Origin: Albifimbria verrucaria | Taxonomy: Eukaryota > Ascomycota > Sordariomycetes > Hypocreales > Stachybotryaceae | NCBI GenBank assembly: GCA_020081605.1 | Contig: JAHREC010000049.1 | Coordinates: forward strand, 1,798,001-1,862,000 | Direction of reading: 5' to 3' | Length of the DNA stretch: 64,000 nucleotides | In this document: positions 1-64,000 of the stretch, piece by piece | How the letters are laid out: every line of letters starts with the position of its first letter | How positions within the stretch are numbered: position 1 is the stretch's first letter | Program-made: the position numbers and the translations under genes | The notes under the pieces: model-generated | Database searches by the model: none | Seen by the model: only the letters and a program-made list of their open reading frames with translations | Told to the model about the DNA's origin: nothing

Positions 1-2
1 CG

Positions 3-3000
3 CGCGCGCCACCCATAGTAACGATATCCTCCCTCTCCGTCACCAGCCCGCGCAAGCGCACCACTATCAACATCTTTCCCAATGCATACCCAGCAAGCAG
101 GTTATCGGCGTCTCGGCCAATGGGCGAGACGTCCAACATAGAATACATCCAGGTCCGCTACCACCAACGTCTTCCCTCTCCCTCGTTGGATCGACGCTGA
201 CCCTGCAACCAGGACCCCGAGTTGAGCAATCCGAATGGCGCCCCCAACTTCCTCCTCAAGCTCGTAAACGACGACGAGCTCATCTTTACGTTCACATTCA
301 TACTCCGGCAGTCTTCGTCTGCCAACCCTGGCTCCGCCGAATCGCAACCCGCATCTCTGGATACCAACATTTCCGGTCTCACATACGTATACGCTTCCAC
401 GCCTCGAGAGGTTGAGAATTTGGTTACGCGCGAGTTTCATGCCAACCCGAACCTGCACAAGAATGCAAATGTTGAGCTTGTCGGCGATTATGGAACAGGT
501 GGCAGTCCGTCAGTTTCTTTCGAATGGACTTGGAAGTGGAAGCCGCCAAAGAGCCAGGAAGACAAGGGTGGAGGCTGGAGGAATTCTTGCAGTGTATGGC
601 ACTATGCAGCGCCTTGTTTGTCTGTTCCTGCTAACACACGGGTCAGTTTGTCGAGTACGATTCTCGAGCTCATCGGCTCAACACTCTTGCAAGCTTCTCT
701 TATTGGGTTGCCAGTATGCTCGATACCCTGCCCAACCGTCGAGGTAATGACTAACAACTGTAATAGATGTGCCGCCGCCTTTGAGTAACCCAAGCTCGCC
801 GTCTCCTACGTTCCTCCTTGCTTCGCCTCCGAAAATCCGTGTCGCCTCAGCCACATCAGTTGATTCTAGAATTACTGCCGATTACGAAGAGCCTATATCG
901 CCTCTGCCTGTTCCTCAGGAATCTACTGTCGCCATTGTATCTAGTCCACCCAAGGAGCCAGTCAAGGTTGACCTGCAATGCCCCAAACCAGGCGATGACA
1001 CTACTGTCGCGGAGGATGGTCCAGTTTTTAGGGCCACCCTGAAGGCTTTGGAGCAAAAGACTGGCAACATGCGCACACAGATGAAGAAGGTCCTGAAGAG
1101 AGCTGAACAGGCCCATACCGCACAAATCGAGGCGAATGACGCCTTCAACGCTTTCGTCGAGGCACTTCGGGAAGCTTCTTCCACAAACGCCAATGCCATA
1201 CAGCCTGCCATGGAGCATTATTTTGACAAGATTGCGAGAGAGATTCTAGCATACGAGCGGCAGAACGTGTCCAACTTGCAAAAATCATTATCGACCCGGT
1301 CACTAAACTTTATCAACTCGATATCAAACAGGCCGAGTACAAGAAGCGAGATTTTGAGGAAGAAAGCAAAGACTACTATGCTTTCGTATCACGATATCTG
1401 GGCCAGCGACAAGACTCGGTCAAGGCTAAGAAGCTCGCTGAGAGTGATTCTAAATATCAGAGCAAGCGTCGAAATTTCGAGCTCAAACGATTTGATTATT
1501 CAAGCTTCGTCCAAGATCTTCATGGAGGCCGCAAGGAGCAAGAAGTCCTCTCTCACCTAACTAAATATGCCGAGTCGCAAACCAAATCTTTCCTCTCGAC
1601 GGCTAAGAGAGTAGGAGAATTCCTTCCCCAGCTAGAAGCTCTTTCGGCCGAAGTACAGGAAGCCGATAAGGAGTATCAGTACCAGAGGCGGGAACGAGAA
1701 GAGAAGAGACGATTGCTCGAAAAGAGCAACGTCCCTTATGTTGAGCCAGAGCAGGCTAGTCTGACCAGCTCTGCACCTCTGGCGCCAAGTATAAATGGAA
1801 ACGCCAGTAACAGCTCTGATACGGACCTAGGCCGAGCTGATAGCACAGGTTCACAGCTCAAGGGCACCGCACCAAGCAGCGGCATCGTTGGCGGGGCAGG
1901 TCCTACTTCAGAACTCTCAAGGCCACCTGGCAGCTTGGGACAGTCTTCTTTGGGTAGTCCAGCACAAGGAGCAAAATTCAAAGGAATTCGTGATTTAGAA
2001 GAGCGCGACCCGTCACAAAGTAACGTCACACAGCGAAAAGAAGGTCTGTTGTGGTCTTTGAATCGTCCTGGTGGGCATGTAGACCCCGAAATCTTAACAA
2101 GCAAGGCTGGCATAAGTAAGGACGCTTCGAATAGTATTGGATCGCTCTTCGCTAACGATTTTCTAGGTTTTGGATTGTGCTAGATCAAGGAAAATTGTCA
2201 GAATACAGCAACTGGAAACAGAAGCTTGATCTTCACATGGATCCAATTGATCTCCGCATGGCCTCGGTTCGCGAAGCAAGGAATGCCGAGCGACGGTTTT
2301 GTTTCGAAGTCATTACTCCCAACTATAAGCGCGTGTACCAGGCAACTTCCGAGGAAGACATGAATAGCTGGATTGTTGCCATCAATAATGCCTTGCAAAG
2401 TGCCATGGAGGGCCGAGCATTTAAGGATAAGCCGGACGACGCCAGGACAACTGGAGAATCATTTAGCAAAAGAGACATCGGCTCGATTCTGACTGGAAAG
2501 ACACTGTCTCTTGGGCACAGCGCTCAGAACCCACATGCCAACTCCGGCAGCGGCATGCCTACTCGTAGGATCACAGTTGGTGCCCGGCCAAGTGCGGTCC
2601 GCACTTCAAGTTCAGGCTATGATGAGAACCCGGACAGGCTATTACAGACGGTCCGGAACAACGACCAGGGTAACTGCTGGTGTGCTGATTGCGGCTCGGG
2701 CTCCAAGGTAGAGTGGGTTTCCATCAATCTCGGGATCATCTTATGCATCGAATGTAGCGGTATTCATCGCTCTCTGGGTACACACATCAGCAAAGTGCGG
2801 TCTTTGACACTTGACATCAAATCATTCACGATCGATATCGTCGAGCTTCTCCTCCTTATCGGCAACAGGGTATCAAACATGGTATGGGAGTCCAAACTGG
2901 ACCCCAACCACAAGCCTGGCCCGCAGGCGACTCGTGAGCAACGGCTCAGGTTCATCACAGCCAAGTATGTGGAGAGGGCTTATGTTGAGCCTCTGTCTCC

Positions 3001-3484
3001 AACGCTGTCGAGGTACGCCACAGCAGACGAGACTTTGTTGGCTGCGATCAAGAAGAACGAGATCCAGCAAGTACTCTACGCCTTGGCGTTGAGGGCGAAT
3101 CCGAATGTTACGGACAAGATGAGAGGTACCCATGCAGTTTGGTTAGCCCTAGCGGCGGCCGACCCGGCTGCTCCATCGCAGGGACCCGGGCAAACCCCAT
3201 CCGAAGCTGAAGTTAAGGTGGTCCCGTTCCCCGTGGCAGAGTTGCTTGTGCAGAACGGCGCCGAGATACCGTCAACTCTCCCAGCATTCCCACTGGGGAG
3301 ACTGGCACAACTTTATGTGGAGCAGAAACGAGGCAAGATCACCGGCGTTTCCACCGATTTAGTACCGTCACTGCCGTACAACACGAGCCCAAACGACAAG
3401 CTACAGCGTGAGAAGGACGCGCGGTTACAGAAGCGGGTCAGCGCAGGTGGCAGACTGGCGAAGTCGCCTATTCCCGAGAGATAG
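3..3484 (+). CDS. BAR-PH-ArfGAP protein, Csx2-like (5' partial)
   Basis: GTPase-activating protein for Arf, acting at membranes in vesicle traffic or polarity. The frame is already open at base 3 and runs in frame to the first exon end at 152, so the N-terminus lies outside the window. Introns: 153-212, 594-646, 714-766, 2116-2166. Domains in order: an N-terminal conserved region, a BAR-type helical region (about 1020-1720), a PH domain (about 2040-2400, with WIVLDQGKLSEY), and an ArfGAP zinc finger near 2680-2790 with CADC and CIECSGIHR, the Arg following the second Cys pair as in the family. A C-terminal region follows that is weakly ankyrin-like. Two single-base gaps break the frame: the A run at 1280-1284 inside BAR, and CCCC at 2084-2087 at the start of PH. 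With both repaired the visible part is 1,088 codons plus stop. The family is clear from the domain order. The orthology to fission yeast Csx2 is inference. Confidence 0.9.
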
Positions 3485-4882
3485 GAGCCTAACATCTAGG
3501 AACGTTTGGCAGGCTTCACGCTCTGCTACCACCCGTATCAGATACCCAGGCTGAAGAGCGTCGAAATGGAGAGCAGTGATGATGCATGCTATTGATGATA
3601 ACGATTGTTTCGGAAACGTGGTGGCAAGATGTTTAAGCAACATGGACGGCGTTCAAGATGGCGCTTCTAGGGATGGTACAGATTCACGATAAACTTGGTC
3701 TGGATAGTAGCGGTGGTATTTTCTATACAAACATGGGATTGTGGGAGCACGGGGAAGCGTATTTGCCTAGGCTGGGAGCAGGCATTATTGGAAAGGTATT
3801 GAATGTTGCGTATGGAATAGGTAGTCAATAATGCTAATGCCACGACACGGTTGTGAGCTGCGTTGCTTTGCGAGTTTATCTGCTTACAAACACGTGAGGG
3901 CATGTGTGAGAGTATCTGTGAGAGTATCCATAATGGGGTATCCGTGCGGTGCCTACGTCACAGAAAGAGAGAGAGAGAGAAAGAGAATCGTTGGATTAGC
4001 GTCTACTCCGAAGTGGTGGCAAACAGAACTGGCTGACTCGGGAGCCTCAAGGCATGGGCCTCAGCGGGAGTCAGCCGGCGTCAGAATGGAAGGATATCCT
4101 GATACGACTACAGAAATGACGAAGCAAGAGCGGTCGTGGGCAAAGTCAGGGTTACTGCCCGTCCCATGACGCATATTTGGCGTGCCGTCTGCTCATGATG
4201 GGGATCGGGAAGCATGACTCAAAGTGTGGCTGGTGAAGGCCATGTGTGAGGCCTCGATGAGAAGTCACCTGAGCTGGGGAGGGTTACGATGGCCCTGATC
4301 CGTCCCGCTATACTATAGTAGAGAGAGGCAGCCCGAGCTTTCCTGCTGTATGATATTTGGTGGGTGGCTAGAAGGGGTTTGTGCGTGATGCTAGTAGCTG
4401 TAGTTTTTTAATTATCACGATATTGACAAGGCATTCTCGTGGCCGGATATTGTCGACCTGTTACTTGGATACCTTACATTGGGGGCTTGACGAGAGCGAA
4501 GAGAGAGAGAGAGGATGTCGTGGTACGGAGGGTCTACCTTGCCTCCGGCTCGCAGGAACAAGGGCTCCCAGGTACCTGTACCACCGCAAGAGCCGCGTCC
4601 TTAACATTAGTAACACAGCCATTCAAGATGCCTGCTCGAGCACCGCCCCACTAGCCCCAATGACCCCGGTCAGCTCTGCAGCCTTGGACGGCGTGAACGA
4701 CATCACGCCGGACTAAACTTGAGCTCCATCCATGTCCGTTCATCATCCTATTTCCTGTCCTGTTCAGTATAATTCTCGCCCACGCAGACTCCGCGCTCAT
4801 TCTGTGATTCACGCCTGCATTCACTACCCGTTCGCCAATCTTGGCACAGCTTCTGCTTCCAGGCCGCCGTCCCTCCGACGAC
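3485..4882. other. Intergenic region between ArfGAP and Chk2 genes
   Basis: Holds the 3' flank of the ArfGAP gene and the upstream region of the kinase gene. I see no coding frame with family signals. Two GA microsatellites lie within it, and the last 150 bases before the kinase ATG are pyrimidine-rich, as expected for a fungal leader. Confidence 0.6.
3966..3986. repeat. GA microsatellite
   Basis: A near-perfect run of GA dinucleotides interrupted by AA. A second, shorter GA tract lies at about 4499-4514. Simple repeats of this kind are common in fungal intergenic DNA. Confidence 0.8.
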
Positions 4883-7197
4883 ATGGCACCTCGCAACGAG
4901 AAAAGCCAATTGAAGCGACCCAGGGTAAATCTTGTCACACCGGCCGCCCCATCGCCTTCGTCACTCCAGCTAACCGCTTCCCATAGGGCTCTTTGCCTGA
5001 CGATGAGACTGACCTGAAGAAACCGCGTCGCTCCGAGCGCTTGTCTCACGGTGGACCCGACAAAACTCCCGTCTCACACAAGCAGCATCTCCCGTCACCA
5101 GTGACCAACCTCGCAACCGAAGACTCGAGCGAGCAGTACAAAGAGCCCACCGCTACACCACCCAGGGGCAACTCAGAGGAGCCCACCCCCGTAAGACGGA
5201 TGAGGCCTTCTCCCAAGGCCAGGTGCTATCCTCGCCACCTCAGGACACTCAACCTCTCAGCCAGTACGTCGACCGACACCCTGCCGTCTCCGAGGAAGTG
5301 GAGGACGAGGTCAAGGAAGGCGTCTGGGGATACTTGGTACCTCTCGAGCCCAAGTACGGCGACAAGCCCGTCGTCCTCAAGAGGCGCAGCGCTTGCCCTC
5401 TCCCAGAGACGGTTGCCGCGACAGACACAGGAAAGGAGTCACACAAGGACAAGGACAAGGCCAAGCCCGCCCCTGTCAAGGATGAAGATGCCTATGAACG
5501 ATCCAAGATCAAGGGCGTCGCCTCAGGAGGTTACTTGATCGGGCGCCACCCAGAGTGCGGTAAGCGGTGCCATTCTACATACCAGCGTGTGCCGGCCAGG
5601 CTGACAATTTGAAGACATCCAGGTCAATGATGGCATTGTATCCAACAGGCATTGTCTCATTTTCAACGAGAATAAGGGTACAGACTCGGTTGCGATCGTA
5701 GAGGATCTGTCGAGTAACGGCACATACGTCAACGAGGCCATTGTGGGGCGGAACCAACGGCGCGAGCTCGAGGACCAGGACGAGATTGCGGTTCACGGCA
5801 AGGCTCGGTTCATCTTTAGGTACCCCAAAGCCGACACACCAGCGGATTCCTGCAGCAGTACACGCTTCTAGAGAAGCTGGGAAAAGGCCACTTCGCAGAA
5901 GTTTACTTGTGCGTGGAGAAGTCATCCGGTCAACGCTATGCAGTCAAGATCTTTACGAAACATCCCGGCATGGAGGAGCGCTCCAAGACGGAAGGTCTGC
6001 AACAAGAGATTGGCGTTTTGATGAGTGTGAGCCATCCGAACGTGCTTTGCTTGAAGGATACGTTCAATGAGCGAGACCGTGTCTACCTGGTGCTGGAGCT
6101 GGCACCCGAGGGTGAACTGTTCAACTACATCGTCACAAAGCAGAAACTGAGCGAGGACGAATGTCGCAAGCTCTTCGTCCAGCTGTTCCAGGGCGTCAAA
6201 TACTTGGTAAGTCAACTAGGCTGATCTGCAGCCCCATCGTTTGATTGCGCTGGGCGATTAATTAATGCCTGGTTTGTAGCATGAGCGCAACATTGTCCAT
6301 CGTGACATCAAACCAGAGAACATTCTTATGGTGGACAAGGATCTGCATGTCAAACTTGCAGATTTTGGCCTAGCCAAGATTATCGGAGAAGAGTCGTTCA
6401 CCACGACACTCTGCGGCACGCCTAGCTACGTCGCGCCCGAGATCTTGGCTGATTCGAAGCAACGCAAGTACACCAAGGCCGTGGACGTCTGGTCGCTCGG
6501 CGTGGTGCTGTACATTTGCCTTTGCGGCTTTCCGCCGTTCTCGGACGAGCTGTACTCTCGTGATTTCCCTTCACACTCTCTCAACAGATCAAAAGCGGCC
6601 GGTTTGACTACCCTTCGCCTTACTGGGACTCGGTTGGCGACCCTGCACGTAAGTCTTGACATATCTTTTGGGTTTTACTTGACAACCTGAATGTCCCTCC
6701 ACCCTCCACCCTCCATTGCTGTCGTGTCTTGAAGGCTGGTGTACATTTGCTAATTTCAACTAGTTGATTTGATTGACTCCATGCTGGTGGTTGATCCAGA
6801 GCGACGATTCACGATAGACCAATGCTTAGCACACCCGTGGCTTTCACAGACCACGGTTTCTGTTAATGACAGCACTTGCGGACTTGTCGGAGGCATTGCT
6901 GGGCTGGAAGTCCACCGCAGAGCCCCGGTGCGGGAGAGGACTCTCCTCTCCTCTCTCAACTCAGTTTCGGTGACAGCTCAAGTCCCCATTGGCGAGAACA
7001 GAAGCCCCGTCAAGGTATGGTCCAAGAACAAGAGCCGTGCTACCAACACTCGGAAGGAGGTGGGCCCCGCCAGTGAGCGAGCGCCTGCGGAGTTCATTGA
7101 AATGGGCGGCAAAGGTGATCAGGAACTATTTGCGAATGACGACTCGAGCATCTATCCTTCGGCCGAAGCAACAAAGATTAAGACCAAAGGGAAATAG
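4883..7197 (+). CDS. FHA-domain checkpoint Ser/Thr kinase (Chk2/Rad53/Cds1 family; PRD-4 in Neurospora)
   Basis: DNA-damage checkpoint kinase acting in the nucleus downstream of ATM/ATR. Introns: 4925-4986, 5560-5614, 6207-6279, 6649-6763. An FHA domain spans about 5310-5830, with GRHPEC, VSNRHC and [10 protein letters not shown], the Arg, Ser-x-x-His and Asn of phosphothreonine readers. The kinase domain begins near 5865 with GKGHFAEVY (Gly loop) and VKIF (Lys), then HRDIKPENI (catalytic loop), [17 protein letters not shown] (APE) and DVWSLG. A basic tail of about 120 residues follows. Three single-base gaps interrupt the frame: the C run at 5186-5190, AAA at 5827-5829 between FHA and kinase, and CCC at 6567-6569 within the kinase C-lobe. 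Repaired length is 670 aa, normal for the family. The start is the first ATG, with a short first exon ending in a canonical donor. Identity as Chk2 follows from the FHA-plus-kinase order. Confidence 0.93.
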
Positions 7198-8067
7198 ACC
7201 AGACATATGATTGAGAGTTGGGACGAGGGAACGGCAACAACACGGGCCATGTTTCAGATGTGTTGACTTGTACTTTTTGTTTGCATGTGTTGCGATTTTA
7301 TCCACGGCTGGTTACAAGTTCAGTTTGGTGCTGGTAGCGAGGGGCTGGCCTTATTGATAAAGGAGGACAATTTACGGATTTGGGTTATGGTAGTTTCAAG
7401 GACATGGTGTTGCAGCGACTGCACACTGGTTTCATATGGCCTACGGGTTCTTTTTTCAAGATATTTTATAGTCGTTCTTGACGATGTCATAGTGCACCAG
7501 ATGTGAACTTGACTAGGCAGTTAGTTAGTGGACGACGGCCGAAAAAAATAAAGGCACAATCTGATTTCTTAGGTTTTTTTTTTTTTCTAAAAAAAAAAAT
7601 CTGTATATAATTATTAAACCAACAGAAAATAGCACTCGAGCAAAAGCATTTATATAAAAAGTCTTTATAAAGCTCACTTATAAGAGCCGCCTGTATCTAC
7701 TAGGTACAGAATTGATTTTAATGATTAATTAATTATCCGAAATATTCCTCATTTTCACCACTATTTCCACTTTAAAGTGCCCTTTCCGTATTTCGCATGG
7801 CAAACTGACTGCACGTGCCTGGTCACATGTTCTTCCCTCCGTCACCGCCCTCGCTTAGCCCCGCCAAATCTGCCGTTATTGTGTGGCAGAAGCCCCACCA
7901 GGGCTACTGGCATCGACCCAACACCACAGATTGTGCTCACCGAAGTCGAAGTCTCAGACGATCCCTCCCCCCTTCTCTCCGCGCCGACAATCTCCAGAAC
8001 GCCTCTCCACCCGCCAAATTAGGAGAGTTCAGTTACCAGGCGCCCAGCCTTCGATCGAGAGCCCAAA
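7198..8067. other. Intergenic: kinase 3' flank and eIF3m promoter
   Basis: Contains an AT-rich block (about 7540-7770) with a 13-T run directly followed by an 11-A run at 7574-7599, which could fold as a hairpin. The rest, from about 7800, is GC-balanced and pyrimidine-rich up to the eIF3m start. No gene recognised. Confidence 0.55.
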
Positions 8068-9540
8068 ATGGCCGCCACTAAGAAGAACCCTGTGCAGCCC
8101 CAGCTCCTCTTCGTCGATGGATCTTTCGAGGAGCTGGCCGCCGAGATGGCCGATTACCTGAAGGCAGAGGATGCCAAGCAGTTGCTGGCCAAGGGCGACC
8201 AAGCGCCCAAGGAGGAGGTCCTGTCGAAGCTGGTTGCCGCGTCCCAGGCTCTGTCCACCGTTTCCGAGAAGGAATACACCGCTGCCTCGAACCTCATGAT
8301 CCACCTGGTTCTCCAGGCCGCCGACCCCAAGAAGTATCTGCAGAGCCTTTGCAGCACCTTCTCAAAGCCCCTCGCCAACTCGCCCGTCCACGGACCGGGT
8401 CTCTCGCTCAACGCCCTTACCACCGTCTTCAACCTGCTCGACGCCTCCGACCCCGTCCGAGCCCGAGTTTTCATGGAGATCCTCAAGGTCGTCAAGACCC
8501 ACGGCATGTACGACAGCCTGCGCCCTTACATGGACAAGGTTGCTACCTGGATAGAGGACTGGGAGGAGGTCGGTGAGGATTACCAGAGGAAGCTGTACGA
8601 GGAGGTTGCTGAGGTTGCGCTGGACGCGGACGAGCAAGAGTAAGTGCCACCCGCCACCCTCTCGGTCTGCAATACAGAATCAATGCTGGAAAAATTTTTG
8701 GCACTGGTTTTTGAGACTTGTCATTGTCTCTGTCTCTTGCTTTTATTGCTTTTCCCTGTTATATAATTTTTTCTTGGTGCTAACACTACCAATTTAGGCA
8801 AGGCTATGAGTACATCCTCAAGGCTCTGCGCTCCTTTGATGCTGATGACAAGGAGGACATCTCTTCTGAAGATGCCCAGCGACTCTCCCTCCGTGCTGTT
8901 AAGATGGCGCTCCTCTCCAACACTCACTTCCTCTTCCAAGACCTCCGCGCTATCCCCACCGTTCAGGCTCTGAGCGACTCCCACCCTGTGTACTCTCAAC
9001 TCCTCGATATCTTCGCCGAGCAGGATCTTGAGGACTACAACGATTTCAACGATGAGCACAAGGGTTGGGTTGAGCAGCAGAAGCTTGACCACGATAAGCT
9101 GCACCGCAAGATGCGCCTCCTGACCTTTGCCAGCCTAGCGGCTGCCACCCCAGCCGGGAGCTCGAGTACACCAAGATCATCAAGGCTCTCCAGATCCCTG
9201 AGGAGGAGGTTGAGCGATGGGTCATCGATGTGATCCGTGCCGGCCTGGTTGAGGGCAAGCTGTCGCAGCAGCGCGGCATGTTCCTCGTCCACAAGGTCAC
9301 CTACCGTGTGTTCGGCCAGAAGCAGTACCAGGAGCTCTCTGCCCGTGTGAACCACTGGCGCACAACCCTCCAGAGTGTCAGGGACGTCCTGCGCCAGGAG
9401 CAGGCCAACGCCAAGGCCCAGAAGGAGCGCGAGGTGCAGGAGCTCGAGCGCAAGCTGGCCAACGCTGGCATGGGTGGCCAGAGCGGCCAGGAAACCAGGG
9501 ACGACGCCAGCAGCGCGAGCGTACGGATAATGACGACTAG
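8068..9540 (+). CDS. Eukaryotic translation initiation factor 3 subunit M
   Basis: Subunit of the eIF3 complex, which recruits mRNA and Met-tRNAi to the 40S ribosome in the cytosol. One intron, 8640-8797 (158 nt, donor GTAAGT, branch GCTAAC). The N-terminal two thirds is helical. The C-terminal PCI/winged-helix part carries [31 protein letters not shown] and [17 protein letters not shown], typical of eIF3m. The start has good context (AAAATGG). CCCC at 9148-9151 is one base short, shifting the frame just before the PCI segment. A second one-base gap near 9480 is needed to reach the family-like basic end ([13 protein letters not shown]) at 9540. Without that second repair the frame would run on to 9772 with unfamiliar residues. 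Repaired length is 438 aa, as expected. Confidence 0.93.
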
Positions 9541-11153
<1,613 letters not shown>

Positions 11154-12197
11154 CTTGGCTAGTGGGGGTTCAGGGTGCTGTAATTTAGTGGTGTAGCAGG
11201 GGTGTCTCAGGAAGGGATAGGGGGCCCAATATGCCACCAGGATGTCAATTGAGAGACTTCAATTGAGAGTTCCAGGAGAAAAAAATATGATGCAAGATGC
11301 GGTAGAATTACAACGAGGTAAATGACAATGAGAAGCAGAAAGGAGGGTAGAGGAAAGCTTATTCAAGAGAGTGTTATGGCGCTAAGCCGTGATATCAATA
11401 GGTCCGCCGTTGTAGCGGCGGGAGAGAAGAAGAATGGAGAGGGTGATAAGGAAAAGGTCGAGATGTTGGGAGATGGACTGGTTGGCCCTGGAGAAGCTGG
11501 ATGATCGGAAGCAGCTATCATGAGTATTTGCGCTGAACGCGGTGTCACGTGCATGGAATGAGCTTAAGCCTAAGTCAGGGATGAAATTGGTTAACTTACC
11601 CTGTAATTACATCGTTTTGGGCTGGTCGAGCCCCTTGACTTGACTTGTGGGCTCGGTAGAGGTGACGCAGTGGTAAGCGTGAAGCGCAATTGGAGTACAT
11701 GGAACAAAAACATCGACGTCTTTTGCTAGATCGATGGTTCGTGTAACTCAGGTGGGCATACATGATAACCAAAGTGGGTGAGGCCGAGGCTCGCATTTAC
11801 ACGCATGCGTCGGCTTGGGTCTACACTTGAGCCTGTCTTATACGGCCTAACGATGTCAATGACTACGGAATTCTCATATGTTGACCTCCAATGCATTTCC
11901 TTGTCCAGCACACGGACACGTAAGCCCTCTGGTTGACATACGTACGCACAAGAGCGGAACTGTACAGTACATGTCTACGCGCCCAGGCATATCCGTGGCT
12001 TGGCAGCAAGTGGTTGTGGTGGCTTGTTGGATTCATCTTGTCCCAGCCTCCTCCAATTCGGGCTCCTTCCCCATGTTTATATCGGCAGCTCCTGCCCACC
12101 CCACTTGCCAATCGAGGTTCCCTCCCATGTCTCTAACTAACAATACGTAGTTTCAACGTTTCTGCATCTCCAAGGCTTCTCTTCTGCTTCAAATATC
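11154..12197. promoter_or_regulatory. Shared divergent upstream region of URA6 and GRF gene
   Basis: About 1.04 kb separating two divergently transcribed starts, so both promoters must lie here. An A-box-like string (TGACGCAGTGG near 11662) is present, but no complete tRNA fold could be drawn around it. Nothing else is recognised. Confidence 0.5.
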
Positions 12198-13364
12198 ATG
12201 GCGACTACGCCTCCACGACAGGTCACTACTGCGGCAGTGCCCCGACACCTTCAACTCATCATAAACAGCGCAAAGCTTATTGGTCCGAGGATGCTTGGTG
12301 GTGTAAGCTTCCCGGTCTCCCTTGGATCGACCAGACCGTATCATTGATCCGCCCATATATTGACGTAATACGTAGGCTGCTGTGACCCCCAAGAAGAACT
12401 TCCATGCTGAAGACCACAAGCGACACACCCAACAAAGGGAGGTTCTTTTGGTCCTGCCCAGCGAATAAACGCTGTGGATTCTTCCTCTGGGAAGACAACC
12501 CCGAGGCCCACCAAGCAGCCCAGGAATTGCAGCAACCGAAAACGCCCACTCTTGGTCAGCGCAAGCTCACTTCTTTGGCTACTCTGTCACTCGAAAGCAA
12601 CGAATGAGTGAGCGGGACGCCATTGAATCCGAAACAAACTCTGAAAGCACTGGCGACGAGGATCCCAACTCGAGCCAAGAAGCACACAAAACCACCATGG
12701 GACCACAGTTCAAGTCTACCAAGAGGAAGCAAGATGACCTCGACGACGACTTCTTTGATGAACTCAGCCCCGAGGAGGTAAAAAACTGGAGACTATCATG
12801 GACAAGAAGACTACATATCGCAGTGACAACGTATCACGCGACCCCTACAGAACCCCGGAGACCACCCGAACAGTCGACATGACTGGTGGTTTTCCCACAC
12901 CCTCTGTAACAAGAACCTTGTTCCCGGATGCTGCTGCGAAGAGACAAAAGACCGTCTCTTTTGAACAATCTTCAGCCTCTTGTACGATGTCTCCAGCAAG
13001 CACACCCGGTGCAAAGCACATCCATGCCCAGCCTACCAGCAGTCCCAGCGAGGATGAATGGGACGTGACTCAAAAGGTTATGGATCTGTTGAAGCACCAT
13101 AATCTTGAATCATCAGTGCTCGCCTCAGTACAGGACGTGCTGGAAACATCCGTTCGCAAAACCGCAGGTATTATCAAGGGCAGGGCGACAGCTCGTGTCG
13201 CACTTAAACAGAGGGATGAGAAAATTGCCCAACTTCAGAACCGTGTAGCAGCCTTGGAAAATAAGGAGAAAATGCTGAAAGACCAGTTGGATCATGCCAA
13301 CGACAAGGTAACACAGGCTAAAGCAAAGGTAAGGCAAGTCTACGAGGTCTATGATGCCATGTAA
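12198..13364 (+). CDS. GRF-type zinc-finger, coiled-coil protein
   Basis: Likely nucleic-acid-binding nuclear protein. The GRF zinc finger is a single-strand DNA/RNA-binding module also found in TOP3A, APE2 and NEIL3. The finger shows TPNKGRFFWSCP and CGFFLWEDN, the Gly-Arg-Phe signature with its C-terminal Cys pair. The N-terminal Cys cluster (WCCCD) is encoded just across an intron. Modelled introns are 12222-12268 (weak donor GTCACT, tentative) and 12303-12375 (donor GTAAGC). The middle is acidic and low-complexity. The C-terminal about 60 residues form a clear coiled coil (heptads near VAALENKEKMLKDQL). Three one-base gaps are needed, near 12405, at TTT 12574-12576 and near 12777-12785. 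Repaired length is 349 aa. The family is convincing, but the first two exons are less sure. Confidence 0.75.
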
Positions 13365-13518
13365 ATCTGTCATGTTTCTATCATTGTGCTTATCTCATAC
13401 GGAGCAGAAAGCAATGTGAACATGCACAAAGGCATCATCAAACCAAAACAGCAAAGGACAGGATTGGAAGAGGTACAACAAAAGCCTTGTTACCCTATAA
13501 CACTGCTCACGCCCCAGA

Positions 13519-14671
13519 TCATGGCGTCCACGGCTTCAGCATCGTGTCCTTCATCATCAGCTGATGTCTTCCTAATGAGCCGTTTGGCCGTATTGGCCAC
13601 TGCATAGCCGTTGCCAACCTTTTCCAACTGGTCCAGCCTCGCTCCGCATGCTGCCAGATCGTCCTGTCGCCATCTACCGCCGTGGAACGGAAAACACTTC
13701 CATGCTCACCCAGCCCGACCAGCCCGTGCGGGTGACAGCATCTATAACCGAAAGTATGGGCAGATAGCCGCCCTTTTCGAAAGGGAACAGCCGTGCGTTG
13801 CGACTCCACGCCATCTTGGGGTTCTGGCAGTCAGCCATCCAAGGATGACCCTCAGTGAGACGCGGGCTCATAAATTCACCATCTGCTACTTGCAAGAATG
13901 ATACGCTGCGGCTGGGGATAGTCTCGACAAGTCTCGCCAGAGATTCATTCAGTCTCTTCTCCCTTTCGGTTTCATTCCGCAGGGGTCTGAGGGATCGGCG
14001 AATTCGTCGCCGCAGATATTGAAGGTGTCGACAAGAAAACCTATTTCAGACGATTTCCCTGTGCGAGCCACAGCCTCCCAAGCTTGCAACCAGCTTTGCG
14101 TATGGGCTCCAAAACACAGGTTTTCATAGGCAATGCGGATTTTGTAAGGTCGAGCAAGCTCCATCAGGTCCGTTAGATCCCGGGCAATGACATTGAGGTC
14201 GCCTGTGTGGGTTTCTGCGTTCGCCTGGATTGTTGCCGGGACACCAATGAACTCCGCAGCCAGCTCTCGAGCAACCAGAAGCCAAATCTTGAACTCATCC
14301 AGACGTTGTTTGCGCACTTCTGGATCGATCAAACCATCAAAGTTGCGGAATGGCTGGACCGAGACAACGCTGAGACCTAGCTGATCGCATAGTTGTCGTA
14401 TCCTTTGAGATGCCATGACGACATGAGGGATTCTATCTGGAGTACTAGATGTGTCGCTCTCTCCCTGGAGGGTCTGAGCGTAGGCCTCAAGATCATCCCA
14501 GAACAACTCGACTCCCTGAAACCCTGAAAGAGAGGCAGCCTCGAGCTTTTTCGTCAAGGAATGAACACCGGGCTTTCCCAGTGACATGGTCGCAATAGAA
14601 GGAAGGAAACACTGCTTAAGAGCATCACCCTTATGAGGAGCACCCTGTTCTTCGATGCTCGTTACGACCAT
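13519..14671 (-). CDS. Sugar phosphate isomerase/epimerase-like; 3-dehydroshikimate dehydratase family
   Basis: TIM-barrel protein of the AP-endonuclease-2/xylose-isomerase-like superfamily, closest in pattern to fungal 3-dehydroshikimate dehydratase (qa-4/qutC), which makes protocatechuate in quinate use. Visible signatures: TMSLGKPG near the N-terminus, GVELFWDDL (metal-site Glu), VSVQPFRNFDGL, RIAYENLCFG (Glu), GFLVDTFNICGDEFADP (Asp, barrel core), and near the end WVSMEVFS then a HAERG..SWK motif typical of the family. Two one-base gaps are needed, at CCC 13961-13963 and near 13677-13682. Without them the protein would stop at 13949. Repaired length is 384 aa. The in-frame ATG at 14671 is chosen because the open frame upstream of it has no ATG. 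No other quinate genes are nearby, so the substrate is uncertain. Confidence 0.78.
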
Positions 14672-15758
14672 TGACGCTGTATTTGGGGAGGCGCTTGGAT
14701 AGAAATGAATCTGTATCAAGTTGAGGTACAGAAATGGGGTTGAGGTATTCAGGTAATCGTAGTTATGGCCGCTGTGGAACTGTCAAATGCAAATGATTGT
14801 CAGATGAAGTGCTGAGGAGAGGTCTGAAGCTGAACTTGAATACACGATAGCACATGTATTTATAATGCACCTGCCATTAGGTAGAAGCCAGGTTTGCCAG
14901 CTGGTAACCCAAGGAAACATGGCAAATGAGTAAAACGACAAAGATATTCTACGCATCACTTATTCACAGCTGGCAAAGCCGGCGATTCAAGCAAATGATT
15001 GCTACTAAATTAGGACATGGCAAGTGCCACGGTCAGTAAGAATCCGAAGCACTTATCACGATTGCGTATCGGGGATGACGGGAGGACTAGACGGATGCAG
15101 CCCCTAGCCATGGGGTGCCTGGTTTTATTTGGTTCTTCCGCCCCTTCTATCTACAAACATAACACATTCTAGAACAATAGAACAGCAACAGGAACAGGAA
15201 CAGACCCCACGGTCTGTGAAGACCCGCCCCACGATGTACAGACCGGCTCGTCGAATCCGGTTTCCGGCATGAATGGCAAACCCCATCCCGAAAGCAGTGA
15301 ACCCGTGTGGCAAGCAGGTTGGTATCTGTGGCCAGCTGTGGTTTGCTGCCGTTCTTCTCCTTTCCCTTCACGGCATGGATGGTCCCTGGAAGCCATCCAA
15401 GAGCATAACACATACGCGGCTGAAGTTTGCGTTGGCCTTCGGGGGACAGGAGCACCTGGAAACAATTGCAACAATCATGACAAGCAATATCACAAATATA
15501 CGGCAACCAGAAAATTGAACATGGAAAAGTTTTAATTTACTACCACATTTCCAAGACTACGAAGAGTCAGCCTGGGTTTTTTACTTGGCTCAGACGCTAT
15601 CCTCCCCATCGTCTGCCTCCGTAACCTAAAACCAGACCACTGGATATCAAACAAACACATACACCGAGCCTTCAGTATTCTTCTGCAGACCCGTATTCCA
15701 CCCAAAACATTTCGGCCGTTGAACATCTATAAATGGGGCCAGCTTAATTTGTTTATGT
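14672..15758. other. Intergenic between dehydratase-like gene and SDH1
   Basis: Upstream region of the dehydratase-like gene (right of its start) merging into the SDH1 3' flank. No coding frame, tRNA or repeat could be supported. A short GGAACA triplication lies near 15190. Confidence 0.55.
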
Positions 15759-18190
15759 TTAGTATACACGCTTGAAGGGGCACAGCCTTGCACTCGTTCT
15801 CGTCCAGGGTGGTGCTGATGACACGGCGGTAGCTCAGGTCGACCTTGCCGTGGGGCTGCTTCTGGAAGCTGAGGGTGTGCTTCATCCAGTTCTCGTCGTC
15901 ACGGTCGGGGTAGTCCTCGCGGGCGTGGGCACCACGAGACTCCTTGCGGGCGGCGGCGGAGGTAGCGGTTTGGGTACTGTAAGGTTTGGGTTAGTTCAAA
16001 GTCAATGGAGATAGTGGGAGATGAGGGAGGTTGAGGGTTTAACGCGGGGTGCAGGATAGGGTTCTACTTACGCGCAAGTGAGCAAGTTCCTCAACTCAAG
16101 GGTCTCCACCAAGTCGCTGTTCCAGATCATGCTGCGGTCCTTGATGCCGACCTGGTCGAAGGTCTGGTCGATCTCAATCATCTTGCGGACACCCTCGTCC
16201 AAGCTCTCCTGGGTACGGAAGACGCTGACATCAGTCTGCATGGCCTTCTGCATGGCCAGGCGGATCTCAGCGGTGCTCTTGGGGCCATCCGAAGTGCGGA
16301 CCTTGTCGAGGACCTCGATGTGATCAGCACCAGCATCAGCAGCCATGGGCTTCAGCTTGTCGCCAGGGTTGAAGTTGTCACGGATGGTGTGCGAAACAGC
16401 ACGACCAAAGACAACCAGATCCAGGAGAGAGTTGGCACCCAGACGGTTAGCACCGTGGACAGACACGCAAGCGGCCTCACCGCAGGCGTAGAGACCGGGG
16501 ACGACCTGGTCCTGACCGTTCTCGTCGACAGTGAGAACCTCACCAGTGTAGCGGGTAGGGATACCACCCATGTTGTAGTGGACGGTGGGCAGGACAGGGA
16601 TGGGCTGCTTTCGGACGTCGACACCGGCGAAGATACCGGCGGTCTCAGAGATACCGGGAAGACGCTCGGCCAGGATCTCAGCGGGCAGGTGGCTCAGCTG
16701 CAGGTAGATGTGGTCCTTCTCGGCACCAACACCACGGCCCTCGCGGATCTCCATGGTCATGGATCGGGAAACGACGTCTCGGGAGGCAAGATCCTTGGCG
16801 GTAGGGGCGTAACGCTCCATGAAACGCTCACCCTGGGAGTTGAGGAGGTAACCACCCTCACCACGAGCACCCTCGGTGATCAGGCAGCCAGCACCGTAGA
16901 TACCAGTAGGGTGGAACTGAACGAACTCGAGATCCTGATTGGGGAGACCAGCACGAGCAACCATGGCCATACCGTCACCAGTGCAAGTGTGAGCGGAAGT
17001 GCAGCTGAAGTAGGCTCGGCCGTATCCACCGGTAGCAAGGACAGTGTGGTTAGCGAGGAAACGGTGCAGAGTACCGTCCTCCTGGTTGTAAGCCAGGACA
17101 CCACGGCACTCACCGTCCTGCATGATCAGGTCGAGGGCGAAGTACTCAATGAAGTAGTTGGTGTTGTGGCGGAGAGACTGGCCGTAGAGAGTGTGGAGAA
17201 GGGCGTGACCGGTTCGATCGGCGGCGGCGCAGCATCGGTAGGCCTGGCCACCCTTGCCGTACTTCTGGGACTGACCACCGAAAGCTCGCTGGTAACTAAG
17301 AAAGGATGGTATGTCAGCGGTGGTGGTTCTGTCTGATCGAGGTGCGCGGTTTCTTACATCTTGCCATCCTCAGTACGAGAGAAGGGGCAGCCGTAGTGCT
17401 CAAGCTCGATAATGGAGGCGGGAGCCTCACGGGTCATGTAGTGAATAGCATCCTGATCACCCAGCCAGTCGGAACCCTTGACGGTGTCGTACATGTGCCA
17501 TCGCCAGTCGTCCTCGTGCATGTTACCGAGAGCGGCGTTGATACCACCCTGGGCAGCGACAGTGTGACTTCGGGTAGGGAAGAGCTTGGAGATACAGGCG
17601 GTGTTGAAGCCAGCCTCGGCGAGACCGAAGGCGGCACGGAGACCAGAGCCACCAGCACCTACGACGAGGGCATCGTACTCGTGGTCCTGGAGGTGAGAGC
17701 AGGGTCAGCCAATGGCTACTCGCGGCGGGAGCGGGAAAAGGAATTGTGGACGGGCAGGTTGGACGTACAATGACAGGATACTTGTTGCTAACAAAAGGCG
17801 AGGCCTCCTTAGCCCTGAGAGGGCCATTGGCGATGACTCGGGCTGGACGGCGGAACTCGGGTCAGCATTCGGACGACACATGTGATGGGGATATTTTTGG
17901 GGCGTCCGCGACTTACCGACCGATCGCGTCGAGGAGAAAGCTCTCGTCTGGTGTGTCGCAAGTCGTGAGAACTGGAGGCGTGGTCAGCAAAAGATTCTGC
18001 ATTGTTTCCCTCGTCGCTGGCTTCTGGTGCCGGGCGTACCGGAAGCGGCCCGGGACGAGGCCAGACAGAAGCGAAGGGAAGAGTGCTCGGGAGAGGAAAG
18101 GCAAGACGAAGACGGGGCGAGGCAAAGGGACGAGAGGGAGCTTACCGTAGGGCCAGAGGCCAGTCTCCTTAGAGCCATAGAAGAAGCCAT
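15759..18190 (-). CDS. SDH1: Succinate dehydrogenase flavoprotein subunit, mitochondrial
   Basis: Complex II subunit A, oxidising succinate to fumarate at the mitochondrial inner membrane with covalent FAD. Introns: 17972-18145, 17843-17916, 17687-17768, 17296-17357, 15977-16071. The first exons give an Arg/Ser-rich presequence ([12 protein letters not shown], later TRAFSSTRS). Then come the FAD Rossmann motif VVGAGGSGL, the flavin-linking [10 protein letters not shown], the substrate/active-site regions [20 protein letters not shown] and [19 protein letters not shown], and [20 protein letters not shown]. The final residues appear as CKAVP..FKRVY, but the G4 at 15777-15780 (C4 on the coding strand) puts the last six codons out of frame. 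Two missing C or one extra would restore the normal end and a length of about 648 aa. The rest of the frame is intact. A very secure assignment. Confidence 0.97.
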
Positions 18191-18984
18191 CTTCAGCGCA
18201 GAAGTACGAGGCCCAAGCTGCATCCACTGGAGAGGGAGGAGGGAGAAAAGGAAAGGGAGGGTGTTTTTGTGGTGATGGACGGGATGGGTTGGGAGTGGCC
18301 AATTGGTAGAAGGATGATGTTGATGACCAGTAGTGATTTTCCTGGCCTGCTCCTGCCTTGCCCCGGACCCGGTGCCAAAATACCTCGGTAATGGGTGCCC
18401 CGCCAGCCAATCACCGCCCGCCATTCGTCCCCATTGCTCCAGCAAAGAAATGTCTTGGAATTTACCGCCACGGCAGCCCGATCTTCACTGTCACCTGTAA
18501 ATCCAACCCATCAGTCCATGGATGACTTCAATACAAAGTAACATTTACTAAATACGCCTGACCTCGTTGCACTACCGCCGTCACTTATCAAGCCAGTGCA
18601 CTCACAGATCCCTCTCTGAACGTTCCGCTGACCACGTGTATTTCCATGGAACCCACCCAACACCAACACCAACTACAACTACTGGCTAACAATCAATCCC
18701 TCTGCTTGCCTACCTACCTAGCTAATACTGACCCACGTAACCAAACCCGCATGCATATGTATATACTTTATCGTGCCTCGAGCCTCAGGCCCAGTCATTG
18801 CTTATCTAACACGTCTTTGATTCTTTCTCCTCTCTCTCTCTCTCTCTCTCTCACTCTCTCCCTCCTATCCATAGGTACTACTTCGCAAGCCTCCAGGCGC
18901 CAATGCTTGTCAATAACATGTGTTCCCGACCCTCGCTCACTCCACTGCCCCTTCTCATTACAGCCTCGCCCCATCCATTCCACT
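18191..18984. promoter_or_regulatory. SDH1 upstream region
   Basis: Between the SDH1 start and the end of the PX gene, both on the minus strand, so it should hold the SDH1 promoter. Contains CTACCTACCTAGCTA near 18708 and a long CT tract at 18829-18852. Confidence 0.5.
18829..18852. repeat. CT microsatellite
   Basis: Uninterrupted CT dinucleotide run, about 24 bases long, in the region upstream of SDH1 and just beyond the 3' end of the PX gene. Confidence 0.85.
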
Positions 18985-21900
18985 CTAATTCGATAAAACA
19001 TCCCGCAGCATAACCAAGAAGTTGTCATGCAACTTATGGACCTCGGACACAGCCGGCTTCTCCGGCTCTCCTGCCGACCGCCGGAGGCGATCCTGTCGCT
19101 TCGCTCTGCGTCGTCGCTCAGCCTCGATAGGATCCAGCTCGTCTTCTGCCTCCGCCTCTGCTTCCGACTCGGACCCGTCATCGTACGTCATGTCCTCTAG
19201 GTCGCCGCCGTCCAGGCCAAAGTCGGAAGACGAAAACCCGAGGCCTGTCGGCATCGTGTCACCGCCTGCGTGGCCCTCGGCCGCCATCTTCTGTCGTGTC
19301 TTGTCGTTGTGCCACTTCTTCCTCGCCTCTTGCCAGGCAATCAGCGAGTTGATTTCCTCCATGGCCTTGTCCTTGTCTAAAATTCCGGTGCTGACGCCGC
19401 CCTCGAAGAGCGCGTTGACATTCAGAGTGCCATTCTTGGGTCCCTTGCGCAAGAACTCCAGGATTCCCTCGATCCAGCCCATAAGCTGCGTGAACAGACC
19501 GTTGTCATGTGTGTGAACCTCGTGGACGAACTTGTAAAAGTTATGCTCGTGTCGCTGGCATAGATCAATGAAGGCCTGGACCGTCTGGTTAGGGTCGGCA
19601 GAGGCATCTTGCTCCCGGCACTTGTCAACCACCTGCGCAGATTTCGTTAGCTGTTAGCCACCCCCAGACGTAAGGGACTACGTGACATACCTTAATCATG
19701 TCATCCATGAACACGGCAAAGTCGGTCACACTGTTGTATACATTCGCCGACTTGTACACTCTGACTAGTGGTTCGTAGAAGATGGTAAACAAGTCTCGGA
19801 AAAGCTGGAGTGTGACGGGCTGTTCAATAAGCTCCAGCATCATCCTCTTATCCCGTTGTCGAGTGTAGAGCTTCAGAAGCTGCTTCATGTATGAGAACAG
19901 CTGAGCGCCTTGCTTCAACTCCTCGTCAATGTTCTCGACTGCATTGTTGAACGCAACGTAGGCATTGAACAGTCTCTGGACCTGCTCTCCCGTCAACTCA
20001 GGCTCCAGCAGCTCTGATCGTAAAATCACGACGATAATGTCCATGTTTTCTGCCTGGGCCTCCTCGCGCAGAGCTAGCCTGACGCTGTCGTCCGCATTGA
20101 TGTACCGCAGCAGTTTGTCCGTGAAGATTGGCTCGTTGATCTTATCAATCAGAGCATCAATCGACTTTTGGAAACTCCTAATACCGTCGTTGAGCGTCAG
20201 AGAGAAGATTCTTTGCATGAGAGACCTGGTTCCAAACGGCTGCGCGAGGAAGATGTCTAGGATACCAGACATGACGGCGGCAGGGTTGGCGATACGGATG
20301 ACGTTCTTGATGACGGAGTAAGGGATGAGAGAATGAATGCGCTTTGCTTGGGCGAACAACTCAGGAGAGTTGTCCTCCGCCAAGAAGAGATGATAGATGA
20401 CAGCGGCGATCTCGATACGAAGCCATTCCGCAAACTTTCGGTATTGAATGCTCAAGTCTTGGATTGTCTCCTTCTCCTTGATCTCCTTGAAAAGCATGGT
20501 GAGTCCGTTACTGTCAACGATGTCTCGTCGGAACCTACAAGTCCATGTTAGTCACATCGAAACTATTGAGCTGAACCAACCAGAAGGTAAAACGTACTGT
20601 TCCATATACTCATCAAGCTCAGCTGCGCGTTTCCGAGCAATCTCGTAAAACTTCTTCTGCTCATCGATGCGCTTCTCGTCAATCGCCTTTCTTCTCAGTA
20701 TATCATCAACATCCTCATCGGTTGGCGTGATCGGGTTACTGCTCAGGAATTCCTGCATAGCCTTGGTGTTTGCTACTTGGGGTTGTGTAGAAGCGACCGC
20801 AGGAACGACCGAAGGGAGATTCGTTGGGTCTCGCGCCAAAGAACGATGGTCTGTTCATGATATTAGATTGGTGTCATGCAGTGCAATCATTTGAATATTT
20901 ACCTCTTCACCCGCTGCTTCGCCATTGGCAGGCGGAGGCGGCATACGCTTAGACCGCGACGAGATGGCCGAGCGAATTGAAGGTGCTTTGTTTGGTTCTA
21001 TGGCTACGTTAGCAATGACTTATACCCCGCGCAAAAAGTGAGGGCTATGATCGTACTGATGGGTGCCAGAGTCGAAGCAGAGGTATCCGGCGTATTTGAG
21101 ACACCGGTGACTTGAGACGAAGCTGACGTTATCGATGAGGCGTCAGATCCATTACCACCGCTACCGCCGCCGTACCAAGTCGAAAGGAATCCAGTGGTCG
21201 TCGTGTCCGACTTGTTCTTCTTGGGCAGCTCTGGAAGTACCCTGCCGGGCAACTCCGTTCGTAGCCTCCGGTGCAGACGCGCAAAATCGCCGTACCTTCG
21301 GCCGATGAACGTCTCGAGCTCTCCCTTCCTCTTGACGCGCAGGAGGAACTCAGCATGCTTGTGCTGGCGAATGTTGCGGCGAACAGAGGTGACGCGGACG
21401 GCAGCCACGTTGACATCCCAGCCGTTAATGTAGTTACCCTCTGGAAGGGTGTGCATCACACCAGTATCGATGGCATTGCTGTCCACGATCTCAATCTCGG
21501 AGAACCTAATACGCTCTTCAAAACCGGAAGATGTTTGGATTCCAGAGACCATCATGAGCTCCACAAGCTTGTGGGCCTTGATGGCCAGCTTCCTGCGCTT
21601 GGTTTCCTCCAGACGGTCCTCGGAAGATGAGATCTGCTTGGTCGCAAACGACTCGAGAAACTAGGGGCTCGCGGTCAGCACGGCGATGGTAGCGGGGTAT
21701 AAAGCTTGGCGTACCACTTGGAGTTTGTCCTGCCAGAACTCTTTTCTCTGGCCTTGTCGAGGAAGGGAAATCACGGATATGGTGAACAAAGATGTAGCGC
21801 AGGATCAGGAGCTCCGACTCCTGGGGTGAGACTTCGCCATGTTCGGATCGGAAAGGGGCGCCGAATCGTTGCAGGGCGGTGGGAGAGTTGAGCTCGTTGA

Positions 21901-22126
21901 TTTCGAACTTGACCTGCTTGGACAGGAGCTCGCGCTTGAGATCTAGCGGGAAAAATTAGTCAATCGACCGAGACAGCGGGCAGGTGAATGGCGGATGCTC
22001 ACAATGCTCTTGCTTGCCCGTCAGCGTCTGACTGGAAGATGAGGGCGCATCGACGGTCTTGGTGCGGATGGGCAGCTGGGAGGTGTTGGTGCCATCGTGG
22101 GGCGTCTCCCCAGCTTCGACAACCAT
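18985..22126 (-). CDS. PX-domain protein with fungal PX-associated DUF3818 region (yeast Ypr097w/Lec1-like)
   Basis: Predicted phosphoinositide-binding peripheral membrane protein. Introns: 21943-22002, 21661-21714, 21004-21056, 20851-20902, 20535-20597, 19633-19690. The N-terminal helical PX-associated region (LKRELLSKQVKFEINEL) precedes the PX domain (about 21470-21200: EFLLRVKRKGELETFIGRRY then DFARLHRRL, LPELPKKNK), with the RRY and basic residues used to bind PI3P. A Ser/Gly-rich linker follows, then the long helical DUF3818 part (MLFKEIKEKETIQDLSIQYR ... NVYNSVTDFAVFMDDMIK), an acidic segment and a basic coil. Three one-base gaps are needed, at 21765-21767, near 21740 and at 20838-20840. 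Repaired length is 934 aa. Yeast Lec1 is linked to lipid exchange, and function here is by analogy. Confidence 0.88.
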
Positions 22127-24142
22127 ATCGGAGGAGTCGCTTCGCGGGCAGTAGGTGACCGGAGAGGAATTGTCTCAGCCTTACACTGGATTCGCGTGTT
22201 TTCTGCCAACAGAGACACAGGAAACTGACTGGATTGCGGGTTCAACAGGCACCTCGCTTGGCCTTATGTCTCTTAAAAGGAAGAGAGGGCGGACGTCACC
22301 TGGGGGCTGTTGGTGGTGGGGCTAGCAGTGGCGCGGGGTACCAGTACATGCCAAGACGGCGTCAGCAGGGCGCTGTGGCAGGGCGCTGTGGCAGGTACCT
22401 ACCTGCCTGGGCTTGCTGATTCATGGGTGCTGCTAGGCTGGTAGGTACGTACGTATGTACTGTGTAGCACATAAGGTAGTAGCGCCTTGTTGGGCTGAAT
22501 CTGGCAAAGTACCTCCTTCTAGCAAGGCGAACTAGCAGCGCAGCCAAGTACGTGCAGTACCAGGTACAAGCAAGTCATTCACAGGGCTCTTCTGTCTGGC
22601 TCTGGCACCTCAGCCAGCATCGTCATGATGCAACCAGGAGACGTGTAAGTCATGTTTCACTCGCTCTTTACCTACTAACCTACCAACTACCTACCTAGGT
22701 ACCTATGCAGAGGTCAGTGACGCGTATGTTTGTATGGCACAGGCCTGTAAGTGTTGGCCCCCATATTGCAATGACCAGAATATTCCTCGTCATTTCACTT
22801 ACATTGCACGGTACCAACTCAACTGCCTGTTGGCTGTTTTGCAGGGGCACCGAATCTTACTCAGTGCTTGCTCGCCGGTCCACTCCCAACATAAAGCCGT
22901 GCTGTGAAACGCTTCACGGACCATCACCGCCAGCAACCGCGAAATTTTCTTCCGGTCGTAGACATCGAGGGCCGCTTCTCTGACTCCAGCCACAGGTCCG
23001 GTGCCCTGTCACACCCATGTTCCATCATGTTTCCATGTTTCTCAGAGGCCCCCTTGGCGATGTAATGCCTCAGAACGGCAATCGGCACCAAGCCGAGCTC
23101 AGCCAAGGCCGAGGCGCGTCTTACACTTACTGCTTACACCGTTAGTTTAATGTCCGGCGAGGCTGATAAGAAGATTGACCCCCAGTGCCACGTAACGTCT
23201 GGTGGAACCCGCGTATAATGGCAAACTGCCATAGGGCCACCCGCCACAATTCCTCGGATATTTACGCTAATGCCACAATATTCCGTTCGGACGTTACACT
23301 CCTGGCGGCCAAGATACACCACATGCGTGTCTATCCTTACATAGTACATCCTCTACCGGTAGATGACAAGCAGAAAAGGAAAGCGTGGGTCGCAAAGTAC
23401 CGACATCTTGAAGGAGCAACAGGGTATTTTGAAACCAGACAAGACAGTGTTTTTGACAAGGCCATCGACTAAGTAAGGTCAGTACTCTTATGATATTATT
23501 ATGTGCCTCTGTAATCCGTAGTGCCATGCCTTATCGCATTATATACAGTACTTGCCTCGAAACAAAAGAAAGAAGAAAAAAATAACTCGACACTAAATCA
23601 TGGCTCCCTTTCCCCCATTTTCCTTGTTTTGCCCCTTCCTCTTCGTCTCTTGATTCATTCACAAGAGATCAACCACTTAGATGACGTACCATGGAATCAT
23701 GACTAGTAAATAGACCATACCAAGCTTCTGACCTACACGCTAGGATAACTCCCGAAAGATCTCACCCTATTATTGAAATGCCAGATAATTGGGTAGCAGT
23801 CTTAACTCAGCCTCGAGTCTTCAAACAGAGCGGTTCTTGAATGAGAAAGTCGTAGCTTGTAGTACGTTTCAGTTGTTAACTTTGCTCCTCTGTAGTGCCG
23901 TCCTGCCAGCCTGCTCTGGGATAGCAGGCCAAACGTCTCGTCGACGCATGCTCATAAAGGAGGTCTTGATAACCTTCTGGCAGGTGTCTAGAATTTGTCT
24001 CGACTGAGCCGAGTGCTCGGCTGCAGTAGTACGCTCCCGTTGTGGGGCCGGTCGGCATTCAAGGAATTCGTTACGCATGTGAAGATCGAAACATTTGGGT
24101 ATCATTCGCTGGTCTGTTACATAACTGACGTTCAAGACGGTG
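22127..24142. other. Intergenic region upstream of the PX gene
   Basis: Two kilobases with no convincing gene. The PX-proximal half carries GGTACC/CTACCTAGGTA motifs (about 22335-22700) of the kind abundant in Sordariomycete promoters. The distal half holds the 3' flank of the tail-anchored coiled-coil gene. Short open frames exist but lack ATG context, introns or recognisable motifs. Confidence 0.5.
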
Positions 24143-25220
24143 TTACAACTCGTCAAACGCCCGCAGACGCTCGCCATCATCTCCACGCTTCTCCCATGGT
24201 AAGATCCTGCTAGATCCGGTATCATCATCCTCCAAAATCTGTCCCGGCTTCGAAGCATTGAGTAGTTCGGCAGGCGGCAGTGCCCGCCCGGCCTCGTCGG
24301 AAGCCTTCAGTCCATGATTCCACTCGGGCCCAGAACTATACCGGATGCCCAGGAAGAGGCACACCACCGCCAAGAAAACAACAGACATGATGGTCCAGAT
24401 GACCCGCAGCCTCTTCCTTGTCCTCTCCTGCCACTCCTTATCCGCACGTTCCCAAGTCTCCATGCGATCTCTGACGAGGTCGATCCGTTCGCTAAGAGAC
24501 TTTATCTTCGTACGCCCTCCGTGTATCCTTCCTTGAAGAGATTCGATCCGCCGTTGTTGGTTGTCGAACCTCCCAATCGCACCAAGCTGCGAAACAATAT
24601 CACTTTCGAGGCCTCGTGCGCCCTTGTCGAATGTTGCGTGGATGTCTCGTGATGTCTCCGCTAGGTCCTTCAGAGCTGCTACCGTGTTCTGCAAAGTGCT
24701 CATCTTCTCTAGCACTGCAAAATAAGCGTCATCCAGACGTTTACTGGTGGTGGTTGAAAAGGTATTGAGATCGACGAGTGATTGCTTTAGCCCCTAGCCA
24801 GTAGTTGTCAGTAGGATGTCCCATGCATTCCCACAAGTATCGGGAGACTCACTCGACACGGGCGGCAGCCTTCTCTCGTTCCCGTCGAACGTCCTCCTCC
24901 CTATCCTCCCTCGGCATCGCCATGGGATCAACCTCCTGGCTCATCATGACGCTGGCGCGTCTGCTCTGGTTGGGGGTAATCAACGGTGTCACACCCTCTG
25001 AACGCGAAACATCAAGCGAGTGACGTGCTGCTGTCGCTGGATTGGCAGAGAGCGGATCTTTATCATCGTTATGACGGTCTCGACGCTGATGGTTGTGATG
25101 ATGACGATGGAGCCTGACGGGCGAGGTCAGCTCGGATATGGACCGTTTGATTTGGTGCCGCCCTCCGGACCGAGACGAGAGCGCCGGTTTTGAAACCTCT
25201 AGGGGCTGTAGAGCTGACAT
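24143..25220 (-). CDS. Coiled-coil protein with C-terminal membrane segment, unknown function
   Basis: Not recognised as a named family. The first exon (25220-24853) encodes a basic, His/Arg-rich, Ser-rich N-terminus with a stretch HRHHHNHQRR and ends in charged helical sequence. An intron at 24794-24852 (donor GTGAGT, acceptor CTAG) leads to a coiled coil (LDDAYFAVLEKMSTLQNTV onward), a single hydrophobic segment (VIWTIMSVVFLAVVCLFLGI) and about 60 polar residues. Type and order resemble tail-anchored or single-pass organelle proteins. The two exons join in frame only if one base is missing in exon 1, matching the window-wide pattern. Repaired length is 339 aa. The exon junction is the weakest part of the model. 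Confidence 0.65.
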
Positions 25221-25814
25221 GATGTGCGGCCGCTACGGAATGTGGGTGGTTAGTGGCTTTGACCTCTAGAACACAGGTTGGTCGAGAACAAATGAAGTCA
25301 CTCCTGGAACACTGCTGGCCTGGGCCAGGCGGCTCAGCGAAGTGGGGCACCCCATGTGCTGGCAGTCCAGCATTCTCACATGTCACAGTGTAACGCAGTA
25401 AGTTGCATTGAAAGTACGTCCAGATCCAGATGCCTTACGATATCATAAATTGACCAGTCGTTTTCTTCTTCTAATCGGCGCTATAATTGTATGTTTGACT
25501 CGGCCGGAGATTAAATATGTGCCCATCAGCGGCCAGACCCCAGGGATACTGTGTCCTGAGACAATGTGAAATTCTCAGGAAACAAAACTAATTACCATCC
25601 TTCAACTTCGGCGAACATTCCCTGTCTCTCATGAGCGAACAGCGCGTCCAGGAATTTGCATGGTCCCAATGATCAAGCGTAGCCGCTGCCGTGATCAATA
25701 GCACCCATCGTCCAGGCATGGTGAGTGGAGGCCAACCTTCGCTGTCAAGGCCACAGATAGCGTCGTAAATCGTTATTTGTCCGGCAATTTCACACATTGA
25801 GTCCCTCGCTAAAC
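25221..25814. other. Intergenic, upstream of coiled-coil gene and downstream of CGR1
   Basis: Nothing coding recognised. It should contain the promoter of the minus-strand coiled-coil gene and the CGR1 3' flank. Confidence 0.5.
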
Positions 25815-26290
25815 TCAAGAGTTCAGCAGCTTGTTCCTCTTCTCCTTGCGCTTCAGTCGCTCAACCCGCTTGCGATGCATCTTCTCGGCCATCTTCTCGT
25901 AGCGCTCCTTCTCTTCCTGCTTCTGTCGTTTCTCGCGGATTGCCTGGATACGACGCTATGGATCATTGTCAGCCTGCTGAGTTCATAAAGCATCCCGTCA
26001 TCGGGTTCTTACCTGGCGCTCCTCTTCCTTCTCCTCCTTCATCTCCTTCTCCTTAGCCTTCATTTGAGCCATCGCAGCGCGCTCGTTGGCTCGCTTCTCG
26101 AAGCTGGACAGGCCCTGGGTCGGCCTGAAGGCCTTCTTTGGCAGATGCCACTGCTTGCCTACGTGATGGTTAGTTTTGAGTGCTTCGCAGTAACGAGGAG
26201 TGGCGGTCGGCGCATACCGTTCTTGCGCATTCCAAGCGGTTTCTCAACCCGCTCAAGCACCTCCGTGCTCTTCGCCGCGTCGGTAGACAT
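25815..26290 (-). CDS. CGR1: rRNA-processing protein Cgr1
   Basis: Small basic nucleolar protein required for 60S subunit assembly and 27S pre-rRNA processing. Three exons with introns 26159-26217 and 25956-26012, all with canonical sites. The 119-aa product begins [20 protein letters not shown], continues [18 protein letters not shown] (the conserved N-terminal block) and a Lys/Glu-rich single helix, and ends [20 protein letters not shown], the family's C-terminal signature. The frame is intact with no correction needed, unlike most neighbours. Length and motif order match the family closely. Confidence 0.95.
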
Positions 26291-29200
26291 ATTGCCGAGG
26301 TGATGCACAGAATCCTGCGAGGAGTATTTCTGGTGGCCGCCTGGTGCTTCCGTAACATCAACCGTCGTGAGGACCTCGATTTTTTTCTGCCATATCTTAT
26401 CGTTTGCTGTGGGGGCGGTTCAAAGGCGGTGTAGCATTGGGCACGCGCATCCGCCACCTGCTTGCCTGATCTGAGATCTTGTTACCCCACATCTATTGTC
26501 TTTCAGGGTCTTCAGGGCCCACAGCCAGATAAAGGGGCAGAACGGACTGATACTATACAGTACCAGTTCACCATTGGGCTTAGGCTGATTTGACTTATAA
26601 CTATCATGTCCAAAGAGAGACCTCCTGACGTATTATTCCCATCATCAAGTATTTGACATGCGCGTCGATGCAGCGATCTGTCAAACCGGTTTATATACTG
26701 TCAGCAAAGGGGATGTCAACATTGCGGGTACCAGTTTGCCAAGTGCTCGAGCAACACCACGTTTATCACTTATGGAGGAATGCAGTTGTTCTTGGAGAGT
26801 TTGCACCCGAAGGGACAAAGTAAACAGGGCCAAGAGAGTTACGTTGAGCGGGTTCAAAATAGCCAGGGCATACGGTTGTCGTCTCAGGCACAGTTGTGTG
26901 TCCAGGGTCGGTACCAGAGTCGAGAAGGCTCTCACCGTTCGAAAGGACCAAAGCGAGTGAGACTGGGCGTTTCGGGAATGCCGAAGTTGGCGTTCAGGAG
27001 AGCTGCACGCGCCATTGGATGTTTTGTTGCCTCTCCTGGACGGTGCAGCGGCAGGATTTATTCCGATCCGTGAACTACCGCTAACTTTACAGTAGCATAC
27101 ATGGTTTATGAAAATACATGTCCAGTTGAGAGACTGGCGATCCACCCATCGTAAATGTCAACCGCTTGGAGATCAGTGCCTCGTATTCTGGTCCCGACGT
27201 GACGGATACGGGATGGGGGCAACGAAACAAGGGAGCTGGATGAGGACCTGACACCGCCTCATTCGCAGGGATGATCTGCTCAGCCTCGCTTCCTGTTAGC
27301 TGTTCGCTCGGACCTGAAATGATGGGACAAGTGGATCGTCGAAAACCCAACGGCTAACCGCCGAACCGGATCCCGGATGAATGACGATATGGGCCACCTC
27401 TAATTACCAACGCCAAGTGGACACATTGATCATTACTGCAAATACTGTGCGTATGCGTGGGTTCCGCCTGTACTTTTTTACGCGTGGAGAACTGTTTGTG
27501 AAAATCATTTCACGGGGCACACTACTCTAGTCACAGGCACTTTGCTGTGACAAGGGGAAAGCTGACCACTGCGAGATTAGAGTGACGGACGCCAGCCAAG
27601 TTAGATGTACATACATGCCTGCAAAGAGAATGGTTCTTGGCAAGAAATTGCACTCCGAGGATCTCAAAGTCTCCATCATCTCCGTTTAGTAGGGCCGTAC
27701 GGGCTTTGGTTAGTAGGCCTTGGCAAGACGTCACGATACGGAACTGCTGTGCCGTTTTGTCGCAATACCGTATTCACGCGATGTGCCGTACGAAACGAAA
27801 CAGTGGTTCTTTGTGAAAGTCGTCATCACTCGGCATTGTTCCTTGTGCCATTAGCACCCATGTTATTGACCTGACGGATAAGCTCAGACAAAGGTACTGC
27901 CTTTGGCAACCTCGGCAGGGATACGGGACCTCGTTGTCGGAATTGAGCTTTACAAGGGGACGTTGGACGGCCAACCATCTGCAAGGCGACCAGGACAGTT
28001 TCTCAGCATTGGGCGTGTGAGGCGCAGCAATTATACAGCACATGAACCCAATCACGGTCGACTTGAAACAGTGTACGACAGGCGTCGTTGTGCAAATCGT
28101 TCGATGGGTGAATGATCAGGGTTGCGATCAATAGCGGAAGCCAGTCAGCCATGGCAAGATTAATCAACACCTTGGTAGCAAATGAGTGGAAACAGTCTCG
28201 TCGTGTGGCGGTCACCATGTCTGCTGGACGCCAAATGAGGAAACATGATTGCTTATTTCTCCCTCTGCTGAGCGCTCATCTCATTGCCAGAGTAGGGAAA
28301 GGCCACACATAGTGTGCAATCTCACAGCTTATGTTAGTCGCTCATGCAGTACGTGGTGTCTTCGGCCACTCAGAAATTATCTGGGAAATGAGGGCACTTT
28401 TTCATGATGGTCATCGTCGGCAAATGAGCGAAGGGGAACTCTGGCGCGCAGGCTTTTCTCGCATGAACATGCACGAGAACCAAAATATGCCACAGCTCGA
28501 GGCTGAAACATGCACCAGTGAAGGAGATCTGGGACACGACGTGCGCACCAGCCCTCACTAGAAACTGGCCAGTGAATCGTCCGCGTTTTGAAATTGGGTA
28601 ACGAAATTTTCTACGATTTAGTACCAGAGACAATGGGAAAGGCTTGGGATGGAAATTGGTTGATTGATTGATCGGCCCGGGCCCCAACATGCATGTTGGA
28701 CTAAGGGCACCGTAATATACGAAATAAGTAGACAGCTCAATTCCCATAGGGCGCTCCGTAATAACTCTACGACCAGTAGGCTGTAGGTACATTAGGGATG
28801 TTGCCTGCAGCTCCCTCGGGTACTAATGAAAGGAGATTTGGGAGGGAGGTACCGCTGAGTAAGGTGGCTAGGTACCCTTGGGGCAAGCCTTGGGGCCAAC
28901 GTACAGCACAGTACGTCCAGCTAGTTCCTGACATTGACTTAGGTGAGTACTTCTGGGTCTGGTGATTGCGATGCGCCGGTCGATTAATGTAAGGGGGCCC
29001 GCTAATAATCGTGGGAGGAAAAATCCCATCGCATCCGTCATGTGCGGAGCGTGGGGACCCTGGCTCGTCACGCCGAGCAGGCCCGCCGACACTATTTATT
29101 GTTTGCCTTGAGAGATGGGAGGGTCCGCTTTCCGAGGCCGTGGACTATCGGTGTGGAAAAGCGCCGCTGCACCGGCAAGCGCTGTTTCCTGGCCATGTGT

Positions 29201-31017
29201 GTCTGTTATTTGTTGTCGTCGCCATATGTATGTACGGATTAGGTGTTGCTGCACGGAGTAGGGAGGCGGCCGATGGACCCTGGTCCCCATTGCCCGCAAA
29301 TAGTCACGGGATGGGGATTTGCAGGGCAGCAGGATGCAAGCTGAGAGGAGAGTGCTGATAATGCGAAGCGAATGCTGAACAGATGTGCAGGCCAGGATTG
29401 GCACTGCAGGCACACTGGATGCTGACAAGGGGCGCACGGGCTTTGGCAAGGCCCCAAAGATGAGATGACGGGCAAATCAGATGCGTCAGCTCCGCCCAGA
29501 ACATCCCCAGCGCAGATGCCAGGGCCAAGGGCTGCTGGCTCCACCCGGCGAGCCATGTACCCAGTGCCTCTCAACTCCGTTGCACATACCTCGTCGAGTT
29601 AGCCAGTACCTTGGCATTTTTCAGGCCCCGGGGCCAGCGCCAGAAGGGGACGCACGAAGCGATGTGACGGCGCAATCGAGAGCTGCATAACATAACGTAG
29701 TCTAAGTAAGTCTGTATTATTGCTCTGTCCTGTCCCGTCCACGGGGAAATGGCAGCTGGTTTAGCGTCCTCCTGGCAAGGGTCAAGCGGGTGTGTTCACG
29801 AGAGTCGACATGTGTCTCGAAACATGAGCTGTCTCCCTTCCTAGTTCCGTCATGGGCGAGTACCTTGCCTTCTTTGAGACCATTTTGCGATGCTTCCTAC
29901 ACGGGGACGACTCCTCGCTTCGCCGGGTTTAAGGGACTCTGGGTACTCTGTACGCTGGCTCCTAAAAAGCCCTGTCTCACCTGTTGCCTTTTCCCTCCTC
30001 GTCATCAATCAAATCACATCCCATCCCATCCCATCCTGCCAATTGCAAGGTACTATGTACGTACCTAACTGCCACACGCCGCAGTAGTACCGGTACCCGT
30101 AGATTGATGAATCTCGTGCCAAAGCGAGCAGGTAACCACGAACCGGCGCACCCAGGCCTGGCCGAACCAGGACGGTCCGTTGTTGCATGCAGGTAACTGA
30201 CCTTGGTGCAGATTAGCGTTGCCTCACTCTCCTGGACTTCCGGACCCAGCAAGGGAAGGCCAATGTATTGCCAGGACGGGCGCCTATAATGCAGGTACCT
30301 GGACAACGCTGCTCTACAGTGCATCGTCCCCACTCAGCGCACTGCACGCCAGGACAATTCACTGGGGTACGTACCAGGCTAGGCCGGAACCAGACCCAGA
30401 CCAGACCCAACTCAATTTTACCTTTGCTTTCCTTCGTCCAAAGGTCGTCTGGTCGTTCTTCTTCCTCCCCTCCTTCTCCATTTCGCGATCTCTTCCGAGT
30501 TCACCCTCCCAGTCTCACCACCACAACTTGGTACGATTCCAGCAACACTCAAATTCCGAGTTGTCGCTGGTCTTGACCGTCCGCTCATTATTCAGTTTTG
30601 GACCTGGCTTTGTCTTCTTCAGCATTTGCATTTAACATTTCCGCCAGGTTCGTTGCCCCCTGGTGTCCTGTCCTGCCCCGTCTGGTCTCCCATCTCTTGT
30701 CTGTGCACTTCGTCCGAAGGTGTCCATACGCTCCCCTATACGCGACTTTGTCCAACCCCAGCATTGTGCCTCTCTACCCGGAAGACATTCATCTCTGGCT
30801 GCTTTCGAATACCCTACTGACTGCTGGTTCTCTAGATTTTAATTAGGCCAAAACGACCTCGTTTCGGCCCTCTCACGATAGACTTGCATTCAAAACCATC
30901 CGAGCAGCCACACACGACCACATCACCATTGCCGGTGCCTTGCATCTCAGCCCATCTATGAACCCCTAAATCTTACAGACACAATACTCGCTTTGTTGCC
31001 GCCGCGCGGCCAGGAGG
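26291..31017. other. 4.7 kb gene-poor region between divergent CGR1 and proline-rich protein genes
   Basis: The longest stretch without a supportable gene in the window. Scattered frames of 90-155 codons exist on both strands (for example minus 26681-27145 and 28370-28792), but none shows a recognised domain, clean intron signals or compositional bias. The right part (from about 28800) is rich in GGTACC/TACCTA motifs and polypyrimidine stretches and probably forms a long promoter and leader for the gene at 31018. Candidates for its content are a non-coding RNA, a decayed gene, or simply regulatory DNA. Confidence 0.45.
30017..30036. repeat. CATCC short tandem repeat
   Basis: Four tandem copies of a five-base CATCC unit within the long region upstream of the proline-rich gene. 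Confidence 0.7.
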
Positions 31018-33800
31018 ATGGCTGCCGCTTATGGCCCTGAGCCGGCCGCCACTGCGTCGACCATGGACATGCCCAGCCATTTGACCGACCACTACGAAAC
31101 TGCGGACGATGCGGCCTCGATTCCACGAAACCGCGAGGCTCACCTTCCTCCGCCAAACCCGCCTTTTGTCTTCCCTGCTCGGCTAGACGCTCCATCCGCC
31201 CCTACAGTCCAACCGCGAGCAAGCGGGCGACGTCCAATGTCGGCGATCGAGCCACAGGATAAACCACAAGGCCCCATGACCATCAATCCCGATAGGCCTC
31301 GAAGGGTCGCCAGCGTGGCCCTCCCTGCCTTCAGCTTTAACCCTGGAGCATCCCTTCCGTCTGATGGCAATCCCTTGTTGCTCAGCCCTCCTACATCACC
31401 ATATTCACCCAAGAATGAGCTACCCTCGCCTGTACGACCGGCTGGCCAGGGCCACAGAAGAGGTGGAAGTGAGTTTGTCGGTGGTCGTATTCGAGAAGGC
31501 AACTCTATCGCCGTAATGAGTACAAGCCCGACGAGATCGGAAAGCGGCTTTGCTGCGCCAGGCTTCCAACCGCCCAAGCGAGGACACCGTCGAGGAGTAT
31601 CAAGTGCTATTTCGGTCACCGACCTGCCGACTCTGAGCCCTCCTTTGACCGGTCATTCCTCAAGGGAAGCAGTGCCCCGACTAGCCCGACAAACTTTGAG
31701 CGAACTATGGAACCCTTATCCCTGGACCCTTATACGCCAAAGCTGCCCGAGCCTGCTGATTTCCCAGAGGAGATGTTGGACACTGGGTCACCCGCCAAGA
31801 CTTCTCCTACTACGGAAAGGGGATCTGAGCCATCCAAGCCTCCCAGGGCCCGCGTTGGCTTTTCCGATACCTTGGAGTTCATCCCCGTCCTTTATCAATG
31901 GTGTCCAGCGATACGTCAAGTGTCGCCACAGCCCGACCAGGACATTCCGTTTCTGGAAGCATCTCTTCAATCGTGTCGGCCGCATCTCCCGGCGGACGTG
32001 AAAGCCCCGCGCCTTTATCACGGAGCCCAACTAAGGACATGGCCGAGTCGAGACCCAGCACAGCTGGGGCTATTCTCGAACGTACTCAGGAGCCTGTAGG
32101 CCTGGACACGACTAACACATCTCCAAAGCGACGAAACTCAATTCCTGCGCTTCTGGATGTCGCTGAAGCGGCAGCTGTAACACCGACGACGCCCAGTCCA
32201 TCCAAGACTTTCAAGCGTTGGTCATTCTTTGGTCTTGACTCGTTTACAGCATCTGGTTCACCTGTGAAGTCGCGACCTTCGAGCTCTAGTTCATCGAGCT
32301 CTACACCTAGGGCCGTTTCTGTGGGCTCCGCATCAGAGCACGGCTCAGAATCCGCAGGGGACGTGACTGAGGACGTGTCAACCAACACAAAGAAAAGCAG
32401 CAAGAAGGACAAGAAGAAGAAGAAGTCGAAAGGATGGACTGGTTCAATTCTGCCCCGAAAGTCAAAGGGTCAGAGCAAGCAGTCCGCCGGGGCAGCTGCC
32501 CGTCCGCCAACTCCTCCAGCCCCTGCTTTGCCTGCCGAGGATGAGGATGACAACGCCGAACCTCTAGAGCCACAGAGTCCTCAGGTAACAACTCCGACCG
32601 TCACAATCACGGAATCCGCTACGCCACCAAAGCGCCGCAGGAAGACAGCACAGCTGCTATGATTGATTTGGATGCTGCGTTGGGCCCTTTCAATACTCCT
32701 CTGCCGCACAACCCTGAGTGGGAAGCAGCGCAACGTGCCGCTGGTAATACTGGCAAACGACGTCTCCACAGTGCTCAGGGACTCAAAGGCTTCAGTGGAC
32801 CGGGCATGCACTACCACCGCCGTGCCGAATCTGCGCCTGATCTGCCTCCGTTTGACGCCGGTGGCTCTGGCCTTCACCGGTTTGGCAGCAGCTCTACCAT
32901 GGCGGACGTGTTTGAAGAGGACGAGGAGGACGAGGAATCCGGCGCCAACAAGAACAAGGCAACCGCCCATCGTTTTGAGCTCGACAACCAATCTGATGGC
33001 GACGTTACCCTCCTGCGGCGCCACAAAAAGAGTTCTTAATCGACAATCAGGATACGCCGCTAGCTATTCGACGAAAAGGTTCAGGATTGAGTGACAAGGA
33101 TCAATCTAGTGCACACTCCATACGAGTGGAACGCTCGCGGACCTCGTTGCAAGACAAGGTGATCATCGAGGAGCATTCAATCTCTCTGCCCCGCGGTGCT
33201 ATCTTCCACGGCAGCACAGGTTCGGGAGATTCTGCATCACAGCCATCAATGAAGCAGGATTCGGCCCCGGTTGATGCCGCTACCCTTCAGCAATGCAACT
33301 CAGCCTCCATCCCCATCAGCCCTTACTCCATGAGCCATGCGTCATCATTCCCTTCACCACGGTCACCTGTATCAATTGACGCTCAGCGCATCTCAACGGC
33401 TCCTTCATCGATCGCCGACGAAACCAGCTTCCAGTCGCTATTGATGGGCGAGCCTGGTCCGGAAGTGAGGCTTTCGATGGATTACGACATCCCTTCGCTG
33501 ACGTCAAGCAACTCGACGATGACTCGAGACAGCGCCTACACACCAAACCTGCGAACACCTCGGCCTGCCCTTCGCGAGCAACGTCCCGTGTCCGTCTCAT
33601 CGGCTTTCGGGCGAAGACGATCAAGTCTTGCTAGCTTGAGCCGGCTCATCAGCAGCTCACATGGAGAGCGAAGCAAACTGTCCATGGAGGTGACACTGGA
33701 CGATGACGCAGACAAACGAAGGTCCAAGACAAGCCGGACAAAGCGACTGAGCAAGCTCATGCAGTTCTGGAAGTCAAACAAGCAACCCACGTCCAGCTAA
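31018..33800 (+). CDS. Proline/serine-rich low-complexity protein ('cell wall proline-rich protein' type)
   Basis: Resembles a fungal family usually annotated as cell wall proline-rich protein, although no signal peptide is visible (MAAAYGPEPAATASTMDMPS), so an intracellular location is equally possible. The sequence is dominated by Pro, Ser, Arg and basic SP/TP sites (many possible phosphosites). Conserved-looking blocks are GHRRGGSEFVGGRIR, GHRRGVSSAISVTDLP, FKRWSFFGLDS, a Lys-rich KKDKKKKKSKGW, MHYHRRAESAPDLP and a C-terminal RSKTSRTKRLSKLMQFWKS. It is intronless and spans four frame breaks, each one missing base: 31662-31663, CCCC 31883-31886, 32640-32641 and the A run at 33025-33029. Repaired length is 928 aa. 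Joining the five segments into one gene rests on codon-consistent composition and this shared error type. Confidence 0.75.
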
Positions 33801-34690
33801 AGGACAGGCACGACTCAAGCTGTTAAGAGACAGCCTCTACGACAACCTACGAAGGGTTCACGAATGTATATGCTCATCTCATAGTACACATTTTTATCAT
33901 TGCATCTTGGCCCACCATTTCGGGGAAGATTTTACCTCTTGTTAGGTCTCGTCAGTCAGATTGTTAGAGAACTACCTTGGGAAGGATATTTGGAGACGGG
34001 CAAAGGAGGGGCCGTGTAGAGGAGGGTAAGGTGATCTATTTTTTTGGCATCAAGGGGAGGCGAGCGGAATCTGAGGTATCATTCCGAATCATTTTTTGGG
34101 CGGGCGGGGTTTGGCGTTTGGCGAGGGACATGGACAGCTTTGCGATTGCATGAGCCCCATGTTATCTCACCCATTGTTTGTTCACTGTGCGGAGGAGACA
34201 TTGTGGAGCGGCGCCATGGCAATGGCTTGTTTTGCTTGCGCATGTTCCCTGGTGCATCGATTTTGGGGTACCAGACTGATTAGCAGTCTTGGACGGCATT
34301 AGGTATTAGCGTAGCTCAAACTGGAAAGCAGGACACGAGAATCATGGCCACGTAAGGCTGTGTGATAATGAACAAGTGTGTGAATATTCAATTACGTGGA
34401 ACCATTCCTGGTGCAATGTATCATGCTTTGATCACTTTTGGCAACTGTCTGGTGAGGTAACAATGAAATGACTGAAGCTTTATATTGGGGTAACTGGCAA
34501 TCTCTTGTTGTAGTCTAAACGTAAGATTCGTGACTGTTTAACAGAAGCGTGAAAATAAAGAGCCTCAAAACATCCTATAACGCCGTCAAAGTAGTGCAGG
34601 CTTGACGCTGTCTACTGACTATCAAGTGAAGCAATGGGATAAACCAAAGGGAAGGTATAGAGAAACGCCACTTGGAAGCAGGCCGGTCCT
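33801..34690. other. Intergenic, convergent 3' flanks
   Basis: Separates the stops of the proline-rich gene (+) and the His-rich membrane gene (-). No gene or repeat recognised. Confidence 0.55.
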
Positions 34691-35442
34691 TTAAGAGAAC
34701 ATCTTGGCCATGTTGCCAATGCTGCCAAGGCTGCCGAACAAATCACCACCAGAGCTGGAGGAAGACGAGCCACCGAAGTCACCGGCCATGCGGACGGCAT
34801 CGTTGACGAGGCCGAAGTGATCGCCGGTGGCAGCGCGGGAGGCCATGCTGACCATGCGGTCAAGCGAAGGGGCATGCGCAAGCCGAAGCGGGCGAGCAGC
34901 GCGGTGAGGGCGCCACCGGTGACAAGCGGCATGATGACGAGGAAGAAGACCTTCCATGGGTGTCGCTTGGCGTAATGAACGAGGTTGCGGATAATCTTTT
35001 AAGCTGCTTCCAGGCGCGCTGCATGAAGCCGCCGCGCGGGGAGCGCTTGTAGTAAGAGGAGCGGTCTAGGACGTGTCAGTGAGAAGCCGTGTGGGTTGCG
35101 CAACTGGTGGGAGGAACTTACTCAGGCCGAAGAAGCTGGAGCGGCTTCCATTGCCACCAAGGCCAAAGAAGGAGGCACGGGACGAGTTGTGCTTGTGGCT
35201 ATGGCTGTGGCTATGGCCGTGACCGTGACCATGACCGTGACTATGGCTGTCGCCGAAGCCGAAGATCTGCGAGATGCTGCTAGCAGCGCCGCCACGGTGA
35301 CGGAGCTAGAACGGGATCGCGAGCGCGAGCGGTGCTTCTTGTGATGGTGACGGGTGCGAGATCGCGAGCGATGGCGGCGGTGGTGACCGCCCGAGACGAC
35401 GGAGAGGCTGTCGGTGCCGGCGAGTGCGTCGAGGAAACCCAT
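34691..35442 (-). CDS. Arg/Ser- and His-rich protein with one membrane segment, unknown function
   Basis: Family not recognised. The N-terminus (MGFLDALAGTDSLSVV) is followed by an RS-like basic run (HRSRSRTRHHHKKHRSRSRS), then a strikingly alternating His segment, SHSHGHGHGHGHSHSHSHKH, of the type that binds Zn/Ni/Cu. Intron 35066-35121 separates this from a basic stretch (YYKRSPRGGFMQRAWKQL), one hydrophobic segment (KVFFLVIMPLVTGGALTALL), and a Ser/Gly-rich end. Three one-base gaps are needed: near 35294, T4 34997-35000 and G4 34869-34872. Repaired length is 232 aa. The His tract appears only after the first repair, so that repair should be confirmed before any metal-binding role is discussed. 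Confidence 0.65.
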
Positions 35443-36710
35443 GGTGAGGATCTGGTGGGCGGCTTAGGCCGGATGAGCTGAAGAGAGGAATATAGTGATC
35501 TTGTGCTGCTCGAATCGCCGTCGGGTGTGTGGCGAACTGATGCGCTCCCCTCTCGCTTTTTGCGGTCAAGGAATTGCGACAGCAGGCGATGCTACACTGT
35601 CGAGCGCGCCGTGTCCGTCTTTAATTGAAGCAGTGCGGATAGCTGTCTTATCAATACGGGGCGAGGCTCCACGATAGTAAGCAAGCCACAACCAATTCAG
35701 CACAAAACGCCAGCGACGACACGGTCTGTCCCACCCGCAGCTACGACGATGCTGAGATTGCGGATTTCTCGGAGAGGGATGCTTTTGTGAATTGAGGAGG
35801 AAATCCAGGAGAAGCGTTCGCTCAGCTGGAAGACCCAGTTGCTAGGACATGCAAATGCAGGGTCGGGTGGGATGAGGTGCAGCACAAGCAAGCGAGAAAA
35901 AGGCTTCGCCAGTGCTAACCTGAGCTCAATTCAGCCAGTGAGCGCCCAGGAGGGACGGAACAGATGGGGAGGCTGGGGGGTTTCAAGCCATTTTTCCTCG
36001 CATTGTGCGCTGCTGATCCGTCCCCCATCAATCCTTCACCGTAAATTCGAGTGGCTGGATGCAAGAGGGAGGAGACAGGCTGCAGGGATTCGATGTTGCT
36101 GATTGAGACGGGGCCTTGGTGGGTGGGTTCCCGGGGTAGCTTAACGGGACGCTACGGCACGACAGAGGAGTTAGTCTGTGGATGGTTTGGCGTAGTGTTT
36201 GGTCAGGGAAGGGTTTGAATTTGAGTATTTGGTACCTATCGTATTCTGCATTGGGTGAGCATGTGCTACTCTAGGGTAGGGTCGCTATCTGGTGGAAGAC
36301 AACGTCTAAGAGGTTCTCATAGTGGCATGTCGATTAACCGGATAGGGTAATAGAAGCTTTGTTTTTATCATAGGACTCTTGTTCAGTCGGTCAGGTAGGT
36401 AGTTATGAGGTTCATGTCTCGTCAGGATATTGTTTATAGATATTGCCCTGTAAATCAAGCATTTCGACAATATATTACACGTATGAATGTAAGTACACGG
36501 ATCAATTGATGGGTAAGCGAGTGCGATAAGTACCCGTTTGCAACCGCTATGCATAAGAAGCGAGAAACACCATAATTGATTTAATGTATAATTGGCAGTC
36601 CCTTTGTATATATTGTTTAAAAAACAAAAAGCGAGCATCTTCAACTGAACCCAATCGTTCCTTCATGGCCTACATAGCATGTTGACGAAAAGTGCAAAAA
36701 GAAAGTATGC
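35443..36710. other. Intergenic region upstream of His-rich gene
   Basis: Probably contains the His-rich gene promoter. AT content rises towards the tRNA gene. No gene recognised. Confidence 0.5.
36696..36700 (-). terminator. RNA polymerase III terminator of the tRNA gene
   Basis: On the minus strand a run of five T follows the tRNA 3' end by about ten bases, preceded by a TTTC. That is the usual Pol III termination signal and supports the tRNA strand and end. Confidence 0.7.
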
Positions 36711-36839
36711 TAGCAATTGCACGTTTCGATCGTGCGACCTCCGGGTTATGAGCCCGGCTAATTTGGGAATTAGCTTCATGCTTGTGGAACTCGGTGGTTC
36801 AAGTAGTGACTTACCGCGCTTCCACTGCGCCAAATTGCT
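36711..36839 (-). tRNA. Initiator tRNA-Met (CAU) with a 57-nt insertion between positions 26 and 27
   Basis: Carries Met to the ribosomal P site at start codons, if functional. Acceptor stem AGCAATT (36839-36833) pairs perfectly with AATTGCT (36718-36712), D stem GCGC/GCGC with loop AGTGGAA, anticodon stem CCGGG/CCCGG with loop CTCATAA (anticodon CAT), T stem GCACG/CGTGC with loop ATCGAAA. Initiator hallmarks are the A1-U72 pair, three consecutive G-C pairs next to the anticodon loop, and A54/A60 in the T loop. A-box (TGGCGCAGTGG) and B-box are intact. The mature RNA would be 72 nt plus CCA. The insertion 36758-36814 does not sit at 37/38, where nuclear tRNA introns belong. The acceptor stem is AT-rich compared with known fungal initiators, but every pair is kept, arguing against simple decay. 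Confidence 0.85.
36758..36814 (-). other. Intron-like insertion in tRNA-iMet with spliceosomal signals
   Basis: 57 nt, beginning GTAAGT and ending AAATTAG, with GCTAAT (36774-36769) 12 nt from the end as a branch-site look-alike. Length and signals match the mRNA introns of this window (45-175 nt, many 50-65). The junction is ambiguous by one base because G flanks both ends. Internal pairing potential includes GCTAATT with AATTAGC around CCCA at the 3' end and GAAC with GTTC around CACCGA. Confidence 0.7.
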
Positions 36840-37682
36840 TTGATGCGTTGAAAACTAGGCTTAACATTTTAGTTTATATCCAGAAGCACATTCTCTCAAG
36901 CTGGCAGCCTTCGAAGCACTCTACTATCCTTCTCATGGTTGATGTGGTCCATTGTCTGAGTGGTGTCGTCACAACACATTGTGAAAACATCATTCCATGT
37001 TGCATTTATCAATTGGATGATCGTTGAATCGGATTGGGGTTTCTTTGAGTCTTCTCCGCTTCATCGATATCTAGACATTTGTGTAGAACAATACAGCATC
37101 CATCTTCACCAATTACTGCTGCCACCCAATCTGTCGCTCTCTCAAGATGCTGCACCCTGATGCTTACCTTATCCAAGATGCGGTTTCAGCAACCCCGTCC
37201 CCTGTGGCTGTCCCTCAAAGGGGCTAGCGGGGCACATTCTCCCCTGCCTGTTACTGCGGCCAATGCTGTACATTAGGGGTCAGGCAAGGCACAGGTAAAC
37301 CAATGTAGCTAACCCAAAAGAGGTACCTGCACCGTAACAGGTACCCTTTGTCAGAAATCTTCGTTGCGACCTGGGCCCAAGAACCCTTGTGTTCCAGACG
37401 CTGATGGCAAAGTGGCCACGATAGATTATTTCTTTTCGTCCCTGGGTGGTCCCTTTTTCTCTTTCCCTCCTCTCGCTTCTGAACAGGTTGCAATTCGACC
37501 TCGTCCACGGAGATCGCTACGCCGGGATACTTCCCCGGACCTGACTTAGCTCATCCCAGCAGCGCTCTTTCTGGGCTACCTGAGACCACCTGGCCTCAAT
37601 CGCTGTTCTGGCGGCGAGTTAGAAGTGCTATCCAGCCCAACCTCAACCGCCACCTCGCATTGTCCCGCCGTATTATGCCAGC
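36840..37682. promoter_or_regulatory. Upstream region of tRNA-iMet and ERJ5-like gene
   Basis: Separates the divergently transcribed tRNA and DnaJ genes. It should contain the Pol II promoter of the latter. No open frame of note. Confidence 0.5.
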
Positions 37683-39092
37683 ATGAAGTTCGCGCACGTG
37701 TCCATTGGCCTCTTGGCCTTCTTGAGCCCGCTCGCTGCTGCTTGGAGCAAGGAAGGTATGCAGAAAATGGTCTCGTAGGCATGTCGGCGCAAGACATTTT
37801 CGTCAGGCATGTCTCCATCATCAGCAGCGCCACTAACCTGTCTTTTCTCAGATCGGGAAATCTTCCGCGTTCGCGATGAGATTGTTGCTCACGAGCCCAA
37901 CCCCGATGCTACGTTCTACGACATCCTCGGCATCTCTAAGTCCGCCTCGCAGGACGAGATCAACAAGGCCTACCGTCTGAAGAGTCGATCGCTGCATCCC
38001 GACAAGGTCGCCCAGCAGCTCAGGGCAGACCGCGCCAAGGCCATCAAGTCCAACAAGGACGCCGGCATCAAGCCCCTACCCAGTCCGAGATCAAGGCCGC
38101 CGTCAAGAAGGCCTCGGAACGCCAGACCCGCCTCGGTCTCATTGCGCAGATCCTGCGTGGACCCGGACGTGAGCGATATGACCACTTCCTGTCCAACGGC
38201 TTCCCGCTGTGGAAGGGCACCGACTACTACTACAACCGCTACCGTCCGGGTCTGGGAACCGTCCTGGCGGGTCTGTTCATTATCGGCGGCGGAGCCATTC
38301 ACTACCTCATCCTCTACATGAACTGGAAGCGACAGAAGGAGTTTGTCGAGCGCTACGTCAAGTTCGCCCGTGACAAGGCCTGGGGTGGTAACCTTGGTAT
38401 CCCGATCGCCGAACCTGCCCCTGCTTCCTCCGCCGAGCCCACCGATGGCGACGATTCTGAGGCGCCGATGCCGATGAACCGCAAGCAGCGTCGCATGCAG
38501 GAGAAGGAGTCGAAGCGCGAGGGCAACAGCCGAAGCGGATCCAAGAAGCCTCGCAGAGTGGCGGCTCAGACACCGTCGTCCGACGCGGCTGCCCCTGCTG
38601 CTGGACCCACCGGCGCCCGCAAGAGGGTTGTCGCTGAGAACGGCAAGGTTCTCGTTGTTGACTCGCTCGGAGACGTCTACCTCGAGGACCAGGATGAAGA
38701 GGGCCACGTGCACGAGTTCCTCCTTGACGTGAGTTTGCCTACTTGACCGGTGACATGGGAGTCGTCTTTATCTAGTTACACAAGCTGACCATTTATAGCC
38801 GAATGAGATTGCCCAGCCCACCATCCTGGATACTGCTGTTGCCAAGGCACCTTTCTGGCTATTCAACCTTACCGTTGGTCGTTTCTTGCCCCAGAAGAAC
38901 GAGGAGGAGTACGTGGATGAGGATGTTGCCGAGGATATCGACTCGGACGTCCAGCAGCCCACTCCCAACAGCGACTCGGCCGGCGAGGATTTTGAGCTGC
39001 TCGACAAGAGCACTGATTCGCTGAGCAAGGCCAAGGCGTCTGGAGCCCAGCAGGGCGGCAAGGCCACCAAGCGCAAGAACAAGAAGCGATGA
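37683..39092 (+). CDS. ER-membrane DnaJ protein (ERJ5-like)
   Basis: Hsp40 co-chaperone of the endoplasmic reticulum that would stimulate lumenal Hsp70 in protein folding. Introns: 37756-37851, 38729-38798. A signal peptide (KFAHVSIGLLAFLSPLAAAW) is followed by a J domain (FYDILGISKSASQDEINKAY ... SLHPDK, with the catalytic HPD), one membrane segment (VLAGLFIIGGGAIHYLILYM) and a long basic cytosolic tail ending in KRKNKKR. This order matches fungal ERJ5. C4 at 38073-38076 is one base short. Repaired length is 414 aa. The frame is otherwise intact. Confidence 0.9.
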
Positions 39093-40297
39093 GCAATGCA
39101 CAGAGGACCCTTCCCTCTCTCACAGGAGCGCTTGGGTTAGCTGGGCCGCGACAGTGGTAGTCGAGGTGGAGGCAGTGTATTTGCCGGGTGGAGATGCGAA
39201 GAGATTGAAACCATACATGGTGTTTCGTCAAGCGAGGAGCGGGCCGTCATGAGTGAGGGGAGGGAGTCTGGAACGGAGTAGTTTATTAGTGACTATGAAC
39301 CCTCTGCTCTGCCCTTCCCCGCTTAAGAGGGATTTAGAGAGTGCCAGGGATACCGGGGAAAAGAGGACGAAACGAAGGGCAGGAAAAAACAAAGACTATA
39401 GATATCCAGCATCTCACATAACGACCAGCCAAAACAATACACGTCATTTCTTGGATTGGCATCGAAAGTCATAGCGTAAGAAAATTAAGAAAAACCATCA
39501 CATGACCCTTAGAACCGGGTCATGACCATTCGCTCAAAATGGTATTATTACGTAGGGTACTTTGGGTACGTAGTACAGTTAAGGGTTCAGAATCGCGGCG
39601 ATGACGGATGGGATTTTCCTCTTCCATACTCCTCCTAGTCCTCGTCCTAGTCCTCGTCGTCCTCCTCCTTCTGGGCCCCCACTCTCGCTCATTCGACGAC
39701 GCCTCCCATGGCAAATCGTGCCCTTGCATGGTGGACAGGATGACCACACGATCTCCTGCCCCTCCTGTTTCCCTCTCGTCCCGGACCAACTACTCTAAAT
39801 GGAGCCAACGAGGCCACGGCCGCAGGGATGCTTAGGAAAAATGGCGCGGAGATTCTGACGACATGACCCTTTTTACTTCTGTTAGCGTGCTGTAGCCGCT
39901 TCTGCCGCACGATGTTTCGCTATGCCGTCGATAAGCTCCCAAGCGCCGGTTTGGGCGTCTCGTTTTTAGTTGTTTTAGACCAGTCTTCCTCTCGCTCTGA
40001 CGTATCTCGACCTGGTTGGTTTTCTGTCACTCTTCTCACGGCCGCGGTGTCGCACTTAGGATTCATCTGTTCTTCCTCTCTCTCACCCTTGCCCTTACCC
40101 TCTCTCTCCTGCTCTCCTTATATCGTGCTCGTGAGCCTGGTACCCCAAAGAAATACGAAAGAGGGGAGGTTTCTTGAGGGCTATTCTCTTCTCTTCCTCT
40201 CTCCTCTCTGACCTTGTTCCTCTCCCTCGGTCTTCCTGCCGTCTGACATTGTTTACCTTGAAATATCCCGTGTATGCCGCCGTGATATCACTCCAAG
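39093..40297. promoter_or_regulatory. Upstream region and pyrimidine-rich leader of the PAQR gene
   Basis: The 300 bases before the PAQR start are dominated by CT-rich stretches (for example about 40076-40110 and 40186-40222), typical of fungal leaders. The left part is the ERJ5-like 3' flank. No gene recognised. Confidence 0.55.
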
Positions 40298-41414
40298 ATG
40301 TCAGTGCAGACGCAACTCAGCATGACACATGCTGCTATGCTGGTGACCCAGGTCAAGGAGGTTGAGACCGACTTACAACATCACAAAATCGAAAATGAAA
40401 AGAGGCACGCGACTGTCGTCAAGACGGTCAAGGCCGCGCTGCTTTCCATCGACAAGGTGCCTGAGTGGTACGGCGAGAACCCGTTTATCCTCTCCGGCTA
40501 CCGGCCCGTCTTCGACGCCGTAACGCCGTGCTTCAGCAGCTGGTTCTACCTGCACAACCAGACTGGCAACATCTTCACCCACTTGATCCCGGGCCTGCTG
40601 TCGCTCGTGCTCAACGGTGCCTTTGGTCGTTGGTTTGGTCATCACTACCCCGACGCATCACTTGCCGACCGCGCCGTCTTCCATGTCTACCTGACGGCCT
40701 GCGCGCTGTGCTTTGGCGTCTCGGCCACCTACCACACAATGCTATGCCACTCACGCGACCTGGCCGACTTGTGGATTCGTCTCGACTACGTGAGCATATC
40801 GATCTTGATTCTTGGCTCATTCGTCCCCCAGCTTTATGTGACGTTTAATTGTGAGCCGATTCTGCTCCGCACCTATCTATTCATGGTATGTTGTGTAGTC
40901 TCATTGAGGGACACGCTCTCAACCACTGTGTAAGCGACGCTGACTGACATGAACATATAGTTCTGCACAGTGGCAGCCTTTAACATCTATTCATCGTTAA
41001 ACGACCGCAACGGCTCCAAGAATTGGATCATGGCCCGCCTCGTTCCGTTTGTGTGCATGGCTTTTGGCGCGGCCATTCCCACCGTCCACGCGGCTATGCT
41101 CTTCCCATACAGTCAGCTGGTGAAGCAGTCTGGGCTCAACTACTACTACCTCGAGGCGATTCTCATGCTTATTGGGGTAGCTTTCTTAGCGGTATGCTGG
41201 CAGACTCTTAGTCGCCGTTTGAGGATAACATACTGACTGTTTCTGCCAGACAAAATTTCCAGAATGTAAATATCCTGGCAAGTTTGACTATATCGGAGCC
41301 TCTCACACGATAATGCACTGCTTCATTGTTATGGGAGCCGTGAGCCACTTGGCTGGTATCTTGACGGCATTTGACTGGAACTACAACAACCAACGATGCC
41401 CAGCGTTTATTTGA
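40298..41414 (+). CDS. PAQR/Izh (adiponectin receptor, hemolysin III) family membrane protein
   Basis: Seven-helix membrane protein. Family members are zinc-dependent hydrolases or receptors, and the yeast Izh proteins influence zinc and sterol homeostasis. Introns: 40886-40960, 41192-41249. Conserved elements: NIFTHLIPG after the first cytosolic segment, SATYHTMLCHS (His ligand and the S-H pair), LRTYLFM, and near the end FDYIGASHTIMHCFIVMGAV then SHLAG with the two further His ligands. Length is 327 aa, normal. The frame is uninterrupted through all three exons, one of the few genes here needing no correction. Confidence 0.93.
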
Positions 41415-42458
41415 ATGATGTTGTCAGAAAAGTCTCCATCCTGCCCGCGGCAGGGCTGGGCCTGTCAAGTATTGGCACATTGACAGGCATAAATATTTTA
41501 TCCAAGATGCCTTTGCAACACAACCACAACCACCTCATAACACCACACTATGCCACGTCTGATTCGGAAATAAACCTTTCTGACGATCTCGGCAATATAT
41601 GCGTCATGTTTCAAATGATTCTTCAAGAAGTATAAAGCGGCGAGGTGTTTATGAAGTCCAATTAGGGCCAGCTCGGGACCGCAAATTTTTTTTTTTTTTT
41701 TTTTTTAAATTTGTTTTTGCATAGAAAGCATCAGTGGATCATTACTTACTTGCAATCGCGCATTCAAAAGACATAGATGAGCCTGTAGATCAAGCGGCAA
41801 GCGCAAGACATGGATCGCAGAGGAGCAATATCCTATAAATTAAGAAATCATTGGTAACAACTCTATGATAACAAAACAATTTAAAATCGGCCTAATTTGC
41901 CACCTTTTTCGTAATCTTATTTAACCATTGCTCAATGCCATCCAGGTGAATGAAGAACAGGTGAAGGGTTTCCGGACCACTTTTGCTTACACTCATGGAT
42001 CAATCCTTGGATGAGCTTCAATACTCTTGGCTCAGCGCCAAACTCTGACGTTAGACTTACCAGTCCAAGTGGATAGCAATAAAACAAGGGCCGTAAGCAC
42101 CAATTAGTGGGAGTAGGAAGCGATGAATATTCGAACCAGATTCGAATAAAATAGCTAGACAACTAGAATAAACATGTGAATATATTCTTATATTTTTCGA
42201 TTTATTTCCTGATTAGTAACGATTAATCTTCTTAGAGAAATGGAAGGCCTACAATCTATAGTCCTCCTTTCTCCACCACTTGGCACTGTCAGGAATTGGC
42301 TGGCACAAGCTTAATCGAGTAATGAATCAACAACATATTTTGGAACCAAAGTGGCTGAAGCTTTCTTTTGAATTGCAGCGCTTCAATAAACATGTATAAA
42401 ATCAGAATGCTCGCTTCCCGTCCGAACGCCATGCCAGGTATAGATAAAAGAGACCCTA
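41415..42458. other. AT-rich intergenic region, convergent ends
   Basis: Lies between the PAQR and MARVEL-like gene ends. It has a 21-T run at 41686-41706 and is AT-rich to about 42480. A minus-strand open stretch at 41932-42162 has protein-like composition but no recognisable motif and no supporting exons. It may be a relic of a gene or element. Confidence 0.5.
41686..41706. repeat. Poly(T) tract, 21 bases
   Basis: Uninterrupted T run in an AT-rich region. It could be the A-tail of a minus-strand retrotransposed sequence or a simple homopolymer. No flanking target duplication was found by eye. Confidence 0.8.
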
Positions 42459-43365
42459 CTACGCCGGAATATAACCCCAAATGTGCTCATATAGCGCGCT
42501 AGATGCCCATGCAATGCAACCCATAGACTCGTAAAGTAGCCTGTTGCGACTACTTAAAAATCTGTAAACCTCTGCTACCACAAGCAGCTCTTGTAATGCT
42601 TTTAAATGCCGAACTTCGCCCTTATACAACAGAGTAGAGCGGACGACCTGCCCCCTCCGCTCGTCGAATGAAGAGCGGCTGACTCGGGTATAGCCACGAG
42701 GACTAGCGGCCATTGCAGGGCTGACAGGTCGAACCGGCAGTGCTCCGTAGGATTGCGGGTGAAGACCTTGGGAAAGGTCAGCGACCGATGGGTAGCCGGT
42801 CACAACGTTCACGGCCGCCTGCTCGGGGCTTTTCGAATAGAATAGATGTCGTAGGCGCCAATAGCGGCGAGGATGAGGTTGAGGGCACTAACAAAACATG
42901 TCAGAAGGCAAACTCTCGGTCGAGTGACAGAAGAAGGTGGACATACGCTGCAAAGGGAGTTGCAATGACGCATACTCGGGCATAGTATCTGCCGTTGGCC
43001 TTGTTCTCAAAGGCGTTGCTGTATTGCTGTGTGGCGGCAAGGAAGATGGTAATGCCGGTGAAGACGAGAAAGAACAGCAAGTCCGTGAGGAACACGGGCA
43101 ACGGCGGAATGCCTCTGTGTCCGGAATCGACAATGACGGCAACCCACTGGGGAAGTTGTAGCAGAAACCAATAGCAGCCTGATACATCACGTTAGGAAAT
43201 GACCAGAAGTAGTAAACATGTGAGGGATGAACTTACAGGGACAGCGACGACTATGGCCTCAACCCATTCGAGGTTGTCCTCCTGATCGGCCGCCGCGCTG
43301 GCAGCGTTGACAATGATGACAAGACATAGAAACATGAGAAGGCCATGTATGATGAGCCTCGCCAT
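42459..43365 (-). CDS. MARVEL-like four-helix membrane protein
   Basis: Hydrophobic protein with four predicted membrane segments: IIHGLLMFLCLVIIVNAAS, WVEAIVVAVPAAIGFCYN, FLTDLLFFLVFTGITIFLA, and VIATPFAAALNLILAAIGAY. The number, spacing and hydrophilic C-terminal tail match fungal MARVEL-domain proteins, thought to sit in the plasma membrane or eisosome-like domains. Introns: 43179-43236, 42888-42946. Two one-base gaps are needed: G4 43149-43152 (C4 on the coding strand) and T4 42830-42833. Repaired length is 263 aa. The start is the ATG directly before the first helix. The frame stays open about 590 bases further upstream, so a longer N-terminus cannot be excluded. Family assignment by pattern only. 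Confidence 0.72.
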
Positions 43366-44732
43366 CCAGAAGGGGCCTTTGTTTCCGAGAGTGTGAGAAA
43401 CTGCCTCATGATTGCTGTGTATATCCGCGTCTAAGTGTGTCGTGGTGGTATGTTGAAGCTGATAGAGTTGGTGATATGACGAAAAAACAGAAAGTACTCC
43501 TGGGAAGCCATGCATATATGGCCAAACCCGGGCACGGAACCGGCTTACTCTATTTTTGTGGAGGCCCCTTGTATGCCAGTTGCCATAGTCCATCTCGAAG
43601 GCCATGTTGTACGATGGCTTGGCAGGGGCTGCAGTATCTGTGCATATGCTGTTCTTGAAACGTACAACTGCCCAGTGCGCGCGCCTGCGCCCAAGAGTGA
43701 AGAAAAAGGTGGCCAACAATCGGCGATTGCTGGATTCGGGAATCGAAACAGGGCTGAGCCGGGGCACAGCTGACACGACCCGTTGGGCCGGGGTTGTTGC
43801 TGCGCCTGCGTGGAGACACGTTCTAAGGAGGTAACACAAGAGCCGCATGGAATGAGGTAGCTGGAAATCCACAGTCGATATTAAAAGGAATGAAACAAAG
43901 ACTGAATGCTTAGAGCGAGAGACGTTTGTCAGGATACGAGATGGCCAGTTAGACATCGAGATATCTCCGTCTTCTCATGGGGAAGTTGGAGTTTCTCATC
44001 CGGGACTCGGCCGAGAACGGACTTGTGTCTTGGGCCACGTCCTGTACTCTGTAAGCAGTATTCATTTCGACGGATCATGAACTCGTAACCGCGTCTGTTT
44101 CCTGTCCGTGTCACCCTGAGGGGTCCATCTGAGCATATTGGTTCTCGTTGCTACAGCGGTACGCTCTACGAGCCGAATACTGGGCATGGCAGGATTTGCT
44201 GCTTACTCTTTCATCTCCTGCCAGGCCAAGTGGGGACCAACCTCGCATCGCAGGCCGGCCGGCCGTGCTCTAAAGATAGCAGCCAATCAGCTCCATTAAC
44301 TGTTTCTGGAACCAACGTCCACCAACTCCTTATGGAGAACTGCATCCATTTGCGGATGACAAGGACATGCACTACAATCTATTACAGCTGATCATGGATT
44401 ACAGGAGTGTTATGCTCAGTGGATGCATCAGATTTTAGGTTGCTCATACAGATAGTATGTGTCGGATCTACCTCAACCTATGCAATGTCTATTGTGGGGA
44501 TCGCGTCTTCTGTCCTAATTGCTCCCCAGATCCACTTACTCTCACAGTTCTGTATAAGCAAGCAAGCAATCTATCTTGGTCTACTCTCTGGCCTTTCTTT
44601 CATTAGCCTCCAGCAAATTTCACCCGGACTCTCCTCGACGAGCCTTTTTTTGAACACCTTGGCTATGTGAGTGAAGTGAACTGTCCCTTACCGACCCGGC
44701 CGACCGAAGCCCCTCAAAGCACGAGAAAACGG
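43366..44732. other. Intergenic region upstream of the MARVEL-like gene
   Basis: Contains the MARVEL-like gene promoter and the Hsp70-like 3' flank. Apart from the open minus-strand stretch to 43956 noted for the MARVEL gene, nothing coding is recognised. Confidence 0.5.
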
Positions 44733-47029
44733 CTACATGCTTTCATCTGTGAAACTATCCGAATCATCCTGCCCACGCGATGGCTCATTAAAGCCACTGT
44801 AATCGATGGAAACGTTCTGAGATGCCATTCTCTGCCCTTCGTAGTAGATTGCGAAGTCGAGCGACCCACCCTCCGTCAACATCTTAATGTCGTAACACAC
44901 TTGACGGAAGACTTTGCCCTTGCTGTTTGTCCATTTTGGCAGAGTAGTGAAATTTGGGACTTTGCACCATCGAATTCTGCATAGCTGCTTGACTGAGGGT
45001 GCGCAGCGAGAGGGCGGATCGTCATCCTCACAGATCACAAGCTCAGTGATGATCTCGTCCTCCGGCTTCTCAAAATCCTGATAGAACGAATGGCAAACTG
45101 GCTTCTCGCGAGTTATTTTCTCACCCTGAATTTCATTTAGCCACACGTCGATGGGGACCAGTTCAGACAAGACTTACGATGCGGAGAAACCATTCAACTT
45201 GGTCAACAGCCAAGAATTCCTGATGAATGGGACACCAGCTTTTGTCCCTTTCGTCATGTTCCGCTACGTCCCATGGAACGATGTTCATCACTGTTCCATA
45301 GCTCGCTCGGGAAATCCTGGAGTCAATTACGGATGTTGTGTTTCCGCTGCTTCGTCGTTTGATGCCATTGATCACGGCACCACGACAAATAGAAGTCCAT
45401 CTAAAACCAACACAATTGTTAGTTCATCGGCGGATGTTGACAAAGAATGCCAATAAAATGCTGCGAGTACAGGGAGACTTACGGGCGATCTCCTGAGCCT
45501 TGCAGAATCTCGATCTGTCTTCCGAAAGCCCTGTCCAAATGACCATACAAGTAGCGAGACATCCCCAGCCCTCCCACCAAGATGATGTACTATTCTTACA
45601 TATCAGTAGGAGGACATTTCAAGTTTCATTTGTGGCGGCATACCTTTGGCTTCTTTTTATACTGCTGTTTAACTTCTATAACCTGCTGAGTGACCAAGCC
45701 TTCTATTTTCTCTAGCGTTGGCTTGTAGATATTCACAAGATCAGATCTAGAAGGCAAATTAGCATTTTACGCCACTTCATGTCTCAATCATTTGAACAAA
45801 CCGATGGAAGACGATTTCTTGTGGAACAAAATTATTCTCTGCAGTTGCGAAAGGCAGATGAAAGCGAAAGTCAATGCTGGTCGCTGAACATTCCTGTTTG
45901 ATGTTCTGCTCCCAATTTTTGTTCATGATTTCTTCGACGCCCTTTCTACCAAGGCGTTGCCAATCATCACGAGCTACCTTTCTCTTCAGAATTCTCAGGA
46001 ACTCTTCGTCTAGAAACATAGCGCCGCAAAGCTCACCTGAGAAATAGTTAAGCTCATTTCGAAAATATCTATCCACTGATGTACTCACCGTCGCCTCGAA
46101 CACTTTCTTGAACGACTAAGGGATCAGTCTTGACGACGCTGTATGTGATAATATCCTGATTCTGTTAGTTAGAGGGTTTGAGAATTTCCAAGAATCTTCC
46201 AAGAATCTTCTACAGATTTTCTAAGGGTTTTCTATTAGGGAACACTTACAACTGTACCACCACCAGCATCACAAATGACAAAATGGTCGCCTTCCTGCAT
46301 CCATTTACGTGAGATGAGGTTCTCAAATCATTAGCAAAAGGCCATACCTTAATGTCTGGACGACTTGCTATATCCTCCAGAGTAGCCAATGCTGCCGCCT
46401 CTGGCTCATTGATAAAGTTCAGCACCGTCTCACCTGCATCTCGCTCATCGAGGATCCCAGCCAAGGTGACAGCTTCTCGCATTCTGGCCTGTGCATAGGC
46501 TGGCCAGATGGCAGGCAAGGTAACAGAGATAACAAACTTGGAGTGACTGACAGCCTCCCTGCCGAGTTCACGAACCATACCTGGAAGAGTGTGCTTCCAC
46601 AAGCCACGGAGAAAGTCGGCTGTGGCTTCCATAGGAGTTCTGTTCAACTGAAAGAGCTGCTCTCGAGCGCTTCGGATCTGCTGGCAAGACTGCAGCTTTG
46701 GTGGCAAATCAGTTTCATCGATCAGAAGAAGCTTGAACCACTTTACGGGAGACATGTCGGGGAGATATCATAACCCCATTTAGGCTCCTCGGATGGCTTG
46801 CCATAGCAGATGGATGAAGGTGCCTTCGCCTTATCGCTGTTTCCATGTTGGCATGCGGCCCATCTGGTTACGGTCTGTATATGACTCGGGTTCGTTGAAA
46901 TCGCCCACGCGACACCTGAGAACCTGGAAACTGTCAGCTCACCATATCTTTTGCTATTATCCTCCGAGGGGCTTACGTTGTCCCAAAGTCGATGCCAACA
47001 AAGATCTTCGGGGCTTCGTGGTGTGGCAT
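44733..47029 (-). CDS. Hsp70-family ATPase of the HSPA12-like type
   Basis: Actin-like ATPase-fold protein of the divergent Hsp70 group expanded in filamentous fungi. Role unknown; stress or self/non-self functions have been suggested for relatives. Nine exons, introns: 46924-46976, 46295-46347, 46156-46249, 46037-46088, 45747-45801, 45590-45643, 45401-45482, 45126-45177. Nucleotide-site motifs are all present: FVGIDFGTTFSGVAWA (phosphate 1), FINEPEAAALATL (connect 1), ICDAGGGTVDIITY (phosphate 2) and YIILVGGLGMSRYL (adenosine). The canonical Hsp70 substrate-binding domain is replaced by a shorter C-terminal part. G4 at 46759-46762 is one base short. Repaired length is 600 aa. It is head-to-head with the coiled-coil gene at 47574. 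Confidence 0.9.
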
Positions 47030-47573
47030 CCTGCTCCTTGCTATGGCCTTTTGGAATATCTTGGGCTTGTAGCAAGAAACCTGAGCGCGTCTCAAACAGT
47101 GAGCGAGGCAATGTATCAATGTGCTAGTGAGGATCAGAAGCTCTGCCAAGTACTGAAGTTGAAGCTGGATGGCGATGATCAAGGATGTTTCCAAAATGGA
47201 AGCTGCACAAGTTGAACTTGGAAATGGATAGAAGGGAGAAGTGTGCTGTGCTGAGTCGATAAAAAGAGATGAAGATAAACTCAGGATTGAGGTAGGCAGA
47301 CAGAGACAGGTGTTGGCAGTCGAGATGAGAGATTGTTGCCAGCCAGCGCAGCTGCACGGTTTTACACACATTTATTCTCACCAAACACGAAGCCTTGAGC
47401 GAAATCCACACGCCTCCCTCTTTACATCCACCTCAATTTCTCTTTGTACTTCTGTTTCACCAACTTGGTCTCTTGCTTCATACCCCTATTGCTCACCGGT
47501 AATAACATAACAGCGCAAGATCAGAGCTCGAAAATCTCAAGCCTCGTCCGTTCCTCGAGCCACCTTCGCCACG
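47030..47573. promoter_or_regulatory. Bidirectional promoter, Hsp70-like / coiled-coil gene
   Basis: 544 bases separate two divergent ATGs, so the two genes may be co-regulated. I did not see a clear heat-shock element array. The part near 47380-47570 is CT-rich on the plus strand. Confidence 0.5.
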
Positions 47574-49573
47574 ATGCCTTCGGGACGCCTCGCTGCTAAC
47601 AAGGCGAAAGCTAGCATATCCGAGCTGAAGAAAAGTGAGCTTTCAGATGGTAGCCAAGATGATGTAGTAGAAGCTTCATCTTCATCCTCCAAGAAGCAAA
47701 CAAGTAAAGGGCGTAAGAAAAGCGGTGGCTCCGACGATGGCCAATACAACCCTCCAGAAGAAATGCCGCCACCAAAGCCGCGGGTGAAGAAAATTCAGAT
47801 CAACAGGAAGAAACACGATCTTCAGACGGAAGATGCACCCAACAGTCAAGAGCCAGAACCAAAAAACTATGCCAAACCCGATCTACGACGGAGAAGGAGC
47901 AGTTCGTGCTCGGTTTGAAGGCTTTCACGAAAAATACGATGAAAACACTGAGAAACTCGCAAGTTGCCAGGAGAAGATACAACGGCTAGTCATGGAAGCC
48001 AAGGAAAACAAAGAGAATGCAGCCCAGATGCGACAACAATGCATTAATCTCAAGCAGCAATTTCACGAGGCCAAAGGGGCAGCGTCCGCCTTCCAGGAAA
48101 CCAACAAGAAGCTCCTACAGGATCTTGACGCGAAGAGCAACAGAATTGTAGAGCTCCTACAAGAGAATAAGAAAGATATGTCTGGATACACTAAGGTCGA
48201 CGACGATTACATTCAAATGACATGGAATCAGCTTTGTTTCAGCGTTTCCAACCTTGTCGCTAGAAATCTTCAAGGTAACCTTGTGGCGCCCATGGATGGA
48301 TTCAGCTCGACTGAGGTCAAAGAGCTGTTCTACAAGTGTACCGACTCACCTCATCTCAGGAGCTTTCATCTTCAAGGGCACATTTGGAGAAGACTGCTCC
48401 AATGGGTATTTGCCACACAATTTGACATTTGGGCGGGGACGATGGGGAGATTGCACACGCTGTATTGCTATGAATTGATAAGTAAGCCCTCTTCAGCCTG
48501 TATCTGAAGTGTAGAGTGTTGACTCGATTTAGAGGCTTTGATCCGTGGGTCACAATCTCATGCAAAAACGAAGGGCCTGAGTATAAGCAAGGCCAAGACA
48601 GCCGCAGAACTCGACGAAGCATGGGGTAGCAACGAAGATGGCATCAGGAAGCTAGTGAACACTCTGCACAATGACGTTCGCTTGTTTATGCTGCCAGATA
48701 CCTCTGCTCAATTCCTGGATGAGGCATTTGAGGTGGTGCGCAAGGCTTTGAGGCTTCACGTCATCTTCATGAAATCAAGGGCCTTCTTCAACTTATTCAC
48801 ACCTATAAACACAACTACACGAGCTATAACCGAAGCAGATTCAGCCGTTATGGAGGTCTTATTTAAGACTACGGCGACATCCAGAACCAGAGAATTCATC
48901 GATTTTATAGTGTCACCTGGACTAGAAAAGATTGGCAATGCTGATGGAGAGGCCTTCAACCAGCGTTCTATACTCTGCAAGGTCCGATATGTAGCTCGGG
49001 GGAAACCGTCACAATCGATAATCCGATGGCAGTGACGGATTCGGCTCCTGAAAGCATGCGACCGGCAAAAATGGGAGGGGTAAGAATGAAGATAAGAATG
49101 AATGCAACGACTCGGGAGACGAGCTTGCCGATTCTCAACAGCCAGTTCGCGAACTGAGGGGACGTCATCTTGTCAAGAAGGCGGTTCGAGATAAATGCCC
49201 ACCAGATGGAAAACAAGATCATGCAATCTCAGAACGCCCCAATCGAAGAGAAAAGGGAACACAACCTAAAAACTTGCTCGGCGATGAGGAAAGGAAGGTT
49301 ATCAAGTCCATTGAGGTGGATAGTTTCTCAGCATCAGCTTTCCAAGATATCCAGGATCGAACTTGCTTAGATGCAAACCGAGCCAGAGAATACGAGAGGT
49401 CGAAGAGTCTCATTACAATTGCTGCCGGAAATTCTCAGTCTGAGGGGCCTGAAGACACAGCTCGGGATGATAAGAAGTGTGGATTGAAGGAAACTCCCAC
49501 CATAGACGACTCGGCGTCGGAGTCGGAGCCGGAGTCTGATACTTCAATTCCGTCGGACACTGTGGCTAAATAA
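47574..49573 (+). CDS. Coiled-coil protein with basic N-terminus, unknown function
   Basis: No family recognised. The N-terminal about 110 residues are Lys/Ser-rich and nuclear-signal-like (GRKKSGG, KPRVKKIQINRKKH). A coiled coil follows (about 47920-48180: KYDENTEKLASCQEKIQ ... LQDLDAKSNRIVELLQENKK), then a globular region with QLCFSVSNLVARNLQ and, after intron 48482-48532, AFEVVRKALRLHVIFMKSRA. An acidic, low-complexity tail ends it. Frame corrections: one extra A (or two missing) in the A run at 47861-47866, one missing near 48992, one missing in G4 49077-49080. With these the two exons give 649 aa. The divergent pairing with the Hsp70-like gene suggests a functional link, which is inference. 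Confidence 0.7.
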
Positions 49574-50517
49574 GCCATCACAGGCTTCATCTTAGCTCTG
49601 CTCTGATGTACAGGATGAAGTCCTTCTGGCTTTCTTAAGCTACCATCATTGCTTTCTGGTTATGTAGTAATCCTAACCTACCGAGGGCACTTACATGTTT
49701 GTGTATCTCCATGCCTCAGCAGATGCGATGTCTGAGGCATACGGAACACTCATACTGGAGTGCTTTAGACACTTTGTGTAGTTAATTGAAGAATTCGCAA
49801 ATCAATGCAGTGTTTTGGCACGCTCTTGTCACGTTGTAATCGTTCCATGTGATTCCCGTTACGACCCAGAGTCTTGTCAGAATTTAGTAGAAAAAACGTC
49901 TAGAATCATTGTTTTCTTATCTTCTTCGCCTAAATTTATTTTCAATCGTCTGTTTTTATACTTTTAATCGCTTACTCTTGGGGTTTTTATCATTTGTTCT
50001 CAGAAATTGGTTGTTTGCTGGTCAAGATATCTGCATTAACGTTACAACTTAAAGACAGGTGAATTAGTGTTCTGCCACTGTAGTGCAGTAAGATGACAGA
50101 AGTTTCACGTACCTCACGATTTCCATTCATGCAACGGGCTTTATGTATAAGAAGCCTTGAGAACTATACATCAGCTTTTATATTTATTACCTTATTACAA
50201 TAAGTTTATTATATTTTGATCTGGTTATTGCTTGATATTTTGCTGATTATGCGTTGAGATATCTGCGTTAGATATGCGGAATTTCTGTCTCCCACTGTAA
50301 TCGCATGGTCTTTTGAGTCTCAAATAGTTACCCTGAAGCTCCACCGAAAGTCTACCAACATGATCCATTCACCACCGTTCCCTTACCATTTCACACTTTC
50401 AATTGCCCTTGCCAGCGATATCAAAGCAGCCGCAATCCAAGTAAACCTCGGGATAGGATACCTAAATCAATTGAACCACCCCTCTTTGTCTCCAGAAAGC
50501 TGCACGACTCCGTCGCC
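49574..50517. other. AT-rich intergenic region containing a MITE-like element
   Basis: 3' flank of the coiled-coil gene and upstream region of GPATCH11. The middle is AT-rich, with a diverged inverted-repeat element at 50086-50297 and, just left of it (about 50008-50080), a segment sharing the element's GATATCTGC and CACTGTA words, perhaps an older broken copy. Confidence 0.55.
50086..50297. mobile_element. MITE-like element, copy 1
   Basis: 212 bp, matching 61220-61450 over its ends and much of its interior. The left end, CAGTAAGATGACAGAA, and the reverse complement of the right end, CAGTGGGAGACAGAA, form an imperfect terminal inverted repeat of about 20 bp. Strongly shared internal string: TTGCTTGATATTTTG followed by GAGATATCTGCG. 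Too short to encode a transposase. No clear target-site duplication was found by eye. Confidence 0.6.
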
Positions 50518-51516
50518 ATGACGCAATCGGAGGCTGCTGCCAGTGCAGCAGACGAGGACGACGACTACATGAACATGACTTTCGAGGATCCTACACCTGC
50601 CAAAGAAAGCTCATTTCAGCGCGCACAGCGCTTAAAGCGCGAGTCTCGCGCTCGTGGCGTTGTCAAATCAAAAGCACAACTTGCCGAAGAAGAAGAAGCC
50701 GCACGTGAAAAGGCTCTTTCAACATCCATGCTGGATGATGCGCGCGCCAAGAAAAGCAAAGGATTCGCCATGATGGCTAAGATGGGCTTCGCTGGAGGAG
50801 GCCTGGGGAAGAAGACTGATGATGGAGAGGCACCAGGTCGGACAGAACCCATCATGATCAACAAGAAGGATGATCGTGGTGGCATCGGACTGGACAGCGA
50901 CAAGAAGAGGAAGCTGCGGGAGGCCGCGGAGGAGAGGGCGATCAAGACGGCAAAGCTGGATCCGGATGAGTACCGAGAGAGAGTCAGAAAAGAACGCGAG
51001 GAGGCTAGGCTTGAGAAGCAGTTCCACGCTGCCCAGCGCCTAGCCGAGAGCATGGACGACGAGCAATCAAATCATGATGCAGATGACAAGACGACCCCAT
51101 CAGAAAGCGAGAACAAACCGTCTAAACCGCCTCCAATCGCGGGACGTCCTTTGAAATCAATACCCATACTCTATCGCGGTCTTGTACGGTACCGCGAAGA
51201 AAAAGAGCGTGATCGACGAATGCGCTCCGACCTAGAGCAATCACTTTCTCGACTACCCACGTACGAGAGTGACAACGAAGACGAACACGACAAGATGGCG
51301 CTTGGAAAAGTACGAACTGTGTACACTACTGCTGATGATCTAGATGAGGAGGACGAGGAGCTGGACCAGTTCAACGCGCTAGAGATTGGTGAGCGGCTCA
51401 GGCAACTACTCGTGTATCTTAGAGAAAAGCATCAATACTGCTTCTGGTGCAAGATGGCATACCCCGATAGCGAGATGGAGGGTTGTCCAGGTTTGACGGA
51501 GGAAGAGCATGACTGA
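50518..51516 (+). CDS. G-patch domain protein 11 homologue (GPATCH11/CCDC75 type)
   Basis: RNA-binding cofactor-type protein; G-patch proteins activate DEAH-box helicases. An acidic N-terminus is followed by a G-patch at about residues 75-125 (MAKMGFAGGGLGKK ... GGIGLD), a long basic coiled helix (AAEERAIKTAKLDPDEYRER) and the C-terminal DUF4187-type Cys motif (REKHQYCFWCKMAYPDSEME then GCPGLTEEEHD). Single exon, 332 aa, uninterrupted frame. Domain order and length match the family. Precise partner not known. Confidence 0.88.
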   Translation: MTQSEAAASAADEDDDYMNMTFEDPTPAKESSFQRAQRLKRESRARGVVKSKAQLAEEEEAAREKALSTSMLDDARAKKSKGFAMMAKMGFAGGGLGKKTDDGEAPGRTEPIMINKKDDRGGIGLDSDKKRKLREAAEERAIKTAKLDPDEYRERVRKEREEARLEKQFHAAQRLAESMDDEQSNHDADDKTTPSESENKPSKPPPIAGRPLKSIPILYRGLVRYREEKERDRRMRSDLEQSLSRLPTYESDNEDEHDKMALGKVRTVYTTADDLDEEDEELDQFNALEIGERLRQLLVYLREKHQYCFWCKMAYPDSEMEGCPGLTEEEHD

Positions 51517-51940
51517 GCTTGAGGGCCTGAAACAATAGCATGAAATTTTTACGCATGAGCGTTTCTGTAATTACACATCTGAACGTCTCTTTGCACAAGC
51601 ATTCCTACAAGAATCATAATAACACGGGTTCTTTTTAAAAGTTGAATGTATTGGGTATGATATATAAGTCAATGTTTATACGAACAAGGACCGTCATCTA
51701 AACCAAGACGAGATATGCCCATGGTTCCAAAACAGCAGAAGAAAAAGAAGGAAGGGAATCTTGGTATCACTACGAGTGCCGGCCAAACATATACGATGAG
51801 GCAACCCAAAACAGAAAGCCAAGCGTGGGCGGTATCGTCACGCCATTTAGTACACCAAGGCATCATCAGTCTTTCCAAGCCAACATCTGCCCAGTCGTCG
51901 CTCCATTCCACATCGTTACACATCGAGTCTCGGTAGGCCG
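51517..51940. other. Intergenic, convergent 3' flanks
   Basis: 424 bases between the GPATCH11 and CLIP-170 stops. Nothing recognised. Confidence 0.6.
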
Positions 51941-54461
51941 TTAAAAAGCATCCTCAAAGGGGCAGTCCACACTGTCGTGGCCGTCGCGCTCGCACACGGC
52001 GCACCACTTCTCCGGGTCCATGATACCACTCTCCTTGCCAGCAACAGGGCCGGATTCCATAGGGTTGGGCATGACCCTCACGCTTGAGGGAGTGGGAGGT
52101 TGGGGAGTCCTGGACCTGACGGGTGAGAGAGGGCTGGATGAGCGTCGTCGAGGGAGGCGACAGTTGTAGATTGCTCTTTTCCACGTTCTTGTTTGCATTG
52201 GCCTCGCCCTGGGTCTTGGCCCCTTCTGGTCCAAACACGTTCGTGCAGGTCAGAATGTCATGGCCGCCTGTCTCGCAAATCTCACACCAGAGAGTACTAT
52301 TCTCCGTGGCATTTGAGTAGTTGTCGCTCTCAACCATGGTGTCCAACGTGTTGGCACGCTTGTGGGTCTGGTTCTCTCCAGTACGTGCCTCCATGGCCCG
52401 GGCCATAACAACAGTGTCGCGAGAGTCTCTGAGCGATGACCTGTTATTAGGGATAGAGCTTTGCTGAGAGCTCCTGCGCAGGGTAACAATCTCCTTCTCC
52501 AGTTCTTCCTCTCTGGTCTCCTTCTTGTCAAGGATTGACTGGAGCTCGGCCACCTGTCTCTCCAGGTTGTCTCGAGCAATCTTATTCTCGACTGCCTCGC
52601 CGTTCATCATAAAGGCGCTCATCCGCCTGGTGGGGGTTCCGGGGATAGAATCTCTGCTGAGGGAGTGAATAATGGCCTTGAGACCTCTAATTTCATCCTC
52701 TTTCTGCTCCAGCTCTTTAGAAGATACGGTACCCCCGGCACTGGCAGGAGTGGAAATCGGCTTGTCGCGCTCTCGGCGCAGCTCAGTTCGGGTCCTTTCC
52801 ACCTCGCCCCGCAGGAACTCGACTTCTCCACGAGCCTCGGCCTCCCTCGACGAGCATCCTCCAGACCCTCTTCAAGCTCCTGCACGAGCTCCTCAAGTTG
52901 CTTCAGCTGGCTCGCGACAGTGTCAACGTCGAGGTTTCTTGACTCCAGCTCCCGAATGTCGGCCATCAATTCCTCTATCCGCTTCTCGTAAACGCGCTCG
53001 GTCTCAGTGCTCGCCAACTCGAGAGTGTCGATAGTGCTACGGAAATCCGCGCGGTGGGCATCAAACTCTGCGGTGAGCATGGCAATCTTCTCGTTCTTTT
53101 CGCGCAACATCTGTCGCAGCTGGTTGGAGTCTTTGTCGTCGAAGCCACCGTTCATCATCCCGGGTGCGCTGGAGTTTTCTATCAGAGTTTGGAGCTCCGT
53201 CAAGCTACCCTCCATATCCGCCAGCGTAGCGGCCTGCTCCCTGAGCTGTCGATCTCGGTCCTCGAGCTGGGCTCGAAGTCGCTCCAACTCTTCATCGTTG
53301 GAGGTGTTGGCTCGGGAAAGCGGGCGAACTTTGTTGCTAAAGGAGGAAACAGACCCGATGGATCCGTTAGTCTTTGGGTGCTGAAGACCGACGGGCGTCG
53401 CATCGTCATCAAGTCCAGAAGCCGAGCCCAGAGCTGAGGCACTGCGAGGGCCGAGACTGGGCATGCGCTCCAGCTTGGAAACCTTCTTGTTGGGGTCCCC
53501 GGCAATGCCTCGAACACTTTGCGCAAAGCGGTTGTTGGTGGGGCTGCCGTATCTCGATGGCACCTTGGCCGGTGTGCCGATCGATGGTCGAGGGCCCGGT
53601 GTCATTTGCATGCGGCGGACGGGCGAGTCTGGGCGAGGAAGCGAAGTTCTGGGACGCTTGCCCTGAGGGCTCGGCGCCCTAGCACCAGGGCCGACAGAAG
53701 CACTGAATTTGGGCAGCGCCGGAGTAGGAGGAGTGAAGTTGGTTGAGTTCTGAGTGCCGACCCTCAAGCCTCCGGAGGCGCCAGGGGTGGGCGTCATGGG
53801 ATAGTTCCGAGACGCACCAAAGGACGAGTCATGGCGTACGGCTTTGGAGATGGGGAGGAAGATGCCAGCGCCAGGGACTGACGTGGAAAAGTATGAAATA
53901 CTGCGAACGAGTGATGGTCAGCGCTGATAGCTTTCTCAGGCGCGAATCGGAGCATCTAAGAAGAATACGGGACAGAGGCGACAAAGGAAATCCAAAAATG
54001 CGCTTACCCATCCACATCACCGTTGTTTTTACCCCTGTTTGCGAAGTCTGAATCGAGTTCGACACCAGCAAATGTTCCTTTCTTTCCCTGGACGTTGCCG
54101 ACGAAGCGGACGGTACCGAGCATTCCGCCAGGGACATCGACGAGGTCGCCGACGACGACCTCATCGGCCGTGGCCCTCCCAGGAGTACCGGGGGCATGTT
54201 GTGTATATTCTCGATCAAGGCAGCGTCAAAGGCGTAATTGTCGCTGACATCGGGGATGCTGGCGAGGGCGCTGGCGGTTAAATTGGCAAAGGAGGATTTG
54301 CGCGACAGAGCGAGACCACGAGGCGTGTATCGCGAGTGAGAGTTGTAGGCAGAGTTGAGGTTGGGCGTGGAAGCTGTGGACACGGGCTTGCGCAAGGAGC
54401 GCGACGGCGTTTGTCGACTCTGGCGAATGGTGGTGGTTGTTGTGGTGGTAACGGAGGCCAT
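51941..54461 (-). CDS. CLIP-170-type microtubule plus-end protein
   Basis: Microtubule plus-end tracking protein (tip1 in fission yeast, Bik1 in budding yeast). Intron 53901-54007 lies inside the CAP-Gly domain. Ser/Thr-rich basic N-terminus, CAP-Gly domain (VVVGDLVDVPGGMLGTVRFV, GKKGTFAGVEL, KNNGDVDG, GIFLPISKA), a Pro/Ser/Arg-rich linker, a long coiled coil (about 53330-52440), and two C-terminal zinc knuckles, WCEICETGGHDILTC and WCAVCERDGHDSVDCPFED. This is the full CLIP-170 architecture. Frame corrections: one missing base at 54174-54176, one missing at 52844-52846, and one extra base (probably in CCCC of the linker between knuckles, about 52100-52120). The net result is 804 aa. An acidic-aromatic end (EDAF) closes the protein. 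Confidence 0.93.
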
Positions 54462-56948
54462 GGTGGCGCGAAGCCGTTTTGGGCTGTAAATAATTATTAC
54501 ACTGACTCCTTGGGTGCTACCCGGTGCTACCCTGACTGCCAATAGGCTGGGAACCTGGACCCTACACCGCACCAAGGCCTAGGCAGCGTAACTGCAATGT
54601 AAATTGGGACGAACCAGCGGGTGGACGCGGGAACGTCAGGAGAGGGAGGGCGTGGCTTTCTTGAACACGCCCCTACTTCTCAGTGGCACCCAGCTAAGGC
54701 CGTAGGTAGGGTAGCTCTCCCAGCCCAATGCGACACAACAACACAAACACAGCAAGCTACACAATTCGTCAACCACAAGAGCCCCGAGTTCGGTCGGCTC
54801 GCGCGAGGACGAGATTGCTTTGTGTGAGGTTGTCAGGGGTGGACGCAGTCCCTGGTCCAATTGGCCAGATTCGGGCGTTGCAACCGGGAGGATCAGGGTG
54901 TGCGGTTGGGCGCTGATCTGAACCACTGCCTCGAGGCTTGTGTGTGATAGTCGTAGGGTTCTGTATCAGGAGTCGCTACCAACAATGGCGGCGACGAAAC
55001 ACTGAATCTGAATCGACGGTGGGTAGAGTCAAATGAGCAAGCGGGTGCTTAATTAGCCAGGTAGGCCAGATATGACGATGATGGTTCCAGGTTGACCCGG
55101 ACAAGGGGGCCTTGCTAGATGCTTGACGGCAAGCTGTCACCGCCTCTGTCGTCGGTTCTTCGTTTGGTTTATATATTCGAGGTACGAAACCGGTTGTCTG
55201 ACTGTTGCAAACGTCGCACTCGTCGGTCGGTCTTGTTGTGATCGGAGAGTCTTTGGAGTAAAAATCACAAGCAGCGTCTCAAGCTCTGTACGAAGGAGAA
55301 AGGAACAAAGAGAATTTGCCGTTGTGAAAAATAAAGGCGGAGCTCGAGGTGGAGGAGTCGAAGGGAGCGAGAGACATTCAGTCATAAACACATCGAAGAC
55401 CGGGGCTCGTGTATAACATTCAGAAACATATAATGATATAAAAGAAAAAGGGAGCGACGGCTGGTGAAAGGGTTAGCGGAGAGGCGATTGGTGGTGACAA
55501 TGACAAGAAAAAAGAAGAGGAGGAGGGAGAAAAGAAAAGAGGTCGAGGTGTCTGGATGGATACATAAGTGAGTTATCCGTTTGCTGCATGCATCTCCTCC
55601 GCTGCAGCTGCGCCTATGCCGACGATGTCCTACATGTTGCCAGCTGCTGGTTCCCTGCATGAGTTCCTGTTTACATGTTCTTGTTTACACGAACCTGCAT
55701 CTCTGACTTGTCCAGCTGGCTTCACCGCATCTCGACACTGCATCATACATCATTGGGCCAGGGACGCCTTGAACCCTGCAATTGACCCCGTCGCCTGGCC
55801 CACCACTCGACGGCATGCCCAACGCCCATCACCCATCACGGCACCTACCAATCGCCGCTGCGCAGACAGGGAGCTTCCCTTGCCCTGCGCATCGGTTGAC
55901 GGAGATCGCAGCCAAGCCTCTTTGCCCAAGGCTCCTCCTCCTCCGCAACAGTCAGCCCTCCCTGGCGGACGGGCGCTGTCCAGGCCCTTTCTATCCTGTC
56001 TTCTGTGCAAAAGCCGGCGCATGACCTAAACCAGGGCGGCAAGCAAGAAAAAGAAATGGGAACGGGTAGAATAAGAAAGCTCTCGGCCTCCCTCCAGCTT
56101 CATAAAACCTATCCACTTGTATGCAGAGTTGGGGGCCAACTAATGCAGGTACTCATTCAGGTAGGTAAACACCAAGCTGGCTTCTTCTTTGCAGCCAACA
56201 TGCTCGTTTTTCCTTGCCAACTGGCTTCCAGCCCAATGTAACGTCACTGGCCATACCTCTACTTAAGAATTGACTCGCTTGTTTTACAAACGCTACCTAC
56301 ACCTCTTGCTAACAGCTTCTGTCCTCTGCTGTCTGCCCTGATCAGCTGTCCGTTGCTCGCACCTACAATACATGTTCCAGCTAATGATGGTAATCTTTGG
56401 CTTGCTATCGAACAAGCCCGAATCTGCATGTCTGCATCGCACATCATGAGACTGACCATCTTCTCTCTTCCACCCTTGTACCAGATGCTCCTCAATCCAC
56501 ACGCCGCTGCCATATTATTTAGTAGTCTATGTACTATGGGTATCAATTCAGGTCTTAAACCGTTGGCTCAAACATGTATCATTCCGCAATCCTCATCCGC
56601 TTTTGTTTCATCAATCGCTGTGGGACTTTCTCATGTCCCAATTCGATGAACTCATTTGTCTCTCCGTAGCCAGGACCTAAGATGCTTTCACCGTGTACCA
56701 CCTTCCAGACAATTTTGTTGGCTTGACCGAACAGATACCATCATCACGGTGATCAGTAATATCCATCCTCAAGGCTTTCCAGATTTCAGTCAAGCCATCG
56801 CTATTTAGTGAATATGACCGCCCGGAAGCAGTTATATTGACACCAAAATCAGTTTCTCTGTTATACCAGTGGGACGCATTTCGATCATCGATGGGCGGTA
56901 AAACATCTGGATCATCGTCTTCCAGAAGCATGTCTCAATTGCTTGTTT
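54462..56948. other. Intergenic region upstream of the CLIP-170 gene
   Basis: 2.5 kb. The left part is the CLIP-170 promoter and leader. Near 55440-55560 a purine-rich stretch (minus-strand pyrimidine tract) occurs. Frames such as plus 55568-56029 and minus 56677-56931 are open but show no motif, and the latter lies just beyond the stop of the next gene. Confidence 0.5.
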
Positions 56949-57991
56949 TCATGGCGATGGAGGGCTGTGGTCACGCTCGATGATGTCTTCACGCCCAAGC
57001 GGCCGTGTCCCATCATTTAGAACCATCGCTTCACGGTGTTGGCGGCGAAGTCTTTGCTCTTCGGCGGAATGCTCCCTCGTCCGTGGTACGTGTCGTTCAC
57101 TCCCTGTCTGTTGTGACGGCCCGTCCCCGAATTCCATAATCAAAAGTCTCTCGCCGTTGTGTCGAAAGTGGTCTTTTTCGAGAAGACCGGCCTTCTCCAA
57201 GGCCCGCGTACCCTGCCGAGACTCCATAATTCGCTTCAGTATATCAACAATACGGTTGCCCTTGAGGTCTACGTAATTCTTGAAGTTGCGCCTGCGTTCC
57301 TCAGGCGTGTCGCCCCAGTCTTGCTGGACAACCCACTTCTCCACGAAGCGAGCTCTGACAAGTAGATCGACACCGTACTTATTAACCAACTCGAGGATGA
57401 ACATTAGGCAGAATCGCTCGGCCATATCTCGAAGAAAATATTCGTCCCAGTGTTCGTCGTTCAAGGAAGGGCGCTCCGCATCGTACAGACTTAGTTCCAA
57501 AGACCTCACCAAGGCTGAGTACGCTTTTGGGTTATTCAGATTGGCCAATCCCTCCATTCCTGCTGCCCGTTAGATCGTATTCGCATTTCAATCATCGCCT
57601 GGCATACCAAGAGTCTGCCCCGTGAGAAGAGCGAGAGCTCGGAGGCATCGCATGCGCTCTTCATAATCCGGTCTCGTGATGCCATATAGCAAGATCTCCG
57701 TGGTCTCGGTGTCATTGATCGCTCTGTCGCAAAGTATCTTGACGGCCACTTCTCTGATAGAATAATTTGGATGGTCAATGAGCTTTGAAACTGTATCGAG
57801 CTGAAGAGCGTCCTCGGTATCTTGTGTGATGTATTGTGTTTTGGGTTCGGTCGGGGAATCTCGTTATTGTCGCGAATGATGGTCAGAGCTGTGATCATCG
57901 TAGAGACAATGCCAAAGGTGGCAAGCCCAATGGTGGCTAGGATGACCCGCTCATCCCGAGCAAAGGACAAGAAACTGCTTGTCCAGCCCAT
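56949..57991 (-). CDS. N-terminally anchored helical-repeat protein, unknown function
   Basis: Not recognised by name. A single hydrophobic segment (VILATIGLATFGIVSTMITA) near the N-terminus predicts a membrane anchor. The rest is helical with armadillo/HEAT-like stretches (LQLDTVSKLIDHPNYSIREV, MRCLRALALLTGQ, LVRSLELSLYDAERPS) and a charged C-terminus. Intron 57563-57607 (45 nt, donor GTATGC, branch CTAAC) joins LLTGQTL to AGMEGLANL. T4 at 57839-57842 is one base short. Repaired length is 332 aa. N-terminal anchors of this type occur on the mitochondrial outer membrane or ER. The location is unproven. Confidence 0.72.
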
Positions 57992-58317
57992 TGTGTCCAA
58001 GTTAGCAGACTATACCATGATCAATACAAGTGCAAGTTATACGTGTAGTTGAATGGTGGTGGACAATGACGAACACATGCAGCTCCCAAGGTAGGACCTC
58101 TCAGGTGCGTAAGTACTGCCATGAGACACCGCCTTTGTTTACTTCCTTTTTGGAGTAGCAATTGGGACTAGCCGGTATCAGTGCCCCGCTAATCCGCAAC
58201 TCAGTTCTTATCGATATGGAACAACGTCAAAAAATTTCGTGGTAAGAGAATCTTTAATCGCCTGCAGGACACTGGTAACCGCCCAGCTACCGTTGAGATC
58301 TCGTCAGCATTGTCACC
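57992..58317. promoter_or_regulatory. Shared divergent promoter of anchored helical protein and NOP14
   Basis: 326 bases between divergent start codons, so both promoters are compressed here. Confidence 0.55.
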
Positions 58318-61117
58318 ATGGCTGGCTCTCAACTCAAACGCCTCAAGGCGTCTCTGCGAGAGCAGGGTATCACTGGCCCACAGCAGAGCAAGAAACAGAA
58401 GCGCAAGCTCGCCCAGGATGAGCGTGCCCGCAATGAAAAGCGACTTAAGAGAGGCGCAGTGCTCGAAGGCATTCGTGAACAGTTCAATCCATTCGACCTG
58501 AAACATGTCGCCAAGCCCAAATTCGAAGTGACCAGCAACCGTGCTCCTACTGGCAATGCTGCACAGGGAATTGCTGGCCGACCCGGGCAGGCAAAGGCTG
58601 CTAGCGAGGAGAAAGTGAGGGATGCTGTTCCTGACTGACCAAGTATACATCGCTAACACATTGCTCCCAGCGCCGTCAAACTCTTCTTGTTGACATGCAG
58701 CGTCGCAACAAGGTCGGAGGCATTCTTGATCGACGATTCGGCGAAGATGATCCGAATATGACACCGGAAGAGAAAATGCTGGAGCGATTCGCCAGGGAGA
58801 AGCAAAGGAGCCACAAGAACAATGCGATCTTTGATTTGGAAGATGACGACGAGCCTATGGAGGGACTTACCCACGGTGGCAAGTCCATCACATTCGACGA
58901 TGGCCCGGTTGATGATTTCAATGAAGCCGATCTGGACGATGGAGAAGACAGTGACGACTCGGACCGTGGACAACAGAGATTAAAGCGACTTCGCGCCCTA
59001 GCTGCTGCGGAAAACGACAACGAGGACGGTGATGAGCCGGATCGTAAGAAGACGAAAAAGGAGGTTATGGAGGAGATTATCGCGAAGTCGAAGTTACACA
59101 AGTACGAGCGACAGGCAGCAAAGGAGGAAGATGCTGATTTGCGAGTTGAACTGGATAAGGAACTTCAAAATATCCAGAAGCTGCTCTATTCGAATCTCAA
59201 TGGCAAGCGCCGAGCTGGAGAAGAGACTGGACCAGCTCAACTTGCCGGTGTTGATAGGGATGCTTTCGAGAGAAACTTCGATCTTGAAGTGAAGCGGCTA
59301 GCTCAGGATAAGAGAGCGCAGCCAAGCAACAGAACCAAGACCGAGGAAGAAGTCGCCGAAGAAGAGTCAAAGCGACTGCGAGAGCTCGAGGACAAACGAC
59401 AGAGACGCATGAGGGGCGAGGAAGTCACCGACAGCGAAGATGAAGACGATACAGCCAAGAAAGGGCGCGAGGCAGATGATGAAGATATGGATGAGGACGA
59501 AGAGGATGACTTTGGTCTGGGCCAGGGTATCAAGACAAAGTCCAAAAAGCCCACAGCTGCTGAGCTCGGATTCGACGACGAAGATGATTTTGTTATTGAC
59601 GATGATCTGGTTGCTAGCGGCTCTGATCTGGACCTTGACACTGACGAAGAGCTTGATGAGGACGAAGATGATGAGGATGACGAAAATGAGGACGAGGAGG
59701 ATGATGACGACGAATTTACCAAAGGCCTGCTGAACGAAGAGGAGGCCAGAAATCCTATCTTCGATGAAGATTCGTCAGTAAAAGCTTCTGCGGCTGGAAA
59801 AGCGACGAACATGGGCTGCCTTTCACCTTCCCATGCCCTCAGTCGTGTGCTGAATTTGAGGCGATCACGGCTCCTTACTCTCACAAAAACCTCCCCACCA
59901 TCATTCAAAGAATCCGAGCCCTATACCACCCGAAGCTCGACAGCAAGAACAAGGAGCGGCTGGCAAAGTTCTCCATGGCTTTGGTCAGTTTTGTTTCTTC
60001 TCCTTGGGATGCAGAGACATCGCCGCCTTTCTCCGTGCTCGAAAGCGTTGTGCGACACATCCACTCTCTTTCGAAGATGTTTCCCATTGAGATAGCCCAG
60101 CAGTTCCGAGTCCATATCGAAGAAGTTAGCGAGCAACGCTCTTTAGCACTTCAACCCGGCGATCTGGTCATGCTTACAGCCGTCGGGACGATCTTCCTAC
60201 ATCTGATCACTTCCACCAGGTGGTGACACCCTCTATGCTCACTATCGCCCGCTACCTTGGACAAAAGGTCCCACAGGTCCTGTCGGACTATGCCACAGGC
60301 ACTTACTTAACTATCTTGTCGCTACAGTATCAGCAACTCTCCAAGAGGTTTGTGCCAGAGGTTATCAATTTTGCTCTCAATACCATTTGCGCATTGGCTC
60401 CTGCCGCAGCACCAAAGTCCTTGGGACGTTTCCCCTTGCACCAGCCCCTGCCAATATCCGACTTGCAAAGGCAAGCGGAGAAGCTCGAGACGGTTGACCT
60501 TTGTTGACTGCTTGGAGGGCAGTTCGGAAGGCAAGCAAGCCAAGAGCGCCAAGGTTGCCATCCTAGACACAGCGCTCCAAGTCCTGGATGCTGCCGCCGA
60601 TACATGGACAGGAAAGGAAGCTTTTATTGAAACCTTCGACCAGGTACTGGATGTATCGAAGCACCTTATTGGACAAAACTGCCGGCCTCAACTACCCAAA
60701 CAGCTAGTTGAGCGGGTAGAGAAGCTACAAACCAAGCTGGAGCGTATGCTCAGACTTGCCAAGATCTCGCGGCGACCACTGGAGCTCCACCACCATCGCC
60801 CATTGGCGATCAAGACATATATCCCCAAGTTCGAGGAGACGTTCGATCCAGACAAGCACTACGATCCGGACCGCGAGAGAGCCGAGCTCGCCAAACTCAA
60901 GGCCGAGCACAAGAAGGAGCGCAAGGGCGCCATGCGCGAGCTGCGCAAGGATGCCAACTTCATGGCGAGAGAGAAGTTGCGCGTCAAGAAGGCCAAGGAC
61001 GAGGCCTACGAGAAGAAGTACAAGCGCCTGGTCGCAGAGATCCAGAGCGAGGAGGGCCGGGAAGCAAACGAGTACGAGAGGGAAAAGGCCGCCAGGAAGA
61101 GGGCCAGGAACAGGTAG
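58318..61117 (+). CDS. NOP14: Nucleolar protein Nop14 (18S rRNA maturation)
   Basis: SSU-processome component needed for 18S rRNA maturation and 40S assembly in the nucleolus. Intron 58615-58670. N-terminus SQLKRLKASLREQG and FDLKHVAKPKFEV, then QRRNKVGGILDRRFGEDDP, a very acidic centre (long Asp/Glu runs about 59430-59730), and a basic C-terminus (LKAEHKKERKGAMRELRKDA then NFMAREKLRVKKAKDEAYEK), all family signatures. Four one-base gaps are needed: GGG 59813-59815, CC 60196-60197, CCCC 60445-60448, TT 60494-60495. Repaired length is 915 aa, as expected. The repaired reading gives ANIRLAKASGEARDGLTFVD across the last two. Confidence 0.95.
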
Positions 61118-61650
61118 CCATACCATTGAGCTTAGTTGTAAATGTCTCTTTAATTGGATGTGGGTTACTTTCTTCAATTGCAAAATTGATGCTCATTGCT
61201 TTTGTGACTTATGATACCACAGTAAGATGACAAAAGTTTCGCTTACCTCGGGATTTCGATTCGTATAAAGGGCTTTATTTGTATAGAGACTTGTGAACTC
61301 TATGTTGATTTGTTTTTTGTTTTTAAAAATTTTTTAATATTAGCATATTATTACAAGCTTATCACATTTCTAGCTGTTTATTGCTTGATATTTTGTTGAT
61401 TATTCGTCGAGATATCTGCGCTGGATATGCGGAATTTCTGCCTCTCACTGTAGTCTATGCGCCAACAAGGTGCAGGCAGTTGGTTACCATGACTCCTGAC
61501 CTTCTCCTCTAAAAGGTTCGAACTTCAATCTTTCATCATTCGTCATTCACGCTTCTATACCTCTCATCCATCAAGCTTGTTACTTATATCCACCATCATT
61601 CCCCTTTCTGCCATTTCTATTTTAACATAATAAGTCCTGTTTGCAAGATT
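61118..61650. other. Intergenic with MITE-like element, convergent ends
   Basis: Between the NOP14 and bZIP stops. The second MITE-like copy occupies nearly half of it. Confidence 0.6.
61220..61450. mobile_element. MITE-like element, copy 2
   Basis: 231 bp relative of 50086-50297, in the same orientation. Ends match copy 1 (CAGTAAGATGACAAAAG at the left, GCCTCTCACTG at the right). The interior differs in the AT-rich middle. Differences are mostly transitions, compatible with age or repeat-induced point mutation, but I did not count them rigorously. Confidence 0.6.
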
Positions 61651-62922
61651 TCATATTGCAAGTCTCTCTCCTCGAGCATTATGCCACCACCGGACGCATT
61701 TCCACATGTCGTCGTTCCAATCACCAACCAAGGACCTGTACTTCTTCATGAACCATATCGCTGGCTCCCAGCTCCGCATGTCCCAGGGAACGCCAGCTTC
61801 CATGCCCATGCTGTTCTGTTGTCCACCCCAGCAGATGAGTCCACCTATGCAAATATCATGGCACAGCTCTTCTTCGTCAAGCAGGGGAGGATCGTGACGA
61901 AGCGCCTCCAAGGCCTTCTTGCGGAAAGTTCGCCATGGCAGCACATCCTAATGCAGGTATGGACATGTTAGTTTAATAATAGTCACTGACAAGGATCCGG
62001 AGAAAGATCCGTACCAAATATGGGTGGTGACCAAAAGTGAGTTGTATGTCACAGGGCTGCAAGTCAGGGGTGAGATCGCTGAACCTTGGGCGGACAACAT
62101 CTAATTGTGAAGGCTCATGGCCTACATCGAGTCCAGGACAGAAAATGCTGGCGCCATCATCTATCATAACAGCTTCTACATCGGTCATGCCTAGGGCGTA
62201 ACAATTGGCAAAGATGGCACCAAACAGACCAGACTCGGCGGCATAGATCCTCGAAAGCTGCGCCGGACTCATGGGGCCTGAAGCGTGCTGGTTAATAAAC
62301 AAGGCAAAACGCCGCGCTTCCAACTGCAGCCTTGTATGCGTAGGGCCCTGGCGAGGGCGTGCTGATACCCAGTTGCCATGGTCATAACTGGGAGACCTGC
62401 GAGAACTGAGGTTGGTCGCGCCCGCAGGCTCGGTAACCTGGGACTGTAGGTGCTGCAGCAACTCGACTTTCTGACTCGGAGAAAGATGACGGATGCTGTT
62501 TAGAATAGCTAGAACGCTGCTGTCTGGCGCGGCACTCGGCGTTGGTTGGCTCCTGGCGAGAGAAAGATGCTGATCGGTAGATTGAGGTTCATTTGACGGT
62601 GAAGTTGAAGCGTGACTCAAGAGGGATGGATTCACGAGGCTACTTGGGCTTGATTCAAATGACTGAGGGTCAGACGTAGAGGCATACGTCGAAGTCGGCT
62701 CTGGAGCGAGCCCATCGTCCCCTTCGTCTAATAATTGAGTGAGGAGGTCTAGTTTCTGCTTCCTCTTCTCACCTACGCTGTCAACATCAGCAGGGCCACA
62801 TCAAAGTGCGGGTTTAGGGTGCAGACGGTAATTGCGCGCCGCGATGCGGTTTTGCTCTCGTCGAGCATCTAGATTCCGCCGATTGGGAGGCTTCTTCTTT
62901 TTGCGTCGTTGCTGGGAGCCAT
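61651..62922 (-). CDS. bZIP transcription factor with C-terminal DUF3425
   Basis: Fungal-specific bZIP regulator. A short basic start (MAPSNDAKKKKPP) leads to the basic region NLDARREQNRIAARNYR, the N-x-x-A-A-R-N-Y-R motif of the Yap/Pap-like group, then intron 62773-62826 and GEKRKQKLDLLTQLLDE. A Ser/Pro-rich middle follows. After intron 61948-62014 comes the DUF3425 end: PYL, LPWRTFRKKALEAL, DEEELCHDICIGGL and VPWDMRSWEPAIWFMKKY with RWWHNARGERLAI. T5 at 62898-62902 (A run on the coding strand) is one base short. Repaired length is 383 aa. The short leucine zipper is typical of this class. Target genes unknown. Confidence 0.88.
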
Positions 62923-64000
62923 GGTAGATGGCAGCATTCAGCAGTGGCTTACATGACGTCTGTCGGTGGCCGTGAGGCTGGGTCAGGTTGGCTGATTTCA
63001 GGTGGGGGTGGGCAGGAGGCCAAGCAATGCCTTGTATTATTTCACAGTACATGCAGAGGGTCAGGCTACGAGCGATGCGTGATTACGGCTGAGTTGCAAG
63101 AATATGCAATATTTTACAAAGAGCTATTTTGTTTCCCTCGCTGGACTAAGCTATGGTTATGGAGACTCTACGTCAGCGTGATGTAGAGGGATGTCATTCT
63201 TGGCCCGCGAACCAAGAGACACACCCTGGTTGGCATCGAGTTGGTCCAATATCTCGTGAGTGAAATTGCCTCGGGGCGGCTCGCAGGATGGGTTAATACT
63301 TAATATGGAAAGGTTCAAAAGACGCTGGAGACGAGGAGAAGCTCGTGGAAAGTGCTGGCGATGACTTCGAGGTCCACGATCACGGCAATACCTGGCCAGC
63401 ATCGTGTTGGTAATAATCTATGCATGATGGGGGCGTCTGCCTAAGTGCAGGTCGGATCATGAGCCGGGCTGAGATGATTTGTGATCAGTCAGACAAGTAG
63501 TTCATCGAGGTAGAAGGCAAGTGGGTGGTAGGTAACCACGGGCTGCTACTCAAATAGGGAGACAGTGGCTAGGCAGTTGTTAAAAAGGTATAAAAGAATT
63601 CCAAGAATAGGCATATAGGAGGTAGGTAGTTAATTACCTTGCCTAACTTATGTTAGTTGAACAGCAGCCTGGGTGTTCACAAAGGCAGCATGACCAGCAG
63701 CAAAGTGCACTTGCAATAACCAGCAGCGTACCGACCTACCTACGGATTATAGAGGCTGCCAATGGAGCGGTGGTTGTTAGCATTAATAATGGAGAGGGAT
63801 ACGTCAGGTACCGAGGTACTTTAGGTTGTGCTTTCACTTGCGCATGTCGCCGTCGGCTGGACCAAAGTGGCACCCCCAAAAGTGGACATGCAAAAGTGAA
63901 GACTCTGTTTTTTCGCCTCTGCGGCCAGAACTACAACCCCATCTTTTTTTTTTCTTCTGCTTCTTCTTTCGGAGAAGAGGTACGCGCTGTGGGTCGCATC
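62923..64000. promoter_or_regulatory. Upstream region of the bZIP gene
   Basis: No gene recognised to the window edge. GGTAGGTAGGTA-like and TACCTACC motifs occur near 63620 and 63735. A pyrimidine tract with a T run lies at about 63945-63970. Confidence 0.5.

Follow-up and report, generated by a model that had tools for sequence, protein, structure and literature searches.

The question raised by this locus is whether a gene for the initiator tRNA-Met of Albifimbria verrucaria can be interrupted by an intron of the mRNA type and still be in use. The introns of tRNAs and those of mRNAs are regarded as two unconnected kinds, each with a machinery of its own, and to our knowledge no spliceosomal intron has been documented in a tRNA, the precedent being the U6 gene of fission yeast. 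The locus lies in the window, i.e., the whole stretch of 64,000 nucleotides that was analyzed (G000:C36:1798001-1862000), which belongs to an assembly of 48.4 Mb in 41 contigs.

The minus strand from 36839 to 36711 was read as three pieces of 25, 57, and 47 nt, and a tRNA gene with an insert (hereafter the window gene) is confirmed there. The first-pass annotation had placed the interruption of a complete initiator tRNA between positions 26 and 27 with the strand unstated; the insert does follow position 26, on the minus strand. The features of the locus, in the direction of the gene, are:

36840..36845, minus strand: CATCAA directly 5' of exon 1, a motif recurrent upstream of tRNA genes in this genome
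36815..36839, minus strand: 5' exon of tRNA-iMet, positions 1-26 (5' strand of the acceptor stem, D arm, G26), 25 nt
36822..36832, minus strand: A box TGGCGCAGTGG, read from the sequence
36758..36814, minus strand: 57-nt insert GTAAGT...CTAAT...TAG, a spliceosomal-type intron at 26/27 by consensus and length
36757..36774, minus strand: predicted 7-bp hairpin GCTAATTCCCAAATTAGC with the branch point and the 3' splice site, from the predicted fold; its last base is the first base of exon 2
36711..36757, minus strand: 3' exon of tRNA-iMet, positions 27-73 (anticodon arm with CAU, T arm with ATCGAAA, 3' strand of the acceptor stem, discriminator A), 47 nt, also covered by the genome-wide anticodon-arm patterns
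36723..36731, minus strand: B box GATCGAAAC, read from the sequence
36694..36700, minus strand: Pol III terminator TTTTTGC, a motif common downstream of tRNA genes in this genome

Joining of the two outer pieces (25 and 47 nt) gives a full initiator tRNA-Met cloverleaf in which 21 of 21 stem pairs are Watson-Crick (acceptor 7/7, D 4/4, anticodon 5/5, T 5/5), as had been claimed for all four stems. The two halves pair perfectly, by which two unrelated adjoining pieces were ruled out. The loops are AGTGGAA (D), CTCATAA (anticodon CAT), and ATCGAAA (T). Eukaryotic initiator tRNAs-Met are marked by A1-U72, by an anticodon stem that closes on its loop with three G-C pairs, by the anticodon CAU, and by A54 and A60 in the T loop. 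The window gene carries every one of these marks, the three G-C pairs as GGG/CCC. A54U55C56 is likewise given as an initiator feature (PMC3978253). The ATCGAAA loop, the three G-C pairs next to the anticodon loop, and the A and B boxes were all found where they had been proposed, and the TTTTT of the proposed terminator starts after 10 nt downstream of the gene. The anticodon loop CTCATAA is unbroken and the insert stands after position 26, which sets it apart from a canonical nuclear tRNA intron at 37/38. The boundary of the insert can be shifted by 1 nt with an identical tRNA as the result (G on both sides), and one of the two placements gives exact GT..AG ends. The gene should be recognizable by the sequence word GGCGCAGYGGAAGCG followed, after a gap of 0-200 nt, by GGGCYCATAACCC.

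The insert starts with GTAAGT and ends with TAG, and the branch A of its CTAAT is followed by 12 nt, in agreement with the signals that had first been read in it. Among the 127,888 57-mers on both strands of the window it was the only one to match a splice consensus that begins with GTRNGY, closes with YAG, and places the branch A of CTNAY 8-20 nt before its end. The consensus falls exactly at the boundaries dictated by the tRNA, and a chance origin of the splice signals was ruled out by this frequency of one 57-mer in 127,888.

For comparison, 19 candidate mRNA introns of the window were picked from 29 candidates; the 10 omitted ones overlapped another candidate, ran antisense to the gene for SDHA, or were set aside as long or uncertain. 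The 19 introns are 53-95 nt long (median 60 nt), and the 57 nt of the insert lie inside this range, which upholds the earlier statement that its size is like that of the local mRNA introns. In a weight matrix built from the same introns, a comparison that is partly circular because they were chosen with a similar consensus, the insert scored 17.8 vs. 15.2-26.6 for the introns, 18 of which scored higher. By this matrix one of 127,886 57-mers scores as high as the insert, presumably the insert itself. Introns with like signals occupy four gaps in the protein alignment of SDHA (two caught by the pattern and two found by eye, one of the four with GTAAGA); among the best matches listed for the 432-aa SDHA query were Metarhizium rileyi and Fusarium anthophilum with 95% identity over 94% of its length, which points to an ascomycete, probably of the Hypocreales. 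By its GT-AG ends, 5' splice site, CTNAY branch point, and local length the insert has the sequence properties of a U2-type intron, and its GT-AG signals favor the spliceosome as the processing machine. A run of four T is absent from the insert, a weak argument for passage of Pol III because 13 of the 19 mRNA introns lack one as well. Short T runs as a sign of adaptation to Pol III were rejected, since those of seven of the 19 mRNA introns are equally short.

The fold predicted for the unspliced RNA retains the acceptor stem, the T stem, and four pairs of the anticodon stem, with the D arm paired to the insert; 6 of 200 shuffled sequences fold as well, and at a frequency of 0.014 for the best structure the details are uncertain. 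A 7-bp hairpin GCTAATTCCCAAATTAGC is predicted in this precursor fold, inside which the branch point and the 3' splice site would lie, and six of its pairs recur when the insert is folded alone. On its own the insert was not more stable than its shuffles (z -0.70). As a side observation, exon 1 contains, in nested order, the complements of two words of the insert, TTCCAC and CCAAATT (a post hoc finding, equaled by 8 of 2000 shuffles of the insert), possibly as a trace of origin or as an alternative precursor fold.

The flanks of the gene were compared with 46 tRNA genes that ARAGORN found in the examined loci longer than 2500 bases (loci of the window gene excluded, duplicates merged); these are part of the genome's set, 63 of 1591 candidates having been scored in the Rfam search. 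TTTTTGC occurs within 45 nt downstream of 23 of the 46 genes vs. 0.3% of random 45-mers of the window, and CATCAA at -25 to -1 of 10 of them vs. 0.8% of random 25-mers of the window; both motifs are present at the window gene. The upstream word MCAA, present at 18 of the 46 genes, is absent from its last 25 upstream bases. More generally, the Pol III terminator in this fungus often consists of a run of four or five T and a following GC; TTTTGC was found within 45 nt downstream of 30 of the 46 genes. A TATA-like word at -39 was rejected as support for Pol III transcription; it proves little because such words are rare among the other tRNA genes (2/46). From the start of the A box to that of the B box the window gene measures 101 nt vs. 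44 nt in a class I iMet gene (see below) and 75-78 nt in five elongator tRNA-Met genes, and the window gene also exceeds a tRNA-Lys gene (94 nt) and a tRNA-Leu gene (82 nt) and hence all distances measured.

To place the window gene among the tRNA-Met genes of this fungus the genome was searched with several patterns. The word GGGCYCATAACCC had eight matches vs. two for the reversed control: the window gene, six intronless tRNA-Met genes, and one place without a tRNA according to ARAGORN. The same seven genes were found with a pattern of CAU plus T arm (control 0). The six intronless genes (class I: L002, L003, L004, L005, L006, and L008 on contigs C4, C8, and C10) have the D arm AGCTCAGGGGAAGAGC, with one G fewer in the D loop of three of the six, and the T loop ATCGAGA; they were taken as initiator-type because they share A1-U72, GGG/CCC, A54, and A60. 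The exon 1 word GGCGCAGTGGAAGCGCG separates the window gene from the class I D arm. Its D-arm word GGCGCAGYGGAAGCGYG, which we take to be the common eukaryotic initiator form, was found at 43 places in the genome with up to two mismatches (reversed control 31) and exactly in the window gene only. A second copy of the window gene's class was thus not found across the genome with GGGCYCATAACCC, the CAU-plus-T-arm pattern, or GGCGCAGYGGAAGCGYG. The five elongator tRNA-Met genes carry introns of 29-32 nt at 37/38. Another tRNA-Met pattern had at least 104 matches (reversed control 58), of which two listed ones were examined and one was an elongator tRNA-Met; because this pattern overlooked four of the five elongator genes, a further unusual tRNA-Met gene could be missed. 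The gene counts rest on patterns that may miss genes whose anticodon arm is altered or which are interrupted in other ways. With at least six intronless initiators of another class and five elongator tRNA-Met genes, the window gene is an extra initiator, the seventh, in a sequence class of its own. Intact intronless copies were one half of what the first-pass annotation had named as grounds for calling the locus an interrupted pseudogene; six were found, but they belong to the other class.

The stems were compared with those of one class I gene (L004). Fourteen of the 21 pairs are identical and seven are changed on both sides with pairing kept; none is changed on one side only, and three differences lie outside the stems. 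Broken pairs or lost invariant bases, the marks of a tRNA pseudogene, were not seen in the window gene. Such compensated changes would be the product of two working tRNA lineages and not of a drifting gene. The lack of decay and the seven fully compensated pairs argue against an old pseudogene; they do not date the insert, because a very recent silencing would look alike.

The closest known case is the U6 gene of Schizosaccharomyces pombe, which is transcribed by Pol III and contains a spliced mRNA-type intron (PMC10484740). Common to both would be a spliceosomal-type intron in a small RNA gene transcribed by Pol III, in the U6 case removed in maturation. They differ in that U6 belongs to the spliceosome, where its intron is believed to have arisen by reverse splicing (PMC10484740); the host here is a tRNA. 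In A. verrucaria U6 had one match among the scored candidates (47 of 3037), continuous, full-length (96 nt), and intronless, and so it does not provide a second spliced Pol III gene in this fungus. No report of a spliceosomal intron in a tRNA gene was met in the titles and abstract openings of the literature searched, in which subscription journals are mostly not included. Exact-pattern scans of viral and prokaryotic collections returned neither the split gene nor the intronless iMet control, and because this control also found nothing they say nothing on fungi; the class I iMet pattern had no match in the viral collection, and blastn against phages gave no result.

In default mode ARAGORN found no tRNA in the whole window, as did Rfam at the gathering threshold. 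With introns allowed ARAGORN itself returned the same outer ends under the name tRNA-Gly(TCC), and an intron-bearing tRNA-Gly(UCC) gene would be the literal reading of that result. However, it draws its anticodon from within the insert and gives up the perfectly paired arm CCGGG-CTCATAA-CCCGG, and the tRNA-Gly(TCC) genes found in locus L013 have quite different sequences, so that we consider it hardly credible. A further alternative is a noncanonical tRNA intron that the endonuclease and ligase of tRNA splicing would excise at a new site. Canonical introns, such as those of the five elongator genes, likewise lie between the A box and the B box, although the insert differs from them in its position at 26/27, its 57 nt, its GT-AG ends, and the lack of the strict pairing geometry of an endonuclease site. 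Ectopic introns outside 37/38, including the D arm and the anticodon stem, are described from red algae, nucleomorphs, and archaea and are attributed to the splicing endonuclease (PMC4090602; PMC3978253), and archaeal noncanonical introns are discussed with tRNAscan-SE 2.0 (PMC8450103). The word stem "spliceosom" is absent from PMC4090602. A bulge-helix-bulge (four-base helix, three-base bulges), tested in its strict form and without a canonical intron as positive control, was not found at the junctions, the best of the offsets tried giving two of four central pairs; this is not decisive because many nucleomorph introns form no defined bulge-helix-bulge (PMC3978253). The endonuclease route does not need GTAAGT, a branch point, or TAG, all five elongator introns of this genome sit at 37/38, and we regard such a new site, which the first-pass annotation had also offered, as improbable. 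Its suggestion of an introner-like insertion fared no better. Introners are a route by which a ready-made spliceosomal intron is placed at a new site, which is their likeness to the insert; they differ in occurring as many similar copies. For the insert, genome-wide searches with the whole gene and with the 57-mer at E-values up to 10 (very common words skipped) returned the locus itself and no further copy. What stands of that interpretation is the initiator identity, the position at 26/27, and the spliceosomal look of the insert.

The main rival is a recently silenced initiator gene, i.e., an intron or look-alike DNA landed in a working gene whose RNA is now not made or not spliced, with decay not yet begun. 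The six other intronless initiator-type genes mean that loss of the window gene would cost nothing, its class has no second copy by the genome patterns, and a very young pseudogene would also be expected to keep perfect stems; on the other hand, the full splice signals are intact and no pair is broken by substitution. A recent copying event left no trace, since a source copy of the insert was not found in the genome. We regard silencing as a real yet rather unlikely explanation. Far less likely, and only a shade above the endonuclease route, is a locus that does not act as a tRNA, either as the intron of a Pol II transcript through tRNA-like sequence or with the tRNA as a chromatin or regulatory element. 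A reading frame with a DnaJ domain lies about 0.9 kb away on the other strand, and an upstream or antisense transcript is therefore possible; yet the boundaries of the insert coincide with those of the tRNA, a tRNA-gene terminator and CATCAA are present, and the gene is crossed only by short reading frames from start to stop, of 56, 54, and 81 aa, of which the 81-aa frame extends beyond it. In a protein search with the 54-aa frame of the plus strand no protein shared three words. Taken against these, the gene anatomy, the preserved stems, the splice signals, the Pol III signals of the locus, and the lack of a strict endonuclease site were all observed here, and we lean slightly towards a single-copy Pol III gene for the cytoplasmic initiator tRNA-Met with one spliceosomal intron at 26/27. 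Against this reading speak the low-end matrix score, the splice signals held in a hairpin, the A-to-B distance of 101 nt, and the lack of MCAA, and the six intronless genes make the window gene dispensable in principle. That a working initiator is matured here by the mRNA spliceosome and not by the tRNA endonuclease, and is kept beside a class of initiators independent of the spliceosome, we hold to be evenly balanced.

From the sequence we infer that a gene spliced in this manner would be transcribed, spliced, and used in initiation as follows. Directed by the A and B boxes, Pol III would initiate a short way upstream of the gene and terminate at TTTTTGC. GTAAGT, the CTAAT branch point, and TAG would then be recognized by the major spliceosome, upon which the 57 nt would leave as a lariat and the exons of 25 and 47 nt would be joined. 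The spliced tRNA would then fold and its ends would be processed.

Removal of the insert by the spliceosome, if true, would be new, and would add to the kinds of Pol III transcripts processed by the spliceosome. ARAGORN and Rfam missed or misnamed the window gene, so that further such genes may be hidden; tRNA finders could in general miss or misname tRNA genes spliced in this way. A tRNA spliced by the spliceosome would further show that tRNA genes can gain an intron and tolerate it. For the fungus, the initiator of the window gene would depend for its production on successful splicing of a Pol III transcript, and the supply of initiator would to that extent be tied to splicing capacity.
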